From the IMG/VR virus record IMGVR_UViG_3300013306_000017, positions 1 to 64,000 of that record: a stretch of 64,000 nucleotides of DNA; one strand, written 5' to 3'. This DNA is from a virus. Shown in pieces: positions 1 through 64,000 of the stretch. A program made the position numbers and the translations under genes. Positions within the stretch are counted from its first letter, which is position 1; each line of letters opens with the position of its first letter. The notes under the pieces were generated by a model, which did no database searches, had not been told where the DNA came from, and saw nothing but the letters and a program-made list of their open reading frames with translations.

Positions 1-108
1 GTTCGGCGTCATCAGCCACCGGAGACAGTTCGGCGTCATCAGCCACCGGAGACAGTTCGGCGTCATCAGCCACCGGAGACAGTTCGGCGTCATCAGCCAC
101 CGGAAAAG
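1..108 (+). repeat. 27-bp tandem repeat, four copies, coding
   Basis: Four head-to-tail copies of a 27-bp unit beginning GTTCGGCGTCATC; the first three are identical and the last diverges only at its 3' end. 27 bp is nine codons, so the array encodes a repeated SASSATGDS nonapeptide in the reading frame of the gene ending at 314. The array touches the window edge, so the true copy number is unknown. The lack of synonymous drift suggests recent expansion. Confidence 0.95.
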
Positions 109-314
109 CTTCTGCGGCGGTCGTGACCGGCAGTAACGGCAAGGCTCAGGCGGGTGAGTACGGTTGCATCGCATTGGGCTGGTGGAATGAGAAAGCACAA
201 AGATACGAAATGAGGGTTCGGGAAGTCGGTTCCGGTGACGGAACCGACGGCAAATTGAAGGCCAACGTTTGGTACCGCCTGAACGACGCTGCCGAATTTG
301 AAGAGGTTAACTAA
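1..314 (+). CDS. DUF7666-type repeat protein, C-terminal part (5' partial)
   Basis: The frame is open from position 3 back through the left edge, so this is the end of a longer gene, not an independent ORF from an internal methionine. It reads as SASSATGDS repeats, then a globular tail (GEYGCIALGWW ... KLKANVWYRL). The Ser/Ala/Thr/Gly repeat followed by 'A.G..G..v.l..W' and a closing 'WY.l' segment matches my memory of the DUF7666 proteins found in phages and mobile elements, whose function is unknown. The family assignment is inference; the open frame and the repeat are directly visible. Confidence 0.7.
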   Translation, partial: SASSATGDSSASSATGDSSASSATGDSSASSATGKASAAVVTGSNGKAQAGEYGCIALGWWNEKAQRYEMRVREVGSGDGTDGKLKANVWYRLNDAAEFEEVN

Positions 315-353
315 AGCGGCGCGCTACCGCCGACTTTTGGGGAAGGATTCTCT

Positions 354-1214
354 ATGAGCACAGCTATCGCTGAGACAGGTGAACTCACAACGCTCTGCAA
401 TGAGCGGACACTTTGCCCGGACGACATCGTTCGCCGTTGTTGCCGGCCCGTGGGTCACGGCGGGTTTCATGAACCGCAGTCAGTTGATCAATTCAATTAC
501 AACCACTTCCGTTCGAATGGTTACAGCTTCGCTGAAATGAAAGGGAAGTTGGGCGCGCACGCAATTGGCTTTGAGCGGAAATTCCAGGGCGAGGCTGAGC
601 TTGAAACCATCAAGCGTGATTCGCTGGTTACGGCGGACATCATCCGTTCGGCCCTGACGCGATATGTTGACCCGACTGCCGACCAGATGCGCCGCTGGCA
701 GGATGCTGGTCTGTGTGTCTGGTGTGGAAGCGAGCCCAACGAGCAGTTTGATTGTGTCTGTCGGCGCTGTGATTCATGCACTCAAACATGGATTAGCAGC
801 ACGGCCAAGGATTCTGACGATGGCCGACCGCCGATGGAAGATTGTCCCGAGTGCGCCCCGTTGACGGAATGGCCGAAAGGCTCACTTGCGATCCGTGATC
901 AGCGAGGCTTCTCGCCCTTAGCCCACGCAATTGGTTCTCAAATCTATGACGCCGGCGACGATGTTTACTACTTCATGGTCGCAGACGCGGCTTTTGCGGT
1001 TGAACTCGCGCGCGAACTGGCTACCGAGATTTATGTCGACGACGGAACGGTACCGCCGCTGTGCTTGATGGATCCCGGGCCTGCCGCGCGAAGGCTCGCC
1101 ACTGATTTGTGTCCCGGCTCACTGCGATATGGCGTCGCGCTACCTGAGACGGCGCGGCAGTTTGAGGAACACTTTCTGAGCGGACTTTATCCGGAGTTGG
1201 AGGCTCAAAGCTAA
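354..1214 (+). CDS. Hypothetical protein with central zinc-binding cysteines
   Basis: 286 residues; AAGGA lies 8 nt before the ATG. I do not recognise the family. The middle carries cysteines in zinc-ribbon spacing (C121, C124, C134, C136, C139, C142, then C164 and C167), and there is a separate Cys-rich N-terminus (C15, C21, C29, C30). Flanking segments look globular and soluble, with no membrane segment. It is the first complete gene of a rightward operon whose genes are closely spaced up to 6815. A nucleic-acid-binding or protein-binding role is possible but not shown. Confidence 0.75.
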   Translation: MSTAIAETGELTTLCNERTLCPDDIVRRCCRPVGHGGFHEPQSVDQFNYNHFRSNGYSFAEMKGKLGAHAIGFERKFQGEAELETIKRDSLVTADIIRSALTRYVDPTADQMRRWQDAGLCVWCGSEPNEQFDCVCRRCDSCTQTWISSTAKDSDDGRPPMEDCPECAPLTEWPKGSLAIRDQRGFSPLAHAIGSQIYDAGDDVYYFMVADAAFAVELARELATEIYVDDGTVPPLCLMDPGPAARRLATDLCPGSLRYGVALPETARQFEEHFLSGLYPELEAQS

Positions 1215-1231
1215 TAACGATTGAGAAAGAA

Positions 1232-1483
1232 ATGCGCGACCGCCTGTTTAACTCCGGCCTGTTTGACGCACAAATCGATGCGGTTATGGAGCGCGTAAAA
1301 GCTGCGCCGGAAAATGAAGCAATGCAAGGGCGCTGGAATGATGACGCCTCTGGATACCCCCCCCCATTGCTAAACGTCGCATGGTTCTCAGTTAAGCATC
1401 ACGCGTTGGGATACATAGATGAAACATGTCCGCAGGCTTGGTTTCGTCCGCTGTTCACCAACGAGCCGCTTCCCACGGATTGA
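1232..1483 (+). CDS. Small hypothetical phage protein (83 aa)
   Basis: Starts 17 nt after the previous stop, preceded by an A-rich GAGAAAGAA sequence that can serve as a weak ribosome site. The protein is acidic and soluble, with a Pro run (YPPPLL) and a C-terminal 'ID..CPQAWFRPLF' segment of the sort common in small phage early proteins. A run of nine C (about 1359-1367) encodes the prolines and is a likely site of sequencing or replication slippage; the frame stays intact here. Function unknown. Confidence 0.6.
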   Translation: MRDRLFNSGLFDAQIDAVMERVKAAPENEAMQGRWNDDASGYPPPLLNVAWFSVKHHALGYIDETCPQAWFRPLFTNEPLPTD

Positions 1484-1496
1484 ACGGATTTGAACG

Positions 1497-1589
1497 ATGA
1501 GATTCTTACTCGACTTCCTGAAATTCCTTTTTGCTTTCGTTCTGTTCGCGGGAGGGTTTTTTGCCCTTGCCCTGTTACTGGAGAATTAA
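1497..1589 (+). CDS. Predicted 30-aa single-pass membrane peptide
   Basis: ATG at 1497, TAA at 1587-1589, with the next gene's ATG immediately following at 1590. The translation begins MRFLLDFLKFLF and continues as one unbroken hydrophobic stretch with a GG pair and a C-terminal LLEN. This is the composition of a small transmembrane peptide. It exactly fills the space between two genes and ends flush against the next start, which supports translation. No strong ribosome site is visible, so coupling to the upstream gene is likely. Function unknown. Confidence 0.5.
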   Translation: MRFLLDFLKFLFAFVLFAGGFFALALLLEN

Positions 1590-2900
1590 ATGAGCACACC
1601 CAACCCTGAAACCGCAGACACCAGCCTGCGCATAGTTGAACTGACCGCAGAGAACATTAAGCGCCTGACCGCGATCACGATTCGCGCAGATGGAAAATCA
1701 GTCAGGCTCGAAGGTGGTAACGGCGCCGGCAAGACGTCGGTGCTCGATTCTATCGCCTACGCGCTCGGCGGCAAGTCGCTCATTCCTGACAAGCCAATTC
1801 GCAATGGCCAGAAATCCGGTCGGGTACGCGTTGACCTGGGCGAGCTCATTGTTGAGCGACGCTTCACCGCATCCGGCAGCACATTGGCGGTGATGTCGAA
1901 GGACGGTGCCAAGTATCCCTCGCCGCAAGCCATCCTGGACAAGCTGGTCGGTGATCTTTCGTTTGACCCTCTGGCATTCGTGACGATGAAGCCGGATGAG
2001 CAGTTGGAAACCCTCAAGAAGGTTGTAGGCGTGTCGTTCGATGATCTCGAGGTTCAGCACTCCGAGGCTTTCGAGGAACGTAAGGTTATCAACAGGGAAG
2101 TGAAGCAGTTGGAAGGTGAGCTCGCCGGACTGCCGCCCACCCACGCTGAAACGCCGGAAGAACCGGTGTCAGTCGATGCTCTGCTAACTGAACTGCGCCA
2201 GGCTGAAGATCACAACAAACGAGTTGAAGCCGTTGGACGCAATCTGTATGACGCTCGGCGAGGAATGCAAACCATTGAGTTAGAGATTGACCAAGTGAAC
2301 AGCCAAATCGCCGACCTGCAACGGCAGTTCGAAGCGCTGGCAAAACGTAAAGAAGAACTGAGGGCCGCACTTCAGGCGCGCGAAGAATTGGTTGCGCAAA
2401 GGGAGACAGAAGCTGCCGAGCTAAAACTTCAGGACACGGCGCCAATCCTCTCCAGCATTCAGCAAGTCGAAACGGTCAATCAGAAGGTGCGTGAGAATCA
2501 GCGCCGCCAGGAACTGGCAAAACTCATTCAGGCAAAGAGCGAAGAGGCTGACAACATCACTGAACGACTTGAGGCAATCGAACTGGAGAAACAAGCGCGC
2601 CTGGCCACCGCTAAATTTCCAGTGCCTGCCCTTTCATTCTCTGAATCCGGCGTACTTCTCAACGACCTTCCGTTTAAGCAGGCATCAGCCGCCGAACAAT
2701 TGCGGGTGAGCGTCGGCATGGGTATGGCCATGAACCCGCGGCTGAAGGTCCTTCTGATTCGTGATGGTTCGCTTCTGGACGATGACAACCTTGCGTTGCT
2801 GAGCCACATGGCGGCTGAGCACGGTGCGCAAGTGTGGCTGGAGCGTGTCGCCAGCGGCAAAGAGGTTTCGGTTGTTATCGAGGATGGGGAAGCTGCGTAA
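1590..2900 (+). CDS. SbcC/RecF-like ATP-binding protein
   Basis: 436 residues with GGAG 7 nt before the ATG. It has the layout of SMC/RecF-type ATPases: an N-terminal strand 'ENIKRL', a Walker A loop GNGAGKTS (43-50), a Glu/Arg/Gln-rich coiled-coil centre (about 150-345), a degenerate ABC signature 'ASAAEQLR', and a C-terminal Walker B-like strand 'KVLLIRDGSLLDDD'. Phage homologues of this kind usually sit in recombination or replication modules and are thought to act on DNA ends. The Walker B has RDG where the family usually has a D-E pair, so hydrolysis may be weak. No SbcD-type nuclease is adjacent. Confidence 0.8.
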   Translation: MSTPNPETADTSLRIVELTAENIKRLTAITIRADGKSVRLEGGNGAGKTSVLDSIAYALGGKSLIPDKPIRNGQKSGRVRVDLGELIVERRFTASGSTLAVMSKDGAKYPSPQAILDKLVGDLSFDPLAFVTMKPDEQLETLKKVVGVSFDDLEVQHSEAFEERKVINREVKQLEGELAGLPPTHAETPEEPVSVDALLTELRQAEDHNKRVEAVGRNLYDARRGMQTIELEIDQVNSQIADLQRQFEALAKRKEELRAALQAREELVAQRETEAAELKLQDTAPILSSIQQVETVNQKVRENQRRQELAKLIQAKSEEADNITERLEAIELEKQARLATAKFPVPALSFSESGVLLNDLPFKQASAAEQLRVSVGMGMAMNPRLKVLLIRDGSLLDDDNLALLSHMAAEHGAQVWLERVASGKEVSVVIEDGEAA

Positions 2901-2930
2901 CGGCTAAGAAAAACGCTGAGGGAGCATTCA

Positions 2931-3413
2931 ATGATTTCAGGGACTATCGCAGATGCTGTTGTCATGACGGCTGACCAAAACAAGTTCCCGCGCGAATCGG
3001 CATTACTAATGTTCGCGTGGATTAGATATTGCGGCGGCGACTATGCACAGCCACTAACTGAGGATTTCCCAGACAAGTTCCGGGCGTGCGTTGATGCGGT
3101 CGCCGGTGACTTCGCCCAAATAATAAAGCGCACAGGAGCGCTACAGGACGACGAACAGGTATCCATCCCGTTGGCAGTGAAGAAAGACGATGTTGAGAAC
3201 TTTGTTATTGAAATGATCAACGCGCTCGGGTTGCATCCCGCCGTCGCCATGCAAATGCTCGGTGTAATTGCTTACGCAGACGGCAATCTAAAGAAACCAC
3301 TCCATCTGCCAACTCTGGCTGCGCACATGGGGAAAGAAGCCGCTCGTTATGGCTATCACGTTGACCTCCAAAAGCAGGAGGACGTGCCAATCAATATTTC
3401 GGGTGACATGTAG
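2931..3413 (+). CDS. Hypothetical protein (160 aa)
   Basis: ATG preceded by GGGAG at suitable spacing. The product is soluble and mostly helical by composition, with no cysteine pairs or membrane segment. Its C-terminal half (GLHPAVAMQMLGVIAYADGN) resembles a small helical bundle. It is followed without a gap by the next ORF, so the two are probably translated together. I do not recognise the family and assign no function. Confidence 0.65.
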   Translation: MISGTIADAVVMTADQNKFPRESALLMFAWIRYCGGDYAQPLTEDFPDKFRACVDAVAGDFAQIIKRTGALQDDEQVSIPLAVKKDDVENFVIEMINALGLHPAVAMQMLGVIAYADGNLKKPLHLPTLAAHMGKEAARYGYHVDLQKQEDVPINISGDM

Positions 3414-3668
3414 ATGAACTGCATTCTTCAAGTCAACAGAGCTTCCGGCTTTATCAGTTCACATAAGCGGTTCTGTCCGCGGATCAAGAATGGAAGTGGG
3501 GCCTGTGAAGAACCAACGACACACCACGTTGCGGTAGGAGTTACGAAGGAACGGCCGCGCGGCTATTACTGCGCCAACCAATGTGAGTCTTGTGCGAAGG
3601 CTACTGCCAAGGCGCACCCAGGAACCGAAATCTCTGAGGAAGTCTTTTTGTTAGAAGTGACGGAATGA
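3414..3668 (+). CDS. Small Cys-rich hypothetical protein (84 aa)
   Basis: Begins at the base after the preceding stop (TAG then ATG). Contains C3, C21, C30 and a CANQCESC cluster that could bind zinc. A basic patch (SSHKRFCPRIKNG) follows the N-terminus. The cysteine pattern and size suit a phage zinc-ribbon accessory protein. It is the last gene before an intergenic hairpin. Function unknown. Confidence 0.55.
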   Translation: MNCILQVNRASGFISSHKRFCPRIKNGSGACEEPTTHHVAVGVTKERPRGYYCANQCESCAKATAKAHPGTEISEEVFLLEVTE

Positions 3669-3679
3669 CAAATTTAAGG

Positions 3680-3709
3680 GCCCGGCAGGTGCGCCAACAC
3701 CTACCGGGC
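3680..3709 (+). terminator. Intergenic hairpin, attenuator-like
   Basis: GCCCGGCAGGTG (3680-3691) pairs with CACCTACCGGGC (3698-3709) through a 12-bp stem with one G-U pair and a 6-nt loop. It lies between the gene ending at 3668 and the start at 3747. No run of T follows, so it is not a textbook intrinsic terminator. It may act as an attenuator, an mRNA-stability hairpin or a Rho-linked pause. Confidence 0.5.
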
Positions 3710-3746
3710 TAACATCCCATCAACCCGTTTCAAAGGACCTAATGGA

Positions 3747-3905
3747 ATGCCAGAAAAATCTACCACAGGCGAAAGCCATGCGCATCTCTGCGACCGCTGC
3801 GGCCAGCGGTTTGAATGTACGGACGTGAATGACGCTGAATTTGAGTTTGCAACGTGCCCTGAATGTAAAACGAGCAAGAAAAAGAAAACACCAAAGAATG
3901 CCTAA
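3747..3905 (+). CDS. 52-aa zinc-ribbon protein upstream of the methyltransferase
   Basis: ATG at 3747 with AAAGGA about 9 nt upstream. Two knuckles are visible, CDRCGQRF and CPECKT, followed by a Lys-rich tail (SKKKKTPKNA). Its TAA (3903-3905) overlaps the ATG of the methyltransferase (3898), which signals translational coupling. Small zinc ribbons with basic tails usually bind nucleic acid or a partner protein. A role as a helper or regulator of the adjacent methyltransferase is inference from the overlap. Confidence 0.7.
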   Translation: MPEKSTTGESHAHLCDRCGQRFECTDVNDAEFEFATCPECKTSKKKKTPKNA

Positions 3906-6510
3906 AAAGAGAATTATTCGCGCAGTCGATTTGTTCGCCGGCGCTGGTGGCGCCTCAACGGGCCTTGTTCGCGCTTGCCGCGAGCTCGGGCTTGAGTTGG
4001 ACTTGCTGGCCATCAATCATTGGCCGGTCGCTGTCGATACGCATAGTGTGAACCATCCCAACGTAGTTCACTTATGTGAATCGATCGCAGCGGTTGATCC
4101 GTTGCAAAAGGAATTTGTCGATAAACGAACGGGGAAGGTGTTTAAGAATACCGGACGCCTGGATATCTTACTTGCGGGCCCGGAGTGTACCCACTTTTCA
4201 ACTGCGCGCGGTGGGCGTCCGGTTAACCCGCAATCCCGCGCGAGTGCCTGGCATATTCTTAAATGGGCGCAGGAACTCTATATCGATGTACTACTGATTG
4301 AGAACGTACCGGAGTGGGAAATGTGGGGCCCATGCGGTGCCAATTTCAAACCGTTGAAGAGCAAGAAGGGTGAAACGTTTCAAGCTTACCTTCAGGCTAT
4401 TCGCTCTCTCGGATATAGCCGCGTTGAATTCAGAAAGTTGAACTCAGCTAACTATGGTGATGCAACCACGCGAAACCGTCTGTTTCTGTTTGCCATGCGA
4501 AACAGTTCGTCAATTCCGTGGCCCAGTCAGAGTCATGCTAAGCGCGCTTTTCTTACTGGCGCAGGTCCCGTTGCCGAATGGACTACCGCTCGCGATAAGG
4601 TGATTGACTGGACCGTCAAGGGCAAGAACATTTTCGAGCGGCCAAAACCTCTGCGTCCCGCCACAATGTTGCGCATCATCGCCGGCCTGGAAAAGTTTGG
4701 CGGGCCAAGACTCAAACCATTCTTAGCGCAGCTTCGAATCAACTGCACACGCGCCTACGCAGCGGAGGAAATCTGGAATTACTCGGAGTTGATTGCATGG
4801 GCACTTCCTAACTCGCCTGGGATGGCAGTCCTGTTGTGTTTCTTCCTAATGTGCCGAGTCGCGCGAATGGCTGACATGTTTCTGCGTGAGCAGGCACTTG
4901 AGAGCGCGGTGGGAACTGCGCTTGAGCCCTTCTTAATCGTTCTGCGCAACAACGTCACAGCGATGTCGGTGAACAAGCCTTTATCGACGGTCGTGGGGGC
5001 GGGTAAGCATCACGGGCTGGTCGATGCAACGTTGGTGGCGATGGAACATGGAGGTCGCGAACTAGATCCGGAACAGCCTTTGCCGACCGTCACCACGGCC
5101 AAAGGCGGAGCATTTGGAGTTGCCGAGGCTTGCTTGGTTCACACGACGCACGACGGCGACCGCAAACCACATGCTGTTGATGGTCCTGTCCCGACTATTA
5201 CCGGCGCTCACCGCGGCGAGCTTGGAGTTGCGGAGGCCTTTGTACTTCAACAGCAATCGGGCGGTGCTCCGCGTTCTGTTCAAGACCCACTGCCGACCGT
5301 GGCCACTGGCGGCGCCATCTCGTTGGTAGCACCCGAACTGCAAAAGGCAAATGGAAATGACGCCGTCATAGTTGATGCTGGCTTTGGGGAGGGTGAGGGC
5401 AGCACAACTCGCCGAGGGTTAGGAGCTTATTCGCCAGATCAGCCATTGGGCGTCGTGCCAGGCTCAAATCGCTTTGCGATCGCTGAGCCGGTCCTGATTC
5501 CGTTTTACAGTGAAGGCGAGGGCCAGGAACCGCGCAGCCACAGCGTTGATGAGCCCGTTCCCACGATTCCAGCAACCGGCAATGGGAAATTTGCTGTGGC
5601 GGAACCATTCATAGTTCCCCAGAGCCGCTTCGATGATGAGGAACCGCGCATTGATTCTGTCGACCAACCCCTGCGCACGATAACCGGAACAGGGGGCCGC
5701 TGCTTCGGCCTCGCAGAGCCTTCCCTAATCAAATACTACGGCACCGCCACTGGCGCTCAGTCTGTTGACGAGCCGTTGGATACGCTGACCGCAAAGGAAC
5801 GTCATGCTTTGGTCGAGCCAATAATTATTGAGGCAGGCGGTCCGACTGGCCAGGGGCGTAATGCGAACAGCGTTGATGAGCCACTGACAACCGTACTGAC
5901 TGAAAACCACAAAGCGTTAGTCGAACCTCTCATTCTCTCCGCGGGTGGCCCCGAAGTGGGCGCGCGGCCAGTAAGTCAACCTCTTAACACCGTGCTTACC
6001 CGCGACCACATGGCCCTGGCTGAGACGTTCATTTCGCCACAGCGAAGCAATTCCGCGCCCCATAGTGTTGACGAGCCTTTGCCGACCCTCACCGGAAGCA
6101 ATCACATGGCGGTAATAGATCCGTTTGTGATAGCGAACAATACGAACAACATTGCGAAGTCCGTAGATGAGCCGGTGCCGACTGTAACAGGGGCAAACCG
6201 TTTGGGATTTGTGGATACTCAGATAGTCAAAGCTTCGAATGGCTCAATGGTCAAATTCAAAGGACCGAGAATTGAAGCTCCAGTTATTGATGGTTTCGTT
6301 CTGGTTATTCTCTTCCGCATGTTGCGTTCGCGTGAACTGGCACGAGCGATGTCATTTCCTGATGACTATGAGTTCACAGGCACCCAAGAAAATGTGGTGA
6401 AGCAAATCGGCAACGCGTGGGCGGGCGAGCTCGCTAAGGCGCTATGCAAGGCTGCGCTTCAGAGCATTGTTAAGACTCCTAAACCAAGGCGTCAGGAGAA
6501 AGCGGCGTGA
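3898..6510 (+). CDS. DNA (cytosine-5) methyltransferase with expanded repeat target domain
   Basis: 870 residues from the ATG at 3898, chosen because it overlaps the zinc-ribbon stop and places the SAM-binding motif at the N-terminus; the longer open frame lacks support. Visible motifs: I, DLFAGAGGASTG; IV, AGPECTHFS, with the catalytic Cys in a PEC variant of PPC; VI, LLIENVPEW; VIII, GDATTRNRLF; IX/X, ARAMSFPDDY ... VKQIGNAW. Between VIII and IX, about 420 residues consist of 12 degenerate repeats with the core SVDEPLPTVTG, each followed by 'HALVEPFI'-like strands. This region should form the target-recognition domain. Probable role: self-methylation of phage DNA against host restriction. 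Confidence 0.92.
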   Translation: MPKKRIIRAVDLFAGAGGASTGLVRACRELGLELDLLAINHWPVAVDTHSVNHPNVVHLCESIAAVDPLQKEFVDKRTGKVFKNTGRLDILLAGPECTHFSTARGGRPVNPQSRASAWHILKWAQELYIDVLLIENVPEWEMWGPCGANFKPLKSKKGETFQAYLQAIRSLGYSRVEFRKLNSANYGDATTRNRLFLFAMRNSSSIPWPSQSHAKRAFLTGAGPVAEWTTARDKVIDWTVKGKNIFERPKPLRPATMLRIIAGLEKFGGPRLKPFLAQLRINCTRAYAAEEIWNYSELIAWALPNSPGMAVLLCFFLMCRVARMADMFLREQALESAVGTALEPFLIVLRNNVTAMSVNKPLSTVVGAGKHHGLVDATLVAMEHGGRELDPEQPLPTVTTAKGGAFGVAEACLVHTTHDGDRKPHAVDGPVPTITGAHRGELGVAEAFVLQQQSGGAPRSVQDPLPTVATGGAISLVAPELQKANGNDAVIVDAGFGEGEGSTTRRGLGAYSPDQPLGVVPGSNRFAIAEPVLIPFYSEGEGQEPRSHSVDEPVPTIPATGNGKFAVAEPFIVPQSRFDDEEPRIDSVDQPLRTITGTGGRCFGLAEPSLIKYYGTATGAQSVDEPLDTLTAKERHALVEPIIIEAGGPTGQGRNANSVDEPLTTVLTENHKALVEPLILSAGGPEVGARPVSQPLNTVLTRDHMALAETFISPQRSNSAPHSVDEPLPTLTGSNHMAVIDPFVIANNTNNIAKSVDEPVPTVTGANRLGFVDTQIVKASNGSMVKFKGPRIEAPVIDGFVLVILFRMLRSRELARAMSFPDDYEFTGTQENVVKQIGNAWAGELAKALCKAALQSIVKTPKPRRQEKAA
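4963..6230 (+). repeat. Twelve protein-level repeats in the methyltransferase target domain
   Basis: About 12 units of roughly 30-45 residues, each built on 'S-V-D-E-P-L-P-T-V-T' and 'A-x-V-E-P-F-I'. The DNA is diverged between units, so this is an old expansion kept by selection rather than a fresh tandem duplication. The fifth unit (PDQPLGVVPG) is the most degenerate. Similar short repeats occur in other phage cytosine methyltransferases as far as I recall; the number here seems large. Confidence 0.85.
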
Positions 6511-6815
6511 AACCAATAGATCCCGCTGCTCAAGTCAACCTCCGCGCCTTAGTGCCAAATCTGAAAGTCGCCGAGCGGTGCCGCGGCTGCAATTTCACGA
6601 TCAACCTCACTCCGGATCATCGGCGCGCGGCTGGCAAATGCCCCGGCTGTCAATCAGATGTGTGTTTCCTTTGCGGCTGCACTGAAGAAGTGCCTTGCGG
6701 TAGGCCGGTCATCGGAGGGTATCTGCCCTGTTCCTGGTACGCGCCAGGCTGTTGCACGTTCTGCTTTGAATCGATTCTTGAGCAGGCCTACATTGCAGCG
6801 AGCACATCCCGGTAA
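6507..6815 (+). CDS. Cys-rich zinc-finger protein, GTG start
   Basis: 102 residues; the GTG start overlaps the methyltransferase TGA (GTGA, 6507-6510), so it is translationally coupled. It holds many metal-type cysteines: CRGC, CPGC, CFLCGC and CCTFC. The two CxGC knuckles around a 'TINLTPDHRRAAGK' insert look like one ribbon. This is the last rightward gene: it ends 1 nt from the stop of the leftward tail-hub gene, with no room for a separate terminator. Function unknown. Confidence 0.65.
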   Translation: MKPIDPAAQVNLRALVPNLKVAERCRGCNFTINLTPDHRRAAGKCPGCQSDVCFLCGCTEEVPCGRPVIGGYLPCSWYAPGCCTFCFESILEQAYIAASTSR

Positions 6816-6816
6816 C

Positions 6817-9800
6817 TTATATAGGCTCAGGCTTCACATTGTGAGCCACAATCCCATTCTCCAAAACGTAGTTGTGATCTTCATGCTCAACGTGCAAATG
6901 GTAAACCTTGTGCGCCTGCGGTTGGTCCAGTGAGGCAATGGGATCGGCCACGAGCGCATCACCATCTCCCAGAACCATCAACCGCCTGCCTGGCACTAAT
7001 CTCTGTGTAGGAACAAAGAGGCGCGCGCCGATATAAAGCGGCTGTTCGTAACTGAGCCGGGCTGTCCGGCCGCCGTCTGTTTGCAGCAGCTGGGTAATCT
7101 TCGTGTTATGGACTTCAACACGAGTAACAACCGTTTTCACTAACTGATTCAGCGTCAAATCAAGAACCATGATTGGCGCGCCTTCAATAAAGGTTTCAAT
7201 CGCTTGCGGGCCCGTGGGCGTTCTTACCAGCGTTCCGGCAACGAAGCAGCCGCGGCGTCCGCCGGCGCCGTCGAAGGGATCGATATCAATCGGGTCCTCT
7301 CCGCTGTCTAAAGGGTTCTGCGGACCGCTGGCAGTGCCATAAGCAACCGTGGAGACATCAGACAGATCAGACCAGCCACGGCCGTTGCCGATATCCTCCT
7401 GAGAGTGATTGCGCCAACGATAGCGGAAGTAGCAATTGGCCGAAGTCTGCGAAAGCAATGTCCGGCCGGACGTTGATCCCGGAATATTTCCCTTCACCAA
7501 AGTCTCCCCGCCTGAGTCGCTATACATGAAAAGCTGGAGGTCGGAAACCGTTACGCCGTAGAGGCCGGGCTTCGGCGTATAGATGACCCAGGATGCCGAC
7601 GCATCATCTTTGTGAATGGTTGGCGGCCCAGTCAGTGCCGGTACATGGGCCTCGAATTCACTTTCAACAATACTGGCTCCATTCCAAATGACTGCTATCT
7701 CAGCGCAATCTTCAAGCCGCTGCCCGACTGTTTGGACTTTCCAAATCCGCTCAATGCCGCGCTCACTTTCCTCCATCTCCACGAACCGAACGGCAGAGTT
7801 CAACAATACAATTCGCTCGTGGTCGACGTGCGTGGCGCTGGCAGCATCCGTACCCTTCAGCCGGCGTAATAGATGAGAGCCTGTCCATCGGTTGGCTTCC
7901 GCAACATCGCGCGTCCATTCACCAACGCCCACCACTTCATTGCCGATGACCCAGGTGCTTGCGCCCTCGCGGACTTCCTCGTCTGTTACCGATGACGGTT
8001 CATCGCCGCCGAAGAAATCAGCACTCACCGTGGAAGTGTCGTCAAAGAATGACGCCGCTGCAGTTTCAATGCGATCGGTAAACTCCAGCGAGGATTCAAA
8101 GTCGGCGATGACTGAAACGCGCGTGGCGCCGCCGTCCAAACCATCCACATAGAAATCATAGCCGCCTGAATCCGGAGCGCGATTGAAATAGGCAGAATAG
8201 AGGTCTGTAACAAACTCGCCATTGTCTCGCGCGCGCGCCTCATACTCGAGGGAAAGGAAGAGCGCACGGCCCAGCTGCTGGCCTACCTGCATTGGGTTGC
8301 TTTCGCGCAGACGTTCAGCCCATGGCGCCAGTTCAAACGTGTCATCCGGCAGTCGATTCAATGCACCGGTACCGCTCGCCCCGCCGCCCACCGTGCCGCC
8401 ATAGAATTTCTTCACGAAGTTCTCCCGAGCATCCGCCCAGGTGGACGGCACCTCTGCCAGGGCGCCATTTGCGCGGCCCATCATGCACTGAGCCGTGAAG
8501 GTGGCCATCTGTTGTGGGCTATCGCCTTTGTAGCGAAACGCGGCCGCTCCAGGCCATACATAGCCTGGCTGGCTTATGTCCTTCGCCCTGGCTGCGATGT
8601 AGAGGCCCGGGACGGCCTCCGGATGCAGCAGAGGTATGTCCATGAAGGTGGCAATCGAGTTTGCGGAAACTACGACATTGACGGCCGGTGGCGCTGGTAC
8701 TAATCCCGCGCCGACAAAAACCGAGAGCTCATCGAAAATCGCGGAGCACTTCAAAACACCTGGGGCTGTACCCTGAATCTCTGCCAGACGCACCGCCCGT
8801 AACTCGCCGGTGATAGGTACCAGAATGCGATTAGAGGGATAGAGCCAAATGCGTTTATCCAGCAATGAGAACTCATGGGGTGTGGCAGCGGCCCAGTGCA
8901 TCTGCATCACGCGCCGAGCAATGTTATAGGCTTCGGTGGGCAGCAGCGTCGCGTTGAACTCCAGCGTTTCTGTTTTTTGGGACTCGGTAAACGGATAGAC
9001 ATCTTGGCGATCGTCGGTTTGATAGTCCTTCTCCGGACTAAAGAATTGGACCTTGACGAACTTCCACATCTGGGTTTCATCAGGGATCTTCGTGATCACG
9101 GTATCAACTGGAGGTTGCGCCTGAGTGCCCTTTTCGTATGCCGCCAGTTCATTCGGCTCAATGGTGTCAACAATCGTGCGGTCGGTTAAATCAACAGCCT
9201 GAATCTTGCCGTCGGGCGTCTCAACGAAATCGAAGTTGAACATGGCGGCAAAATCTTCCATGTCTTTCTTTGGCGCCTGCATATCGGGAATTGCATAGCC
9301 GCGGATTTCCGTCAGTGAGGTGACAGTGAGATCAAAGTCAGTCTCCAGCAGACCCACGCGCACCGCGCGCGAAATGACAATTTCCTGAATGGTGTGAAGT
9401 TCCGTGTGTTCGGCCAGGACCACGATGTTAGGGAAGCCGTTGTATTTTGTGATGCTCAAGCCGGACAGCCGGAAATAACAGTCGCCAATGTATGCCGGCG
9501 TCGAGTTCGGGCCATAGATAGAATCGACGTCCGTCTGAATCACTGGATCCGGTTCCTGATCTTCGTTGCCCTCATAAATGCGAATGTCAGAGTACGCGCC
9601 GCCGACAATGGTCCCACCGACTGAACCGTCACTTGGGTCGGGATCTATTGGCAGGCTGTGACGGAGCTTCGGATTGTCGTCAAGGTCGTAAGGGCTGAAC
9701 GGCAGAATCTGATGGTCATACGGAAGCTCTGGGTCAAAGTCCAAATTGAGCAGGCCAGTGGCTTCACCGACCGTCGCCGGCACGTTGTAAACAACATCCT

Positions 9801-10302
9801 CGTTAAACTTGATACGAAGAACTCTGAGCGGGCCCTTGCCCACCAAGCACGCAATATCGACGTCGTAAGTGATGCGCGTCTCAGGCGGCGGCTTAGGCGG
9901 ACCTTTGCCGCCTCCGCCACCAGATGAGCCCTGGACAACCTGCGTGTGTTTGCGGATGCCTTCTTTGTTCATCCAGATGACGTTGACACCCAGTTCAACC
10001 CCGCCAATTCCATCCGCAAAGCGGTGGCCATAGACTTCGCGTTTGGCAACTCCCCAGGCAGAATCGGAAAGCCTGAGCTCGCCCTGCATCTTTCCTTTTT
10101 CGGCGCCCTTTTGTTTTGGCGTGAGCAGCCGGGTCAGAAGCATGCTGCCGACCGTAGTAGCCGCGCCGACAGCGAGCGAGATGAGAAAGGCGGTGCCGAA
10201 AGAAATGGTAATCGGGTCCGCATGCACGACTAGCGGCCAGCCGATGACCAAAAGGCCGGCCGGTAGCAGTAGTCGCGCCAATGAGCGGATAAATGTTTTC
10301 AC
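6817..10302 (-). CDS. Tail-tip/baseplate hub protein with DUF4214 and C-terminal Hint domain
   Basis: 1161 residues, GTG start. The N-terminus has a hydrophobic segment and a membrane-like helix (about 36-60). Residues 60-540 resemble phage J-like tail hub proteins (Phage-tail_3/GTA gp15 type, for example 'DFVETPDGKIQAVDL'). Residues 695-745 match DUF4214 ('LYSAYFNRAPDSGGYDFYVDG'). The last 143 residues form a Hint domain from C1019 to a closing IVAHN, with ten residues after it. Gene order DUF2460-BR0599-NlpC/P60-hub equals that of gene transfer agents, which supports a tail-tip hub contacting the host surface. The Hint domain suggests autoproteolysis, although block B is altered. Last gene of the late transcript. 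Confidence 0.88.
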   Translation of the reverse strand: MKTFIRSLARLLLPAGLLVIGWPLVVHADPITISFGTAFLISLAVGAATTVGSMLLTRLLTPKQKGAEKGKMQGELRLSDSAWGVAKREVYGHRFADGIGGVELGVNVIWMNKEGIRKHTQVVQGSSGGGGGKGPPKPPPETRITYDVDIACLVGKGPLRVLRIKFNEDVVYNVPATVGEATGLLNLDFDPELPYDHQILPFSPYDLDDNPKLRHSLPIDPDPSDGSVGGTIVGGAYSDIRIYEGNEDQEPDPVIQTDVDSIYGPNSTPAYIGDCYFRLSGLSITKYNGFPNIVVLAEHTELHTIQEIVISRAVRVGLLETDFDLTVTSLTEIRGYAIPDMQAPKKDMEDFAAMFNFDFVETPDGKIQAVDLTDRTIVDTIEPNELAAYEKGTQAQPPVDTVITKIPDETQMWKFVKVQFFSPEKDYQTDDRQDVYPFTESQKTETLEFNATLLPTEAYNIARRVMQMHWAAATPHEFSLLDKRIWLYPSNRILVPITGELRAVRLAEIQGTAPGVLKCSAIFDELSVFVGAGLVPAPPAVNVVVSANSIATFMDIPLLHPEAVPGLYIAARAKDISQPGYVWPGAAAFRYKGDSPQQMATFTAQCMMGRANGALAEVPSTWADARENFVKKFYGGTVGGGASGTGALNRLPDDTFELAPWAERLRESNPMQVGQQLGRALFLSLEYEARARDNGEFVTDLYSAYFNRAPDSGGYDFYVDGLDGGATRVSVIADFESSLEFTDRIETAAASFFDDTSTVSADFFGGDEPSSVTDEEVREGASTWVIGNEVVGVGEWTRDVAEANRWTGSHLLRRLKGTDAASATHVDHERIVLLNSAVRFVEMEESERGIERIWKVQTVGQRLEDCAEIAVIWNGASIVESEFEAHVPALTGPPTIHKDDASASWVIYTPKPGLYGVTVSDLQLFMYSDSGGETLVKGNIPGSTSGRTLLSQTSANCYFRYRWRNHSQEDIGNGRGWSDLSDVSTVAYGTASGPQNPLDSGEDPIDIDPFDGAGGRRGCFVAGTLVRTPTGPQAIETFIEGAPIMVLDLTLNQLVKTVVTRVEVHNTKITQLLQTDGGRTARLSYEQPLYIGARLFVPTQRLVPGRRLMVLGDGDALVADPIASLDQPQAHKVYHLHVEHEDHNYVLENGIVAHNVKPEPI
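6820..7248 (-). other. Hint (hedgehog/intein) domain of the tail hub
   Basis: Residues 1019-1161. Block A reads CFVAGTLVRT directly after RRG. Block F reads VYHLHVEHEDHNYVLENG and ends IVAHN, with the terminal His-Asn pair present. The residue after Asn is Val, so protein splicing to a C-terminal extein is not expected. The block-B position where Hint domains usually have T-x-x-H-P reads S-Y-E-Q-P, so the assisting His is replaced by Gln. Cleavage before C1019 is possible in principle but may be slow or lost. Confidence 0.85.
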
Positions 10303-10303
10303 G

Positions 10304-10768
10304 TCAATCGATGATGCCCGGAATCTGATATGCGCTTTTGAGGGCCCGGGAATAAACCGGCATCAACGGGCCACGCACGACGCCTAATGACTTCCGGCCT
10401 TCATCTCGCGGCCGCAACGCATGCACGACCGTGAACCGGCGCCAATCAAAACGGTGTGCAAGAATCTCAACCACGATCGCGCAGTGTTGAATGCCCTTGC
10501 CAAAGTCGAACGCGAGGACATCCCCCAGCTTGGCCTCATAAATCCCTGGAAGCCGCTCAAGGTTTTCATCCAATAGGCGCTCGAAAGTCTCTCCGTCCGG
10601 CTCACTCGAGTATCCAAAGAAGTCGAAAGCTGAAAGACCCGTCAGGTGTCCCACGGTGATGAGCGTGCCAGCGCAATCGAAGCCATGCGCCATGTCGCGT
10701 CCCTGATGAGCGTATGAAGCGCCTAGCAGCGTGTGTGCGGCTACTACTACTTGAGCTCTCGTAGTCAT
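10304..10768 (-). CDS. NlpC/P60-family tail peptidase
   Basis: 154 residues. The catalytic triad is visible: Cys32 in GFDCAGT, His95 in IQHCAIVVE and His116 in VVHALRP. The family hydrolyses peptide bonds of peptidoglycan stems. In siphophages and gene transfer agents (gp14) it sits directly before the tail hub, as here, and is carried in the tail tip to open the cell wall or to process the tip. It ends 1 nt before the hub start. Confidence 0.9.
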   Translation of the reverse strand: MTTRAQVVVAAHTLLGASYAHQGRDMAHGFDCAGTLITVGHLTGLSAFDFFGYSSEPDGETFERLLDENLERLPGIYEAKLGDVLAFDFGKGIQHCAIVVEILAHRFDWRRFTVVHALRPRDEGRKSLGVVRGPLMPVYSRALKSAYQIPGIID

Positions 10769-10772
10769 CGTT

Positions 10773-11624
10773 TTAATCAGGAAACTTCAAAAGCTTGTTG
10801 CGCCCGGGAAGATCCGGATAACCTCTGAAGCGCCGCACATTCGCGAACTTGTCCCGGCAGGTCGCGCGCTTCCGGTCACAGCCAGCAATGAGCGTGATGT
10901 TATCTCCCGCCTGAATTACAAAATAAGCCGGAACAAAGAGCGTGATTTGATTCCCCACGTTCTTGAGAATGTGCATTTCGATGTCGTCATTGTTGCCGGA
11001 CGTCCAGATAGCAGAGCCACGGTCATAGAAACCGTCAGGCCGTGGCGTTCCAATGTTGACGGTGAATTGCTGTTGATTGGCTACGCTCGTAACTGTGGCG
11101 GTAGTCGTGATGGGCCAGCCATCCTCAGTGTCAGCGTTCAGGTCGACGCCGCACATCTCGTCACCCAACTCGACGACAATGCAGTCCTCCATAACCATCT
11201 CGCCAATAGCCTGGGCGAGCTTCTGACCCAACGATCGAAACTGAGAAGTGGCATCGAACCGGCGCACGGTAAGGTCACCAATGAACCCAACCTTCTTCAT
11301 CATCGCGCCGAGTGAAAGATCAATTGGATTGACGAGTTGGTAAGTCACTCTCGCGCCTGACCATTTGCGACCGCGCAGCTTTACGTCTGAAAAAGGGTCC
11401 GCCAAGACGCTGGACATTTCCGCATTGTCTGGAGTCAGGCCCTGCGTTTGTTGAAACTGAGTCGGCTGCATTGGCCAGGCGAGATAGTTGACCGACTCAA
11501 AGGTCAGATTGCGCGTGTGATTGCAGATGGCCAGAGTAGTGCCGTCTTTGGCAACTACTTTGACGAGAGAGCAAATGACGGCCGTGCCCTTCAGATACTC
11601 TTTCATGTCTGCGGATACTGGCAT
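10773..11624 (-). CDS. Tail-tip protein, BR0599/DUF2163 family
   Basis: 283 residues; AGGAA precedes the ATG. The C-terminal motif 'GCDRKRATCRDKFANV' followed by RRFRGYPDLPGRN is the hallmark of the Phage_BR0599 domain, and the N-terminal half fits DUF2163. Its homologue in gene transfer agents is gp13, an iron-sulphur-containing distal tail component. Cys residues in GCD...TC could hold a metal cluster. Immediate neighbours are DUF2460 upstream and NlpC/P60 downstream, the expected order. Confidence 0.88.
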   Translation of the reverse strand: MPVSADMKEYLKGTAVICSLVKVVAKDGTTLAICNHTRNLTFESVNYLAWPMQPTQFQQTQGLTPDNAEMSSVLADPFSDVKLRGRKWSGARVTYQLVNPIDLSLGAMMKKVGFIGDLTVRRFDATSQFRSLGQKLAQAIGEMVMEDCIVVELGDEMCGVDLNADTEDGWPITTTATVTSVANQQQFTVNIGTPRPDGFYDRGSAIWTSGNNDDIEMHILKNVGNQITLFVPAYFVIQAGDNITLIAGCDRKRATCRDKFANVRRFRGYPDLPGRNKLLKFPD

Positions 11625-11633
11625 GGCAAATTC

Positions 11634-12269
11634 CTAGATCGTGATCCCGAGAGCGATGGGCAACAGTTCGCGCAGGCCAACGCCGCTCCACTCGCTGTTT
11701 GTGGTTTCGTCGGTTTTCATTTCGTTGAAGTCGGTTGTGAAGCGCACCGGCAGATGGAATGTGCCAGTCCAGGTGGGAACGTTGCCGCTCGATGTGGGCA
11801 CCAGCGAGCCGTTGCTGGCGTCAAGCACAGACGCAGCATTCACGCCGCCATACTTCAGTTGAACCGTGCCCGCTGCTGGCTTGATGATGCGGCGGTAATA
11901 GGTGCGAACGTCGGTGTACTTTTTCGCCAGATAGTAGGTTGTTCCACCAACGAGCGCGGCTACCTCCGCGCCGGCGGCATTCAGAATCACGCCTTTGCCA
12001 TCATCGGTAGAATCGTCAGGGGCCAGAAACCGGAAAGCGTATGCCATTCCAAAGCGCAGAAGGTGAAAAGTGCGGAGGTCCTTGCGTCGTTGATTGTTCA
12101 GTGAGGAATAGTCGATGGTGTAGCGTGAGATGTAGTCATAGCGATTGACCCGCGCCTGCTCAAGACCCATTTGGGAATCAATCAGCGCAGTCGAAAACTC
12201 CGGACCGCCAATGGCGAAGTTCGTGTAATAGATATCCAAAAGCACATCATCGAAATTGATCCAGGCCAT
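11634..12269 (-). CDS. Distal tail protein, DUF2460 family
   Basis: 211 residues. Family features are visible: a short N-terminal strand then 'GGPEFSTALIDSQMGLEQAR', a central 'YYRRIIKPAAGTVQLKYGG', and a C-terminal 'TGTFHLPVRFTTDFNE'. DUF2460 proteins form the distal tail ring in gene transfer agents (gp12) and related siphophages. The start overlaps the tape-measure stop (TAATG), consistent with coupled translation. Confidence 0.88.
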   Translation of the reverse strand: MAWINFDDVLLDIYYTNFAIGGPEFSTALIDSQMGLEQARVNRYDYISRYTIDYSSLNNQRRKDLRTFHLLRFGMAYAFRFLAPDDSTDDGKGVILNAAGAEVAALVGGTTYYLAKKYTDVRTYYRRIIKPAAGTVQLKYGGVNAASVLDASNGSLVPTSSGNVPTWTGTFHLPVRFTTDFNEMKTDETTNSEWSGVGLRELLPIALGITI

Positions 12270-15200
12270 TACACATTCCTCCCACGCTGTTCAAAGTAAC
12301 GACTCACAGCGCCGACAGATTTCATTGCCGCTTGTTCCGCAGACTCTGGCGCAATCTTTCCTTGTGGCGCCTGAATGAGTTGGTGGATATGGACGTGAGT
12401 TTCACCGCCGCCGAGCTTGTTGAGCGGAACGACGTTGCCGGCAGTCTGCGGGACGAAGATTTCAGGATTAGGCCGACCGGTGGGGTGATCTCCGACAATG
12501 ATAGGCTTCCCAGCCGTGACGTGCCCGCCCTCTGCAAAAAGGCCCAAGCCAGTACCAACCAATGGATAGCCTCCCGGAACAAAGCTTCCCGGGTTCGCGC
12601 CAGCCGTCGCACCACCTCCACCTCCTGCGGCGCCGCCAAGCGCACCCAGCGCAATTCCCAGGACGGTTCCGAGAAGGCCCTTGCCGCCAGTTGCGCCGCC
12701 GACAGCCGCGCCCGCCGCCATCGTGGCTGTGAGGTTGGTTACCGCGACCGTGTTGGCCAGCGTGGCGCTGGTGTTCGCCGTGGTTGCACTCGCCCCAACT
12801 GCATCATTCTTTGAAGTGGAACCAATTCCAAAGACGCTCAGAATGGACCGTATCCAGCCCACGCCGCCTTTAACGCCACCGGTAGGTTCGCCAGTGTTTG
12901 GATCCATCTCTGGAGTGCCTACAGCCGCCGTGAAGAGGGAACCTATGCCTTTGGTGATGGAAGTCCGGGCAATATCAGCCAGCATGCCTTTCACCGTACC
13001 CAGAAACCCTTCACGCAGGTCGCTGAAGAAGCCTGTGATCGTCCCGTCTGCCTTGTTGACAGCGTCGCCCACAACATCGCCGAACCGAGCGGGAATTGAG
13101 ATGAAGATGTCCGTCATCATCTCACCTGTTTTTGGCAGCGTGTCATTGAACTCTGCGAGCTTTTGCTGCAGTGAACCAACAGCCATTACGGCATCACGCC
13201 ACTCACCGGCGCCGCGGTGGGCTTCATCAGCGCCACGTTTGGTTTCGTCTGCCAGATCCTTTGCGTAGAGCGAAGATTCATCAATGAGCGGTTTAATCTC
13301 ATGAAAGTTGAGCAGTGTCTTGCTCGACATCACGGCCCACTCTTTGGCTGTGGGCAAGTTCGCTGTCAACAATCCGGCCGTCACAGTCACGTTGCCAGCG
13401 CCGGCGCCCATGATTCCGATGCCCATCTCTGGACGTCCCATCGGAGCCATCGCCGACGAGGCGCCGCCACTGATGTCGCCACCCCAGGTCACTGGCATCG
13501 GATTGCCAAACCCAATCGGGGTTCCATTCACTGTGAAGGTAATACCGGCGCCAAGCTTCACGATTGCGGCCTGGGCCATCTCGCCTTGCCGGATGATGCC
13601 GTCCAGGTTGCGATCCCAGGTCGCTTTGTTTCCCTCGTATCCCCGATCGCCGCGCCGCATTAGGACAGAGTCATCACCCGCGCCGACATGGCCAGCGCCA
13701 ACAGCTGCGTATACGGCACCCTGGGTTGAGAGCTTTCCGGCATACTGTTTTTGATCGAAGTATTTGAAAACATAATCAAGCTGTTGAGTTGCGGACATCT
13801 TGCGCAACGCCTCGGTAGTGGTACCGAGCGCTTTGGCCGTGTCGCGCATGAACTGGATCAAACCAGAGGCAGACGAGTTTGGATTTTTGATCGACGGATC
13901 GAACGTGCCGGATGTTTCGACAGCCATCACGTTCAAGAGATGATCGGGATTGATCCCGCGCGCCCGGCTGCCTGAAATCAGTTTTTCCATGAAGCCAGGC
14001 TCGCGCTTCGCCAATTCCTCAAGGTTCTTCTTGGCATTTTCCTGACTGGCGAGAAAGCGGCGCTGGCGTGAGTTCAGATGACCCTCAAGCTCGTCAAGCA
14101 TGTTATCGAAGCCGCCGATCAGCGTGCCGCGCGCTTCCATCAATTGAGCAATGGCACCATCGCGATAACCGATGATCGAATCCGAACCCATTTCAAAGAA
14201 CACACGCGACGGCGACTGAATCCCGAGGGTGTCTTTCACCGATCCGATAATGCTGTCCTTCGCCATATCAATCATGGCGTCGGCGACATAGCTCTTGCCC
14301 GCGCTGATAGCTTCTGCAAGGCCGCTCGTAATACCTGGCGCGAGGATGGTTCGCACACCCAACTCAATTAGCTGGCTCGCCGGCGTGAGCGCGGAATTGA
14401 TCACGCCGGCTAGCTGGCCAACCACGTCCTGACGGCCAAGGACGTCGCCCATCGTCTTTGAGAGATTGTCGGTGAGGCCCTTGGTAGCTGTGCCCTGGGC
14501 AATTTGGACCGTGTCCTGGAGGGCGCTAAGACGGCCCTGTGCGGTGGTCTGGAGTTTGTCCATCATCCCCTGGAAGCGGGGATCGATGCGCATCATCTCC
14601 GTGATGGCTTCGACGGCGACTTTCCCGTTCAGCTTTCCTTGCTCTGCGAGCTTCCGCGTTTCAGCAACAGTCTTGCCGATGGCCTTTGCCAGCAGTTGCC
14701 AACCGGGGAGATTGGCGTTTGTTAGTTGCATCATGTCCTGGGCATTTACCTTGCCAGACATGCGCATCTGTCCGAACGCAGTGATCACGCGATGAATTGA
14801 TTCTTCAGAGATTTCACCCGAGGCAGCGATCGCGTTGCCCCAGATGGTCAGCTTAGGAATTTGCTCCTCTAAACCAAACCCAAAGGCATTCATCAACTGA
14901 GCGCCTTTGAGCAGGCCTTCGAATCGGAAAGGAGACTGCGCCCCAAACTGCTGGAGCTTCATGATGTGGGCGTGCGCTTTGTCAGCGCTGCCTGCAACCT
15001 GAGTGAAGGCAATCTCCGTCGTCTCCAGAACCATGTTGAGACGGATACCTTCTTCGGCTCCTTGCAGTAATGGAGTGATTATCGCGTGAGCCAGTTGGCC
15101 AACGGCGGGGATGCCCTGAATGATTTGTGAAATGTTGGCGAGACCGGGAATGATGCCGCCGCTACCGCCAAAGACGCCACCACTGCCCATGGTGAAGCCC

Positions 15201-15466
15201 TGTTTGAGCATGGAGAATAGCCCGGAGCCAGACTTCTTGGCAGCGTCCATCTCCGACGCCATGCCCCTGATTTTTCGAGAGGCCTTGCCGCTGTCATCTT
15301 CAACCTTCTTAGTTGAGGTGGAGAGGTCTTTGAGAGTGCGCGCGGTCTTAGTGCCTGAGACTGCGGCCTTGGTGGAATCAGTGGAAAACTTATCCAGGCC
15401 TTTGGACTGTTTGAGATTCTTATCGAGCGTCAGGTGGGCGGCGTCCAGCTCGCGCGCGTTGCGCAA
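12269..15466 (-). CDS. Tape measure protein with internal lytic transglycosylase domain
   Basis: 1065 residues from a TTG at 15466. Residues 140-300 match the phage tape-measure core (FTQVAGSADKAHAHIMKLQQ ... MSGKVNAQDMMQL). Residues 500-620 look like an SLT lysozyme fold with catalytic Glu517 (NVMAVETSG) and the SSASGLIQFM motif. Long hydrophobic Gly/Ala stretches lie towards the C-terminus. The true N-terminus probably lies 17 or more codons upstream: the frame continues as LEVERLEAVFTSNTAQA, and a GGAGG (15527-15531) sits before an ATG at 15520-15522 that is one base out of frame. A CTG at 15515-15517 is in frame at 9 nt spacing. Confidence 0.92.
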   Translation of the reverse strand: MRNARELDAAHLTLDKNLKQSKGLDKFSTDSTKAAVSGTKTARTLKDLSTSTKKVEDDSGKASRKIRGMASEMDAAKKSGSGLFSMLKQGFTMGSGGVFGGSGGIIPGLANISQIIQGIPAVGQLAHAIITPLLQGAEEGIRLNMVLETTEIAFTQVAGSADKAHAHIMKLQQFGAQSPFRFEGLLKGAQLMNAFGFGLEEQIPKLTIWGNAIAASGEISEESIHRVITAFGQMRMSGKVNAQDMMQLTNANLPGWQLLAKAIGKTVAETRKLAEQGKLNGKVAVEAITEMMRIDPRFQGMMDKLQTTAQGRLSALQDTVQIAQGTATKGLTDNLSKTMGDVLGRQDVVGQLAGVINSALTPASQLIELGVRTILAPGITSGLAEAISAGKSYVADAMIDMAKDSIIGSVKDTLGIQSPSRVFFEMGSDSIIGYRDGAIAQLMEARGTLIGGFDNMLDELEGHLNSRQRRFLASQENAKKNLEELAKREPGFMEKLISGSRARGINPDHLLNVMAVETSGTFDPSIKNPNSSASGLIQFMRDTAKALGTTTEALRKMSATQQLDYVFKYFDQKQYAGKLSTQGAVYAAVGAGHVGAGDDSVLMRRGDRGYEGNKATWDRNLDGIIRQGEMAQAAIVKLGAGITFTVNGTPIGFGNPMPVTWGGDISGGASSAMAPMGRPEMGIGIMGAGAGNVTVTAGLLTANLPTAKEWAVMSSKTLLNFHEIKPLIDESSLYAKDLADETKRGADEAHRGAGEWRDAVMAVGSLQQKLAEFNDTLPKTGEMMTDIFISIPARFGDVVGDAVNKADGTITGFFSDLREGFLGTVKGMLADIARTSITKGIGSLFTAAVGTPEMDPNTGEPTGGVKGGVGWIRSILSVFGIGSTSKNDAVGASATTANTSATLANTVAVTNLTATMAAGAAVGGATGGKGLLGTVLGIALGALGGAAGGGGGATAGANPGSFVPGGYPLVGTGLGLFAEGGHVTAGKPIIVGDHPTGRPNPEIFVPQTAGNVVPLNKLGGGETHVHIHQLIQAPQGKIAPESAEQAAMKSVGAVSRYFEQRGRNV

Positions 15467-15519
15467 AGCCTGAGCCGTGTTGCTCGTAAAGACTGCTTCT
15501 AATCTTTCGACTTCCAGGT

Positions 15520-15531
15520 CATATGGCCTCC
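15520..15531 (-). promoter_or_regulatory. Ribosome site GGAGG and out-of-frame ATG before the tape measure gene
   Basis: On the minus strand GGAGG (15531-15527) is followed 4 nt later by ATG (15522-15520). That ATG reads only seven codons before TAG. Adding one base, for example ATGG for ATG, would join it to the tape-measure frame (M-D-L-E-V-E-R-L-E-A-V). Either a G was lost here or translation starts at the in-frame CTG 9 nt after GGAGG. Confidence 0.6.
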
Positions 15532-15570
15532 GGCCTATCCGCTCCCAGTTATGCGGACCGAGCCTTCAAG

Positions 15571-15600
15571 ACCATAGCACCCAGCCGAAATTTAAGATTT
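15571..15600 (-). promoter_or_regulatory. Late-type promoter copy, upstream of tape measure
   Basis: Reads AAATCTTAAA (15600-15591), 12 nt, then GCTATGGT with -10 TATGGT (15576-15571). It matches the shared AAAACTTAAA-N12-GnTAnnnT pattern with one change in the upstream box. The upstream box overlaps the end of the frameshifted chaperone frame. Expected start of transcription is about 40 nt before the tape-measure GGAGG. Confidence 0.65.
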
Positions 15601-16455
15601 ACCATTCAACTGTTTTCACGCCATAGAAGCCGTTCTTGTCTGAGAGTTTAATGCGGGCCTCTCTCAATGCTTCATGGTAAGCGCGGGCCTGATATCGGAC
15701 GCGAAAAGGAACTTCTGAAATGTCAGAAGCCGCGTAAACAGGTACCCGACAAATGCGGGCATCGTGGTGAGTCCAGAACCATTCCGGCAGCGGCAGGTTT
15801 TCCCATTCAACGCCATCGACCAGATAGGTCTTTATGGCGTATCGGCTTTTTTTTCCGGGGCCTGTGCCTCAAACATCACGTACTTGAAGAGTTTGCGCAG
15901 TACTTCGCGGCTGCGCGCGCGGAGGAAATCCGAAGCATGCCGGCAATCAGAACCTGCAGCATGGCAGCATTCAAAATCACGCGGCTCAGTGATCGGAACG
16001 GTCTTGCCCTGGTGCGTGAGGTTCCATTCCAGAATAACCCGGGCCAGCGATTCAGCCATGAAGGTACATTCAGCGGCTTGGGCCAGTAACCAGCTTTCAT
16101 CTTCAGCCGGAATCAAATCTTCCAGAGCCTCAATGCCCACCGGCGCCGCGGCTTTGTCCGCGATGTCCTTTAGTTGCCGCTCGCGCTCTTTCTTGGTGAG
16201 CTTCTTCTTCTTTCTGCCGCCAGGCAATGCCGCAGCCGGTTCCTCAAGCGAGACCGGGCCCGTCTGATGCTTCAGCGCGAGCCGGATGCTGGCCACCGTG
16301 GACTTGAAGATTTGCCGCGCGGAATGGTCGGCATCAATGAGAAACTTCTCCGTAACGATGTTGGGATCAAGCAACATCTTGAGAACGTCATCCGGAGTGT
16401 CACCAAAAGAAAGCTCAGCCGGAAATGGCGGGCTTTTGAGTTTTGAGATATCCAT
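15599..16455 (-). CDS. Tail assembly chaperone GT fusion made by -1 frameshift
   Basis: The G frame (16455 down to 15847) continues by a -1 shift into an 82-residue frame that starts Ser-Arg-Tyr and ends GVKTVEW before TAA (15601-15599). The total would be 285 residues. The downstream segment has no plausible start codon of its own, has good coding character (for example 'WFWTHHDARICRVPVY') and lies directly before the tape measure gene, exactly where lambda-like phages place T. In lambda, gpG and gpGT chaperone the tape measure during tail assembly. Confidence 0.8.
15832..16455 (-). CDS. Tail assembly chaperone G (zero-frame product)
   Basis: 207 residues between the tail-tube gene and the tape measure gene, the usual place for this chaperone. 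The sequence is helical and charged with a Lys-rich middle (GGRKKKKLTKKERERQ) and ends APEKKADTP. The last codons contain the slippery run, so this is the product of ribosomes that do not shift. Function follows from position and from the frameshift arrangement; the sequence itself is not strongly diagnostic. Confidence 0.8.
   Translation of the reverse strand: MDISKLKSPPFPAELSFGDTPDDVLKMLLDPNIVTEKFLIDADHSARQIFKSTVASIRLALKHQTGPVSLEEPAAALPGGRKKKKLTKKERERQLKDIADKAAAPVGIEALEDLIPAEDESWLLAQAAECTFMAESLARVILEWNLTHQGKTVPITEPRDFECCHAAGSDCRHASDFLRARSREVLRKLFKYVMFEAQAPEKKADTP
15845..15855 (-). promoter_or_regulatory. -1 ribosomal frameshift slippery site
   Basis: Eight A on the minus strand (15854-15847) preceded by G and followed by GCC; zero-frame codons are GAA AAA AAA GCC. 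The heptamer A-AAA-AAA lets both tRNAs re-pair after a one-base slip. The shifted frame reads AAA then AGC CGA TAC and stays open to 15599, while the zero frame stops at 15832-15834. A similar A-rich slip site is well known in bacterial and phage frameshifting. Confidence 0.85.
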
Positions 16456-16484
16456 GATTTATCTGGCCAATGAAGGCCTTCACC

Positions 16485-17480
16485 TTACAAAGCTGTCAAC
16501 AGGTTAATGATTTCCACTTTGAACGCGCTGCCAAGATTGGTTGGATCGTCCACGGCCTCAAAATGGAATTCCTTAGAGAAAGCATCTTGTTCTTCAGTCT
16601 CATCGGGTTCCACGAACTTGCCGGCGATGTCCCACTTCAGAGATTCATAGACCGGAGTTCCGGCATCAGAAGCAATCTGATCACCGATGGCCTGGATGCG
16701 CATGTAGTGCAAAGCATCCGCATCCATTGATGAAGCAATGTAGGCCCGTGCCTGCGAGTTGTACGGCGTGAGAAAGCTGAAGGTGCACGGAGGCGCCACT
16801 TCGACCACATCACGGAAAGAAGGCGACGAGGTATTGTGGGCCCAGAATGGTTTGTACTTATCGCCAAGGGCGATGGACTCTCTGGCACTCTCCGTCACTT
16901 TTGTGGTGCCAATGCTGCCATAGACGGTATCCAGAAAAACATCAATCTGGCCGCGCTGAATCGGTCGCGCAACCACTTCGGTGGGCGATGCGGTTTGCGT
17001 TTGGCTCGCCACGGGCTTGCGCGTGAACAGGTTGCCGGTTACATCAACATCATCCTGAGTCAAATTCAGGTTCATGCTGGCCAGTTGGCCAAAAGCAAAC
17101 TGATCCACAGCAACGCTGCTGCCAACTTCGAACGTGTAGGTCTTGCGCGTTGAATCTTCCTGACTGGAGTTCGGCTGAAAGGTCCACTTGCGCGCGGCCG
17201 TGGCGCCAATTTGCACCGGGGTCACCGCAGGGCACAGACCCGATAGCAAATAGATGAGCGCGTTATAGCAGCCCTTGCCATCATAGCCGCCCTCTCCCCA
17301 CTCTTTTCCGGTGGTCACCAAAGTTGAGAACTTCTTGCCGCGCGGACGAAACGGTTTGCGATCGCGCCGCAGCCGCGGCATAAAGCTAAGGGCCCGGATG
17401 ATTCGATTGGCGGCAACTGAGGTGCCCGGCGTTACCTCGATGCCGAGTTGAGTGGTGATGGTTACATTAGATCGAATCAT
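16485..17480 (-). CDS. Major tail (tube) protein
   Basis: 331 residues, upstream of the G/GT chaperone and downstream of the head-tail connectors, the canonical place for the tail tube. The N-terminus 'SNVTITTQLGIEVTPGTSVAANRI' and the mixed beta-rich composition fit siphophage tube proteins. It lacks cysteine clusters or catalytic motifs. Assignment rests on gene order and general resemblance. Confidence 0.82.
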   Translation of the reverse strand: MIRSNVTITTQLGIEVTPGTSVAANRIIRALSFMPRLRRDRKPFRPRGKKFSTLVTTGKEWGEGGYDGKGCYNALIYLLSGLCPAVTPVQIGATAARKWTFQPNSSQEDSTRKTYTFEVGSSVAVDQFAFGQLASMNLNLTQDDVDVTGNLFTRKPVASQTQTASPTEVVARPIQRGQIDVFLDTVYGSIGTTKVTESARESIALGDKYKPFWAHNTSSPSFRDVVEVAPPCTFSFLTPYNSQARAYIASSMDADALHYMRIQAIGDQIASDAGTPVYESLKWDIAGKFVEPDETEEQDAFSKEFHFEAVDDPTNLGSAFKVEIINLLTAL

Positions 17481-17492
17481 AGTTACGACTCC

Positions 17493-17927
17493 TTAGGGTT
17501 TGCGCGTCATCCAAAACTGAAAGTTACCGCCGCGATACGTAAAGAATTCCTCTGCCACCAGGCCGGCTGATTCATATGAGAGCGGGTACTGCCAGGCGCC
17601 ACTGATGAGAAAGTCCCCACTCGTTGCCGGAGGTACCGGCTGTAGCGCGGGAACCATCTGCCTAACCATTTCCTCAGACGCATCAGTGGGAGAGCCTTTC
17701 GTGACAACGGTGATGTCATAGTTTGGGCGGACAATGATTGGCTCAGGGCCCTGAACTCGAGTGTTCTGACGAATGCCAGGCACAAGCCGCATAACGACAA
17801 AACCAGCCGTGTCATGGTCCGACCGAGGGACAGCACGAAAGCTGTTGTAGATACGCTCATGGCCCACCGCAGCGGCAATAGTCGGGACCGCCCATCTCTC
17901 AAAACTGTCCAACTCCCAATTTGGCAT
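17493..17927 (-). CDS. Probable tail terminator/completion protein
   Basis: 144 residues located between an HK97 gp10-like gene and the tail tube, where the tail terminator normally lies. The N-terminal 'FERWAVPTIAAAVG' and the overall alpha/beta composition are compatible with the terminator fold. No specific motif proves it. A second open frame of similar length on the same strand (17507-17932) is an overlapping shadow. Confidence 0.6.
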   Translation of the reverse strand: MPNWELDSFERWAVPTIAAAVGHERIYNSFRAVPRSDHDTAGFVVMRLVPGIRQNTRVQGPEPIIVRPNYDITVVTKGSPTDASEEMVRQMVPALQPVPPATSGDFLISGAWQYPLSYESAGLVAEEFFTYRGGNFQFWMTRKP

Positions 17928-17931
17928 CGCA

Positions 17932-18288
17932 TCAGCTTATTCGCGGTGTGCCTTTCACAATTTTCAGGTCATGCCTAAGAGCCCGACGTGCAGAAGCAAT
18001 CGCCGGCCGGAAGAAGGGAATCGCATCCATAAACACCGTGCCCAATTCGACGTAAATCGCATATCCCTTGTTCACGATGATTCGCCACCGGCCGCGTCGC
18101 TGTTCTTTGGCCTCAATCACCTCATACATGTGAACGTAACCTGGCTCGTTCTTGTCTGAGACTGGCGCGAGCTCACTGGCCAGCGTAGCCGCGCCGCGCG
18201 CGTGAACTTCAACCAGGTGATCCATCCGCGCTGCCGTAGCCAGCATCGTGCTCATAATTGCGGATTTGCGTCTTGTCTTTACGGGCAT
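17932..18288 (-). CDS. HK97 gp10-like connector/tail completion protein
   Basis: 118 residues. The C-terminal half contains the family signature 'YAIYVELGTVFMDAIPFFRPA', split here around YVELGT and PFFRPA, as in HK97 gp10 proteins (Y-E-x-G-T ... P-F-l-x-P-A). These are minor tail or head-tail joining proteins. It sits between a head-closure-type gene and the terminator. Confidence 0.8.
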   Translation of the reverse strand: MPVKTRRKSAIMSTMLATAARMDHLVEVHARGAATLASELAPVSDKNEPGYVHMYEVIEAKEQRRGRWRIIVNKGYAIYVELGTVFMDAIPFFRPAIASARRALRHDLKIVKGTPRIS

Positions 18289-18292
18289 TGGC

Positions 18293-18718
18293 TTATGAGC
18301 TTTTCAATAGGGCAACTACATCAATTGAGACGCCTTCGCGATAGGCCATCGTTTCAACTTCCAACATACGGCCAGGCAATGGATCCCGGGGCAAAACATA
18401 GATGCGGTCCTTTTGGGCCACCCTCACCGGCGTCTTGCCGTCTGGTTTCAGCGCCATCAATCGCACCGTGTAAATCGTCGTCGACTGCACCAAGCCACCA
18501 ACCTCACGCTCCTGGCCCGCGCGTCCTTCGACCCGGCAGGGAACTAAATCGGCTGGTGTGTATTCTGGAATCCCTGTCGGTGTGACAGATGAACCGCCGC
18601 GCACATCCCTGACCCTGCCGGTGGAAATAATCAGGCATTTGTCAGGCATTGACGCCGGCGAGCGCCTGGAGACTTTAAGGGCGAGCTTGGCAGCTTTGGC
18701 AGCGAGTGCGTGTGGCAT
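18293..18718 (-). CDS. Probable head-closure/head-tail joining protein
   Basis: 141 residues. Beta-rich C-terminal part with 'TTIYTVRLMALKPDGKTPVRVA', 'DRIYVLPRDPLPGRMLEVE', typical of stopper or closure proteins that cap the connector. Position between the adaptor (18723-19160) and the gp10-like gene supports this. No decisive motif. Confidence 0.6.
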   Translation of the reverse strand: MPHALAAKAAKLALKVSRRSPASMPDKCLIISTGRVRDVRGGSSVTPTGIPEYTPADLVPCRVEGRAGQEREVGGLVQSTTIYTVRLMALKPDGKTPVRVAQKDRIYVLPRDPLPGRMLEVETMAYREGVSIDVVALLKSS

Positions 18719-18722
18719 TGCA

Positions 18723-19160
18723 TCATGATTCCATCAGCCTGCTATCAACCGGCGACGATACGTGATGCGTGTCAACCGTGAACGCCGGCTTCACACGATC
18801 GGAACTGCTCTCCTGAGCAGCCTTGCTAGTTTTGGAAATACCGCCTCCGAAGATGCCAGCGCCACCAGATGTAAGCGCCTGTTGCTCAAGTTCATTGGCC
18901 AGATCAATGAAGCCATCCGCTTGCTTTTGTGGATCGAGAGATATTGAACCGGCAGCAGGGTTGAGAGTAAGTTCGCGGCGAAGTTTGGCGGCTATGGCAC
19001 GGCAGCAAGCGGCGGCGGCTCGGTTAACATTGGCATGAACAGTCAGCACATAATTGATCTCACCATCCTGCATGATGGGATCATTGGCATCCGTGTCACC
19101 AATAAGAAACCGGACGCGGTCCTTATCGGTCGGTAAATCTGAATCGTATGTCCAGCCCAA
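18723..19160 (-). CDS. Head-tail adaptor protein
   Basis: 145 residues. The N-terminus 'DKDRVRFLIGDTDANDPIMQ' then DGEINYVL is the common opening of phage connector adaptors (gp6/gp15-like), which bind under the portal. The rest is helical with a low-complexity Gly/Ser segment. It is first of the connector genes downstream of the capsid. Confidence 0.75.
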   Translation of the reverse strand: MGWTYDSDLPTDKDRVRFLIGDTDANDPIMQDGEINYVLTVHANVNRAAAACCRAIAAKLRRELTLNPAAGSISLDPQKQADGFIDLANELEQQALTSGGAGIFGGGISKTSKAAQESSSDRVKPAFTVDTHHVSSPVDSRLMES

Positions 19161-19194
19161 ACGAGCTACCTCAATTCAAAGATCAAGGAAATTC

Positions 19195-19704
19195 TTACGC
19201 GAGCACCGCGTACCAAATGGTGATCGTCAGGTCGCCGGCGGTCAGAGCTAATAGCGTATGGCCACCATCAGGCGTGAACGTGGCCACCAACTGTTGAGCG
19301 CTGAACTTGCCCTGAGGGTGTACGCCGGTCCGGGGTGCGAGTGCGCCAGTCTCTGCGCCAGTAAACACATCCATCTGACTGATAATGGCGTCGGGGTCAG
19401 TGGCGCCGACGTCGAGCTTGACCGCAGAAACGCTACCGCCTGAAAACAAGGTGGCAATGTTGACTTCATGGGCCAGGATGACGGCGTTTGCGGGAAGAAT
19501 CGTGCCGATGTTTACGACCTGCGCATGACCATTTACAGCATCAGTAAGGTCCGAGTGCTGAATGCGGACAGTCTTTTTACCGAGCGCTTTGCCATCAACG
19601 TATTCTTCGGTTGCGAGGACCTTGCCGCCTGCCTTGGCGCCGCCCGCGTCAACCTCGATGCCGGACATGATGTACGTCATGCCGCGTTTTCGTACCTTTG
19701 ACAT
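19195..19704 (-). CDS. Structural protein near the capsid gene (169 aa)
   Basis: Start set at the ATG at 19704, which has AGGAG about 10 nt upstream; the longer open frame would overlap the preceding gene. Beta-rich sequence with segments such as 'TILPANAVILAHEVNIATLF' and 'AQQLVATFTPDGGHTLLALT' like capsid decoration or minor head proteins. It lies between the HhH-containing protein and the head-tail adaptor. The exact role is not determinable from sequence. Confidence 0.65.
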   Translation of the reverse strand: MSKVRKRGMTYIMSGIEVDAGGAKAGGKVLATEEYVDGKALGKKTVRIQHSDLTDAVNGHAQVVNIGTILPANAVILAHEVNIATLFSGGSVSAVKLDVGATDPDAIISQMDVFTGAETGALAPRTGVHPQGKFSAQQLVATFTPDGGHTLLALTAGDLTITIWYAVLA

Positions 19705-19747
19705 AAAAGTCGCTCTCCTTAGTCCGCTAATTCCAAATCGAACACGA

Positions 19748-20434
19748 CTAGTCGCCGGCGTTGGGTGCTTTGGGAACCGTGGAATCGCCAGGCTCAGAAT
19801 CTTCATTGGCGGCATCCACGACTTCATCACCGTGGTCGGCTTCATCCTCGTCATCAGTTCCCGCGGCTTCACTGGCGAACTGCTCGCGAATGCTTTCGGC
19901 GGTTTTTGGCCCGATGCCGTCAAGATCCTCAAGCGTATCCAACTGGCGGCGGACTTTCGCGTACGTATCGAGACCAGCCTCACTGAGCGCCTTGTGGCCT
20001 GGGAAATCCTCAGGGAGTCTGCCTTTGAGACGTTTTGCCTTCTGAGAGGCGCGATACTCAGTCAATCCAGCGGAAGGTCTCTCAGCGTAGCCGTCCGGCG
20101 GATAGTTCTCGGCTTTGTAGCCAGCCGCAACATATTCCTCGAGTGTGGGCCCGTCAGTTCTTCCACCGACAGGACTGTCCTCTGCGACGTCGTCGCTGGG
20201 GCCACCTTTGCGGCCAGCTTCCTGTTCCACCATTCGATCCTGAGCAATCTTGGGATCGGGAGTTGGGCCACTGCCGCTGCCCACAGTCGCCGGGTCGTCC
20301 GCGCTCAAAGGCGCGAGATACCGCTGGGCTACCAACGCGTCAACGGTTCGCAGGTTACTGGCATCAATCAACTCGCCAGGTGTGCGCATTGCTCCAACCT
20401 TAAAATGTCGAAGGACTCGATGAGTGTTGGACAT
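19748..20434 (-). CDS. Head-region protein with helix-hairpin-helix motif
   Basis: 228 residues. The segment DTLEDLDGIGPKTAESIREQ (about 166-185) is a classic helix-hairpin-helix DNA-binding motif. Flanks are acidic and disordered: Asp/Glu-rich C-terminus and a Gly/Ser/Pro stretch around 50-60. N-terminal 'RTVDALVAQRYLAPLS' is like small head proteins of other phages. It lies just after the capsid gene. A DNA-contacting role inside the head or during packaging is inference. Confidence 0.7.
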   Translation of the reverse strand: MSNTHRVLRHFKVGAMRTPGELIDASNLRTVDALVAQRYLAPLSADDPATVGSGSGPTPDPKIAQDRMVEQEAGRKGGPSDDVAEDSPVGGRTDGPTLEEYVAAGYKAENYPPDGYAERPSAGLTEYRASQKAKRLKGRLPEDFPGHKALSEAGLDTYAKVRRQLDTLEDLDGIGPKTAESIREQFASEAAGTDDEDEADHGDEVVDAANEDSEPGDSTVPKAPNAGD

Positions 20435-20508
20435 CTCTAACTCTCCTTGTTCAAAAGCATCTCACCGATGCGAAGTACTGTTCGTGGAGGCCTCAGCTAG
20501 CTGACAAT

Positions 20509-21483
20509 TTACGAAACGATGTTCTGGAAGAAGTATCCCAGGTCGGTTGCTACGATCTTGTCATCGAACGAAATTTGACCTTCAACGCGGTCGGATTCGA
20601 TGTGCTCCATACGGAAACGTTTGATTTGGACTCCCAAATCCGTCTTTAGTGGAGCGTGCTTCCATGAAAACGTGTAGCCGGCGGAAGGCGCCATCAGGCC
20701 CGGGCGCTCGGCAACGTAGCCAAGCCACGCATGCTTCCCAAAAACGAAGTCCATTTGGGCAGGTGCCTGACCTTCTTTGGCGGCATTTTCAATTGCACCG
20801 GCGACAAGCACTCGCTTGATCCGGAAGAAGTTCGCCAGCATCGCTTCATCCACGGACTCGCGAGTGGTGTACTTGATGCGCTCAATGAAGTCCGGGTGAT
20901 CAATCAGCGCATCCATGGCGTCATAGTGAAGGACCAGAGTGTTGGGCGCGTATCCGGTTGTCGAAAGAATCTTGCGACGCGCTGCTTTCACGTTTGCACG
21001 CGGATCGGAGTTCGCGTCATCCCAGCGCAACACTTGAGTGCCAGTGGGCCCGGAAGCAACGCCAACGACATCAGTGCCCCATACGCCAGGCTGAAAGTTC
21101 TTTGTCACCCAGACCTTTTCACGCTTGAGCAGCATTTTGGTCGTGACAAAATCAGTCGCGTCCGAATCGAGGTTGATATCGGCATCCGCGTTGTCACGCG
21201 TTTGATCATCAACGTCCTTGTGGAAGGCGTACGTGTCGCAGAAATAGTTATCAGTACTGACATCGTAGCCGCCGCCAGCCGACTCACTTCCAGGAGCGCG
21301 CTTTTTGGCCTCATCCCTGAACCACGCATCCTTGGGATAGACGCGAAACGAGTCTGACCGCTTTTCAACGGGCACAATTGGATAAACGCGATTGGCGATA
21401 AACTGGCTTTGTGCCTGGATGTAAGCAATCGACAGATTCGTCAGAATCCGGTTTACGTGGACCTGGCCTGGGGTTGGTTGCAT
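20509..21483 (-). CDS. Major capsid protein
   Basis: 324 residues. 'QFIANRVYPIVPVEKRSDSF', an acidic N-terminal region with 'KDVDDQTRDNADADIN', and a C-terminal 'RVEGQISFDDKIVATDLGYF' match the phage capsid family found beside Mu-like protease genes. It lies directly downstream of the decoration protein and the protease/scaffold. There is no separate N-terminal scaffold segment; the scaffold is supplied by the adjacent gene. Confidence 0.9.
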   Translation of the reverse strand: MQPTPGQVHVNRILTNLSIAYIQAQSQFIANRVYPIVPVEKRSDSFRVYPKDAWFRDEAKKRAPGSESAGGGYDVSTDNYFCDTYAFHKDVDDQTRDNADADINLDSDATDFVTTKMLLKREKVWVTKNFQPGVWGTDVVGVASGPTGTQVLRWDDANSDPRANVKAARRKILSTTGYAPNTLVLHYDAMDALIDHPDFIERIKYTTRESVDEAMLANFFRIKRVLVAGAIENAAKEGQAPAQMDFVFGKHAWLGYVAERPGLMAPSAGYTFSWKHAPLKTDLGVQIKRFRMEHIESDRVEGQISFDDKIVATDLGYFFQNIVS

Positions 21484-21562
21484 GGCTGATGCTCCTTGAG
21501 AAAGTTAATTCAAACGTTCAGTCGCGCGGCAAACTCTACCGATTGCGACGTTACTGACTCGA

Positions 21563-21937
21563 TTACGCCAGACGACCTTGAGGCCGCAGCAAAACAGGGA
21601 TGATTGCGCCATCCACGCCGCCGTCGCCTTCAAGAGCTTTGCCCTGAATGTATTCGCCTGAGGCAGCCTCTTTGGCTTTGCCACCATTCGCGCATGCGAC
21701 GTCGTCGCCAATTTCAACGGTGCCGTTGGAAACGACCTTCACGATGCCGAGATCGACAATCGTTGCGGCTTCGAACTGAAGCGGATCGTTTTGCAAGACG
21801 CCGACACAGATCTGACCGTCGGCCGTAGGCAAGAGAGCGCGCCCGTTGTCATCAACGTCCACGAAGAAAAACTGCTTGGTGCGATAATCGGCGGCGGCTT
21901 CAAGTGTCCAGCCTGGGCCAGGGATTTCGTATGACAT
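21563..21937 (-). CDS. Capsid decoration/DUF2190-like protein
   Basis: 124 residues, between the protease/scaffold and the capsid. Beta-rich with 'GQICVGVLQNDPLQFEAATI', 'KVVSNGTVEIGDDVACANGG', the pattern of DUF2190-type head decoration proteins that form small beta-barrels on the capsid surface. ATG start with AGGAG upstream. Confidence 0.8.
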   Translation of the reverse strand: MSYEIPGPGWTLEAAADYRTKQFFFVDVDDNGRALLPTADGQICVGVLQNDPLQFEAATIVDLGIVKVVSNGTVEIGDDVACANGGKAKEAASGEYIQGKALEGDGGVDGAIIPVLLRPQGRLA

Positions 21938-22006
21938 GATTAGCGACTCCTTTTGTCGGCGCGCCGCGATGGACGCATATATTCGGACCTTGCGAAACGA
22001 AAATTC

Positions 22007-22582
22007 TTAGACCGTGATGGTGCCGCTCTGCTCACGTAAGTAATCGCTGTAGAGCTGCGGTTGATCCTTCACTACCTGCGCCATGGCGGCTTCGAACGTT
22101 AATGTGCCGCCGCTCGCCTCTGAGAGTTGTTTTGCTTTGGCGTCAATCATTGCAGCAGCGCTGTTAGCCGCTGGGGCTGAACTACCACGCTCAGTGAAAA
22201 GGTCAGCCGATTTCAGGCGGGCGGCCGTCGCGTTCTGGCTTTCGACATACGCCTTGAACTCCGGCGACTCCTGCCCCTTCTCAGTCTTGGTGGCCAGGAA
22301 CTCCAGCATGTCGATGTGGCCCTGCCGCTCGCCAATCCAGTCCTTTGAAATCTCACCGAACTGAGAGGCGCGTTTGTCTTTCTCCAGGCCCGCTACTTTT
22401 TCAGTCAGCTGTGTGATTTGCTCCGCGGCCGTAGTCAGGTTTTCGCCTGCCGTGCGCTGCTCTGCGAGCTTCGCTTCCGCTGCATCGGCGCGGGCTTTTT
22501 CGGTTGCAGCCAACGTTTCGGCGGCCGTAAGTTTGGTTTGCAGTTCGGTCACGTTCGGCTGACCAGTTGCGGCGGTAGTCAT
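22007..22582 (-). CDS. Internal in-frame scaffold product
   Basis: ATG at 22582-22580, in frame with the protease gene (residue 454), preceded by AAGGAG (22596-22591) at 8 nt, better than any site at the gene's own start. The product would be 191 residues: a Thr/Ala-rich start, coiled coil (ATEKARADAAEAKLAEQ) and a C-terminus shared with the full protein. This repeats the lambda C/Nu3 plan in which scaffold is made from an internal start. Strong sequence evidence, no experiment. Confidence 0.72.
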   Translation of the reverse strand: MTTAATGQPNVTELQTKLTAAETLAATEKARADAAEAKLAEQRTAGENLTTAAEQITQLTEKVAGLEKDKRASQFGEISKDWIGERQGHIDMLEFLATKTEKGQESPEFKAYVESQNATAARLKSADLFTERGSSAPAANSAAAMIDAKAKQLSEASGGTLTFEAAMAQVVKDQPQLYSDYLREQSGTITV

Positions 22583-23941
22583 ATCTGTTGCTCCTTCAGA
22601 AGTAGTCGCCGGCGCTCCGGCATCGTCCGTAGTTTTCGGCGCTAACGAAGTAAAAAAAATCTCTGAGAATCCTTTGCCTGGCTGATCGACGGTCATTGAA
22701 CTCGCAAGCTGCAGTTCGCCAGATTCATTGGCGACCAGCGGTTGCAATGCCTTCTCTTTGAAAAAGGGCCGGACGGTCAGGGCGCCGCCAATGGCAACGT
22801 CCTTGATTTTGGTGTCCGGATTCACCGGATCTGTCCATTGGTCAAACCACGCCGGCGAGAAGTACTTGAAGCGGTCTTTTTTGATTAAGTCGATTCCACG
22901 ATCGGTCCATTCAGCTGAGGCATCGACTGACCCGTCCTCGTTCACCGTGAGCAAGGTAATCCAGCCGGTTGCGCCGGATTGCGCCAAGTCATGTTCACAA
23001 TCAATGGGGAGCTTTTCCTGGTACACCTTGTTCCGAAAGTTCTCCACAAAGCGCTCATTGCGCTCACGCGTGATTGTGATTTCGCCATAACGCGGAGAGG
23101 TGTAAACGCCAGGCTTCGGCAGGTAGTTGAACGTGGCCGGAGGCTCGGCAAATCGCTCCGGCTGTTCGATAAACAACCGCATCTTTTGACCGTCAGCACA
23201 AAGGTCGGCCACCTCGGAATAGTTATTGGTCGGCAACATCTGCAAGTCGACGCGGCGGTCGGCAATCTTCACGGTCAGCCGATCGAACCGCAGCGCGATA
23301 TCGCTCATGTCGTAATCCGGCGTGGGATCACCTTTGGGCAAATAGGCCAGCGTTATGTGCGGGTCAAAGCCGTGCTCGGCATTTACAGGAGTTCCGCAGC
23401 TTGCCAGGCGACGCACCAAGTCAGCGCGAAACTCATTAAGTCCGGGGATGTCAACGGAGGCGTAGAAAACATCTTCCTCGCCATCACCGATGAACCGCCC
23501 GATACCGGAGACTTCACCGGCCAGCGGCGTTTGCCAGCCTGCCATATTGCGCATGGCGACCAGCACATCAGCGATTGCCATTTCTCCGAATTGAGAAGCG
23601 TCGCCCAGATAGCAGAGGGTTAGGTGCAGGTCCTCAGGTAGCTCGCCGGAAGGAATGGCAAGTTGCGCAGCGGCATCGGCGCTGGGGTAAAAGCAGATGA
23701 CCAAACCTTTGAATCCGTCATCCTCAGCGAACTGTTTTTCGACGGCCACGAGGCTGGCGACGGCGGGCTTCATCTTTTCAGCTTTGGCCTTGCCGCCGGC
23801 GTGAGACCGAGTCTGCTTCACAATCTCGTTGAGATCGGATTCGGTAAGATTGCCGGATTTCAACTTCGCCTTAACGGCAGCTATGAACTGCGTCAGGTAG
23901 TGAAGCCCGGGAGTCTTTTTCTTTTTGCCGGTATCTGCCAT
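22007..23941 (-). CDS. Capsid protease-scaffold fused to a 2H phosphoesterase domain
   Basis: 644 residues in three parts. Residues about 77-245 form a 2H phosphoesterase (2'-5' RNA ligase-like) with both signature motifs, HLTLCY (H106) and HITLAY (H195). Residues about 270-450 match the Mu gpI-like phage protease (NYLPKPGVYTS ... KYFSPAWFDQW). The rest is Ala/Glu-rich coiled coil typical of scaffolds. The start has no ribosome site and lies 8 nt from a promoter -10, so the mRNA may be nearly leaderless. Protease and scaffold act in prohead assembly. The 2H domain could hydrolyse cyclic or 2'-5' linked nucleotides. Confidence 0.88.
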   Translation of the reverse strand: MADTGKKKKTPGLHYLTQFIAAVKAKLKSGNLTESDLNEIVKQTRSHAGGKAKAEKMKPAVASLVAVEKQFAEDDGFKGLVICFYPSADAAAQLAIPSGELPEDLHLTLCYLGDASQFGEMAIADVLVAMRNMAGWQTPLAGEVSGIGRFIGDGEEDVFYASVDIPGLNEFRADLVRRLASCGTPVNAEHGFDPHITLAYLPKGDPTPDYDMSDIALRFDRLTVKIADRRVDLQMLPTNNYSEVADLCADGQKMRLFIEQPERFAEPPATFNYLPKPGVYTSPRYGEITITRERNERFVENFRNKVYQEKLPIDCEHDLAQSGATGWITLLTVNEDGSVDASAEWTDRGIDLIKKDRFKYFSPAWFDQWTDPVNPDTKIKDVAIGGALTVRPFFKEKALQPLVANESGELQLASSMTVDQPGKGFSEIFFTSLAPKTTDDAGAPATTSEGATDMTTAATGQPNVTELQTKLTAAETLAATEKARADAAEAKLAEQRTAGENLTTAAEQITQLTEKVAGLEKDKRASQFGEISKDWIGERQGHIDMLEFLATKTEKGQESPEFKAYVESQNATAARLKSADLFTERGSSAPAANSAAAMIDAKAKQLSEASGGTLTFEAAMAQVVKDQPQLYSDYLREQSGTITV

Positions 23942-23949
23942 CGCCGCCG

Positions 23950-23979
23950 AATGTAGCAGGATGGAAAGATTTAAGTTTT
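23950..23979 (-). promoter_or_regulatory. Late-type promoter copy, protease/capsid operon
   Basis: AAAACTTAAA (23979-23970), 12 nt, then GCTACATT with -10 TACATT (23955-23950), preceded by T to give the extended TGnTAnnnT form. Only 8 nt separate the -10 from the ATG at 23941, so the transcript would start within about 1-3 nt of the start codon. Confidence 0.8.
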
Positions 23980-24034
23980 GAGACTCTTTGAGAAGTGAGT
24001 TTTTGGGAAACGGGAGAAGGCGTGAGAGTAGTCT

Positions 24035-24658
24035 TTAGAAGGTCTCTTCCTCGTACTCAATGATGCAGTTGCAGCGAGCGCCGCAAGGTGAATCTCCTAT
24101 CCGGCGAATCTCGTTGATGTCTTGCCAGCCAAGGTCATCTTCATCAATGCAAACATCACAAGAATCAACCCCACGGGCCATGACGCGGCGGGCAATGCTC
24201 AATCCGAATTCAATGTTGCGGTCAAGGACTGAGTTTTCGTAACTGCCAATTCCGGCCGTTCCGTACATCTCCGCGCGCGCAGGAATCGCGGCGGTTCGCT
24301 CAACAATGGTTCGGGGAACTGCCAGGGCAAAATCGCGCAAATGCTTGAACTGGAATTTCAGGTCTGCGCCAAGCTTGCCCCAATCCCTGGGCGTCATCGA
24401 ACCGCGCCCACCGCGTGCAATCACAACAGTCGCCGAGTGAAGGTTCTTTACTTCCTTCGCCATTAGCGCCTGCCACTTCGGAACACTGAGTTTTCCGGTT
24501 TGCATCTGACTGGCCCAGGCCTTCATGCGTGCGGCAGATGTTTTCACGAGGCCATCAATGAGACCGCGAACCTCTTTGGCAGTGAGGGCTCGTCCGCGCG
24601 CGGTTAGATACCGTTGCTGTTCAGCATCCCAGATGACGTTATCAAGAGTGAGAGGCAT
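24035..24658 (-). CDS. Minor head protein, Mu gpF-like
   Basis: 207 residues. The C-terminal cysteine pattern, CDVCIDED ... SPCGARCNC, is typical of phage head-morphogenesis proteins of the Mu gpF/SPP1 gp7 type, in which a metal-binding tail follows a helical core. It lies between portal and protease, the expected position. In such phages one or a few copies enter the head with the portal. Confidence 0.8.
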   Translation of the reverse strand: MPLTLDNVIWDAEQQRYLTARGRALTAKEVRGLIDGLVKTSAARMKAWASQMQTGKLSVPKWQALMAKEVKNLHSATVVIARGGRGSMTPRDWGKLGADLKFQFKHLRDFALAVPRTIVERTAAIPARAEMYGTAGIGSYENSVLDRNIEFGLSIARRVMARGVDSCDVCIDEDDLGWQDINEIRRIGDSPCGARCNCIIEYEEETF

Positions 24659-24664
24659 GAGAGC

Positions 24665-24871
24665 TTATTCGGTTTCCGCATCAAACAGCTTTGCCGCATC
24701 TTCATGACCGATGCGCCTTAACCAATTGCTGGTATCGTCCAAATCTTCCTGCGATACCTCGCTGAGTGCATCAAGTTCTGTTTCGGACCAATCAAATGCT
24801 TGTTCAGGAATATCAGGCTCAACGGCAGTTTTGGGCGGGTCAGTGAATGGCGGGCGAAATCTAAAGCGCAT
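24665..24871 (-). CDS. Small hypothetical protein between portal and minor head genes
   Basis: 68 residues, acidic C-terminus ('SEVSQEDLDDTSNWLRRIG') and an Arg/Pro-rich start (MRFRFRPPFTDPP). It fills the space between two head genes on the same strand with short gaps. No known motif; the continuous operon arrangement supports expression. Confidence 0.55.
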   Translation of the reverse strand: MRFRFRPPFTDPPKTAVEPDIPEQAFDWSETELDALSEVSQEDLDDTSNWLRRIGHEDAAKLFDAETE

Positions 24872-24901
24872 GACGTATCTCTAATAACACAGTTCGATGA
24901 A

Positions 24902-26419
24902 TCACGCAGCAGCGGGCTGCTGGGGCGCACTGGCCCGAGGTGGCCGACTGCCCTTGGCGCCAGGTTGCCCCGGCTGAGACTCAGGCTGATTCATTGGAGT
25001 GGGATTCGCCGCTGCGGCTTGCTGCGCAAGTTTCTCAGCTTTCCTTTCGGACTCTTCTCGAAGCTTCGCCCGTTTTCCAGGAACCACCGGCATGCCTGCC
25101 TGTTCTAGAACCCAATCCTGTTCTTCATCGCTCAGCTCAATCTTGGTACCTGAAACCTTCGACACCAAATCAGCGAGGTCTTTGAGATCGATGGTTTCAA
25201 CATCGCCATGCTCGAGGGTGGGCTGATTGTCTGTGCGCTTGCCGTTGAGTCTCAGCAACTTTGGAATGGCATGACGGTTGAAAACATCTTTGATGATATC
25301 GAGGAAGCCACCGAGCGCGATGGACAGCAGTTCCGTCTTAGCACTGGCCAGAGCGAACGAACCAACTTTGTCATGGCCCAACAGGAGGAAATCAGCCATC
25401 AGCGTCATGAGAATTCGAATGTCGTAACGCTGAATGATTTTCCCGGTGTCGAACAGTCGCGTACCGGCAGTGGAAAGCAGCTTCACGTCAAACATTCGTT
25501 GGTCAGTATTTGGGTATAAGTCTGAAGGAACCAACAGTGCTGCTTGTTCATCATTGCGGATGTTGGTAATGATCTTTTCGAACTCAACTCGGAGTTTTCG
25601 CTTGGGATCATCGGGTGACAACGTTGCGTCCAAATAAGCCGCCGGCATTAAGCCAACTGGCAAGCCAGCTAGATCCCGCTCGATTCCAATGCCTTCGATA
25701 TTCTCAATGCGCTGCTTGAAATACCAGGAACGATAGACGCGACGGCAGAGCGATCGGCCCTCCGGATTGTTCTTGTGGATTGAAGTTCGGAACAAAAGAC
25801 TCTTATCGATGGGAATAAAGTTGCGACTAAACCACGTCTGCTGCCACAAGCCCTGAATGCCGCCACGATCGTCGAGCTCCCATCGTTCGAGTGAATCCTG
25901 AGAGCGAATCGGCATTTTTCTCCAGCCGACAAGGTTGTCATTGAACTTGCTGATTGGCAGTTCTTCATCTTTGCCGGTTGTTGGATTCACAACTGACCCT
26001 GGCTTTTCACCCTTCCGCTGTTTGTAAACAATCTCGTGATAGCTCCAGCCCCAGGGCAGGAAGGAAAGAATCTCATTGATGAGGTCCTTCCAACTTTGAG
26101 ACATGTCATCCAGATTTGATTGAACGAACTCGGCTGTTGCCTTGCTATCGTTGTCATCACCGCCCGCCTTGATCTTCCAGTCAACGCCGCGCGTCAACTG
26201 TTCGACTACAAAGAACATGGCATGAATGACCGGATCGTTTGCCAGCATTTCATTAACGATGCGGCGCCAGCGCGCGCCCGCGAGCTCGTTAAGAAATTCC
26301 TCTTGAATCCAGCCGCCATATTGTTGCAGGCCGGTGCGTCCCAACTCATCAAAGTAGTCAGGCGCTCTCCTGGTCGGAAGGCTGATGTTCACATTAGTGA
26401 TTAACTGGTCGTCTGGCAT
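24902..26419 (-). CDS. Portal protein
   Basis: 505 residues. The core (AMFFVVEQLTRGVDWKIKAG, SFLPWGWSYHEIVYK, FRTSIHKNNPEGRSLCRRVY) matches the Mu gp29/DUF935-type portal family, including the 'P-W-G-(W/F)-S' loop and the wing. The C-terminus is a Gln/Pro/Ala-rich tail. The portal forms the DNA entry ring. The start codon has no ribosome site and lies 9 nt after a promoter -10, suggesting a nearly leaderless transcript. Confidence 0.88.
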   Translation of the reverse strand: MPDDQLITNVNISLPTRRAPDYFDELGRTGLQQYGGWIQEEFLNELAGARWRRIVNEMLANDPVIHAMFFVVEQLTRGVDWKIKAGGDDNDSKATAEFVQSNLDDMSQSWKDLINEILSFLPWGWSYHEIVYKQRKGEKPGSVVNPTTGKDEELPISKFNDNLVGWRKMPIRSQDSLERWELDDRGGIQGLWQQTWFSRNFIPIDKSLLFRTSIHKNNPEGRSLCRRVYRSWYFKQRIENIEGIGIERDLAGLPVGLMPAAYLDATLSPDDPKRKLRVEFEKIITNIRNDEQAALLVPSDLYPNTDQRMFDVKLLSTAGTRLFDTGKIIQRYDIRILMTLMADFLLLGHDKVGSFALASAKTELLSIALGGFLDIIKDVFNRHAIPKLLRLNGKRTDNQPTLEHGDVETIDLKDLADLVSKVSGTKIELSDEEQDWVLEQAGMPVVPGKRAKLREESERKAEKLAQQAAAANPTPMNQPESQPGQPGAKGSRPPRASAPQQPAAA

Positions 26420-26428
26420 GTGCGCTCG

Positions 26429-26458
26429 ATGGTAGCAGGAACGTTTGATTTAGGTTTT
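26429..26458 (-). promoter_or_regulatory. Late-type promoter copy, portal operon
   Basis: AAAACCTAAA (26458-26449), 12 nt, then GCTACCAT with -10 TACCAT (26434-26429) in an extended TG context. One base differs from the common upstream box. Nine nt separate the -10 from the portal ATG, so the expected start of transcription is about 2-3 nt before the start codon. Confidence 0.78.
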
Positions 26459-26467
26459 CAGTCACGA

Positions 26468-26809
26468 TTATTCCAATGTGTCTTGAATAAGAACCGTGAC
26501 ATAGGGATCTTCCGGATTCGTGGGGAACGTATCCACGATGCCGGGGCGTCGGACTTCAAATTCAAGGTTGTAATGTCCGGCTGTATCAACATCGTTCGCA
26601 GTCATGGTGTAGCGCCAGGTACCAGTGGATTCATCCAACAGCTCAAAAGCGGCGCCATCAATCTTGTTTGTCGTGCTGCCCTGCTTTCGCATGAACACTT
26701 TCCGAGACGTCGAGCCTGACAGGTCAACCGGATCACCGTTAGCGTCGAGGAACTGTCCGCTGATTACCTTGCCAGCGTCACCGCGTTTGATTGTGATGTT
26801 TGGGTGCAT
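26468..26809 (-). CDS. BppU-like N-terminal domain protein
   Basis: 113 residues with one Ig-like domain: 'ITIKRGDAGKVISGQFLDAN', dLSGST, 'GTWRYTMTANDVDTAGHYNL' and EFEVRRPG, the pattern of the BppU_N family of baseplate or appendage proteins. It begins 1 nt from the stop of the 927-residue repeat protein, suggesting that the two are made together and may assemble together. Confidence 0.78.
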   Translation of the reverse strand: MHPNITIKRGDAGKVISGQFLDANGDPVDLSGSTSRKVFMRKQGSTTNKIDGAAFELLDESTGTWRYTMTANDVDTAGHYNLEFEVRRPGIVDTFPTNPEDPYVTVLIQDTLE

Positions 26810-26810
26810 G

Positions 26811-29594
26811 TTATTGAATCCTCACTGAGTTAGTACCGTCTGATTCCATTTCCACCTTGGTAGTGCCATCCGAATTCAATGCCACCTGACTTGTTCCGTC
26901 TGAATCGAGCGCAACGCTGGAAGGCGTTAGAACTCGCCGCGTGAGGAACTTGATCAAAGTCGCCAGTGCATGAGTAGCGAAGCTGATGGCCATGCGAGCG
27001 GATCGGATGACAGAGGCGGTGACCACTGCCGGGGCTGCAATAATGAAGCCGATAGCGCGCTGCACAGTCGGTGTCCCTGCGGCCTGGCTGGCTATGAGCA
27101 GCCCGGCATCACGTCGCACGCTCACAATTTCGCTGGCGATGGCGACCAAAATAAGCAGCGGAAAACGCAACACGGCCGGTATCGATGATGATGTTCTCAC
27201 GATCGCCATTTGCACGTTTCTGAGGGCGACCGGCTCACCACTGGAGATGGCCATCTTCACGAGTGCGACCGCGCGCTCAAGCAATGGCGCTGTCGAGACC
27301 GTCACTGATGAGTAAATCTGTGCCTGACGGGTGGAGGCCGGCATTCCAGGCGCAATCACGGACATCGGCACCAGTGCGGACTTGATGAGTTGCACGGCTG
27401 TAACGGAAGAAACAAGGAGCGCGGTAGCGGCCTTGCGGATGACTGTTGGCGTACTGGCCGCGATAACTACCAGGACACGACCCAGAAGAATGTCAAAGAG
27501 GATGGCCGCGCCCGTGCTCTGTGCTGAGATATGTTTATCAGGCTGAACGTTGACTTGTGGGGTGATCGCCAATGTGGCGCCTGCTTGCGGTGTCCAAGAT
27601 GCGCCACCTATTGCACCGCTGCCTAAGGTGGAACTTCCGGCCTCAGCGGAGTAATTGTTCTCTCGCGGCGCATCGATTCGAATTGAGAGAGATGGGCTCT
27701 TGATGGCAAATGAGAGGGCGGCGCTTGCCGCAGCTAAGATCCGGTGCGCGGACCTGAAGAGGCTAGGGGTGCCGCCTGCGTTAATCGAAACCAGATGCCG
27801 AGCCTCAATGGTTTTCGCCGGCGTTTCGTTAGCGGTGACACTGGGACAGACTTGCGGCTGGGCCAACACATGCGGTGCGGTAACTTGAGAGAGGGAGAAG
27901 GATGCGAGCCCCGGCTGCTTGCGCACCGCGGGAACGCTGACCAGACTCACCGCCCATGAGCGAAGCAGATGTTTGACGATGACGACCGCAACTGTGTTCT
28001 GGACTGAGATAACACTTCGCACCTGGCGCATCAGCGCCGGTACGCCAGTGGCTACAGCGATGATGATCTTGGTTACCTGACTAAGCAGTGAAGGTGTTGA
28101 ACTGGCTGCTTGGTCAACGAGCTTGGCCGCTTGCTTTGTGACGACAGGTGTCTCTGTTGTCGTTCGAGAGAACGGCTGAAGTTGCGCTTGTTTTGCCATC
28201 AGAGCCGCCTCTGCTGCGGTCAACACGATCAGCATACTTGGCACGCGCTTCAGCGAAATGACGCAAGCCGTGGACACTGACAGACCTGACGGCACGGATG
28301 ATGGACCAAACATCGTTCCACCCATGCCCCATGTGCCAAGCGTCGCGCTGCCGATGGTCAAGCCACCGCGATCGTAGAAAGTAACCAGCAGCGCTGTAGT
28401 CATGCTGGGAACATTTGCACTATTGACTGCCAACGCTCTGAGCACGCTCTTGACGATACTTACCGCAGCGGAATTGGTGGCGCTCAGTAGCTTTCCGGGC
28501 TGCTTTGTGATGCTCGGTATGGGCCCTGCACTCACGCTGGCCATTACCTTGTTCGCTTGCTTGAGCAGCAATGGAACTTCAGCTGACGAAAGACTCACCA
28601 CGCGCTGTGGGCTCCTGACAACGCTGGCGAGTTCCGCGCTGGCTACGCTCACAACTTTGCCGGGCTGCTTACTCAACGATGGAGTTTGAGTGGCGGTGGC
28701 GAGGATTGTCCTCTTTGGTTGCTTTGTGAGCGTGGCCACTTCGTTGCCTGTAACAGCAAGTGATTTGTTAACCTGGCGAAGCAAAACCGCTACTTCTGCG
28801 GATGACAAACTAGTCACTCGCGCTGGAGCCTTCACGACAGAGAGGGTGCAAGCCGTGGCCGCGCTGACAGTCACGCTCTGAGTGGCGCCAGCATTCTCCT
28901 TGAACGCAATAAAGAGTGAAGCCCGATCCGCGGTCGTGTCCGTCATGGTCGGATCGGATGTACTGGAGGTTCCTGTCAGGATGCGATATTCAATCGTTCC
29001 TGCCATGTGACCTTTTTCGCTGCCACCCGTACCCGAAAGAACTCCGGTCGTAGTGGTATAGCTGGCAGTAGTCGCAGACATCGTGCGTGTGTCTGTCTCG
29101 CTGGCTATCGCTCGGAAGAAAAGGTATTCAGCGCTGGACAATCCGGAGATGGTCATGCTGCCGGCATCAGCGTTGTCATTGGCTAAGACCTGGACAGTGC
29201 CAGCGATGGAAACTGTGCTGACCGCGCCCATCGAAAAGACTTCACACAAAGCGCCTTTGGCTACGACCGCGCCGGAGTAGGTTGTAGTGATGGTGTCGCT
29301 AGTTGTGAGTTGAGTGGTAATGACTGAATACCAAACCGCGACGGTCGCGCCATCTGCCGCCGCGCCGCCCACCGTGTTGGTGTACTCACCTGCCTTTGTC
29401 CAGGTGTTCCCCTTGGTGTCTGTGACATTGGTGACGTCTGAGGTTTGACCATCTGCGGTGCTGCGGTTATCGAGGGCTAGGATGAGGATGGCCAGGCGGC
29501 CAGCATTGATCGTGGCAGCGACAGGCCAGGCAGTGCTTGACTGCGAGGTTTCGTTTCCGCTGCTGACCGCCTGATTGACGTATGCGATTGCCAT
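26811..29594 (-). CDS. Large repeat-rich appendage or fibre protein
   Basis: 927 residues. The N-terminal domain (about 1-235) has 'NVTDTKGNTWTKAGEYT' and 'VAVWYSVITTQLTTSDTITT', like domains seen in phage appendage proteins. Then come some 30 repeats of 18-19 residues with the loose form 's-V-s-a-x-x-t-P-s-l-x-K-q-p-x-k', broken by two Gly-rich inserts (FYDRGGLTIGSATLG and the stretch around GSSTLGSGAIGG). It ends with three copies of 'D/ESDGT'. The regular period suggests a solenoid or long fibre on the virion. The ATG follows directly on an intrinsic terminator and has no ribosome site. Confidence 0.75.
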   Translation of the reverse strand: MAIAYVNQAVSSGNETSQSSTAWPVAATINAGRLAILILALDNRSTADGQTSDVTNVTDTKGNTWTKAGEYTNTVGGAAADGATVAVWYSVITTQLTTSDTITTTYSGAVVAKGALCEVFSMGAVSTVSIAGTVQVLANDNADAGSMTISGLSSAEYLFFRAIASETDTRTMSATTASYTTTTGVLSGTGGSEKGHMAGTIEYRILTGTSSTSDPTMTDTTADRASLFIAFKENAGATQSVTVSAATACTLSVVKAPARVTSLSSAEVAVLLRQVNKSLAVTGNEVATLTKQPKRTILATATQTPSLSKQPGKVVSVASAELASVVRSPQRVVSLSSAEVPLLLKQANKVMASVSAGPIPSITKQPGKLLSATNSAAVSIVKSVLRALAVNSANVPSMTTALLVTFYDRGGLTIGSATLGTWGMGGTMFGPSSVPSGLSVSTACVISLKRVPSMLIVLTAAEAALMAKQAQLQPFSRTTTETPVVTKQAAKLVDQAASSTPSLLSQVTKIIIAVATGVPALMRQVRSVISVQNTVAVVIVKHLLRSWAVSLVSVPAVRKQPGLASFSLSQVTAPHVLAQPQVCPSVTANETPAKTIEARHLVSINAGGTPSLFRSAHRILAAASAALSFAIKSPSLSIRIDAPRENNYSAEAGSSTLGSGAIGGASWTPQAGATLAITPQVNVQPDKHISAQSTGAAILFDILLGRVLVVIAASTPTVIRKAATALLVSSVTAVQLIKSALVPMSVIAPGMPASTRQAQIYSSVTVSTAPLLERAVALVKMAISSGEPVALRNVQMAIVRTSSSIPAVLRFPLLILVAIASEIVSVRRDAGLLIASQAAGTPTVQRAIGFIIAAPAVVTASVIRSARMAISFATHALATLIKFLTRRVLTPSSVALDSDGTSQVALNSDGTTKVEMESDGTNSVRIQ
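26925..28880 (-). repeat. About 30 diverged 18-19-residue repeats
   Basis: Units such as VTSLSSAEVAVLLRQVNKS, ILATATQTPSLSKQPGKV and VSVASAELASVVRSPQRV follow each other without gaps. Hydrophobic positions alternate, then a Lys/Arg-Gln-Pro turn occurs in each unit. At DNA level the copies have drifted, so the array is old and maintained by selection for a structure. Confidence 0.8.
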
Positions 29595-29635
29595 AAAAAC
29601 AAAGCGGGCCGGATCGTGCTATCGACCCGACCCGC
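29595..29635 (-). terminator. Intrinsic terminator directly before the repeat-protein start
   Basis: On the minus strand a 13-bp stem with two imperfect pairs (GCGGGTCGGGTCG against CGATCCGGCCCGC, 29635-29604, loop of 6) is followed by TTTGTTTTT, whose last T abuts the ATG at 29594. It would end the transcript from the genes at 29660-32333. Read-through, or a start just after it, is needed to express the 927-residue gene. Confidence 0.8.
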
Positions 29636-29659
29636 GTAATTCGCTCTGCCGTCAACGTG

Positions 29660-30040
29660 TTATCGATAACGGCGAATGTCAATAGTGCAGGGCGCTACAC
29701 CATCTGTCAGTTGCTCACCTAAGTCTCGGCACATCAGCCGCAATGTTGGCACGCCCTTGAGATTGATGACGTCGAGCCGAAGAGTGCCAACTTGGTCATT
29801 CTGTCCAACCTCCGGCAGCACTGTGCCGGCGAAGTCTCCGAAGCCATAGAAGATGCCAGGTGCGATACGCTTCCATTCGACCGGCCCGACGCTATTCTCC
29901 ATTTCCAACACAAGCGGATGGCCAGAGCCAGATTGTGCGAGCTGGGCACGATAGATGCCCAGCGAAGTCCAGCGCACGAGCGCGCGGCTGAACATAAGTG
30001 AGCCGAGGGGCAAGACGCCTAAGGGCTGATTGGCTAACAA
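29660..30040 (-). CDS. Hypothetical structural protein (126 aa)
   Basis: 126 residues, beta-rich, with no cysteine pairs or membrane segment. 'PLVLEMENSVGPVEWKRIAPG' and 'DVINLKGVPTLRLMCRDL' suggest a small baseplate or fibre domain, in keeping with its neighbours. It is last before the terminator. Not recognised. Confidence 0.55.
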   Translation of the reverse strand: MLANQPLGVLPLGSLMFSRALVRWTSLGIYRAQLAQSGSGHPLVLEMENSVGPVEWKRIAPGIFYGFGDFAGTVLPEVGQNDQVGTLRLDVINLKGVPTLRLMCRDLGEQLTDGVAPCTIDIRRYR

Positions 30041-30045
30041 AGAGC

Positions 30046-30735
30046 TTATTCCTCGTCGCGCAGTAATCCGTGGATATAGACTTCAACCGTTTGGGTGCTG
30101 CCGTAGGCAATATCGAACGCGACCTTGAGATGATCGCCAGCAGCCATCTTGATGCTTCTATCGGCTCGCACGATCAAAACATCATCCGGAGAAGTGAGCC
30201 CTGCAAGCGACGCGCTGGCAAAAACCGTTTCGCTTTCATCAGCGTAATACACCATCGTGGAATTGCCGCCACCAATCGTACCTGGTCCAGCGTTCAACAA
30301 ATAGAAATGAGTCGGAATGAAAACCTTACCGGCAGGGACTTCCCAATTGTTAATCCAATCGGTTGTGTTCATATCCGTTGGATACTCCCACACCCATCGC
30401 TCACCGCTGCCGACATCTTCCATCAAAGTCTTTGCGGTCAGTGGAGCGATGAAGCCATACACCTTGCCGACTGTGTTGTGATCGACATCTGCAGTCCCCT
30501 CCTGACCGCGCACCGCGTTTACAGTATCCGGATCATCCCATTCCATAACGCGGATAATCTCCACGTTCGGATCGTCTGCCGGATCGCCGTAGTCAGTTTT
30601 ATTCCAGATGACGGCATTGAAGGGAGGAACCGGAAATCTGGCTCCAGTACCAGGCGCAAGGGTGAGAAAATTCAGGCTCTGAGCAACGCCGGCTGCCAAA
30701 GTGGTTTTGGCAAAGTTTTTGAAATTGTCTAACAC
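30046..30735 (-). CDS. Phage structural protein with tail-type N-terminal domain
   Basis: 229 residues. The opening 'KTTLAAGVAQSLNFLTLAPG' then ARFPVPPFNAVIWN, 'NVEIIRVMEWDDPDTVNAVR' and GQEGTADV match a domain common at the N-terminus of phage tail and fibre proteins, where 'R-x-Q-E-G-T' closes the motif. It probably attaches an appendage. Close spacing to both neighbours suggests a shared transcript. Confidence 0.7.
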   Translation of the reverse strand: MLDNFKNFAKTTLAAGVAQSLNFLTLAPGTGARFPVPPFNAVIWNKTDYGDPADDPNVEIIRVMEWDDPDTVNAVRGQEGTADVDHNTVGKVYGFIAPLTAKTLMEDVGSGERWVWEYPTDMNTTDWINNWEVPAGKVFIPTHFYLLNAGPGTIGGGNSTMVYYADESETVFASASLAGLTSPDDVLIVRADRSIKMAAGDHLKVAFDIAYGSTQTVEVYIHGLLRDEE

Positions 30736-30765
30736 GATGAACCCTTCCCCTGGTGAGGCCCAGGA

Positions 30766-31239
30766 CTATGCGAACTTCAATTTGAAGGTGAGCTGAATTG
30801 AATCGCCAGTCAGCAGGTTAATCGTGGAGATGCCGGACAAGATCAAGGCATTGCCGGCGGATGAAGCATCGAACAGCCCCACCTCCGTCAAAGCTCTCCC
30901 GGCCGTCATCGTAATCGTGCCGACGACTTGCAGCGTGTCATTCGTCACGGTAGTCGTCACGCGGGTGACCGTGCCGGAGTTGCGCGTTTCCACTTCAGTC
31001 GTCAAAGCCGTGGCCGTCGAGTCCGCGGGCCCGGCGCCGGTGCCAATGGCTACATAGCGCGGCACAGTGCCGCCGATGCCGGACACCAGGTTAGAGCAGA
31101 TAGCCTTGCCAGCATCCTGGAAGAATGGGCCCGCGGCGAGAAGAAGCGGTCCTATGGATCCAAGCTGAATGGCTAACCCAATGACGAGCGCGAGCACAAA
31201 CCCGAGTCGCATGATGTCTTTGCGAAGTGTCTTGACCAT
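30766..31239 (-). CDS. Tail-fibre-like protein with hydrophobic leader
   Basis: 157 residues. The N-terminus (MRLGFVLALVIGLAIQLGSI) is a long hydrophobic leader, unusual for a virion protein. The remainder is the common phage domain 'RYVAIGTG ... VTRVTTTVTNDTLQVVGTIT ... RALTEVGLFDA ... SGISTINLLTGDSIQLTFKL', beta-rich and often joined to fibres. Whether the leader is cleaved or anchors the product in the membrane cannot be told. Confidence 0.65.
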   Translation of the reverse strand: MVKTLRKDIMRLGFVLALVIGLAIQLGSIGPLLLAAGPFFQDAGKAICSNLVSGIGGTVPRYVAIGTGAGPADSTATALTTEVETRNSGTVTRVTTTVTNDTLQVVGTITMTAGRALTEVGLFDASSAGNALILSGISTINLLTGDSIQLTFKLKFA

Positions 31240-31277
31240 TGGACCGTTCTCCTTACGATGTAGAATGAAACTGTGAA

Positions 31278-31592
31278 CTAGACGGTCGCGCCACCAGCAT
31301 CAAGGAACGATGCGAATGCTACGCGGTCCTTCAGTGCCTGTGGCGCATTCTCATCAAGTTCGGCTTCGACGCCTGAGAAGCGCAGCACATCATCGGCAGT
31401 GAAAATCTTCGGACAATCTGTTTTGCGGAGCTTGTCACGGTTCTCCCGGTTCCAATCATCCTCAAGTTCATCAATGAAACGCTCAAGCAACATCAGGCGA
31501 GCGCCTTCAGATTCGGAGGTAATACCGGTGACCTGGCAAAAGGCCGGAAGTTGAACCGTCTTTAGGTTGGCGATGTCGAATTCAGTTCGCAT
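31278..31592 (-). CDS. Hypothetical protein (104 aa)
   Basis: Start chosen at the ATG at 31592, which has AAAGGAG upstream; the longer frame starts at a TTG. Soluble acidic protein ('RFIDELEDDWNRENRDKLRK', 'FTADDVLRFSGVEAELDENA'). Its 5' end overlaps the preceding gene by 11 nt. Function unknown; position suggests an appendage-assembly helper. Confidence 0.6.
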   Translation of the reverse strand: MRTEFDIANLKTVQLPAFCQVTGITSESEGARLMLLERFIDELEDDWNRENRDKLRKTDCPKIFTADDVLRFSGVEAELDENAPQALKDRVAFASFLDAGGATV

Positions 31593-31887
31593 TAGGTCGG
31601 ACTCCTTTGACTTCAAATCTCAATCGCTGCCACAGGGCGCGGGCTAAATCCCCCAGCAGTTCTGTCAATGTTGGTTCGCGCTCAAATGAATAAGCCGCAA
31701 TCTGCTCGGTTTCTATCCTGCCGATTACGCCGTTTTCTCCGGCGAGCTCATACCCCCGCGGCTGGAGGCAGGCAGCGTCGGGATGGCTATTTGGATCACC
31801 GCAGCCACAGCGGGTGATGACGGCGGATATTTCCGCGCTTTCAAACGTGCCCTGGGGAACATCAACTGTGCGACCTTGAAGATTCAT
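31582..31887 (-). CDS. Hypothetical protein with Cys motif (101 aa)
   Basis: The ATG at 31887 is preferred over the TTG at 31944 because the extra residues look non-coding, but no strong ribosome site is seen for either. A CGCGDPNSHPDAAC segment may bind a metal. The C-terminal part is helical (LTELLGDLARALWQRLRFEV). Function unknown. Confidence 0.5.
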   Translation of the reverse strand: MNLQGRTVDVPQGTFESAEISAVITRCGCGDPNSHPDAACLQPRGYELAGENGVIGRIETEQIAAYSFEREPTLTELLGDLARALWQRLRFEVKGVRPNAN

Positions 31888-31976
31888 GTGAACTTTTGTG
31901 AGGCAGCAGGGACGCGAAAACAAACTCGACGTCCCTGCCCCCAAACTAACCGAGTGGAGCGAGGGCGGTTACTTAT

Positions 31977-32333
31977 TCAACAGCGGTATCCGTCCCGCCA
32001 AAGGCGTTTCATGGCAAATGCTTTTGAGATGGCTCGGCGATTCGAGTAAGCAGGCGGGTGAGCCTTCGGTCGTTTCATCACTGTGTTCACATGTTCCCGG
32101 CAGTTTGCGGAAATCGGAACAGCGGCCTCAGTTCCATGCTCAAGAATCGCGGGCCCAACGTCGCGCGCGGCCTGGCGGACATCGATGACGACGTCAAACG
32201 CAGGCGACGCAACTTGAGCAACGGCGATGACTTTGTTTTCAGAAGCAGACGTGCGGGCGGGACTGACAATGACCGCGCATACCATCAGAACAATGGTGGC
32301 GAGAGCCATGGCAATCGAGCGGGAAAGTTTCAT
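31977..32333 (-). CDS. Small exported protein with signal peptide (118 aa)
   Basis: AAGGAG 7 nt before the ATG. The N-terminus MKLSRSIAMALATIVLMVCA is a clear Sec signal with a likely cut near 'TSASEN'. The remainder is short, basic at the end and has two cysteines. It is first gene after a late-type promoter. A periplasmic or lysis-related role is possible; the family is not recognised. Confidence 0.6.
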   Translation of the reverse strand: MKLSRSIAMALATIVLMVCAVIVSPARTSASENKVIAVAQVASPAFDVVIDVRQAARDVGPAILEHGTEAAVPISANCREHVNTVMKRPKAHPPAYSNRRAISKAFAMKRLWRDGYRC

Positions 32334-32393
32334 CAGGAGTCTCCTTTGCGAAAATGGACGGTCTCAGAAATGACCTGTCTTTCAATCAGGCAG

Positions 32394-32423
32394 ACGGTAA
32401 CACGCGGGCGAGTTTTAAGTTTT
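32394..32423 (-). promoter_or_regulatory. Late-type promoter copy, appendage operon
   Basis: AAAACTTAAA (32423-32414), 12 nt, then GTTACCGT with -10 TACCGT (32399-32394) in an extended TG context. Predicted start of transcription about 55 nt before the ATG at 32333, leaving a normal leader with its AAGGAG. Confidence 0.8.
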
Positions 32424-32442
32424 GGGGTTCAACGAAAGGTGT

Positions 32443-32682
32443 TCACTTCGCATCCTGACGGCAGGCGCAAGCTTCGCAGCACTCGGCTTTGCGCTCACCT
32501 TTCAGGCGTTTGGCAAAGGACTCGGCGACTCGCCTTAATCCATCACCGATAGCTGTACAGACCAAAGTGAATGCTCCGAACATCAGCTTTTCAATGACTG
32601 AGTCTTTAGTGCACAGGTAGGTAATCAACAGTAGAACAAACAGACCAAGGGCGAGGTACTTATCTGGAATAAGTCTAAGCAC
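32443..32682 (-). CDS. Small membrane protein, holin-like (79 aa)
   Basis: One or two membrane segments (YLALGLFVLLLITYLC and KLMFGAFTLVCTAIGDG) followed by a basic, Cys-rich tail (GERKAECCEACACRQ). Size, charge pattern and location among lysis genes suit a holin or antiholin, but holins cannot be identified by sequence alone. Ends just upstream of a late promoter. Confidence 0.55.
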   Translation of the reverse strand: MLRLIPDKYLALGLFVLLLITYLCTKDSVIEKLMFGAFTLVCTAIGDGLRRVAESFAKRLKGERKAECCEACACRQDAK

Positions 32683-32684
32683 TG

Positions 32685-33173
32685 CTATTCCTTTTGACGA
32701 GCAGCTAGGTCCTCAGCAATGTGGGCCGCACCTTCTTCGAGCCGGATGCCGGTTGCGGCGCTCTCTGTCACCCTGGTATTAACTCGATCCAATTTGAGCG
32801 TTAATGCTCGGATCATTTCTCGATCCTGAATATCCAGTAACCTCTGGGCCTCGACGCCGATCTTTAGGGCGTCGGCAGCGTTACGGTTTTCCAGAGCAGC
32901 CACGCGATTCTCTTCCGCCGCTACCTCCAGCCGGTTGACAGCGTCGCGCAAACTCGATCCACTGTCAGTGCGAAACTGCGCGGCAATTTCATTCAGTACC
33001 TTGAAGCCAGAAGGGTTGTTTTTGAAAACCGCATTGAAGCTAACCAGCAGCGGAATCATCTGTTCGGCAGTGCTTATAAACCGAGCAAGGGGCTTGATGC
33101 CCTTTCTCCAGATAACACCCAGCGCGGTGAGGGTTGCCGCCGTGGTAAGAATTATTAAGAGAACCGTCCCCAT
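32685..33173 (-). CDS. Membrane-anchored coiled-coil protein (162 aa)
   Basis: An N-terminal membrane segment (VLLIILTTAATLTALGVIW) is followed by 'KGIKPLARFISTAEQMIPLL', then a long Ala/Glu/Arg-rich coiled coil. The layout resembles DUF2746-type phage membrane proteins. It could be a spanin-like or lysis-regulating protein. It starts within a few nt of the holin-like gene. Confidence 0.55.
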   Translation of the reverse strand: MGTVLLIILTTAATLTALGVIWRKGIKPLARFISTAEQMIPLLVSFNAVFKNNPSGFKVLNEIAAQFRTDSGSSLRDAVNRLEVAAEENRVAALENRNAADALKIGVEAQRLLDIQDREMIRALTLKLDRVNTRVTESAATGIRLEEGAAHIAEDLAARQKE

Positions 33174-33185
33174 TTATTCTCACAG

Positions 33186-33310
33186 TTATTCGCTTAGTCT
33201 CTTTGCCAGATAAACGGGCCAGGTGAACGTTACTTTGCCCTGAGTAGCCATCGATGACACGCCAATTCCGATGATGTAACCGACGATAAGGACTCCGGCA
33301 GAATCAACAT
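33186..33310 (-). pseudogene. Small membrane-protein frame, start one base out of frame
   Basis: An open frame reads VDSAGVLIVGYIIGIG then SSMATQGKVTFTWPVYLA and KRLSE before TAA (33188-33186), with one good membrane helix. It has no start codon of its own. AGAGG and an ATG (33310-33308) at ideal spacing lie right at its 5' end but one base out of frame; one extra G in ATGTTGATT would restore it. Either a lost base or a sequencing error. Without repair the ATG gives only 26 residues. Confidence 0.4.
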
Positions 33311-33322
33311 TGGCTTACCTCT

Positions 33323-33484
33323 CTACTTGATGAATGCGGGCCCCAGTAATACAAAAACAGCAAACAGCAATATTCCAATGATGGTTACGATAGGCCCCCA
33401 CTTATCCACCCACGGTGGAAGCAACCGACGTTTAGGGCCAGAGTAGTTCCTGCGGTTTCCGGATCCATCACGACCGAGCCACAT
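33323..33484 (-). CDS. 53-aa single-pass membrane protein
   Basis: ATG at 33484-33482 and TAG at 33325-33323. A basic N-terminus (MWLGRDGSGNRRNY ... GPKRR) precedes a membrane helix (IVTIIGILLFAVFVLLG). AAGG lies before the start. It exactly fills the gap between neighbouring genes in the lysis region. Possibly a holin or antiholin component; unproven. Confidence 0.6.
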   Translation of the reverse strand: MWLGRDGSGNRRNYSGPKRRLLPPWVDKWGPIVTIIGILLFAVFVLLGPAFIK

Positions 33485-33494
33485 CTTCTTGCCT

Positions 33495-34163
33495 TTATTT
33501 TTGCAGCGACTTCAAGGCCTTGCGTAATTGCTCATCCGCTGACGTCGGACCGTAGTCCAAAGGGTAACCTTGCGAGAACTGAGCGCGCTGGGCAGATGTC
33601 TGACTCAGGAAGCTCGACAGTGAGGGCGCTGCGTCTTTTACCTTCCACACAATTACTCCGCCAGTGATAACACCCGCGCCAAAGATCCATTTTTGATTTG
33701 AGCGACAAGAGGCAAGGTCCTTCTGGAGGTCTCCAATCATTTCCTTGTCGTCACGATGCTGGTCGCGAAAGATTTGCAGGCTGGACTCCCCGAGCGTGTC
33801 GATGTGCTGAGAGTTCTTATCAACCTTTTTCAGGTCATCGATGATGCCGCCCCGGATATCGATCCGGCTCTGCATGTCCGCAACCATGCCGTCCCGCTGT
33901 TCGTCAATCTTCACAATTGACTTGAGGCCGGCCACGGCCGCCACCAATTTCCGCTGCAGGATCAGGGCAAGACAGAGAGTGTCATCTGCCGGACAAGTAC
34001 TCGGCTCTTCAATCTCAGCGATTAGTGCCAGCGCACTCGTCTTTACAGGTGAGGGGCTTGCCGATTTGTCGGTTGGCGACTGCGATCTCACTGAAACGAC
34101 GGCACCGAGTACAACGATCAGTAGGAGCGTTGATAACAGCCTGATCATTCTTGAGTTCTTCAT
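33495..34163 (-). CDS. Exported coiled-coil/membrane protein overlapping the Rz-like gene
   Basis: 222 residues. Signal-like N-terminus (MKNSRMIRLLSTLLLIVVLG), a helical middle (IVKIDEQRDGMVADMQSRID, LQIFRDQHRDDKEMIGDLQK) and a C-terminal membrane segment (WIFGAGVITGGVIVWKV). Its first 149 nt lie inside the 3' end of the Rz-like gene in another frame, like Rz1 in Rz. No lipobox Cys is visible after the leader, so it is not a standard outer-membrane spanin. Confidence 0.65.
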   Translation of the reverse strand: MKNSRMIRLLSTLLLIVVLGAVVSVRSQSPTDKSASPSPVKTSALALIAEIEEPSTCPADDTLCLALILQRKLVAAVAGLKSIVKIDEQRDGMVADMQSRIDIRGGIIDDLKKVDKNSQHIDTLGESSLQIFRDQHRDDKEMIGDLQKDLASCRSNQKWIFGAGVITGGVIVWKVKDAAPSLSSFLSQTSAQRAQFSQGYPLDYGPTSADEQLRKALKSLQK

Positions 34164-34461
34164 TTATCTTCTCCAGATTCTTGGCCTCCGCGGCTATCAC
34201 ACCCCCGCGATTTTCAATGATGGCCTTCATCGCCTCATCTTCAGCGCTGAGCTTTGCCACATGCTCACGAAGCGCCTTGTTCTCGCCGCGCAACTGATTT
34301 TGTTGTGCGGTATTGGTATCGACTTGGGCCATACGCTGCTGCTCGCGCTTCTCATAACCGGCAATCCATGCCTGATGCCGCCAAGTGGCGATGCCGTAGC
34401 CCAGACCGACGCACAGCAACACAGCGAGAATCACAAGGCCAACTTTGACTTTGGTTGTCAT
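34015..34461 (-). CDS. Rz-like inner-membrane spanin candidate
   Basis: 148 residues: an N-terminal membrane helix (VGLVILAVLLCVGLGYGIA), a long coiled coil (LRGENKALREHVAKLSAEDE ... IIENRGGVIAAEAKNLEKIN) and a C-terminal CTRCRRF motif. This is the plan of an i-spanin. The start overlaps the end of the upstream membrane gene (ATGA). Its last 149 nt also encode the start of the next protein. Confidence 0.65.
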   Translation of the reverse strand: MTTKVKVGLVILAVLLCVGLGYGIATWRHQAWIAGYEKREQQRMAQVDTNTAQQNQLRGENKALREHVAKLSAEDEAMKAIIENRGGVIAAEAKNLEKINEELKNDQAVINAPTDRCTRCRRFSEIAVANRQIGKPLTCKDECAGTNR

Positions 34462-34709
34462 ACGTTTTTGTGAAGCGTAAGCGCCTGGAAGATGAGGTTC
34501 GAGACTGCGTAGATAATGAGTGCCGCAGCGATGAAGCCGAACAGCTTACCGCCCACAATGAAAGTGTCGGCGGCAGCCGCAATGACGCAGGCGATGACGG
34601 TTATCAGCAAAGAGCCGTAGCCGGTCGTTGACATTACGTAGCGCCGGAAAAGTGAGACGGCGATCACTACCAAAACGGAGAAGATTAGTAACCAAAGTGA
34701 TTCAGCCAT
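34458..34709 (-). CDS. Holin-like protein with about three membrane segments (83 aa)
   Basis: Hydrophobic throughout: LLIFSVLVVIAVSLF, GSLLITVIACVIAAAA and LFGFIAAALIIYAVSNLIF, with a short basic end (LTLHKNV). Size and topology suit a class I holin. It lies directly downstream of the muramidase and upstream of the spanin-like pair, a common lysis-cassette order. Overlaps the next gene by 4 nt. Confidence 0.68.
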   Translation of the reverse strand: MAESLWLLIFSVLVVIAVSLFRRYVMSTTGYGSLLITVIACVIAAAADTFIVGGKLFGFIAAALIIYAVSNLIFQALTLHKNV

Positions 34710-34736
34710 AGGTTCCTTTCAATGGACAGTAACTGC

Positions 34737-35819
34737 TTAGCCCGCCTTAACCGGTGGAGTAATGGCCACCGTGTGCAAGTCCTTCGAAGCAGCTGCATCA
34801 ATCAGTTTGTTTTGTGTCATTGCCTGACGCTTCTTGCTTTCGTTCCATAGCCAGGCACCGATGACGAAGCCGGAGAGAATGAGCCCGGCGATGATGTAAG
34901 GATTCTTTAGTATGCCGAGCACACCAAGCAGAACCGCGCCACCAACGCCGCCGCCTGCCGTTCCACCAGCCATGATCTTTGAGCCCAGCGATTGAGCTAC
35001 CCGCTGGACCTTCTGTGCAGCGCTCTCAGTCGGCGCCGGCGCTTCATCTACTTTTTCCGGTTCCGCTGGTTTAGGCGCATCGTTCGACGGCGGAGCTTCA
35101 GCCATGACCGCATCCGGCTCATCCTCGTAACGCTGCTCTTCAATCGCAGCCGCATCCTTGATGTTGATTGCCCCGGCGTAAGGCGTGTCTTTGATTTTCA
35201 GCCAACGGTTGTAGGCAGCTGCAAAGCGAACGTGATAATTGTTACGGGCGTATCCCTTCCCGTTATAGACGCGAACAATTGGTATGCAGTCGTTTGCCGT
35301 GACCTTCCGACCGGAAGCGGTGATGGTTTCCAAACGTCGCAGGTCGTCATCGATATTGTTGGTGATGAGAAATTCAACCACTGCCTCAAGCTGATTGGCC
35401 TCACTCTCGGCAAAGGCACGAACCATGTCCTCAACGTTATCGAATCCTACCTGGTCATAGTTCTTTCCCATGATTTGGCCCATCCCCCAGGAGCAGGCCA
35501 TCAAAGCCGCGGTGGCATCAATCTCCATCGCCGCGATGAGTCGCGTATAGCTTTCCTTTGGATAAGGCCGCTCACCCCAGTTCTTGTAGGCCAGACCGGC
35601 AGTCACCGCTTGGGCGCGTTTCTCGCCCCTGAGCAGCGAATAAAACACGTGTGGCTCAAACAGGATGATGACTCTGCCTTGCTTATCGAAACCGTGGCCC
35701 AATGTTTCAGTTTCGATGAAGGCGTGAAGGGGATCTTCGCCGACGCCAATCTTTGAACCAATGCGAGGCAGATCAATATCTTCGATCGGCTTGGCGGCGC
35801 CCTTAAAGATGTCACTCAT
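34737..35819 (-). CDS. Endolysin: N-acetylmuramidase (DUF3380) with C-terminal membrane segment
   Basis: 360 residues from the ATG at 35819, which has GGGAG 6 nt upstream; the longer frame is not supported. Residues about 30-220 match the muramidase family (FEPHVFYSLLRG, 'AATAALMACSWGMGQIMGKN'-like segment, AYNRWLKI). A Pro/Glu-rich linker follows, then two hydrophobic stretches (GGAVLLGVLGILK and AGLILSGFVIGAWLW) and a Lys-rich end. The C-terminal membrane segment is unusual for an endolysin. It should cut the glycan strand of peptidoglycan at lysis. Confidence 0.85.
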   Translation of the reverse strand: MSDIFKGAAKPIEDIDLPRIGSKIGVGEDPLHAFIETETLGHGFDKQGRVIILFEPHVFYSLLRGEKRAQAVTAGLAYKNWGERPYPKESYTRLIAAMEIDATAALMACSWGMGQIMGKNYDQVGFDNVEDMVRAFAESEANQLEAVVEFLITNNIDDDLRRLETITASGRKVTANDCIPIVRVYNGKGYARNNYHVRFAAAYNRWLKIKDTPYAGAINIKDAAAIEEQRYEDEPDAVMAEAPPSNDAPKPAEPEKVDEAPAPTESAAQKVQRVAQSLGSKIMAGGTAGGGVGGAVLLGVLGILKNPYIIAGLILSGFVIGAWLWNESKKRQAMTQNKLIDAAASKDLHTVAITPPVKAG

Positions 35820-35889
35820 GGATTGCTCCCAGCGCTTGAGAATGATGGAACTGTCTGATGTGAGTTGCGGATATAGCCACAGTGCGGAA

Positions 35890-35919
35890 AAGCTACCACG
35901 CTGCGCTGATTTAAGTTTT
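35890..35919 (-). promoter_or_regulatory. Late-type promoter copy, lysis operon
   Basis: AAAACTTAAA (35919-35910), 12 nt, then GGTAGCTT with -10 TAGCTT (35895-35890) in an extended TG context. Expected start of transcription about 65 nt before the muramidase ATG. Confidence 0.8.
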
Positions 35920-35994
35920 GAGGCTCTACGACCGCCTGTGAATGACATGCAAAAGCTCTTGCACGGGTAGGGTTAGCGGACTAAAACTGTAGGC

Positions 35995-36024
35995 TTGCGC
36001 TGACTGTACTGAATGGTCTATATA
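35995..36024 (+). promoter_or_regulatory. Sigma70-like promoter for the small RNA candidate
   Basis: TTGCGC (35995-36000), 18 nt spacer, TATATA (36019-36024), on the plus strand, opposite to all surrounding genes. Expected transcription start near 36031. The -35 matches TTGACA at four of six positions and the -10 matches TATAAT at five. Confidence 0.5.
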
Positions 36025-36030
36025 ACGGGA

Positions 36031-36133
36031 ATCCGATGGCTGGTGAATCCTTCCATCAAGTGGTTACTGGGGTGAGGACAGTAACCGCAAAAAGCGGCGG
36101 GCTCGTGAGTGGGCTCGCCGCTTCTATTTTATT
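36031..36133 (+). ncRNA. Candidate phage small RNA, copy 1
   Basis: About 100 nt between a plus-strand promoter and a terminator. It contains the 34-nt element 36053-36086, shared with 59971-60004 on the other strand. Within it GGTTACTG (36062-36069) pairs with CAGTAACC (36079-36086) around a 9-nt loop GGGTGAGGA. A GC-rich stem (36094-36102 with 36113-36121) and TTCTATTTTATT follow. A 39-codon ORF from 36036 reads through the terminator stem and would lack its stop in a terminated RNA, so coding is unlikely. The 3' part is antisense to the terminase end. Function unknown. Confidence 0.55.
36089..36133. terminator. Bidirectional intrinsic terminator after the large terminase
   Basis: GCGGCGGGC (36094-36102) pairs with GCTCGCCGC (36113-36121), 9 bp with one G-U on the plus strand, loop of 10. 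The minus-strand side ends in TTTTT (36093-36089) and the plus-strand side in TTCTATTTTATT. It ends the leftward transcript just after the terminase stop, and the rightward small RNA. Confidence 0.85.
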
Positions 36134-37641
36134 CGCCAAGCGCTTTCCTGGGTGATTGAGATTGGGCCAATGGTTGGCAACTCATGGCCCGGGGCTGCAT
36201 AAGCGAGGTTAGTCGCATCGGCATCATCAGGGCTGCGCTTAATGCGTTTCTTTGTCACGTCTTTCGGTTCAACGACTCGCAGAGCCCGGCCGTCGGGCTT
36301 CCACTTCGGCGCCATGAACTGTCGACGCAGTTCAGCTAGTGAGTCCACCGACAGAGCAGAGAAGTCAACGCGGTTTTCCTCCGCTCGATCGGCGAGGGCA
36401 AACCATAGTTCACTACGACGATTTGGAAATCCCTCTTGGTCCAGGGCTTTCGATGCGGAGTTGATATCGATAAAGTTCCAACCATCATCACGCGCGGGAT
36501 CAACGACACCGCCCTGGAAGTCATCCACTTTCACCAGCACGCGCTTACCTTCAATGCCGCATTGTTGCCCAACCTGGGTTGCTTTCTCCTTAAGGTACAT
36601 CAATGTGCGGGTCGTATTCCACCCGTTATACGATTCGTGAGAAAGAGAAACAGGGCCACGCCGCACATGAATCGAAGTTGAGTCATCACCAAAGCGTGCA
36701 CGGTCACAACCAATCTCCGGAGGATGTTTCTCTGATTCCTTCCATAACGCGGGCTTACGCTCGATCGCGCTTAACCACATTGCCTCGGACCATACTGAAT
36801 CTGTCGCCTGTGACGGCCAGCGACCAAGGACCCGACTCTCAAACAGCGGGCCCGGACGATACCACTGCGGATGGATACTTTTCTCTTTACAGAAATCCTC
36901 GGGTGGCCAACAGAAATCGCCGGCCTTCTTTTCCTTCGCCTCGATCGGAGTGCACCACTTCATGCGCTCCAGGACCCAGGACAAACTGATTGCTTTGGGG
37001 AACGGCTTTGGCAGACCTCTCAGTTCAGCGGCCAGGTTCGGATGCTCAAGCGCTGAGATCGTGATGACCTTCCATCCGCCTGAGAGTTCTTCCTGGTATG
37101 CTTTCGAGCTCGTATCCGTCGGGTTCATGATGGCCAGCCATCGGTTGCCCGGGCCTGACGACAACATGCCCTCAGCTGCTGTCCAGAACTGTTCCTCGAT
37201 ACCCACAGCCTCTTCAAAGACAATTAACAGGTTTTCTTCGTGGTCACCCTGGAATGAGTTAGCGTCTTTGGCTGTATAGCCGGCAGCGAAGTGTGACGGG
37301 TCGAACTCGCCGCCCTGCAGGAATGATTCGATACGTGCGGCCTTCGGCAGCATATTCCGGCCGCGACGCTGTAATCGCACTTCTTTCCAGGTCAGGTCAA
37401 CAACCTGGTTCTTTGTCGGTGCCGTTGTTTTGGTGATTGATGGACTGAAGCAGTCGTAATGCCAACTGACCAGCCCGCCGGCGAGATGAGTCTTACCTAC
37501 CGAGTGAGATGCTTTAACAAACGTCTTGGCATTCTCCACTACCGAGCGGGCAACCTCCCGTTGCTTCGCCCACCAGGTAACTCCTAAGACGTTTTCTGCG
37601 TAACCTTCTGGATCTCTCGCATACTTTGCGAACTCAGCCAC
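36124..37641 (-). CDS. Terminase large subunit
   Basis: 505 residues from a GTG at 37641 that overlaps the upstream stop by 8 nt; a longer frame to 37746 would overlap by 113 nt. ATPase motifs: Walker A in KASHSVGKTHLAGG, Walker B in NLLIVFEEAVGI. Nuclease motif: GCDRARFGDDSTSI. It powers DNA packaging and cuts the concatemer. It ends in a bidirectional terminator. The adjacent upstream gene is the probable small subunit. Confidence 0.92.
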   Translation of the reverse strand: MAEFAKYARDPEGYAENVLGVTWWAKQREVARSVVENAKTFVKASHSVGKTHLAGGLVSWHYDCFSPSITKTTAPTKNQVVDLTWKEVRLQRRGRNMLPKAARIESFLQGGEFDPSHFAAGYTAKDANSFQGDHEENLLIVFEEAVGIEEQFWTAAEGMLSSGPGNRWLAIMNPTDTSSKAYQEELSGGWKVITISALEHPNLAAELRGLPKPFPKAISLSWVLERMKWCTPIEAKEKKAGDFCWPPEDFCKEKSIHPQWYRPGPLFESRVLGRWPSQATDSVWSEAMWLSAIERKPALWKESEKHPPEIGCDRARFGDDSTSIHVRRGPVSLSHESYNGWNTTRTLMYLKEKATQVGQQCGIEGKRVLVKVDDFQGGVVDPARDDGWNFIDINSASKALDQEGFPNRRSELWFALADRAEENRVDFSALSVDSLAELRRQFMAPKWKPDGRALRVVEPKDVTKKRIKRSPDDADATNLAYAAPGHELPTIGPISITQESAWRIK

Positions 37642-38395
37642 GTTTGACGAGCTGGGTGTCAATGATTCCAGTAAATGCGCTCTGACCCGCTGTGCTGCGG
37701 TCAACGTCTCGCTGTATAGCTGTAAGTGTGTCCGGGTTCGTAACATGTCGTTTTACTGCCGAGGCCAATGCCGTTGCCAGAACAAGCATCACATCCACCG
37801 CCATCATGTGCTGAGACTCAATTAACCGCTTTCGTTCCGACTCAACCAGGCGCGCGCGATGGCGCCACAAATCCTTGACCTCATCCCATGCAGCGTAATC
37901 AGCCAATCCGGTTCGCAGGAAACTGCCCAGTTTGGTCAACGCCACAATCGCGCCCTCGCGGTCTTTGTCCGCCTGGGCTTTCGCAAAGTCATCGAACGCC
38001 TGCTTTGCCTGGCGCCACAGTTTTCCGCTTTCGCCCTGCCCGCTGCGCGAGACAACCTCTTCAAGCCGCGCATCAAGCAGGTAAATATCAGGCGACAGAG
38101 AAAGAAGATCCGGATTCCGCTGAGCTTCGACAAACCGGTCACGCATCTTCCCACTCAGCGCAGTCAAATATCTCGAGTGTTCGCCCGTGATCAGGTTTGG
38201 TGAGGCAATTCCGGCCGGAGACGCGCCGCCATGCTTCCGGCAGCGAATTCGCCCCTTGATATGCCGTTTCTTGCAGGGATGTCCATCACCGTCATGACGA
38301 GTTTTTGCCCGACAATGAACAGGACAAATGCCATCCTTGCTCAGTTCAAACCGGCACTTCGATTTACCTTTCTCTACGATTCCACACTTGGGCAT
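37634..38395 (-). CDS. Putative terminase small subunit with HGG zinc motif
   Basis: 253 residues. The N-terminus carries Cys/His motifs (MPKCGIVEKGKSKCRF, CPVHC, GHPCKKRH, RCRKHGGASPAGIASPN); the 'C-x-x-H-G-G-x-S-P-x-G' block is common in phage proteins encoded next to large terminases. The rest is helical. DNA recognition for packaging is inferred from position. It could instead be a terminase-associated zinc protein of other function. Confidence 0.7.
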   Translation of the reverse strand: MPKCGIVEKGKSKCRFELSKDGICPVHCRAKTRHDGDGHPCKKRHIKGRIRCRKHGGASPAGIASPNLITGEHSRYLTALSGKMRDRFVEAQRNPDLLSLSPDIYLLDARLEEVVSRSGQGESGKLWRQAKQAFDDFAKAQADKDREGAIVALTKLGSFLRTGLADYAAWDEVKDLWRHRARLVESERKRLIESQHMMAVDVMLVLATALASAVKRHVTNPDTLTAIQRDVDRSTAGQSAFTGIIDTQLVKRG

Positions 38396-38398
38396 GAT

Positions 38399-39541
38399 TT
38401 AGCCTTCATGGGCTCTCTGCCCGTTAGAGGGGTATTTCGCGTTGGCTGCAAGGACGTGAGTTCGCAGGTGAAGCGCAATCGCTCTCATGAAAAGCGGCGG
38501 GACACTGTTACCCATCTGTGCCCACGCGACGCCATATTTGTCCGGGAATTCAGCTTCATCGGGAAACGAAGCCAGCCGCTTTGCCTCGGCAAGTGTTATC
38601 GGCCGCGGCTCGCTCCAATGAACGAAGGTTGCAAAACCGTGCGTCGTCGCCGTGCTCATCATTGTCCGCGCCGGCTTGAATGGGTGAAGCTTTACCAGGT
38701 CACTGAAATGTGAGCGTTTGCCGTTCAGCCTCTCTTTCACATCGGCCAAACTGCCGCCCGGGACAATCCGATCCCAATAGTGCGCGTATGTTTTCGAGAG
38801 AGCGCCCACCGGCTCAACCCGGCAACCTGCAATCGCATCCCTCACACACCGCGGCTGCGACTGCGGCCGCGGGTGAGATGCACGACGCTTCAGATCCTTC
38901 CGCACTCCGATGATGATAGTGCGCTCACGCGACTGTGGCACATCGAAATACATCGCGTTCATCAGTCGCGCCGATACGTCATAACCACAGGCCTTCAGTT
39001 CGCGCAGCATCTCGGCGAAGATAAGACACATTTTGCCCTTCACCAGCCCCGAGACGTTCTCCATTACAAACGCTTTTGGCTTGAGGCCTTTTACCAGCCG
39101 CACGTATTCGAGAAACAAACCGTTGCGCGCGTCTATCAGATTTCGCTTGCCCGCCATACTGAAGCCCTGACAGGGCGGCGAACCATCCAGAACATCAAGC
39201 TCACCCGGTTCAAGGCCACTCAGCATTAGAACTTTCTTGACTGTAAGCTTGCTGATATCGCCGACGTGGAGCGGCACTCGAGGAAATAGCTTGTGAAAAG
39301 TATCGGCGGCTTTGGGGTTCCATTCCACTGCCAGCAATTCGCGGAATCCCGCCATGCTGTAACCGAGCGATGATCCACCGGCGCCTGCAAAGGTGCTGAT
39401 TACCGTCGGCGCATTCCTTTGACGGCGCGCCAAATGAGATTTCCATGCCAGGGCCAACAGGTCCGCATACTCATTGCGCGAACTGGTGATGGCACTTCGG
39501 GCACTCAATGAGGTGGACCTTGTCCGCCGCGGTCTCGTCAT
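38399..39541 (-). CDS. DNA (cytosine-5) methyltransferase, second
   Basis: Dcm-type enzyme of normal size. Motifs: I, FAGAGGSSLGY; IV, GSPPCQGFSMAG with the catalytic Cys; VI, AFVMENVSGL; VIII, QSRERTIIIGVR; X, QMGNSVPP. The start is uncertain: the frame overlaps the ParB-like gene, and the ATG at 39541 is used here, with a TTG at 39457 as an alternative nearer the overlap end. It is distinct from the repeat-bearing enzyme at 3898, so the phage encodes two cytosine methyltransferases, probably against restriction. Confidence 0.9.
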   Translation of the reverse strand: MTRPRRTRSTSLSARSAITSSRNEYADLLALAWKSHLARRQRNAPTVISTFAGAGGSSLGYSMAGFRELLAVEWNPKAADTFHKLFPRVPLHVGDISKLTVKKVLMLSGLEPGELDVLDGSPPCQGFSMAGKRNLIDARNGLFLEYVRLVKGLKPKAFVMENVSGLVKGKMCLIFAEMLRELKACGYDVSARLMNAMYFDVPQSRERTIIIGVRKDLKRRASHPRPQSQPRCVRDAIAGCRVEPVGALSKTYAHYWDRIVPGGSLADVKERLNGKRSHFSDLVKLHPFKPARTMMSTATTHGFATFVHWSEPRPITLAEAKRLASFPDEAEFPDKYGVAWAQMGNSVPPLFMRAIALHLRTHVLAANAKYPSNGQRAHEG

Positions 39542-40001
39542 ATTCGGGGAACTCCAACCCCTCCAAATCGACTGAGTTTTCACCAAGGATTTGTTTTAGT
39601 TCACCTGGCTCAAAGCCCAGGAACGCCGGATCAAACTTCACCTTCATCTGCTGCGAGATGGCTAGAACATTGTCTCGTAGTAATTCAGGATCGAAATGAG
39701 AGAGTCTGGCTAATTGGTTGGCAGCGATGCGGTATCCGGCTCGGTGGGCGCCCTTAAGGTTCGAATACTTGCACTCAATGTCGGTCTTGCCTTCAAGCTT
39801 CATCGCCTGCTTGATGCCGTGACCGGCAATGCACATGTTGTTGCGGTCAATCAGGATGGGTTCCTGTTGGCCATAAAGCCGAATGCTGGCCCGCAATAAT
39901 ACTATTTGAGATTCCGGGTGCAGGTTTTCATTGCTCGGATCGTCGAGGACCTCGTCAATCGAGAGCAAGACATAATCATCAAGATAGACTCGTTTCTTCA
40001 C
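39471..40001 (-). CDS. ParB-like nuclease-domain protein with zinc ribbon
   Basis: 176 residues. The N-terminal 'LLSIDEVLDDPSNENLHPES' and 'IRLYGQQEPILIDRNN ... IAGHG' are the ParB/sulfiredoxin fold motif (G-x-x-E/Q-P-I, then I-x-G-H). The C-terminus ends with a CPKCHH ribbon. Phages often pair this type with a methyltransferase, as here, where its end overlaps the methyltransferase frame. Probably a DNA-binding or modification-targeting partner. Confidence 0.8.
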   Translation of the reverse strand: MKKRVYLDDYVLLSIDEVLDDPSNENLHPESQIVLLRASIRLYGQQEPILIDRNNMCIAGHGIKQAMKLEGKTDIECKYSNLKGAHRAGYRIAANQLARLSHFDPELLRDNVLAISQQMKVKFDPAFLGFEPGELKQILGENSVDLEGLEFPEYDETAADKVHLIECPKCHHQFAQ

Positions 40002-40339
40002 ACCCTCACCGCCGTCTCAGCTTGATGGTTCTTCCTGATGATATGTCCGCTGGGATCTTCGATGGGAACGGTTGGGCCCGCATCAGCGCCCTCAGGCCGG
40101 TCAACTTCATCCGGCCTTAGTTCCGGGACATAATCCAGTTCGTCGGCAGTGAAGCCGCGGCGGCGCAATTCATTGAAACAGATTGAGCGTTGGCGTTTCG
40201 CCTTCGCCAGCACCGAGGGCGCTACAGCGACGCCACGCTCATACGTCAGTAACACCTTTACCGCCGCTTCATAGTTCTCAATGACAATTTCCTTGGCTTG
40301 CCGGCGACACAGCGCCGGCGTCAGTCTTAAGCGGCCCAT
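39998..40339 (-). CDS. Hypothetical protein (113 aa)
   Basis: Overlaps the start of the ParB-like gene by 4 nt. Basic helical N-terminal half (ALCRRQAKEIVIENYEAAVK) followed by 'QRSICFNELRRRGFTADELD' and an acidic disordered tail. Possibly a small DNA-binding accessory protein for packaging or modification. Not recognised. Confidence 0.6.
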   Translation of the reverse strand: MGRLRLTPALCRRQAKEIVIENYEAAVKVLLTYERGVAVAPSVLAKAKRQRSICFNELRRRGFTADELDYVPELRPDEVDRPEGADAGPTVPIEDPSGHIIRKNHQAETAVRV

Positions 40340-40341
40340 GC

Positions 40342-40539
40342 TTAGGCTTTCAACCTTTCAGCTAAAGTAGTTAGCCCGTTGAGGGTCTGACGCGCAGCGC
40401 ACGGCTTGCATATCGTTTCGTCGCCATGCGCCAGTTCTTCACGCATTCGGTCCGTGCATTCACACTCTCGCTGAGCGGCCAATGCAACTGTTTCGTAATC
40501 CTGGATTGTTGGAGTTCGATCGAGCGGTATGTTTGTCAT
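40342..40539 (-). CDS. Small hypothetical protein (65 aa)
   Basis: Soluble, with ECECTDRM and CKPCAARQ cysteine pairs that could bind zinc. It lies 3 nt from the next gene, in the same operon as the receiver-domain protein. Function unknown. Confidence 0.5.
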   Translation of the reverse strand: MTNIPLDRTPTIQDYETVALAAQRECECTDRMREELAHGDETICKPCAARQTLNGLTTLAERLKA

Positions 40540-40565
40540 GAATCTATCTCCCTTGTTCGATTAAA

Positions 40566-41039
40566 TCAGTGAGCTTGTGCATTCATGTGGCTGCCACGTC
40601 TGGCTAATTCCATGGCAGCCCGACAGCGGGGAATCGGATGCAGCGCAAAGATGGCATCCATTCGGGTGCGCAACTGCTGCGAGTCGAATGGTTTTGTCAA
40701 CAGGTCATCACCCCGCACGTAACTCAAATGTGCTGCGTTGATTGGTTCATCATGAGCCGTAATCACTATGATTGGCACCACGTCGTTATGGCCCTTGCGA
40801 ACATATTCAGCCACTTCAAATCCACTTTTCTCCGGCATGGCGGCATCGATGATCATCAAGCAAAAGGGATCGTCTTCTGCGAGCGCGCGGTCGTACGCTT
40901 CAATTGCTTCTTTGCCGTCCTTCGCTGTTACCGAACGATATACGCCGCTCAACTCAATGAATTGAGTCACGAGACCTAGAATATCCGGCGCGTCGTCCGC
41001 TATCAGCACCCTGGGCTTTAGTGCTGTTGTCGCATCCAT
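40566..41039 (-). CDS. Stand-alone response-regulator receiver domain (CheY-like)
   Basis: 157 residues with all receiver residues visible: acidic pair D15/D16 (IADDAPD), phosphate acceptor D65 (IIDAAMP), switch T94 (VITAHDE) and K116 (LTKPFDS). A short basic C-terminal tail follows, with no output domain. Receivers relay signals by Asp phosphorylation from a histidine kinase. It starts inside the 3' end of the membrane coiled-coil gene upstream, driven by a late-type promoter. Such a gene in a phage suggests interference with host signalling; this is inference. Confidence 0.9.
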   Translation of the reverse strand: MDATTALKPRVLIADDAPDILGLVTQFIELSGVYRSVTAKDGKEAIEAYDRALAEDDPFCLMIIDAAMPEKSGFEVAEYVRKGHNDVVPIIVITAHDEPINAAHLSYVRGDDLLTKPFDSQQLRTRMDAIFALHPIPRCRAAMELARRGSHMNAQAH

Positions 41040-41419
41040 GTTTCAATCGCCACTCTAATCAACTGAATCAACGTGATGATTATTACGAGGAGGGAGGCCA
41101 TTGGCAGCCAGCGCTTGGCTATCGCTGAGGGGGTTCTGTCTGCCAACTTTTGCTTTAACGCATCACTTTGTTCCTTTGCCGCTTGCCGCTCGTGCTCCGC
41201 CCTCTCTTTCAACAGTTCATTGTGGGTCTGATACAGTTCCTTTTGCCCTGACGTCACTTGTTCGATTTCACGAACCATCCGGTCGATTGTCAGCGTCAGT
41301 TCGCTCAGGCTTTGTTGAACATCGATCGTTCTGGCGTATTGCTTAAGCTCAGACTCTAATCGAATGACTCTGGCAAGAATCCCGCTTTCCTCGCCATCTC
41401 GGCCCGAGTGTTGGGTCAT
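41018..41419 (-). CDS. Coiled-coil protein with C-terminal membrane anchor (133 aa)
   Basis: A helical coiled coil over most of the length (VIRLESELKQYARTIDVQQS ... VREIEQVTSGQKELYQ) ends in one membrane segment (WLPMASLLVIIITLIQLI) and a short basic end. Overlaps the receiver gene by 22 nt, so the two are co-translated. A tail-anchored membrane partner for the receiver is a reasonable guess. First gene after a late-type promoter. Confidence 0.65.
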   Translation of the reverse strand: MTQHSGRDGEESGILARVIRLESELKQYARTIDVQQSLSELTLTIDRMVREIEQVTSGQKELYQTHNELLKERAEHERQAAKEQSDALKQKLADRTPSAIAKRWLPMASLLVIIITLIQLIRVAIETWMRQQH

Positions 41420-41470
41420 AGTAATGTCGCAAACCTTTATCCTTGAGTTGAAGGCTCGTTTCCGGATAAG

Positions 41471-41500
41471 AATCTAACCCAGTTGAAGGCTTTAAGTTTT
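41471..41500 (-). promoter_or_regulatory. Late-type promoter copy, receiver/terminase operon
   Basis: AAAACTTAAA (41500-41491), 12 nt, then GTTAGATT with -10 TAGATT (41476-41471). The T of the extended -10 is replaced by G. It sits 52 nt before the membrane coiled-coil gene and could drive everything down to the terminase terminator at 36.1 kb. Confidence 0.75.
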
Positions 41501-41521
41501 CAGACACCCTTTAGCGCTCCC

Positions 41522-42019
41522 TCACTCCAAGTCATAATCGTCGTCATCATCCGAATCGGGATTTTCATATCGACGTGGGTTGCGAGCATTCGAATAGCTA
41601 TTACCCGCAGGCTCCGATTTGAGAAAAATACCTTTTGGGCGCCGACCGCGGCCTATTTCAATCTTCTGGCCCATGGGCCGTTCCTCGTATTCACCATCGG
41701 CAATCAGGTCGGCATAAATGCGCCTTACTGAGACTTCATCCAGTCCGGTTTCGTCAACCAGGTCGCTCACTGCGTTACAACCTTCGGCAATGGCTGCGAC
41801 TATCACCAGCCGCATCGTCGCGTCGCTGCACGTCGACTGCCGGTGAATTTTTTGCGCAGCTTCAAGTAACGACCCCTCGAAGTCGCCGAAGTGCTGCGCA
41901 TACCGGCGCAGTTGAATAACCAGCGGATGCTGGCGGTTCGGTACCGCAGCGGGTGCGCGCTTGCTAGCAGACCCATTCGCCTGACTGCTATCAGCCTTCA
42001 ATGCTAAAGCCGTTGACAA
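41522..42019 (-). CDS. Winged-helix-type DNA-binding protein (165 aa)
   Basis: The middle (TMRLVIVAAIAEGCNAVSDL then VDETGLDEVSVRRIYADLIA and DGEYEERPM) has the helix-turn-helix and wing pattern of a MarR/Lrp-like regulator. The tail is Asp-rich (DSDDDDDYDLE). It ends upstream of the late-type promoter at 41.5 kb. A role in turning on late genes is possible but not shown. Confidence 0.6.
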   Translation of the reverse strand: MSTALALKADSSQANGSASKRAPAAVPNRQHPLVIQLRRYAQHFGDFEGSLLEAAQKIHRQSTCSDATMRLVIVAAIAEGCNAVSDLVDETGLDEVSVRRIYADLIADGEYEERPMGQKIEIGRGRRPKGIFLKSEPAGNSYSNARNPRRYENPDSDDDDDYDLE

Positions 42020-42031
42020 TGACGTGACTCC

Positions 42032-42904
42032 TTATGCTGTCCTTCGTTTCGTTCCGCTCCTGGTCGGATGAGGCAAGCTAACCGCAGCCAGAATCTCCAG
42101 CGACAACCGCCGCCGCGTTTCCGGGTCCGCCAGTCCCGTGATCTCCAGCCTGTGAGTTCGCTGAAACTGTTGGGTGCGCTGGAACTGTTTGACGGCCTTC
42201 AAGGTTGGAATACCAAACACGCCATCAACCTCAGTCGGTGGCAGGTGTTTCAGAGTGGCCAACTGTATTTGAATGTTCCGGATCTCCGCTCCACGATCGT
42301 TAAGGCCGAACGTGCGGTCATTGAAGGCGAGCCGGAACGGGCGCGCATGCGGCTGACGGCCGTAAAGAAAACTAATCGCCTCATCCCATGTGAGATTGTC
42401 AGAGAGCTCGTAGTGCCAGAATTCCCGCAGCTTTGCCTTTGCCCCTTCATGAGACCATCCGCGCCATGCCGGAATGCGAATGAAACCCGCCTTCTTGGCC
42501 ACGTCCGTAAAGTCGACAAAGCGGTCACGCTGTTGACCGGATTCGGTTTCAAGCTCCATCCAACGGCCATAATCGCGCGACGTCCGGAGAAACACTCGCC
42601 AGTACTGCTTGCCGTCCAACAACTCCTGCACCAGCACATAACGATCGCTGGTAATATCGAAGTCAAAACAGTCGCCACAGATATGGCGAGAGCGATGCGC
42701 AATTCCCGGTATAGGCGAGATGAAGTTGCGCGGTCTTATCAATTCCACCTTCGCTAGAAAATCAAATCCTGCGAGACTCAGCACTTCCGCTCTTAGTTTT
42801 GAAAACTGAATAACTGGCCGACCGCTCCGAAGATAAGGCAACGGGGCATCGACACTCACGCGTTCCAATTTGGCCAGCGTTCTGTTACGGAATGATTGAG
42901 CCAT
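42032..42904 (-). CDS. M15-like peptidase with peptidoglycan-binding domain
   Basis: 290 residues. The N-terminal part has SRHICGDCFDFD, matching the S-x-H-x-x-G-x-x-x-D zinc motif of M15 (D-Ala-D-Ala or VanY-type) peptidases, and a later FWHYEL, which supplies the second zinc His. The C-terminal part (NIQIQLATLKHLPPTEVDGV, FGIPTLKAVKQFQRT) is a PG_binding_1 repeat. It is far from the lysis cassette, so it may serve wall remodelling or entry rather than lysis. No signal peptide. Confidence 0.72.
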   Translation of the reverse strand: MAQSFRNRTLAKLERVSVDAPLPYLRSGRPVIQFSKLRAEVLSLAGFDFLAKVELIRPRNFISPIPGIAHRSRHICGDCFDFDITSDRYVLVQELLDGKQYWRVFLRTSRDYGRWMELETESGQQRDRFVDFTDVAKKAGFIRIPAWRGWSHEGAKAKLREFWHYELSDNLTWDEAISFLYGRQPHARPFRLAFNDRTFGLNDRGAEIRNIQIQLATLKHLPPTEVDGVFGIPTLKAVKQFQRTQQFQRTHRLEITGLADPETRRRLSLEILAAVSLPHPTRSGTKRRTA

Positions 42905-42956
42905 AGCATTGGTCTGCCGTGGCCCGAGTCGAACGGGCCACGGTCAAACCTTCCCC

Positions 42957-43382
42957 TTATTTGGTTACCGCTTTGTCTGCCTTCCCACCGCCCGCGGCTG
43001 CTGCGCTGGTTTCTGCGGAGGTCTCAGTTGCCGCCGCCTTGGTTGCTTCCTGTTCAGGCTGCAGACTGCCGGCGCGAGGTACCACCTGCGAGGCATGCTC
43101 GTTGCTGATAACAAAGAACTGTTCACCAAACACTGCCACCGCCAGACCATCGCTTACCCTGGACGCCACCGTGGTCACTGCGGCATAGCCTTCCTGCCGG
43201 GCTGTGATATCCAGTCGAATACCATCCTCGGTCGCCGACTGCTCAGCGGCGATTGAGTTGCCATTGCTGGAGGCGCTGGCAAAAGCAACCTGGGCTTTAT
43301 CGAACTTACCTCCCAGCAACGAGGTCATCATTGCTGCTGTGATTAAGTAACTGAGTTTTTGTCCTTCACGAATTATCTGCAT
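42957..43382 (-). CDS. Hypothetical protein (141 aa)
   Basis: AGGAG precedes the ATG at 43382. The first two thirds look globular; the end is Ala/Glu/Thr-rich (EATKAAATETSAETSAAAAG) and likely disordered. No motif recognised. It lies between the M15-like peptidase and the resolvase genes. Confidence 0.6.
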   Translation of the reverse strand: MQIIREGQKLSYLITAAMMTSLLGGKFDKAQVAFASASSNGNSIAAEQSATEDGIRLDITARQEGYAAVTTVASRVSDGLAVAVFGEQFFVISNEHASQVVPRAGSLQPEQEATKAAATETSAETSAAAAGGGKADKAVTK

Positions 43383-43427
43383 AAGAAGTCTCCTGTCGGT
43401 TAGAGTTGAATTGGCGATGCGTCTGCA

Positions 43428-44012
43428 TCACGTAGAGCTTCCCTGAGCCTCCCACGGCGCCGCCGCCGTCGCTTGAGGCATTGGAGGCGCAAACAAAGGA
43501 CCACCGGCCAGACCCTTCCGAATACGCCGGCCACATTCAGCGATCACCAAGGAATCAGCGATTGCGTGTGTGATTCTCATTTGCGGAAACAACTGCTGGG
43601 CCTTGCCCTTGGAAATGTTCTTGTTCCCTCGAGTCAGGCAGCCCATCAGCTTTTGCCACTCCTGCGGGCGCAGGTCCTCAACTCGAATGCCGATCGTGAT
43701 AAGGCAACCGCGGAGAAACCCATAGCCCTGCATGAACTTTCCTGAACTCGACATGCCTGGATTTACCTCAACGCGCTCTTCGCCGCCCGCTGTCTTGACG
43801 CGACGAACAGACGGCATCGGTTGCACTTTCTCCAGGAACGCGATGATTTCAATTCCTTCGCTCTGACTCTCCGCGTAAAGTTGCCAGAAGTGGTCAGCGA
43901 TATCCCTTTCCGTCGCCGGCATGTGAATGGCAGACGGGATCCATCGGTCGCCATCCTGCTTTAGCTTGGCGATGCCGCCGTTCATGCCGGGATCGATGCC
44001 GAGAACAATCAC
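43428..44012 (-). CDS. RuvC-like Holliday-junction resolvase
   Basis: 194 residues. The RNase H-fold acidic residues are visible: GIDPGMNGGIA at the start, FLEKV in the middle and THAIADSLVIAE near the end, the last being the 'H-x-x-D-A/S' active-site motif of RuvC-like resolvases. It likely resolves branched DNA before packaging. The C-terminus is a short Pro-rich tail. Confidence 0.82.
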   Translation of the reverse strand: MIVLGIDPGMNGGIAKLKQDGDRWIPSAIHMPATERDIADHFWQLYAESQSEGIEIIAFLEKVQPMPSVRRVKTAGGEERVEVNPGMSSSGKFMQGYGFLRGCLITIGIRVEDLRPQEWQKLMGCLTRGNKNISKGKAQQLFPQMRITHAIADSLVIAECGRRIRKGLAGGPLFAPPMPQATAAAPWEAQGSST

Positions 44013-44072
44013 AGTCGTCTTACTCCTTAAACAATTCAGTCAACCGATATGGATCATCACCTTCAATGAAGT

Positions 44073-45758
44073 TCAGTCCCTGAAGGTGCGGATAGCTTTT
44101 CCAAATGCAGAGCTGGTTAATGAGCGTCCAGTGCGCTCAGCGATTTCAGCCGAATCTAATTCCCCTGCCTCCGCAATCGCCGTCAACATTCCGCTTTCAT
44201 ATGCGGGCAGCTTCTGAATCCAGTGGGTCAATGCCGCCTGACCTGACGCCGGCGCCGGTGTGTAATCGGCACCCAAACACTCGCTTCCAGCGGTGGTGAG
44301 AACTAACCCGCCAGACACATCATTGGCGTAACCCATCTCAACGAGCTTATTTGCTTTCTTGGGGTAGTTACTGCTCTTGATTGAGAATCCGCACAGAGCA
44401 AACAACTGCGAGCGTGTAGTGGGAACAGGTGAGCGGTCCGCAAGTTTGCGTAACAGGGTCAATTCAAATTTGTCGAGGTCGCTGTTGTCCGGCTCGGGTG
44501 ATGGGATGCGCCGCGCTGGAGGCGGTGACTCAATGCGACGTACTGGAGGGGTTGCCGGGCCGGGAGTGAGGGCCACACGGCCAGGCGTATGACCGTTGGT
44601 GCTCACCTTTGCCAACGCTTCACGAATCCCAGCCGCAATGCCGTGCAATTTTTCGGCTTGAGTGGCTACCGCTACAAGGACCTTTTCAGCACGCGCAAGC
44701 TGGCCATCTTTCAGGGAGAACCTTTCAACTGTCCTAACAACCTCAGTTGGTTTCGCCGGCGCGGGCGCTTTCGTCGCAAGTTGCCTTTCGAGGTCCCTGA
44801 TCTTCCGTTGGAGTTCTTTCGGATTTTCAGTTCTGGCCTTCTCGATAGTGGCAGCCATGCGCTCAGACAGCCGCTTCAAGTCAACCGATGCCAATACCTT
44901 TGGTTCAACCGGACGCTCACCAACCTTCGGCGTTTTTCGCGAGTCGAAGGTTTCAGCCATCCGGAACTGAACAACCTTTGAAATCTCCAGCCAGGCAGGT
45001 GAATAGAACACGCCTTCACCGGCTTTGAGCGTCGGCAGCTGCGAGACGATTGTTTCAAGTTCATCCTTCTTGCGCAGAAAGACCTTGAACCAGCGCTCGA
45101 CGGCATCGAAATCCTGCGCACCGACCACGCGCATGGCCACCAACGTCTCACACATGTTCATCACGCGCTTATCGAGGGTGGCAGGGCTCTGAGTAATGAG
45201 GCTGATGCCCAGGCCGCTGGTTCTACCCTGCTTGATCACGCGGCGAACTAACGACAGCATCATCGATTCCGAAATGGTATCGCCCTTCTGAACCTTGAAT
45301 TGCTTTTCCTGTGGGGCAAACTGATCCGCCTCATCCAGAAACAGGTGCATGGGCTCCCGGCAATGCTTGTAGAGGTAGTCACAGAAGTCGTAAGTGAAGC
45401 GGAACCGCTGGCCATCGCTGAGGTGTTTAGTGGATATGATCGCCGAGATGCGTTCATTCAGAATGAGCTCGGCCACCAGTGCGCCGGCTGTGTACTCAAG
45501 AGGGGCGTCCTGGTGCGATCCGCCCAGAATGGTAACTGGGAGACCTTCGGACTTACCATCAGCCGACGAACGCAACCCCCACCAATCATCTTTGGGATCG
45601 AGCACAACGATTTGTTGCTTGGCCTTGAGCATTTCTTCGGCCATCACCGCGGCGGTCGTGCTCTTACCGGAGCCACGGATTCCGACAATGCAGAAGGTTC
45701 CTGTTACCGCATCAATCGGCAAAGTCAGGTCGTCCGAAATCTTTAATCGCTTCGTCAT
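44073..45758 (-). CDS. HerA/FtsK-like ATPase
   Basis: 561 residues. Walker A GIRGSGKST (26-34), Walker B MHLFLDEADQF, and 'SLVRRVIKQGRTSGLGISLI' then TQSPATLDK, the Q-S/P sensor. These are the marks of HerA/DUF87 DNA-translocating ATPases. A coiled coil and a Pro-rich linker lead to a C-terminal winged-helix-like domain (SDLDKFELTLLRKLADRSPV, SAFGKAIRTFRD). It is the last gene before attP. It may pump or process DNA ends with a nuclease partner not obvious here. Confidence 0.85.
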   Translation of the reverse strand: MTKRLKISDDLTLPIDAVTGTFCIVGIRGSGKSTTAAVMAEEMLKAKQQIVVLDPKDDWWGLRSSADGKSEGLPVTILGGSHQDAPLEYTAGALVAELILNERISAIISTKHLSDGQRFRFTYDFCDYLYKHCREPMHLFLDEADQFAPQEKQFKVQKGDTISESMMLSLVRRVIKQGRTSGLGISLITQSPATLDKRVMNMCETLVAMRVVGAQDFDAVERWFKVFLRKKDELETIVSQLPTLKAGEGVFYSPAWLEISKVVQFRMAETFDSRKTPKVGERPVEPKVLASVDLKRLSERMAATIEKARTENPKELQRKIRDLERQLATKAPAPAKPTEVVRTVERFSLKDGQLARAEKVLVAVATQAEKLHGIAAGIREALAKVSTNGHTPGRVALTPGPATPPVRRIESPPPARRIPSPEPDNSDLDKFELTLLRKLADRSPVPTTRSQLFALCGFSIKSSNYPKKANKLVEMGYANDVSGGLVLTTAGSECLGADYTPAPASGQAALTHWIQKLPAYESGMLTAIAEAGELDSAEIAERTGRSLTSSAFGKAIRTFRD

Positions 45759-45791
45759 GCTAGTCTCCGGTTGTGGTTAAATGTGTCGGGT

Positions 45792-45833
45792 GGGTGGGAG
45801 GTCGTTTGCGCGACTTCCCGCCCGTTTTGTTTT
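45792..45833 (+). terminator. Strong intrinsic terminator on the plus strand near attP
   Basis: GGGTGGGAGGTCG (45792-45804) pairs with CGACTTCCCGCCC (45811-45823), 13 bp with two G-U pairs and a 6-nt loop, followed by GTTTTGTTTT. It is oriented for plus-strand transcription, although all nearby genes are on the minus strand. It may insulate attP from antisense or host tRNA transcription after integration. Confidence 0.75.
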
Positions 45834-45886
45834 AGGCCAAGGCCTCTGCGCAAGGAGGCACACATCGGCACACTTTTGCCGCTCCA

Positions 45887-45905
45887 GTCACACTATGGTC
45901 ACACC
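45887..45905 (+). repeat. Direct repeat beside attP (arm-type site candidate)
   Basis: 19-nt repeat GTCACACTATGGTCACACC. A second copy, differing by one base, is at 46126-46144, so copies lie on both sides of the tRNA-like core. Direct repeats flanking the core are typical of integrase arm or Xis binding sites. Confidence 0.65.
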
Positions 45906-45953
45906 ACGGCGCAAATCGAGATTTAGTTATCGCCTGTAAGTTGTTGAGGAAAA

Positions 45954-46000
45954 TGGTGCACCCGGCATGATTCGAACATGCGACCCCCTGATTCGTAGTC
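45954..46000 (-). other. attP: attP core: 3' half of tRNA-Arg(ACG)
   Basis: On the minus strand the sequence has an anticodon loop CTACGAA (anticodon ACG), the 3' anticodon stem TCAGG, a variable loop, a perfect T-arm GCATG-TTCGAAT-CATGC, the 3' acceptor strand CGGGTGC and ACCA. No 5' half (no matching acceptor or D-arm) lies upstream, so this is not a complete tRNA gene. It is next to the integrase gene. Integration into host tRNA-Arg(ACG), restoring the tRNA 3' end, is the expected outcome. Confidence 0.9.
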
Positions 46001-46125
46001 ATATCCGAACTGGCCCACTGATTCCCGCTGAGTCTGCTTTGAGTCATCTTGTTCCTGTTTGCTATTTCCGAAAGAGACTGCTTGTTCGTCTCAGTCCTCC
46101 GATGTCGCGCCTGAGACTTTGAGTT

Positions 46126-46144
46126 GTCACACTATAGTCACACC
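46126..46144 (+). repeat. Direct repeat beside attP, second copy
   Basis: GTCACACTATAGTCACACC, one mismatch to 45887-45905. It overlaps the last codons of the integrase gene. Candidate arm-type binding site on the integrase side of the core. Confidence 0.65.
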
Positions 46145-47271
46145 GACCCAAACAACAGCCTTCCGATCTTGTCGGCGGCATCCTGGCGCATCGCCGGCAG
46201 CACATGTTGATACGTGTCCTGAGTGAACCAAACACTTGAATGACCAGCGGCGCGGCTCACGCTCTTTACGTCGGCACCTGCTAGTAATGACAGCGTAACG
46301 AATGAATGCCGCAGTCTATAGAGATTGACCTGACCTTCAATCTTTGCCCGCTTCATTATCGGAGCGAGATGCCGTCGCGTGAGGTTCTTCAAAGTCATTG
46401 GTGACCCTTTAAGCGAGGCGAATACCAAGCCGTTATTTTGATACTTCTTGCCTCTCTTTAGCCGGTACGCTGATTGGATGCGTTTATGCCGCGCGAGGGC
46501 ATCCGCCAGGACCGGACTGAAATTGACGGTGCGTAAGCTGGACTGCGTTTTCACTTCCTCAATTTTCCAGCCGCCACTGTTCGGCCACCACACTGAACGA
46601 TGAAATGAGGCTTCGCATCTCTGCAGGTCAAGATCAGCCCATTGCAGCGCCGTGTATTCCTCCGGCCGCGGGCCCAAAGCGAGTGCAAACCAAAACACGA
46701 TCCCCATGCGATCGGATTGTGCCGCTTTGATGAACCGCTCGGCCTCTTCCGGAGTGAATACATCAATCGCTTTCTTGATTCGCGCTGGGCGCCGCGTTGA
46801 AAAGGTCGGGTTCGACGGCAGCAGTTCTTCAACCACGGCATGATTTAAGGCGTCCCTGAGCAAGCTATGGGCGAAGGCAACCGTGCGCGGGGAGTATCCA
46901 GCTTCGGACAAGTCATTGTAGTGGCCCTGAATCCGGCGCGCAGTCAGTTCGGTCAAGCGGTCCTTGCCGAGTTGCGGCCGCACGTAGTTATCCAGGACAA
47001 ATGTATAGCCTTCGTAAGTCCGCTCTTTGACTGAACCCTTCTTGAACTCTTTGAGCCAGCCATCCAGAAACTTATTGAGCGTGGGATCTTCAGACGATGG
47101 CTTATCGAGCGTGCCGAGGTCACGTTTGGTTTCCGCGCTGCGAGCATACTTCTGCGCGTCGCTCTTGGTGCCGTGAACGACCTTGTTGTGATACTTGGTG
47201 CGACCATCAACGCGCTTCAGGAAAACGCGCACCAGCCACTTACCCGGACCTTTGGAAACGATTTCAGCCAT
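46138..47271 (-). CDS. int: Tyrosine integrase
   Basis: 377 residues. Visible catalytic residues: R202 (LGPRPEEYTALQW), R321 and following His (LYRLRHSFVTL), H344 (AAGHSSVWF) and nucleophile Y354 (QDTYQHV). The first residue of the H-x-x-R box is Tyr318 in place of His. N-terminal arm-binding and core-binding (SAM-like) regions are present. It lies beside attP and its start overlaps the Xis-like stop (TAATG). It catalyses integration at tRNA-Arg(ACG). Confidence 0.95.
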   Translation of the reverse strand: MAEIVSKGPGKWLVRVFLKRVDGRTKYHNKVVHGTKSDAQKYARSAETKRDLGTLDKPSSEDPTLNKFLDGWLKEFKKGSVKERTYEGYTFVLDNYVRPQLGKDRLTELTARRIQGHYNDLSEAGYSPRTVAFAHSLLRDALNHAVVEELLPSNPTFSTRRPARIKKAIDVFTPEEAERFIKAAQSDRMGIVFWFALALGPRPEEYTALQWADLDLQRCEASFHRSVWWPNSGGWKIEEVKTQSSLRTVNFSPVLADALARHKRIQSAYRLKRGKKYQNNGLVFASLKGSPMTLKNLTRRHLAPIMKRAKIEGQVNLYRLRHSFVTLSLLAGADVKSVSRAAGHSSVWFTQDTYQHVLPAMRQDAADKIGRLLFGSV

Positions 47272-47621
47272 TACGCAGCTTTGCTGTACGGTTGGGCGTT
47301 GCCGCCATGTTCAATTACTTCACGAACCTTAGCCAAGTCAAATTTTACCGACCGAGGGCTGAGCCTCACTGACGGAATCAGATTCTTGCGCGCGAGATTA
47401 TATACATGCTTCTTTGCCCGGCGAATGTTTTCCGGCGATGAAACATTTCGACCTAAAAGCTTTGCCACCTCGAGGGCGTCAACCAGCTCTTCGGTTTCCG
47501 GTTCGGCCTCTTTCAAGCCGAGCGCGCGAACCATCTCTGGGAGCTTTTCTTCGACCTTGCGATCGACAATGGCATCAATCTCGGCCATCAATGCGCGTAA
47601 TGCTGTTTCCAGATTGCTCAT
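47271..47621 (-). CDS. Excisionase-like helix-turn-helix protein
   Basis: 116 residues. N-terminal helix (IDAIVDRKVEEKLPEMVRAL) then a MerR/AlpA-like DNA-binding domain (LVDALEVAKLLGRNVSSPEN, HVYNLARKNLIPSVRLSPRS, FDLAKVREVIEHG). Its stop overlaps the integrase start by one base. The 'tool-to-choose helix plus wing' pattern and the location suit a recombination directionality factor, or a regulator of int. Confidence 0.72.
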   Translation of the reverse strand: MSNLETALRALMAEIDAIVDRKVEEKLPEMVRALGLKEAEPETEELVDALEVAKLLGRNVSSPENIRRAKKHVYNLARKNLIPSVRLSPRSVKFDLAKVREVIEHGGNAQPYSKAA

Positions 47622-47633
47622 AGATCCTACCCC

Positions 47634-49358
47634 CTACGCAGCCACGCCAAGCTGCTCCAGATATTTCTCCGCCAGTGTCTTAACGTGATCCCCTGACACT
47701 TGGAGTTTTTCAACCAAATCCAAACGCGGATCACGTATTCCATCTATCTGCTGTTTCTTCAACCCGAGCACCTGCGCCACCACGGGATCTGACCCGCTCT
47801 CAGCAATCAGGAAATAAGCAGTGACCATGTCGGCCTGTCCGTCCCGATAGATACGACCGATGTTTTGTTCGTGAACGCCAGGCGACCAATCCAGTTCACC
47901 GATGACCACGGTTCGTGATGTCTTTTGCAGGCCGTCTAAACCAGCGCCGGCGCGTAGAGAGATAATGAATACGGGTGTTTCGCCCGCCATGAATCGACGC
48001 TTTGACTCATCTTTTTGTGGGACTGACTCACTGCCCGTGTACATCGCGGGCTTCAGGTCTTTGAGCTTGTCCAGCCAGATTGAATAAACTTCGCGGTGCC
48101 AACCATAAAGGACCACCTTTTCACCCGACTCAACCAACAATCGAACGAAGTCCGCAACAAACGGCGCCTTAGCGATTCCGGTCGCCTGCCGCAGCTTATT
48201 GCTCAGTTCCTCAGCCGCCTGCATCTTTTCACCCCGGGACGTTTGGCTTTGCGTGAGAATCAAACGCGCCAACTCAGCGCATGACGCACTGACCCGATCA
48301 AGCGCTGAAGTGTCAGCGTCGATGTAATGAGGGATCTTGATCAGGTCAGGGAGTTCGCGGCCCACATCCTGGCGGGTTCGCCGTAACATGAACCCACTGT
48401 CGCGCATGTAGGAACCAAACGCTTTGGGATTTGAAATCGAAGGGCGGTCACCTGAACTGTCATGACACCACTCCCGCACAAACTCGCTGCGTGACCCGAG
48501 CGCATGCGGACGGATAGCGTTCATCACGTTCCAGATTTCGCTGCCTTGGTTGTAAATCGGAGTCGCGGATAATCCGGCTCGAAACTGACATCTGTGCGCG
48601 ATGTGTTCGGCAGCGGCATATTTCTGACTGCTGTGGCCAGTACGCAATTCCTGGCATTCATCGAACACGATGCTCTTGACGATAGGTGCCAATGTCTCGG
48701 CCCAGCCTGAAAGCTTGTGATAGTTCGTGATGATGACATCAGGAAAGGGGCTCGTTATTACTCCGGGCAGTTGGTCCTGCTGTGGGTGTCTATTTCGGCG
48801 CAGTTTCGTTAGGTCGTAAGGCTTGCCGGTCCGCAAGATGTGATAACGGAGAGCGGGCGCAAAACGGGACAATTCTCCAGCCCATTGTTTCGGTAGATGC
48901 GTGAGAGTCACCACGAGGGCCGGGCGGGTCCGTGGATCGGTAAGCATTGCAATTGCGCTGACGGTCTTTCCAAGGCCTACGTCATCAGCCAATAGCAATC
49001 CGCCCGAACTCAACGCCAAATGAGCCGCAATGCGCTGATACTCGCGGGCCGGTTCCGCGAGCGTAAATTCCTCCGGAGTAATCAGGCCGGAGAGAAGCCG
49101 ATCGACCAAAGAACACTGCTCACGATATTCGTCCGCACGACGGTCAAGATGTTGCTTATCCGAGTCACTGATCTTTAGCGGGAACCTTTCCATGAACCAT
49201 TGGAGGTCACGGCAGAATTCCGGCGTATCGACAAATGTATGTTTGCCGTAACTCGCTTTGCTCAATCGCGCAAACACTCTTTTCAGACGAAGGGCAACGT
49301 GCGGCTCGCACACGACAGTCCATTCAGAGCGCCTATATTTCACTTCACCGTAGGTCAT
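47634..49358 (-). CDS. SNF2-family helicase
   Basis: 574 residues. Walker A in LLLADDVGLGKTVSA, motif II DECQ (IVFDECQELRTG), motif III SATP, and motif VI QNIGRIYRDGQ, as in SNF2/SWI2 helicases. N-terminal and C-terminal parts are shorter than in chromatin remodellers, typical of phage versions. Its start overlaps the stop of a PD-(D/E)XK-like nuclease gene by 4 nt, suggesting one complex. Likely DNA replication, recombination or restriction function. Confidence 0.88.
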   Translation of the reverse strand: MTYGEVKYRRSEWTVVCEPHVALRLKRVFARLSKASYGKHTFVDTPEFCRDLQWFMERFPLKISDSDKQHLDRRADEYREQCSLVDRLLSGLITPEEFTLAEPAREYQRIAAHLALSSGGLLLADDVGLGKTVSAIAMLTDPRTRPALVVTLTHLPKQWAGELSRFAPALRYHILRTGKPYDLTKLRRNRHPQQDQLPGVITSPFPDVIITNYHKLSGWAETLAPIVKSIVFDECQELRTGHSSQKYAAAEHIAHRCQFRAGLSATPIYNQGSEIWNVMNAIRPHALGSRSEFVREWCHDSSGDRPSISNPKAFGSYMRDSGFMLRRTRQDVGRELPDLIKIPHYIDADTSALDRVSASCAELARLILTQSQTSRGEKMQAAEELSNKLRQATGIAKAPFVADFVRLLVESGEKVVLYGWHREVYSIWLDKLKDLKPAMYTGSESVPQKDESKRRFMAGETPVFIISLRAGAGLDGLQKTSRTVVIGELDWSPGVHEQNIGRIYRDGQADMVTAYFLIAESGSDPVVAQVLGLKKQQIDGIRDPRLDLVEKLQVSGDHVKTLAEKYLEQLGVAA

Positions 49359-49717
49359 AGAACACTGTTAATTAGAGTCGCGACCTCCAATGGCTTGCCG
49401 TGCAATTCACCTGGAAGGTTCGTATGAAAAGCCAGGCGCGTTGTAACCAGAAGTAGTGAGGCAATGCGATCCGATTGCGCATAGCGATGGAGTTGCCGAG
49501 TAACACCGGAGAGACCGCCGGCTACTTTCACTTCCAGCCCAATGGATCCTTCAATTAGGAAGTCCACCTTATCTCCCTTCGCCAGTGACACCTCGCGCTC
49601 AAACTCTATCCCCTCAGCCGTCAGTACTTGCTCAATTCCATCCTGAAGCTCAAGCTCGGCGCGAAACACGAACCGATGACTCCGCATCAAATTTGCGATT
49701 TCAGAAAGTTGCATCAC
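49355..49717 (-). CDS. PD-(D/E)XK-like nuclease (120 aa)
   Basis: Motif DKVDFLI ... GLEVKV gives the D and E-x-K residues of the fold, with an upstream Glu (EFEREVSL) and a following helix with Q/R (VTRQLHRYAQ). It overlaps the SNF2 helicase start (ATGA) and the DUF3307 stop. VRR-NUC-type nucleases beside SNF2 helicases are common in phages. Nuclease activity is inference from the motif. Confidence 0.78.
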   Translation of the reverse strand: MMQLSEIANLMRSHRFVFRAELELQDGIEQVLTAEGIEFEREVSLAKGDKVDFLIEGSIGLEVKVAGGLSGVTRQLHRYAQSDRIASLLLVTTRLAFHTNLPGELHGKPLEVATLINSVL

Positions 49718-50115
49718 AAATACTTCAGAGCAATTCCATTGATGATGACGTGTATGATGTTATCGACGAAGATCAGGAGCCACGTCGCCAGCCACACCGG
49801 AGTGTCCGGACTAAAGCCCGTTGCCGCACACTCACGCCAGGACAGATTTGAGACCGTAGGGTTAAGGAAGTTCTTTCCCCAACACACGAACCGAGCCAGA
49901 CGCCAGCGGTCGATCACAAAATGGGTGGACACAATGACAAACAGCGCGGTCCATGACATTCCGCGAAACAACAGAAGGAAGGGAACAGCGTAAAAGGTTA
50001 CGTGCACGAGCGCCGCGATCGACCGTTTGGTTTTCTCGGTCGCCATCCAGTGCGATTGCAGCAGATAGTCACCAATTGCGTGTGCCAGTAATTGAGTCGC
50101 AGTTATCGTTAGCAT
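49714..50115 (-). CDS. DUF3307 membrane protein
   Basis: 133 residues with four hydrophobic segments. The opening LLAHAIGDYLLQSHWMATEK is the DUF3307 signature. Function of the family is unknown; in phages it occurs beside replication or accessory genes. Overlaps the nuclease gene by 4 nt (ATGA) and its upstream neighbour by a few bases. Confidence 0.85.
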   Translation of the reverse strand: MLTITATQLLAHAIGDYLLQSHWMATEKTKRSIAALVHVTFYAVPFLLLFRGMSWTALFVIVSTHFVIDRWRLARFVCWGKNFLNPTVSNLSWRECAATGFSPDTPVWLATWLLIFVDNIIHVIINGIALKYL

Positions 50116-50561
50116 CCGTTCACCGCCCTTGCCGCATTCGCATAATCAATTTTCCACCACCATCCGGTATCCACGTCCCTGATCATCACCACGTCATCAC
50201 TCTTATCGACCACGTTCCCCGCTCGCGTGAAAACGTGATGCGGGACAGCCTGGCGGTTTCCGAGGAACCAAAAGCCAAGGTCAGTCAAACTCCAAACACC
50301 TTTGGCTGAGTGGGCCAGGCCGAAATATCTCAACTTCTGAAAGTTCGTGAACTCAGCTGTTAACAATCCGAGTTCACCTAAGCGCATTGGCTGGCGTGCG
50401 TGGTAAAGCTTCCAAAGGCCGCTGACCATTCCTTTCGAGAGAACGTGCTTATGATTCCGTGGCAACTTCTGACCGCACTTTTCGCAGCAGGGAACCTTCC
50501 GCGATGGAAGTGGCGGGATGCCTGACAGCAAATTTGGTTGAACTGCGCTCACTGTTCCCAA
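50109..50561 (-). CDS. Hypothetical zinc-finger/winged-helix protein (150 aa)
   Basis: CCEKCGQKLP forms one zinc knuckle near the N-terminus. The middle resembles a small winged helix (LWKLYHARQPMRLGELGLLT, FQKLRYFGLAHSAKGVWSLT). The end has several Trp/Tyr. A DNA-binding regulator is possible. Overlaps both neighbours. Confidence 0.6.
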   Translation of the reverse strand: MGTVSAVQPNLLSGIPPLPSRKVPCCEKCGQKLPRNHKHVLSKGMVSGLWKLYHARQPMRLGELGLLTAEFTNFQKLRYFGLAHSAKGVWSLTDLGFWFLGNRQAVPHHVFTRAGNVVDKSDDVVMIRDVDTGWWWKIDYANAARAVNGC

Positions 50562-50815
50562 TCGGTAGTTTTCGGTTCCTCGACCTCAACATCTTTTAAG
50601 AATCCTTGTTTCCGCAGCGACCGAATGTGTTTGCACACCGTTGCCTTGCTCTTGATCTGCAGATGCCGGGCAATCTGTGAATAGCTCGGGCGCGAACCGC
50701 GGCGTCGCTCAAAATCAATCACGTAGTTCAACACTTCGGCCTGGCGCGCCGTGTTCGGCACGTTCGCGGCGATTGAGCTACCGCAGTTCGGGCAAGTGGG
50801 TTGAGTGGCGCTCAT
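50549..50815 (-). CDS. LexA-type winged-helix DNA-binding protein (88 aa)
   Basis: Start at the ATG at 50815, overlapping the previous stop (ATGA). CPNCGSS knuckle at the N-terminus, then 'ARQAEVLNYVIDFERRRGSR', PSYSQIARHLQIKSKATVCK, HIRSLRKQGFL, a LexA N-terminal-like winged helix (T/R-x-x-Q-x-x-v-L-x-(Y/F)-I). Likely a transcription regulator. No catalytic protease part. Confidence 0.75.
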   Translation of the reverse strand: MSATQPTCPNCGSSIAANVPNTARQAEVLNYVIDFERRRGSRPSYSQIARHLQIKSKATVCKHIRSLRKQGFLKDVEVEEPKTTDWEQ

Positions 50816-51303
50816 GCGTTTGCCATGATTTCTTTCCACGGCAGTTTGTCGTGTTCTTCCCAAGCGCTTCCGACCGGCGGATGTTCAAAGCCATAGCGGT
50901 AATAGGGATGCTTCATTCGTTCTGCCATCCGCTCGTTTATGCCATGGATAATTCGCTGCTTTATCTCGGCATCCATCAGGCGGTTGCCATGCAACGTTTG
51001 ATAATCCCCAACACCGTAGGAGTACATCGGCCACCAATCGGTCGGAAACTGAAAGCCGCATTCAGTGCATTGAATGATTCGCCCGAACGCCCAAAAGTAT
51101 TGATGGCAATTTGGGCACGAACAGCAGCCGGGATCGGCGCCCGCCGCCGCTCGCATGTTTGGCTCACCGTCGGGATATGAAAGACCGCCGCAATGCTCAA
51201 CATAGTCACGGCACCATTTCCACCCGTCCTCCGGTGTCGTATCCGGTGGGTCGATAATGATCGGGTCTTTGATTCCTTTGTCTTTTGATATTGCGACTTC
51301 CAT
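50812..51303 (-). CDS. Hypothetical zinc-ribbon protein (163 aa)
   Basis: CSCPNCHQYFWAFGRIIQCT then ECGF is a complete C-x-x-C ... C-x-x-C ribbon. The C-terminal part is rich in Tyr, Trp, His and Met. Overlaps the small genes on both sides by 1-4 nt. Not recognised as a named family. Confidence 0.6.
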   Translation of the reverse strand: MEVAISKDKGIKDPIIIDPPDTTPEDGWKWCRDYVEHCGGLSYPDGEPNMRAAAGADPGCCSCPNCHQYFWAFGRIIQCTECGFQFPTDWWPMYSYGVGDYQTLHGNRLMDAEIKQRIIHGINERMAERMKHPYYRYGFEHPPVGSAWEEHDKLPWKEIMANA

Positions 51304-51482
51304 TACTCGCCCTCCGGCTTCCGCATCCGATCCGCTACTTCCTGAGCCACAACCGTGAAGCTCGTTTTCTTTTCTTCTCTCAAGTCTCGGGCACGATTGA
51401 AAGCTTCACCGTAAGTCAGGTGTTCAGCTTCTACAGTGTCGTGACCGACTACGGCCCAGCGCGGTTGTGTTAGTTCGCTCAT
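51303..51482 (-). CDS. Small hypothetical protein (59 aa)
   Basis: ATG at 51482-51480 overlaps the preceding TGA (ATGA), and its TAA overlaps the next ATG (TAATG), so it fits the operon perfectly. It reads MSELTQPRWAVVGHDTVEAE, then an amphipathic Arg/Glu helix (FNRARDLREEKK) and a short 'TSFTVVAQEVADRMR'. Function unknown. Confidence 0.65.
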   Translation of the reverse strand: MSELTQPRWAVVGHDTVEAEHLTYGEAFNRARDLREEKKTSFTVVAQEVADRMRKPEGE

Positions 51483-52129
51483 AGCTTTTTGAATTCGATC
51501 ACCCAGACCCAGGGATTTGAATTCCAGTCGCAGCCTTTGCGCTTACCGTTGATCTTGTCCCAGCCCATTGACCACGCCCGACGCAATGCCGCGCACTCGC
51601 TGGAACAGAAGCCGCTATCGAAATCGTGTTCAGGGCAACTAATTCCTTCACTACGAATATCGGTAACGCTTATCTCCTGCAATCGCTCAACGCGAACGTC
51701 TGTGATTTCTAACGTGATGCGCGAGGCCCAGCGCGGCATGAAGATAGAGGGAGTCCATCGCCAGTCCTCGGGACCGCCTTCTGCGAATACTGGATTGCCT
51801 GCGCGATAAAGTGGCGGCTCAGTCTTAACTACGGTCTGCCCATCCTCTTCGACCGATGGCGTCCACGTCTCGCGCACCCAAAGGCGGTCACCAGCTTTGC
51901 CATAAGGACACGTCTTGAAAACGTGAGTGGATGGCGGCGTGAGATTCGCGGTCACGTACCAGGGATCGCCGGGATAACCTGAACACGAAGGCTTGCTCCA
52001 ATAGTCTCCCTTCGGCCCATCCTTGATAACGCGGCGCGTCTGAGTCTTTCGCCCGTCAAGAATCGCTCGCACCATCGGCGCGGAAAACAAAATAGGCCGC
52101 TCTGTCACTTCAACTGCTGTTGCGCTCAA
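51479..52129 (-). CDS. ASCH-like phage protein
   Basis: About 216 residues from a TTG at 52129 that overlaps the upstream TGA (TTGA) and has AAAGG before it; the longer frame overlaps too much. 'RPILFSAPMVRAILDGRKTQ' then TRRVIK and 'RWASRITLEITDVRVERLQE' are the standard phage ASCH-like signature. ASCH domains bind RNA. Role in phages is unknown. Confidence 0.75.
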   Translation of the reverse strand: MSATAVEVTERPILFSAPMVRAILDGRKTQTRRVIKDGPKGDYWSKPSCSGYPGDPWYVTANLTPPSTHVFKTCPYGKAGDRLWVRETWTPSVEEDGQTVVKTEPPLYRAGNPVFAEGGPEDWRWTPSIFMPRWASRITLEITDVRVERLQEISVTDIRSEGISCPEHDFDSGFCSSECAALRRAWSMGWDKINGKRKGCDWNSNPWVWVIEFKKL

Positions 52130-53082
52130 ACCGTCACCGCCTTTGCTTCCGGCCATTCCTTCATCGCCCACACGTCATCAGGAACACGGCCCTGCATTCC
52201 CGGTCGTGGGCCACTGTCTTGTTTGAAATAAACGGAGACTCCAGCCTTGTGCGCGTAGCGAGCAAGTTTCAATGCCGATTCAAGCGGCATCTGTCGATGT
52301 CCCGAACCGGACTCGCCGCCTATCACAATTCCGTCGATGTCGTGTTTGTCAGTTGGCCGGAAGTTTTTATAGCCGTAGAAGTAACTCGGTCGGTCAAGAT
52401 TCGGTGGCGGATCGCCAAATTCCACATCACCAAGCAGTGGCTCCACACTAACCCACCTAACCGCGGCAGGAATTTCAAGCAGGAACGGGAGACGAATATC
52501 AACCGTCTTTTGATCTTCAACCGACACACCCAAGTGGACGTTGGCTAGAAACCTCGACTCGTGAGGGCCACATGTGAGGCTTCCAAACGCTCGTCCTTGT
52601 GCGACTTGTTGCTCATAATCATTTGAGATTTGTGCGCGATTCTCCATCAGTAATGCCGCAACTCTGCGATGCCAGTCGGCACTAAAGTACTCGCGCATCC
52701 GCTGAGCTCGCTTAGTCAAGACCTGGAAGGTCACGTCTGGCCGGAGCGCAAAGATCGCGAAGTGCTGATCGATAATTTCATCAGGAACCCAGTCGCCAAA
52801 CAGGTCGGTCATGTCGTCAATAAAAACTTTTTGACCCCTGATCTTCCGCGACTTCAAAACCTTGGCCGCTTCCTGTTCATCGAAGAAAGGCGTCAGAGAT
52901 TTCATGTTCTCCGCAGTGAAGTCTTTGCCTTTTCTCCCCCAGCGCCCCGCCAGGGCGCAGGCGTAACAGAATCGACATCCATCCGAAATGCGAACGCAGG
53001 CATGAACCACGTTGCCCTCAGCGTCCCGATACCTCAGCAAGTTCGTGGAGAAATCTGTCCAGCCGATAGGTGTTTCCTGCAT
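52126..53082 (-). CDS. DUF5131 (Gp37/Gp68) family protein
   Basis: 318 residues. Motif ISDGCRFCYACALAGRWGRK is the C-x-x-C-Y-A cluster of the Gp37/Gp68 (DUF5131) family, radical-SAM-like, with an upstream Cys (HACV). C-terminal 'IVIGGESGSGHRQMP' is also typical. Its enzyme reaction is unknown; it is widespread in phages. The start overlaps a 36-residue Cys-rich gene stop (TAATG). Confidence 0.85.
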   Translation of the reverse strand: MQETPIGWTDFSTNLLRYRDAEGNVVHACVRISDGCRFCYACALAGRWGRKGKDFTAENMKSLTPFFDEQEAAKVLKSRKIRGQKVFIDDMTDLFGDWVPDEIIDQHFAIFALRPDVTFQVLTKRAQRMREYFSADWHRRVAALLMENRAQISNDYEQQVAQGRAFGSLTCGPHESRFLANVHLGVSVEDQKTVDIRLPFLLEIPAAVRWVSVEPLLGDVEFGDPPPNLDRPSYFYGYKNFRPTDKHDIDGIVIGGESGSGHRQMPLESALKLARYAHKAGVSVYFKQDSGPRPGMQGRVPDDVWAMKEWPEAKAVTV

Positions 53083-53192
53083 TACTTGTCATCCTCGCGA
53101 AACTTCGGCAAGCAGTGCGCACACTTCTCGCCTTCGCAGTTGCAGCCTTCGTAACAGTTCGGGCATTCGTGTTCAGTAAGGGATGTCGTCAT
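53082..53192 (-). CDS. 36-aa Cys-rich zinc-binding peptide
   Basis: ATG at 53192-53190 lies inside the end of the upstream gene in another frame; the TAA overlaps the DUF5131 start (TAATG). It reads MTTSLTEHECPNCYEGCNCE and then GEKCAHCLPKF, seven possible metal ligands in 36 residues. The exact fit between its neighbours supports real translation. Confidence 0.65.
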   Translation of the reverse strand: MTTSLTEHECPNCYEGCNCEGEKCAHCLPKFREDDK

Positions 53193-53511
53193 CAGCCACC
53201 TCACTCGCTACCGGCGCCGGATTCAAACCAAGTCGCTGCAAGTCCCAAGCGCTGATTGGCGCTGCTGCCCGTTGCGCATAAGCTCGCGCTATCGCCTCAG
53301 TGACCGGGCGCATGGAATAGATTGCGCCGTTCCCGTAATACTCAGTGCGATAGCCTTCGCCCTCAGGAACATCAATCCGAATGAAAGCGCACCCGCCGAT
53401 AGTCGCTTCCGTGACATGGCCAGCCGTGCGCTGATGGCCGAACAAATCAATCACGCACCACTGGTCAAAGTTCTCAGGCTTGCCGTTCGTGCTCGCCGCC
53501 GCTTCAGACAT
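53173..53511 (-). CDS. Conserved phage protein (112 aa)
   Basis: Start at the ATG at 53511, preceded by AAAGGAG; the longer frame lacks support. 'QWCVIDLFGHQRTAGHVTEA' then TIGGCAFIRIDVPE and 'GNGAIYSMRPVTEAIARAYA' match a conserved hypothetical protein that I have seen in many prophages and plasmids. Function unknown. Its end overlaps the Cys-rich peptide gene. Confidence 0.75.
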   Translation of the reverse strand: MSEAAASTNGKPENFDQWCVIDLFGHQRTAGHVTEATIGGCAFIRIDVPEGEGYRTEYYGNGAIYSMRPVTEAIARAYAQRAAAPISAWDLQRLGLNPAPVASEVADDDIPY

Positions 53512-53548
53512 TTGTAAATCTCCTTTGAGTTTGTGGCTGAAGGGCGAG

Positions 53549-53578
53549 TAGCTAATTCGCCCCTCAGGTTTAAGAACT
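53549..53578 (-). promoter_or_regulatory. Weak match to the late-type promoter pattern
   Basis: CTTAAA (53574-53569) is followed by 12 nt and ATTAGCTA, with -10-like TAGCTA. The A-rich half of the upstream box and the final T of the -10 are missing. It is upstream of the gene starting at 53511. Listed because spacing fits; could be chance. Confidence 0.25.
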
Positions 53579-53672
53579 CCCAGACCCGAAGCGATTACTT
53601 CGAGCGTTTGCCGCAACGCGTTAGCGGTAACGGTTGATTTGCTTCATCGTTAAAAATGTCTCTCAATGTCGG

Positions 53673-53996
53673 TTATGCCGCCCTCAACAAAACTTCCTGC
53701 GCAATCTCACTGATCCGCTTCCGCGTGATCATCTCGCCCGCCTCGCGCCTCAGCCTGATTTCATCCATGAACAATTCAAGTTGGCGCTCGTCGAACAAAT
53801 CGCGTGGGCGCCGCTCCGGTTTTGGCAAATGACGTTGCGCATCGCACTTGTTTCGGTAGATGGCTTTCTGCCGCTTTCGTTCGCACAGTTTGCAGTTTCC
53901 ATTCGAGTTGAACTCCAAAACCGATAGCCTGACCTTGCAGCGGTGACACTTCGCGCTGAATAGCAAGACGAAGATGATGCGGGGATCGATGTTCAT
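53673..53996 (-). CDS. Hypothetical zinc-finger protein (107 aa)
   Basis: CHRCKVRLSVLEFNSNGNCK and LCERKR form a C4-type finger near the N-terminus, followed by a basic stretch (RNKCDAQRHLPKPERRPRD) and a helical C-terminus (LFMDEIRLRREAGEMITRKR). Probably a nucleic-acid-binding accessory protein. Ends 1 nt before the metallopeptidase stop region. Confidence 0.6.
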   Translation of the reverse strand: MNIDPRIIFVLLFSAKCHRCKVRLSVLEFNSNGNCKLCERKRQKAIYRNKCDAQRHLPKPERRPRDLFDERQLELFMDEIRLRREAGEMITRKRISEIAQEVLLRAA

Positions 53997-54728
53997 TTAC
54001 TTCCCGGCCCGCGCCCCGCCTCGTCGACGGGCAACCTCGTTTTTCATTTCAGTAAGACCGCCTGCAACCGCTGTTTCAATCGCTTTCTTGCCGCCGCCGC
54101 ACTTCATGCACAGTCCGTCATCGGTGGCCCCGTCCTTTTTACACTTCGAGCATTTCTTGTCCGGGTGAATCGTGAGCACGGGTGCATCCTTACCGTTCCC
54201 TTTGCCATTGGCCTTTACGACTTTCGGCGCAGCTGCCAGAGGGTCGGTGTCGAGCGGCAATGGAATTTGCTTCGCTGCCTTGAAGAACATCTCAAGGTCG
54301 TAAGTCCACGCGCCGTAACGCTTCACAATTTCATGGAACTCAGTGACGTCATGGTCCCTCAACGACGGCCGGCCGCTTTCGGTGTCGAAGTCGCAGTGCA
54401 TGAGCTCGTGATCCACCAGCGCGGTCTTGTGCTTTTCTTCCATCCGATCCCAGGACATCTTGGTAATCAGAATCACGAAGAACGGCTCAATCTCATCTCC
54501 ATCGGTTTGCGTATCACCGGAAGCGAGAAAAGCATTCAGGCCAGTGACCAGCTTTGCCTGGCCGTACAGGTCTTTGCCTTTGCGCTTCGGCATCACAGGT
54601 TGCCCTGTCTTTTTGTCGCGCTTGTTCTGAAAGAGATAGACGACGCTCATCCCATGCAGATGCGGGTGATGATCTTTGATCAGTAGTTGGCCAATTCTCT
54701 TTGGCTCGTCAGCGACGGCGTATTCCAT
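53997..54728 (-). CDS. Putative phage metallopeptidase
   Basis: 243 residues; GGAG before the ATG. 'KHKTALVDHELMHCDFDTES' holds an H-E-x-x-H zinc motif (HELMH), with 'MSVVYLFQNKRDKKTGQPVM' and 'VTEFHEIVKRYGAWTYDLEM' as in the phage putative metallopeptidase family. The C-terminus adds a CSKCKKDGATDDGLCMKCGG ribbon. Substrate unknown; a role against host defences is sometimes suggested for relatives. Confidence 0.8.
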   Translation of the reverse strand: MEYAVADEPKRIGQLLIKDHHPHLHGMSVVYLFQNKRDKKTGQPVMPKRKGKDLYGQAKLVTGLNAFLASGDTQTDGDEIEPFFVILITKMSWDRMEEKHKTALVDHELMHCDFDTESGRPSLRDHDVTEFHEIVKRYGAWTYDLEMFFKAAKQIPLPLDTDPLAAAPKVVKANGKGNGKDAPVLTIHPDKKCSKCKKDGATDDGLCMKCGGGKKAIETAVAGGLTEMKNEVARRRGGARAGK

Positions 54729-54758
54729 TGAATCTCCTTCGTTTGTGGCTCCGCTCGG

Positions 54759-55283
54759 TTATGAGACTACTGTTCCGGACGCAATACGATCTTCGCTCAA
54801 GCGCTTTTCGAAGTCGTCAAACGTTTCATGCCGAAGGTGCAAGTTGTGCACCATGCTCTGATACAGATAGGTCGCGTTGTTTCTAACCGAAGCATCGGGA
54901 TGCCGATAGCCGATGACCTCAAGGGAGTGCATCGCATGGGAGTACCAATGCTGCGGTAAGTGACCGAACGCTGAGGGCTTGAACGGATCGGGAGGATTGG
55001 ACTGGAAGAACGCGCCTTCTTCGCGATCTACTTCGCGAGGATCGGCGGGATTCATAAAACACCAGCGAATGAACGCTGTTAATCGACGGCCCGGGGAATA
55101 AGCAACGCCACGGCTAACCCAAGTTTTCGGCTCGTCGTCACAGCCCCGAACCGCTGTTAGTAGCGTACCCTGCTCGCGCAAGGGCAGCTGCATTACCCAG
55201 TCCTGAAGGACAGACTGTCTGTTGTTTTGCAGATGACCCGTTGCGGCCATATCTTCCTGAATCGCTTCTTCCGCGTATGCCAT
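54759..55283 (-). CDS. Hypothetical protein (174 aa)
   Basis: Helical and soluble: 'WVMQLPLREQGTLLTAVRGC', 'RRLTAFIRWCFMNPADPREV', 'FGHLPQHWYSHAMHSLEVIG'. I recall similar proteins in other phages near replication genes but cannot name a function. ATG preceded by GAAGGAG. Confidence 0.65.
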   Translation of the reverse strand: MAYAEEAIQEDMAATGHLQNNRQSVLQDWVMQLPLREQGTLLTAVRGCDDEPKTWVSRGVAYSPGRRLTAFIRWCFMNPADPREVDREEGAFFQSNPPDPFKPSAFGHLPQHWYSHAMHSLEVIGYRHPDASVRNNATYLYQSMVHNLHLRHETFDDFEKRLSEDRIASGTVVS

Positions 55284-55296
55284 AAAGTCTCCTTCG

Positions 55297-55533
55297 TTAA
55301 TTGAACGTCAAAATCAAAGATTGTTCGGTCGTGAATTCATTGCCGCAGCCGCACTTGTGGCCGCTGATACCTTTCCCACTCCAAATCGGAGTTAACTGCT
55401 TTTCCGAGTTACACCCTGGGCACAAGATCATCCCGACTGCTTTTCCAGTGACGATTCGCGCGCCCATTTCCAAACATCGCTGCACGTAATCAGTCGCGCA
55501 CGAATCGAAGAGTGAAGGCTGGTCATTAGGCAC
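55297..55533 (-). CDS. Small zinc-ribbon protein (78 aa)
   Basis: ILCPGCNSEKQ and GHKCGCGNEF form a classic C-x-x-C ... C-x-C ribbon. 'MPNDQPSLFDSCATDYVQRC' at the N-terminus. Overlaps the next upstream gene by 8 nt. Part of a cluster of small zinc proteins. Confidence 0.62.
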   Translation of the reverse strand: MPNDQPSLFDSCATDYVQRCLEMGARIVTGKAVGMILCPGCNSEKQLTPIWSGKGISGHKCGCGNEFTTEQSLILTFN

Positions 55534-55726
55534 CCGCCACCTCTTGAACTCTTTCGCCGGTTTCGAGATTGATTAGGACAAGTTGCGAACCGCACGCTAC
55601 GCACGTCTCGCGTTCAGGTCCTGCCATGCAGCAGCATTCGTCCCACGGGTTCAGATGCCCAACGCAGTTGCAGAACGGAGTACTGACGCAGATACGCTGC
55701 GTATGGTCATTGATTCCTGGTGGCAT
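55526..55726 (-). CDS. Small Cys-rich protein (66 aa)
   Basis: Eight cysteines in 66 residues, with FCNCVG, ECCCMAG and CVACGSQL groups. Its start touches the stop of the helicase-methyltransferase gene (55726). Likely metal-binding; function unknown. Confidence 0.58.
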   Translation of the reverse strand: MPPGINDHTQRICVSTPFCNCVGHLNPWDECCCMAGPERETCVACGSQLVLINLETGERVQEVAGA

Positions 55727-58281
55727 TAAGCTACCGCCTCCTGCGTCAATGGTTTTTCATCCATCAGGTCAAACAAAGTCGGTGCCGTCGCTTCGGTCTC
55801 AGCCTCAGAGCAATAGCGCGCGCCGTCTTGGAAGTAACGATCGCCAAGTTCTATTCCGATACCGAACCGGCCAGCCCTAATCGCGCAGTACGGAACCGTG
55901 AAGATTCCCGCAAAGCAATCCAGAACAATATCGCCGCGGTTCGAATAGAGGTTGATGGTCCGTTCAACGATATCGAACGGAAGCGGGCAGGTATGGTTGA
56001 CCTGTTCGCGCCGGCTCTGTGAAGAATTCAAACCGCGCATCATGTTCACGTCATCCCAAACCCAAGTGTTATTTGTTTCGGGCGGCTCATAGAAGAATGA
56101 CGCCGGCAGCATTCCGCGTTGCTCCAAATCCTCAAGCCGCGCGACGTGGGCTTCGAAGTCGTAATCCTGTTTGGCCCGCAGCAGGTTGAGAAGGAACTGA
56201 ACCTGCGCCTCTGGCGTTGAGGGAACTGCGACGTTCCCGTTGCTGCGCCAGAAGGCATGCGCATCAATCTGCCAACGAGCGCGGCTGTATTCCGACTTCT
56301 CGCGCGTGACGGGTTCATCGGCCCGGGCGGTTGTCATCAATGTTGGTGCTTTGCGAAACAGAAGAAGGTATTCAGGCAGGCCGCAACCCATCTTGCTGGC
56401 GTCCTTCGTCATCTCCGTCCAGCCCAGCCGATACGTTGAACTGTTTTCACGAACGACGTCGGTGGTAATCGTGCGCCGGCCCTCGTAGAGGAACCCATGT
56501 TTCTTGAAAGCGGCCACAGTGAGGTCGCTGAACTCATCAACTTCCATCAATCCGGATTTGGTCTGATGGCTGTAAAGAATCCGGTCCTTGACGTGGATTG
56601 CGGCAACGCGGCCAGGCTTCAAAACACGGAGCAACTCAGGAATGAGGAAATCCATCTGCGCGAAGAATCCGTCATTACCGTCGTTGTGTCCGAAATCTTC
56701 ATAGTTCGTGGTGTATTCGTAATGGTCAGAAAACGGGATTGAAGTGTGAATCAGGCCAACTGAATCATCAGCGATGTTGGCCATCTCCAAAACACAGTCG
56801 TTGTTGATGGCGCGGAACCGTTCGCCGGAGACCTGAACGCGTTCAACGCCAATCTTTCGCTTCAGTTCTTCGTTGACCAGGCTATGGTCCAGGCCGTATT
56901 GCCGGATGATTCCGCGCATCCGTTTGACGAGCTGGTCATGCTGCTCCCACTTCTGGCGCAAGACATCCGCGATCGGCTGTTCGCTTTCGGCATAGATGAT
57001 ATGGACATCGACCGGATGCTGTTGTTGGAAACGCTGTGTCCGGTGAATCGCCTGAATGAAATCTTCAAACCGGTAGTCAGTGCCGACGAAGATGTTTGAG
57101 TGACAGTGATATTGGAAATTGCAGCCGCTTCCGCTCAGTTCCGGCTTGGTGGCCAACCTCGAGATCTTCCCCCGCGCGAAGTCAATTACCCGCTGCTCGC
57201 GAAGCTCAAGGTCCATTGAGCCGTAGACAGACAACGAGTCAGGAATATCTTTTTCAATCGCCCGCCGTTCATCTTCCAGCGTGTGCCACAGCAACCAATT
57301 CTTATCCGGCGCCGCCTCAATGATTTCCTTTGCCTTCGCCACTCGCGACGGCAAGGTTGCTCGCTTCTCGCGCGCCGATTGACTGACACCCTTGACCGCG
57401 CTGATTAGAAGTTTGCGCTGGCCGAAGTTGTCAACGTGCTTGAATGCTCGAGTGTGATCAACAGGTACCCGATGCCAGTGCACATTCAGTTCCGGCAATT
57501 CATAACCGGTGGCGTCATAACCCATGTCGGCCGGGCTGTAGAGGAACAGCGCCCAGGTGCTCACCCATAACCAGAAGTCCGCTTCATGCTGAGGATGAAT
57601 CTGCAGGTCGCCGGCCTGTGCGGTATTGCGTTTGAACCAACGCGTTAACGCCTGGCCGCTATCCATCACGCCGAGGAAGTCAGCGTAGTAAATGATTTCC
57701 TTGTAACTATTCGGGCAAGGCGTGGCCGTGGCGACGAACCGATAAGGAACCTGCGTGAACAGCGAACGGAATACTTGTGTGGTCTTAGAACCGAAACTCC
57801 GGAGCACGCTGCCCTCATCCAGGCTCACGCCAATCAAGTTATGTTTCGCCGGCGTAATGCCGCCGTCGCGCAAGCGTTCATAGTTCGTGATGACAAACGG
57901 AGTATCAGCAGCGGCGAGCGTTTCATCGCTGTAAACGTACTTCCAACGGACGCCGAGGCGCGGTCCATCTTCATCAATGAACTGATGGCGCACTCCCAGC
58001 GGAGCGACGACAAGAAACTTGGAATCAGGATTTGCGGTTGTCAGAATGCGCGCTATCTCGGTTTCGATTTGCGTCTTACCCAGTCCGAACGAAAGTGCTA
58101 ACAAGGCGCGTTCCTCACGCAGGGCCCAGGCAATCACATCTCGCTGATGAGGCTTGGTCGACGGATGAACTTCAAGGTCGTTCCCGAGCGCAGACGGCCG
58201 TTCGCTCGCACCCTTAATCTTCCCCTCAAGGAAGGCCAGGTACGCATGGCGATTGTCCTTTTGTGTTTGCGCTACGCCCAT
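55726..58281 (-). CDS. Helicase-DNA methyltransferase fusion (DarB-like)
   Basis: 851 residues. Residues 40-440 are a superfamily 2 helicase: Walker A LSFGLGKT (63-70), motif II LDEGS, motif III TATP, motif VI QAIHRTQRF. Residues 490-830 are a beta-class amino-methyltransferase: catalytic motif HTSIPFSDHYEY (TSIPF 513-517, a TSPPY/DPPY variant), then the SAM-binding DCFAGIFTVPYCAIRAG near 790. The order helicase then methyltransferase is the reverse of P1 DarB. Combining translocation with methylation suggests protection of phage DNA against restriction, or against other DNA-targeting defence. Confidence 0.88.
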   Translation of the reverse strand: MGVAQTQKDNRHAYLAFLEGKIKGASERPSALGNDLEVHPSTKPHQRDVIAWALREERALLALSFGLGKTQIETEIARILTTANPDSKFLVVAPLGVRHQFIDEDGPRLGVRWKYVYSDETLAAADTPFVITNYERLRDGGITPAKHNLIGVSLDEGSVLRSFGSKTTQVFRSLFTQVPYRFVATATPCPNSYKEIIYYADFLGVMDSGQALTRWFKRNTAQAGDLQIHPQHEADFWLWVSTWALFLYSPADMGYDATGYELPELNVHWHRVPVDHTRAFKHVDNFGQRKLLISAVKGVSQSAREKRATLPSRVAKAKEIIEAAPDKNWLLWHTLEDERRAIEKDIPDSLSVYGSMDLELREQRVIDFARGKISRLATKPELSGSGCNFQYHCHSNIFVGTDYRFEDFIQAIHRTQRFQQQHPVDVHIIYAESEQPIADVLRQKWEQHDQLVKRMRGIIRQYGLDHSLVNEELKRKIGVERVQVSGERFRAINNDCVLEMANIADDSVGLIHTSIPFSDHYEYTTNYEDFGHNDGNDGFFAQMDFLIPELLRVLKPGRVAAIHVKDRILYSHQTKSGLMEVDEFSDLTVAAFKKHGFLYEGRRTITTDVVRENSSTYRLGWTEMTKDASKMGCGLPEYLLLFRKAPTLMTTARADEPVTREKSEYSRARWQIDAHAFWRSNGNVAVPSTPEAQVQFLLNLLRAKQDYDFEAHVARLEDLEQRGMLPASFFYEPPETNNTWVWDDVNMMRGLNSSQSRREQVNHTCPLPFDIVERTINLYSNRGDIVLDCFAGIFTVPYCAIRAGRFGIGIELGDRYFQDGARYCSEAETEATAPTLFDLMDEKPLTQEAVA

Positions 58282-58499
58282 ACAAAGTTCGCTTCGAGAG
58301 TCATTCGGATTTCACAGCACTGGGGCATGCCGTTCAGCAGATAATCGGCAATCTGTTCAGCTTTCACAGGCTCAGAACGGCCGCATGACACGCATTTCAT
58401 TTCGGCACCATTAGGGAAACTCTGTTCAGCGATTCTCTTAGCACTCGCATTCCGCAAGTCCTCGTCATCCCCAAACAGAATGTCGCGCATCTGTTTCAA
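58272..58499 (-). CDS. Small zinc-finger protein (75 aa)
   Basis: KCVSCGRSE and MPQCCEIR supply a likely zinc site; the N-terminus is helical and acidic (RDILFGDDEDLRNASAKRIA). Overlaps both the fusion helicase gene and the replication gene upstream. Function unknown. Confidence 0.55.
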   Translation of the reverse strand: MKQMRDILFGDDEDLRNASAKRIAEQSFPNGAEMKCVSCGRSEPVKAEQIADYLLNGMPQCCEIRMTLEANFVWA

Positions 58500-59020
58500 C
58501 GAAAGCCCTCGGTTATCTGCGCCGCCAACGGGATACCGGCCCTCAACTGTCTTGCCGCCGGCATCAACTTCTGATCTTGAACCGCTCGGTTTAAGAGAGC
58601 GTCATAGACCTTCGCGAAATGCGCTCGATCAGCCACTTGGTTTTCAGACATGCAGAGCGACTTCCAACCAATTGCGTCCACCGCTCGCTGAATGATTTCA
58701 TTTCCAAAATCAGGCACGCCGTAAGAACCAATTGCCCCCATCGCCTGAACCACAATTCCCCACGCCTCAAACGCAGTCGGCATATTCGAAACGGCTGACA
58801 CGAGCGAAAGCGCCTTATCACGCAGCTTTGCGATCGTCGGCAGGAATTCGGACTCAGCCAGGCACTGCTCAATCGTTGCCTTCAAAACTTCCAGCGGAAT
58901 ATCACTCAGCATCCGGACGTAAATCTTGATCGTCACTTCGGAGACTTCGACCGTAGGGAATGAAGCGAACAGAACTCCGACGAGTTTTGTTATTTCAGTT
59001 TTGTTCGGTTCGACTTGCAC
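58496..59020 (-). CDS. Replicative-helicase loader-like protein
   Basis: 174 residues from a GTG at 59020, just after GGAGG; a longer frame to 59140 would overlap the initiator gene. 'TKLVGVLFASFPTVEVSEVT', YVRMLSDIPLEVLKATIEQC and 'LPTIAKLRDKALSLV' resemble the N-terminal domain of phage helicase loaders (lambda P/G39P type). Its place after the initiator gene supports this. Overlaps neighbours by 4-26 nt. Confidence 0.68.
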   Translation of the reverse strand: MQVEPNKTEITKLVGVLFASFPTVEVSEVTIKIYVRMLSDIPLEVLKATIEQCLAESEFLPTIAKLRDKALSLVSAVSNMPTAFEAWGIVVQAMGAIGSYGVPDFGNEIIQRAVDAIGWKSLCMSENQVADRAHFAKVYDALLNRAVQDQKLMPAARQLRAGIPLAAQITEGFR

Positions 59021-59765
59021 GTTCCTCCGCTTCGAATTCAGCTGCGACGTTTTGAACACGCTGGACGTTCCGGTCGACTTTGGTCGCGCCCTGAGTACCG
59101 TTGCCATTCGGTTCAAACACACCGGTCCATCCGTTCTCAACGGAATTCACGAGCGCGGCAGTAGCCTTCGCCTCGCCCCAATCTTTTAGTTTCTTGTAAA
59201 GGCGTTTCTTAGCTGTAGGTGTGAGCGGCGAGCGCTTCTCTTTTCGGTGCCGTTCGTACTCACTTAAAGCCGTTCTGAATTCAGCGCCAACAAATGGAAG
59301 GTCGTCATCACTATTATGATCTGATCCATTCTGATCATTACTGTTCTGATCATTATTATTTAAGGCAGATCTACTTCTGACTGACTTCTGATCTACTTCA
59401 AAACCGTTTTGATCTGGTTTTGACGAGCGGCGAAACCCTCGTGGAGCGGGAATATCAGTCGAAGTGTTTTTTTCCCAAGTAGTTAGAATCTGATGTTTTT
59501 CAAAGTTGACAACCTGAATACAACGCTTGCCACCGACTTCATATCGCTGAATGAACCCAGCATCAGTAAGCTCAGTGAGCATCTTTTCAATATCACAATC
59601 GTCATATGGAAGGCATTCAGCTTTGATTTGTTGGGGGCGATCCCAAAGACGACCGTTCTTGTCGGCTAAACACCAGAGACCTTGAAACAAAATCCGGGTC
59701 AATGGAGATAGCTGCGCTAGTTCGTAGTTTCGGAAGAAGCCTTCTCTAATCACTCTGTTCCGCAC
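58995..59765 (-). CDS. Replication initiator, O/DnaD-like
   Basis: 256 residues, GTG start. The N-terminal winged helix (LTRILFQGLWCLADKNGRLW, DDCDIEKMLTELTDAGFIQR, YEVGGKRCIQVVNFEKHQIL) is typical of phage replication initiators. An Asn/Asp/Gln low-complexity linker (NNNDQNSNDQNGSDHN) is encoded by short direct repeats that may be origin iterons. The C-terminal part is a helical DnaD-like tail. The following gene is a helicase-loader type, as in lambda O-P. Confidence 0.8.
   Translation of the reverse strand: MRNRVIREGFFRNYELAQLSPLTRILFQGLWCLADKNGRLWDRPQQIKAECLPYDDCDIEKMLTELTDAGFIQRYEVGGKRCIQVVNFEKHQILTTWEKNTSTDIPAPRGFRRSSKPDQNGFEVDQKSVRSRSALNNNDQNSNDQNGSDHNSDDDLPFVGAEFRTALSEYERHRKEKRSPLTPTAKKRLYKKLKDWGEAKATAALVNSVENGWTGVFEPNGNGTQGATKVDRNVQRVQNVAAEFEAEERASRTEQN
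59316..59362. repeat. Iteron-like repeats inside the initiator gene (origin candidate)
   Basis: TTCTGATCATTA occurs at 59329-59340 and 59344-59355, 15 bp apart. Related TCTGATC copies lie at about 59319 and 59387, beside an AT-rich stretch. In lambda-type phages the origin lies inside the initiator gene as iterons plus an AT-rich segment. That location and pattern are matched here. Function is inference. Confidence 0.5.
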
Positions 59766-59905
59766 TTTGTTTTAAGTAAGCCCTGGAGTTGAAAGTTAAG
59801 GCCCGGTTGTTAACGGCGTCTGCCGCCAGCGCCCAAGTCCATAGGGAACGTCATTACCGGGAACGTTTCACCACTGAGCAGGTGTCGCTATTCCAATCTG
59901 TTAAA

Positions 59906-60004
59906 GCGCGGGCGAATCTGCGTGAGACTCCTTAAAGATTCAGAGACTCCAGATATCGCCCGCGCATCGTGGCTACTGTCCTCACCCCAGCAACCACTTG
60001 ATGG
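59906..60004 (-). ncRNA. Candidate phage small RNA, copy 2, with long hairpin
   Basis: In the 302-bp gap 59766-60067. On the minus strand a 34-nt element (60004-59971) equals copy 1 at 36053-36086 except for two A-to-G changes that turn A-U pairs into G-U pairs. Downstream a 60-nt hairpin follows: 10 bp GCGCGGGCGA/TCGCCCGCGC, a bulge, 5 bp ATCTG/CAGAT, then GAGTCTC against GAGTCTC with one mismatch, and a 12-nt loop (59965-59906), then TTTAAC. A second CGTGTCCAT lies 40 nt upstream. Function unknown. The rest of the gap shows only a GGGAACGT direct repeat near 59850. Confidence 0.5.
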
Positions 60005-60067
60005 ACACGCGGGAAGCCCTCGTGCACTTCCTTGCTATCAATGGACACGTATCCAAGCTTGAAAGAA

Positions 60068-61312
60068 CTACTTCGCGCCTTTGCTCTTGCGGCCTTTAAG
60101 GAATTCGATAAAGGCCTGCGCTGCGTCTTTGTTCAGGTCGTCGAAATCGACCTTCAGATATTTCTTGAGTTCGGCACTGAGCTTCACACCAATGCGCTCA
60201 CATTCGTCTGTCATCAACGTGTGTTGATCCAGCGAAGCTTTATCAGCCAGGCTTGTGCATCGGAGGTTTGCCGGGAAGGTTACGCCGTCAAGAACAATCG
60301 GCTCGCTTGGTTCGAGGGGAAGTGACGGAGTAGCGCCCGCGCCCGCCGGCGCCGATGCTGAGTCATCAGCTGCAGGTGTCGCATTAGCCGAAGTCTCAGA
60401 ACTAGCGGCGGTGTTACCCTGCTGGTTTTTCAATTGCTCAGCCAGCCGTTCGGTTTTGCTTTGACCGCCGTTCGCTCCGTTAGTGCCACCGTTTGCATCC
60501 CCATTGGTCTTTGCCTCTTCAGCGACATATTCAGACCACTTGCTGTTACCGTCGGAGATGGACTTATAGATTCCGCGCAAATCCGCTATCTCAGCCGGAC
60601 TTGATTGGCCGATCGGATGGCCCAGGTACACGGCCAACATCTCAGGCGTGATATTCAGTTCCGAGAAAGCAAGAATGATTTTCTTCCGCGCTTCATCCGG
60701 ATCTTTTGCCGCAGTTGACCTCAGGGTTTCGCGGCATTTCTCAACCGCATCTTCAACGAGGTCTTTTGGCAGCAACTGAAGCACGCAGTTGCGAATGAGA
60801 ATGGCGCCGCGGCGATTGGTGAGCTCTCGCAGGTCCCGCTCATCCGGGGTAATCCAGCCCTTGCCTTTGCGGTAAATAAGCTTCTGAAAGTCATCTTCCG
60901 CAGTGACCTTCGTGTTAGTTTCGACGTCCCAAGCCCAACCCTGAATTTGCCGCGATTGCTGGTCATCACGGAGGATAGTCAGGCCGTAACGAATGTTGGT
61001 CCATACGCGCGCGCCTTCCCTGGCGAGAAACACGCTCGGGCCTTTGACGGTGGTACCGCCGCGCGGGAATGCGTACTCAGCGTCCTCAGCAAATGACGAA
61101 CGCCCGCAGGCCTTCATCAGCTTCTGAAAGGCCAAATCCTCATCACGAGGAAACCGTTTGGCGATGATGATTGCGCTCTGAATCTCATATTGTTTTTCAG
61201 CGGCGGCCGCCGAGGGCGCGAGTTCCGTGGAAAACTCTCGCGTAGTGGAAAGCGCTGTATCTTCAACTGAATGGGTTGCTGCCGATTGCGGCAGGTTTCT
61301 TTCCTCGGTCAT
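60068..61312 (-). CDS. Putative recombinase/ssDNA-annealing protein partner of the exonuclease
   Basis: 414 residues from the ATG at 61312, which overlaps the exonuclease stop (TAATG). The conserved N-terminal two thirds (FPRDEDLAFQKLMKACGRSS, GPSVFLAREGARVWTNIRYG, TNRRGAILIRNCVLQLLPKD) is a family I recall beside YqaJ exonucleases. It replaces RecT in this operon, so an annealing role is likely by context. A Gly/Asn/Ala/Pro low-complexity linker (about 280-345) precedes a C-terminal helical segment. Confidence 0.75.
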   Translation of the reverse strand: MTEERNLPQSAATHSVEDTALSTTREFSTELAPSAAAAEKQYEIQSAIIIAKRFPRDEDLAFQKLMKACGRSSFAEDAEYAFPRGGTTVKGPSVFLAREGARVWTNIRYGLTILRDDQQSRQIQGWAWDVETNTKVTAEDDFQKLIYRKGKGWITPDERDLRELTNRRGAILIRNCVLQLLPKDLVEDAVEKCRETLRSTAAKDPDEARKKIILAFSELNITPEMLAVYLGHPIGQSSPAEIADLRGIYKSISDGNSKWSEYVAEEAKTNGDANGGTNGANGGQSKTERLAEQLKNQQGNTAASSETSANATPAADDSASAPAGAGATPSLPLEPSEPIVLDGVTFPANLRCTSLADKASLDQHTLMTDECERIGVKLSAELKKYLKVDFDDLNKDAAQAFIEFLKGRKSKGAK

Positions 61313-62184
61313 TACTTCGCACCGCCTTTCTGGATGCGCGGCACACGGAACGAACATGGCGCCACCGTGTAACCCGCTCGGTTTTGTTCCAAATAAGTGA
61401 AGAGACCCTTTGAGAATTGCGCTGAGTCGGCGTCATCCATTTGAGACAGCAACATCTCCAGCGCCCTCTTCTCAGTTTTCTCCGCTGCCAGTCGGGCTTG
61501 CCGCGCGTCATCCCAATCAATAACGAGTTCATCCGCAACGGTGACCGTCTTGGTCGGCTGCCGTCGTGCACGCTTGAGCGTTTCCAGCGACGGCTTGAAA
61601 ACATCAGGTGGGGTATCAGTGAGAACGTGACTCTTCCAGAATTGATCACCGATGCGGATGGCGTTCTCCATCAGTTCGTCGTTGCGACGAATCTGATAAA
61701 TGCGGACTTCAAGGTGACGGAAACCGGGGAGCAAGACAGGCACCCAGGCAATCCGGCATTCGCGGCCGGTTGCGTGACTCACAACATACATTTGCTCGTG
61801 AACCTGAATCAGAACCCGCTCTGGAATCTCGTCGGTTCCGGTCGGTCCCCAATCCTCATCTTTGCCAGTTGTTTTGGCTTCAACGATTTCAGGGGATGTG
61901 CCATCGATCAACCCGTCGAGGTTTGAGCAAAAGATATCGTTGGTCAGAAAGATGTCGCGTTTGAGTTGTACGCCGTGCTCGGCTTCGAAGTAGTCAAGCA
62001 CTGAGGTCTCAAAAATATGGCCGACCTTCTGTACGCCGGATTCCTTGCTGTCTTTGACGAGCCGGCCGGTCTTTTCCATCCAGACATCGCCGGCGGTGCG
62101 GAAGCTATCCAAGCCAAGTATTGGAGGGAGATCAGACGAGCCGAGATACTTCTTTCTCGCCTCGCGCTGTGCGTTTGTAAGCAT
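61312..62184 (-). CDS. YqaJ-type viral exonuclease
   Basis: 290 residues; AAAGGAA precedes the ATG. Motifs: YLGSSDLPPILGLD, FCSNLDGLIDG with the catalytic Asp, VEAKTTG with E-x-K, and 'ERVLIQVHEQMYVVSHATGR' with the Q-x-x-h-Q-like helix. This is the lambda-exonuclease fold of phage recombination systems. It degrades one strand of duplex DNA for the annealing protein encoded next. Confidence 0.9.
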   Translation of the reverse strand: MLTNAQREARKKYLGSSDLPPILGLDSFRTAGDVWMEKTGRLVKDSKESGVQKVGHIFETSVLDYFEAEHGVQLKRDIFLTNDIFCSNLDGLIDGTSPEIVEAKTTGKDEDWGPTGTDEIPERVLIQVHEQMYVVSHATGRECRIAWVPVLLPGFRHLEVRIYQIRRNDELMENAIRIGDQFWKSHVLTDTPPDVFKPSLETLKRARRQPTKTVTVADELVIDWDDARQARLAAEKTEKRALEMLLSQMDDADSAQFSKGLFTYLEQNRAGYTVAPCSFRVPRIQKGGAK

Positions 62185-62211
62185 GATGCGTTTCCTTTCG
62201 TCGTTTCGTTT

Positions 62212-62313
62212 CTACGTCAATGCGGAGGTAGCGCCCCGCAAACCAAACTCGATGCTGAAACGTGATGAAGGGTCTTGTGCCGATTGGGTTATTCGTGGTA
62301 GAAACCTCGACAT
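62212..62313 (-). CDS. Possible small ORF upstream of the exonuclease (33 aa)
   Basis: ATG at 62313-62311 has AAGGA at 6 nt. It encodes only 33 residues (MSRFLPRITQSAQDPSSRFS ...), and another frame across the same DNA has better coding character (for example TTNNPIGTRPFITFQHRVWF) but no start. It may be an exonuclease leader peptide or a remnant of a frame-broken gene. The rest of 62185-62386 holds only the hairpin listed separately. Confidence 0.3.
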   Translation of the reverse strand: MSRFLPRITQSAQDPSSRFSIEFGLRGATSALT

Positions 62314-62337
62314 CGAGAATCCTTCTCGTCGTTTCAG

Positions 62338-62374
62338 ACCGGCCCAGTATTCCTCGTAGCGGAGGTGGGCCGGT
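62338..62374 (+). terminator. Intrinsic-type hairpin, T tail on the plus strand
   Basis: ACCGGCCCA (62338-62346) pairs perfectly with TGGGCCGGT (62366-62374), with an inner CCTC/GAGG pair. TTTGCTTT follows on the plus strand. All flanking genes are on the minus strand, so it may stop antisense transcripts or act as an mRNA-processing hairpin for the leftward operon. Confidence 0.6.
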
Positions 62375-62386
62375 TTTGCTTTACGC

Positions 62387-62533
62387 TCAACCGAAAATCA
62401 CTCTTAGAATCGCGTTCAGAATTCGCTTTAATCCTTTGGGCTTCGTGCAGTCCCAACAATCACAGTCAAACAGTCCATTTGTGGGACGGAGAAGGGAGGT
62501 TGATATTTGAATGTGGTTCGGTGATTGGATCAT
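62387..62533 (-). CDS. 48-aa Cys-rich protein overlapping the CII-like gene
   Basis: ATG at 62533-62531 overlaps the TGA of the CII-like gene (ATGA). It reads MIQSPNHIQISTSLLRPTNG, then LFDCDCWDCTKPKG and an amphipathic helix (LKRILNAILRVIFG). The CDCWDC cluster may bind metal. Coupling and clean termination before the hairpin at 62374 support it. Function unknown. Confidence 0.6.
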   Translation of the reverse strand: MIQSPNHIQISTSLLRPTNGLFDCDCWDCTKPKGLKRILNAILRVIFG

Positions 62534-63006
62534 CGCTTGAACTCCGCAAGGTTCGAACTGTTTTGCTGGGACTGCAGGCCGTGAATGAATCGGTCCAGCG
62601 TTTCCCGCGCCTCAACGGCTTCCTTCATCTGCTGCGCCGCGGGAAGATCCCTCAAGCGGGCGTCCATGAACTCACCAAACTCTCTCGCCACGTCGCCAGC
62701 GACCGCGCATAGCTTCCGGCCAGATAGACTCGGTTCGCCCAGCCAGCCGACAAACATTGAGTTGAGGTAAGCCTGCAGGCGCCGCCCAGCGTCGGCGTTC
62801 GCTCCGCACAAGGCCCACGCTTCCCTTAACCCTTCGGCTAAGTTCAGCTTTCGCTCACTGTTCGGATCAAGACGGTGGGAAATATCAGCGGGATTGACGC
62901 CCAGAATGTTGGCCATCTTTACCTGGTCGCCGTGAGCGAGAAGGTCTCGCAAAAGACACTTAATCGCTGAACTGTCGGGTGCTAACTGCATTAGGGGTTC
63001 CGTCAT
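62530..63006 (-). CDS. CII-like helix-turn-helix regulator
   Basis: 158 residues. LLRDLLAHGDQVKMANILGV then NPADISHRLDPNSERKLN is a helix-turn-helix similar to phage CII-type activators (Q-x-x-x-A-x-x-l-G-v-x-x-s-x-v-S-R). The rest is helical. It is the second gene of the early leftward operon after the Cro-like gene, the CII position in lambdoid phages. Confidence 0.72.
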   Translation of the reverse strand: MTEPLMQLAPDSSAIKCLLRDLLAHGDQVKMANILGVNPADISHRLDPNSERKLNLAEGLREAWALCGANADAGRRLQAYLNSMFVGWLGEPSLSGRKLCAVAGDVAREFGEFMDARLRDLPAAQQMKEAVEARETLDRFIHGLQSQQNSSNLAEFKR

Positions 63007-63096
63007 TTCCGCACGAATGAGACTCAGTCAATTTTCAGTGAAAGCGATACTTGAATCCTTGCGTCTACCTCATTAAGGTGTGCCCCTGAGAGTGAA

Positions 63097-63408
63097 TTAA
63101 GCAGCCGCCGCAACCCGGCTCGCGCGACCTCGAACTCGCGACTTCGGACTCTCCCAATTCGGCTCACGACCAATGCGGTGAACAGCAACTCCCAGATATC
63201 GCGCCAACAAGCGCCGCTCACGCATATACACATAAGGTCCGCGTCGATTGACTATCCGAGAAAGCACTGCCGAGGTCGTATTCCAGCGCGCCGCCAACGT
63301 GGCAATGGTCTTGTTTTTATCGAGCAGGAGAATCTTGATCTCAGTGGGCGCTAACGGCGCATCTCCGGCCATGAAGGCATGCTTGTCGCCGTTGTCCGAA
63401 AGTGGCAT
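63097..63408 (-). CDS. Cro/Ner-like regulator
   Basis: 103 residues. EIKILLLDKNKTIATLAARW, NTTSAVLSRIVNRRGP and VYMRERRLLARYLGVAVHRI match the Ner/Cro-like helix-turn-helix family. It is transcribed away from the repressor with an operator palindrome between them. It should repress the lysogenic side. Basic C-terminal tail (RVRGRASRVAAAA). Confidence 0.75.
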   Translation of the reverse strand: MPLSDNGDKHAFMAGDAPLAPTEIKILLLDKNKTIATLAARWNTTSAVLSRIVNRRGPYVYMRERRLLARYLGVAVHRIGREPNWESPKSRVRGRASRVAAAA

Positions 63409-63455
63409 AGTGAATCCTTTGCGTGTTCAGCCGTTGCGAGTCACCTATAAGCATA

Positions 63456-63472
63456 TGGTACGTGACGTACCA
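63456..63472. promoter_or_regulatory. Operator palindrome between Cro-like and repressor genes
   Basis: TGGTACGT-G-ACGTACCA is a perfect 17-bp palindrome (8-bp half-sites and a central base). It lies in the divergent region and ends at the base before the repressor ATG at 63473. Only one full copy was seen in the 64-bp region. It is the likely binding site for the repressor, the Cro-like protein, or both. Confidence 0.8.
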
Positions 63473-64000
63473 ATGTCAAGCGAAAAACTTTCTCCCGCCA
63501 AACGCGGTCCTAAACCTAAGGATTTGCAGCGCGACACAGTCGGCTGGCGAATCCGGCGCGCCCGAGAGAAGGCCGACCTGAGCATTCGGCAGTTAGGGGA
63601 AAAGGTCGGGGTTAGTCACGCCTCAATCACACGCACTGAAACCGGAGTAACCAAACCAGACAAAACGACGCTGATTCGACTCGCCCAGGAACTGCATGAT
63701 GATTTCGGGCTTGTTTGGCTCCGGTCGTACGCGAAGTCGGCAGGCGAACTCGAGGAAGGTGAGGCTCCGGTTTACTTCGGAGACGAGGAACATCGGATTA
63801 TTAACCTGCTGGCTAAACAGGAAAGCAGGACATTTTCAGAGCAGGCGCGTGAGCTCGCGCTTGAAGCGCTGATGAATCGCGGTCTGATTACCAGTCGAGT
63901 TGATACAAATGTCGTATTTCTGGGGGACAGGGTTCCAAAGATGGTGAGCATGGATTTGTTAGGGGCAATTGCAGCTGGACATCCGATCGAGGCTGTCCCG
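63473..64000 (+). CDS. S24/CI-type phage repressor, 3' partial
   Basis: Open to the right edge (176 codons). N-terminal helix-turn-helix (GWRIRRAREKADLSIRQLGE, KVGVSHASITRTETGV, TKPDKTTLIRLAQEL) then a linker and 'VSMDLLGAIAAGHPIEAVP', the start of an S24 peptidase domain with the Ala-Gly self-cleavage site (AAGHP). The start could also be the in-frame ATG at 63455, but that would bury the operator inside the gene. Probably maintains lysogeny and is cleaved in the SOS response. Confidence 0.9.
   Translation, partial: MSSEKLSPAKRGPKPKDLQRDTVGWRIRRAREKADLSIRQLGEKVGVSHASITRTETGVTKPDKTTLIRLAQELHDDFGLVWLRSYAKSAGELEEGEAPVYFGDEEHRIINLLAKQESRTFSEQARELALEALMNRGLITSRVDTNVVFLGDRVPKMVSMDLLGAIAAGHPIEAVP

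Follow-up and report, generated by a model that had tools for sequence, protein, structure and literature searches.

Sigma54-dependent Qrr sRNAs are known (PMC10162802, PMC3352281), GlmY is known as a decoy for RapZ (PMC7073468), and phages also encode sRNAs (PMC12197685), named examples being AgvB, VpdS, PreS and DicF (PMC12197685, PMC4104026). The element described here resembles these phage sRNAs and anti-sRNAs in being a small, probably trans-acting and Hfq-linked RNA on a temperate phage. It differs from those listed in the review, which are either specific to phages or imitate targets of host sRNAs, in copying an sRNA family of the host. Our search of the open-paper literature found no sRNA description for Blastocatellia or acidobacteria and no report of the present family. 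The window analysed, 64,000 nucleotides, is most of a 67,024-base IMG/VR virus record. To our knowledge, regulatory RNA in Acidobacteriota is close to uncharted.

The repeated hairpin and its two loci

The original prediction was a phage small RNA with two loci, built around a 34-nt sequence at 36053-36086 (+) that has a second copy at 59971-60004 (-), where two letters are changed, in each case from A to G as read in the RNA. We confirmed the repeat and found the loop GGGTGAGGA to be identical between the copies (Table 1). No inverted repeat in the window is longer than the one they form (46 nt, 85% identity), the loop 9-mer occurs in the window only in copies 1 and 2, and two 34-mers differing at two positions are not expected to arise by chance within 64 kb.

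Copy 1 folded into three clean hairpins (-50.4 kcal/mol, z -4.75, 0 of 200 shuffles as good), with a 10-bp SL2 stem (36060-36088) in place of the 8 bp claimed. The SL1 apex is GGUGAAUCC, as in many cellular copies of the family described below, and TCCATCAAG, the conserved flank, forms the 3' side of the SL1 hairpin (36035-36057), which is missing from copy 2. The full intrinsic terminator proposed 3' of copy 1 is real (36092-36123, 14 pairs), and SL3 is the only strong terminator in its region. As for the proposed promoter, its position matches that in cellular copies: it ends 10-11 nt before SL1, a spacing comparable to that of TTGCCA-17-TATAGT in copies such as L035, L057 and L061. The match to consensus is only fair, however, and no promoter passing a 9-of-12 scan was found near the element at copy 1 or copy 2.

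The fold of copy 2 (z -5.52) has SL2 in common with copy 1, preceded by an unrelated 5' hairpin and followed by a long stem rich in G and C; SL1 is lost, there is no T-tail, and scanning found no promoter. This copy may be a remnant, or it may form a hairpin as part of an mRNA. The claim of antisense orientation applies to copy 1, which lies between the terminase gene and the muramidase endolysin gene and is antisense to both, but not to copy 2, which lies in sense in a 3' UTR between a recombination-module gene (phrog_3657) and the replication initiator. Likewise, of the two proposed loci, copy 1 is strongly supported as an sRNA gene, since it matches a family that comprises about 100 cellular loci, shows covariation and has promoters and terminators, while copy 2, lacking SL1, a recognisable promoter and a T-tail, is not equivalent.

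Table 1. Positions in the window of the two copies and their parts
Feature	Position	Strand	Basis or remark
sRNA gene copy 1, full length, three hairpins	36028..36134	+	cmsearch with R1; fold
Promoter-like TTGCGC - 18 nt - TATATA	35995..36024	+	read from sequence, below consensus-scan threshold
SL1: GATGG-CU-GG-UGAAU-CC-UU-CCATC	36035..36057	+	fold; alignment with cellular copies
SL2: 10-bp stem, loop GGGTGAGGA at 36070-36078	36060..36088	+	fold; covariation
SL3: intrinsic terminator, T-rich tail	36092..36131	+	terminator scan; fold
Copy 2, incomplete: SL2 and GC-rich stem kept	59896..60038	-	cmsearch; fold
SL2 of copy 2, loop 59979-59987	59969..59997	-	carries the G-U pair of all aligned cellular copies
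Long GC-rich hairpin GCGCGGGCGA/TCGCCCGCGC, then TTTAAC	59906..59965	-	sequence; cmsearch; fold

A Blastocatellia sRNA family

The search pattern GGYYRYTGGGGTGAGGACARYRRCC, in which inner stem pairs may wobble, was run on 84,980 bacterial and archaeal genomes (GTDB contigs). It gave 90 matches, against a chance expectation of about 0.1 by our own estimate, and all fell in Acidobacteriota of the Blastocatellia kind (record names Pyrinomonadaceae, Pyrinomonas, Blastocatellia, Chloracidobacterium or Acidobacteria/Acidobacteriota). The 15-nt core, searched in 100 genomes of the order, had 104 exact matches and the reversed pattern none. When aligned, the cellular loci are genes of about 105 nt with promoter, SL1, SL2 and terminator in the same register, SL1 being variable, SL2 bearing the loop core GGUGAGGA and SL3 being an intrinsic terminator; the RNA is predicted to start near GGGGCAAGAGA.

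From 43 of these cellular copies (type A, with SL1 before SL2) and no window or viral sequence we built a covariance model, R1. With cmsearch it matched copy 1 over its whole length (75.7 bits, E 2.4e-17, model positions 1-116 of 116) and copy 2 more weakly (42.6 bits, E 8.8e-9). The loop GGUGAGGA on a paired SL2 stem is present in both copies; SL1 with a GGUGAAUCC-like apical loop is present in copy 1 and not in copy 2, and is variable in divergent cellular copies. R1 matches were found in 83 of 145 Blastocatellia genomes in a class search and in 4 of 159 genomes of a phylum sample, both counts being lower bounds given the strict filters applied; all four of the latter recur in the class search, with none elsewhere in the phylum sample. 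The original prediction knew no described element with this sequence, and we too found none: Rfam 15 gave nothing at gathering threshold in the window, and in eight cellular loci no match covered the element even at E values up to 5. Its view of the element as a phage one has to be replaced, as this is a Blastocatellia family of which only one other IMG/VR viral contig was found to be a carrier. Family membership, structure, covariation, lineage distribution and host promoter motifs are all established here at the level of sequence.

Genomes hold from one to about a dozen copies, a count that includes matches to SL2 alone, and the weakest of these may be fortuitous. Type A1 copies have the leader GGGGCAAGA and a sigma54-like promoter; sigma70-like promoters stand at many of the remaining type A copies. 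Type B has TTGACA/TAAAAT promoters and SL2 near the 5' end; a GCUGAAUGC hairpin comes next, then CCAACC and a terminator (L030, L041, L044, L049, L086, L097 and others, several in Chloracidobacterium sp. UBA6041). SL2 seems to be a module common to different sRNAs. In two loci of MAG ES-bin-189 (L027:2838-2862 and L034:6328-6352) SL2 is enclosed in a longer stem, GGTGGCGGTT...GACCGCCA, and neither SL1 nor a terminator is present; tRNAs and a below-threshold match to a group I intron are also found in L027. In many A1 copies the terminator loop UCCCAC could pair with GUGGGGC of the leader, a possibility lost in the phage copies.

Structure is conserved at the RNA level

Because the first pattern could bias the stem letters, weaker R1 matches from divergent genomes were added. 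Their SL2 closing pairs (CUG/CAG, CCG/CGG, ACC/GGU, UAG/CUG or AUG/CAU) surround an unchanged GGUGAGGA. The SL2 alignment was gapless and not fitted to a model, and omitted L130, L138 and the second match in L017, whose loops were shifted or whose homology was doubtful. Among its 24 distinct sequences 97.9% of cells were paired, with two-sided changes in 8 of the 10 pairs, so that the stem, predicted to stay unbroken in relatives, has indeed been re-paired. The covariation score was 0.62, against 0.28 for shuffled alignments (0 of 500 as high), and the signal was lost when the partner strand was slid. Covariation was also seen in SL3.

Beside this covariation of divergent lineages the two A-to-G changes are minor. 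They had been offered as a pointer to a small RNA, but it is copy 2 that has the usual host letters: its G-U pair is present in 43 of 43 aligned cellular copies, and copy 1 is the deviant, changed to A-U at that pair and also without the host-type SL3 loop letters.

The same evidence bears on an explanation at the DNA level, namely a site with dyad symmetry at which a protein binds, replication starts or recombination takes place. The 34-bp copies are inverted and flank the late genes, and the replication initiator adjoins copy 2, as such an element might have it. Yet the dyad of copy 2 is broken at two DNA positions where RNA pairing is kept through G-U, and compensatory changes occur in the cellular family, which also has promoters and terminators. 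A DNA element is therefore largely refuted and, in our judgement, highly improbable.

Host promoters, helper proteins and neighbouring genes

At -63 to -65 from SL2 the motif GGCAY-N5-TTGC stands in each of the 43 A1 copies, but in none of 41 other copies and in no reversed control. GG-N10-GC is the core of sigma54 promoters. In L047, L054 and L094 an overlapping TATATT is lost and GG-N10-GC kept, and in divergent lineages the motif is near the canonical TGGCAC-N5-TTGCT and sigma70 hexamers are missing; a canonical TGGC-type -24/-12 motif is present in 11 divergent loci. Phage copy 1 has no sigma54 motif and a sigma70-like sequence instead, so it would escape sigma54 control of the A1 type. 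Sigma70-like promoters are also found at many dispersed host copies.

RpoN and Hfq are each encoded by 14 of 15 carrier genomes and CsrA by one, a distribution that fits a sigma54-linked sRNA of the Hfq type and not a Csr sponge. About 220 nt 5' of the A1 copies lies glmM (32 of the 36 with enough flank, against 0 of 34 other copies), in the gene order cdaA-ybbR-glmM-sRNA (L012, L016, L072, L095 and about 30 others; ybbR was assigned from its position and appearance alone). The sigma54-type A1 sRNAs are thus adjoined by c-di-AMP and amino-sugar genes. As a general rule the glmM linkage fails, divergent lineages having other neighbours, and the glmS leaders of eight hosts held no conserved complement to the SL2 loop. 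For these two reasons we read the linkage as synteny and not as function.

The phage and its probable host

The window encodes a major head protein, portal, terminase, tail proteins, integrase, RecE-like exonuclease and replication initiator, a gene set that indicates a tailed phage of the temperate type. Its nearest phage contig (G001, terminase 71% identical) has neither copy, so the sRNA is not a fixed phage gene. No match over the element was found by blastn against phage records or with exact patterns in IMG/VR, where only a wobble-tolerant pattern succeeded; a shorter pattern had 20 viral matches, among which contig L114 was the sole family member. L114 has a full copy (R1 76.5 bits), an integrase, a replication-initiator-like gene and a HerA-like ATPase common to it and the window (30% identity), and by this gene content is a second phage-like element with a full copy. 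A Blastocatellia MAG (G009) holds a terminase relative with 67% identity; this and the sRNA family point to Blastocatellia (Acidobacteriota) as the probable host of the phage.

Several other features of the window were observed. The HerA/FtsK-like ATPase (window 44073-45758; L114:4040-5926), labelled terminase large subunit in PHROGs, is present besides the true terminase. Five or six minus-strand copies of CTSAAAACTTAAATC (near 41503, 35922, 32426, 26461 and 23982, with a weaker one at 16447), mostly in gaps directly before minus-strand late genes and followed after about 12-15 nt by a TGNTA- or TAN-like hexamer, look like candidate phage-specific promoters; one (35908-35927) sits between copy 1 and the endolysin gene. 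There are three DNA methyltransferase genes (3829-6510, 38399-39586 and 55726-58281), one fused to an SNF2-like helicase, and at the window edge (1-108) a 27-nt unit, GTTCGGCGTCATCAGCCACCGGAGACA, stands in four tandem copies.

The terminase gene (minus strand) ends at 36124, against SL3 of copy 1, whose complement CGCCGCTTTTTGCGG looks like a candidate terminator for the terminase mRNA. The element might then be a passenger, picked up from a host by chance and kept only since SL3 also ends that mRNA, with no RNA function. Such an origin would agree with SL3 abutting the terminase stop codon, where it would terminate both strands, with the decay of copy 2 and with the lack of both copies in the nearest phage. 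It would leave unexplained that copy 1 retains SL1, SL2, both loops, the spacing and the promoter-like sequence, that both phage copies have an intact loop on a fully paired SL2 despite differing letters, and that L114 has kept a full copy. We rank this reading third and think it quite improbable.

How the RNA might act

Membership of copy 1 in the family suggests that the phage borrowed a host regulator. Ranked first, as the most likely reading and with somewhat more confidence than doubt, is a trans-acting sRNA of the Hfq type: copy 1 would be a paralogue, carried by the phage, of such a host RNA and would have a sigma70-like promoter of its own. The presence of Hfq and absence of CsrA place this reading first. 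Against it stand the poor consensus match of the copy 1 promoter, the lack of any copy in G001 and, in copy 1, the loss of the G-U pair and of the host SL3 loop letters. Transcription, Hfq dependence, action in trans and a benefit to the phage are what we infer, as follows. A temperate-type Blastocatellia phage would have acquired a member of a large lineage-specific sRNA family, to be transcribed against the late genes from its own sigma70-like promoter and to end at the intrinsic terminator. The predicted product is an RNA of about 105 nt with two loop-bearing hairpins (SL1 apex GGUGAAUCC, SL2 loop GGUGAGGA) and the terminator hairpin, which would act in trans through the exposed SL2 loop, most probably with host Hfq. 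In infected or lysogenic cells it would add to or compete with the host copies, which are multiple and partly sigma54-controlled, and might shift the host regulon in favour of the phage.

An exposed loop that stays fixed while its stem changes freely is characteristic of a base-pairing seed or of a protein site. The 10-nt loop complement TCCTCACCCC had 38 sites in five host genomes, about 19 of them outside the sRNA loci (which were set aside by hand) against 16 for the reversed control, and none in the phage outside the element, in a test that is blind to seeds of 6-7 nt. With no clear excess, simple long antisense pairing is unsupported.

That result would also suit a protein decoy, in which SL2 is the site of a host RNA-binding protein that the sRNAs, including that of the phage, titrate; CrcZ titrates Hfq and GlmY titrates RapZ in this manner. 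A protein site would further account for the occurrence of SL2 and its loop in several RNA contexts per genome (type A and the differently built type B), for the G-U pair in all 43 aligned cellular copies, and for a loop that is fixed while stem letters vary. But CsrA, the obvious binder of GGA loops, is in just one of the 15 host genomes, no candidate protein is known, and SL2 occurs once per copy, unlike the site in known sponges, which is usually repeated. We therefore put the decoy second and hold it to be unlikely.

On a wider view, Blastocatellia may have an undescribed class-wide, sigma54- and Hfq-linked, multi-copy regulon of the Qrr kind, which temperate phages override during infection by carrying differently promoted copies of its sRNA; we offer this tentatively, as somewhat short of an even chance.

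Comparison with known systems

Found in over half of the sampled Blastocatellia genomes, the family, with its covariation, promoters and terminators, could serve as an Rfam seed and be sought by RNA-seq in members that are in culture. The element also gives a clue to which bacteria a soil phage, otherwise unassigned, infects. If the proposal is true, a phage with the host's own sRNA allows a direct test of regulatory hijacking by mimicry.

An RNA anti-CRISPR (repeat mimic, PMC10651486) was rejected because the host copies are solitary, with their own promoter and terminator, and not in arrays. CrcZ and RsmYZ sponges likewise have a purine-rich loop with GGA, and CrcZ is also sigma54-controlled, but they have many loops where the present RNA has one, and CsrA is absent in 14 of 15 hosts; a Csr/Rsm sponge is not supported, with CsrA in one of 15 genomes. 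GlmY/GlmZ of Enterobacteria are, like the A1 copies after glmM, sigma54-type sRNAs linked to amino-sugar genes; the present family has no Rfam match, and in divergent lineages glmM is not adjoining. GlmZ-like control of glmS is not supported, the eight glmS leaders showing no conserved SL2-loop complement. The Vibrio Qrr sRNAs are similar in being multi-copy and about 100 nt long, with a sigma54-type promoter (here in the A1 subtype), conserved-loop hairpins, a terminator and Hfq in the hosts. They differ in that the present family has no Rfam sequence match, belongs to a different phylum, has no known target of the luxO or luxR type and does not have the sigma54-type promoter on all copies. 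The kind of mechanism is thus not new; what is new here is an sRNA family with a phage-carried copy.
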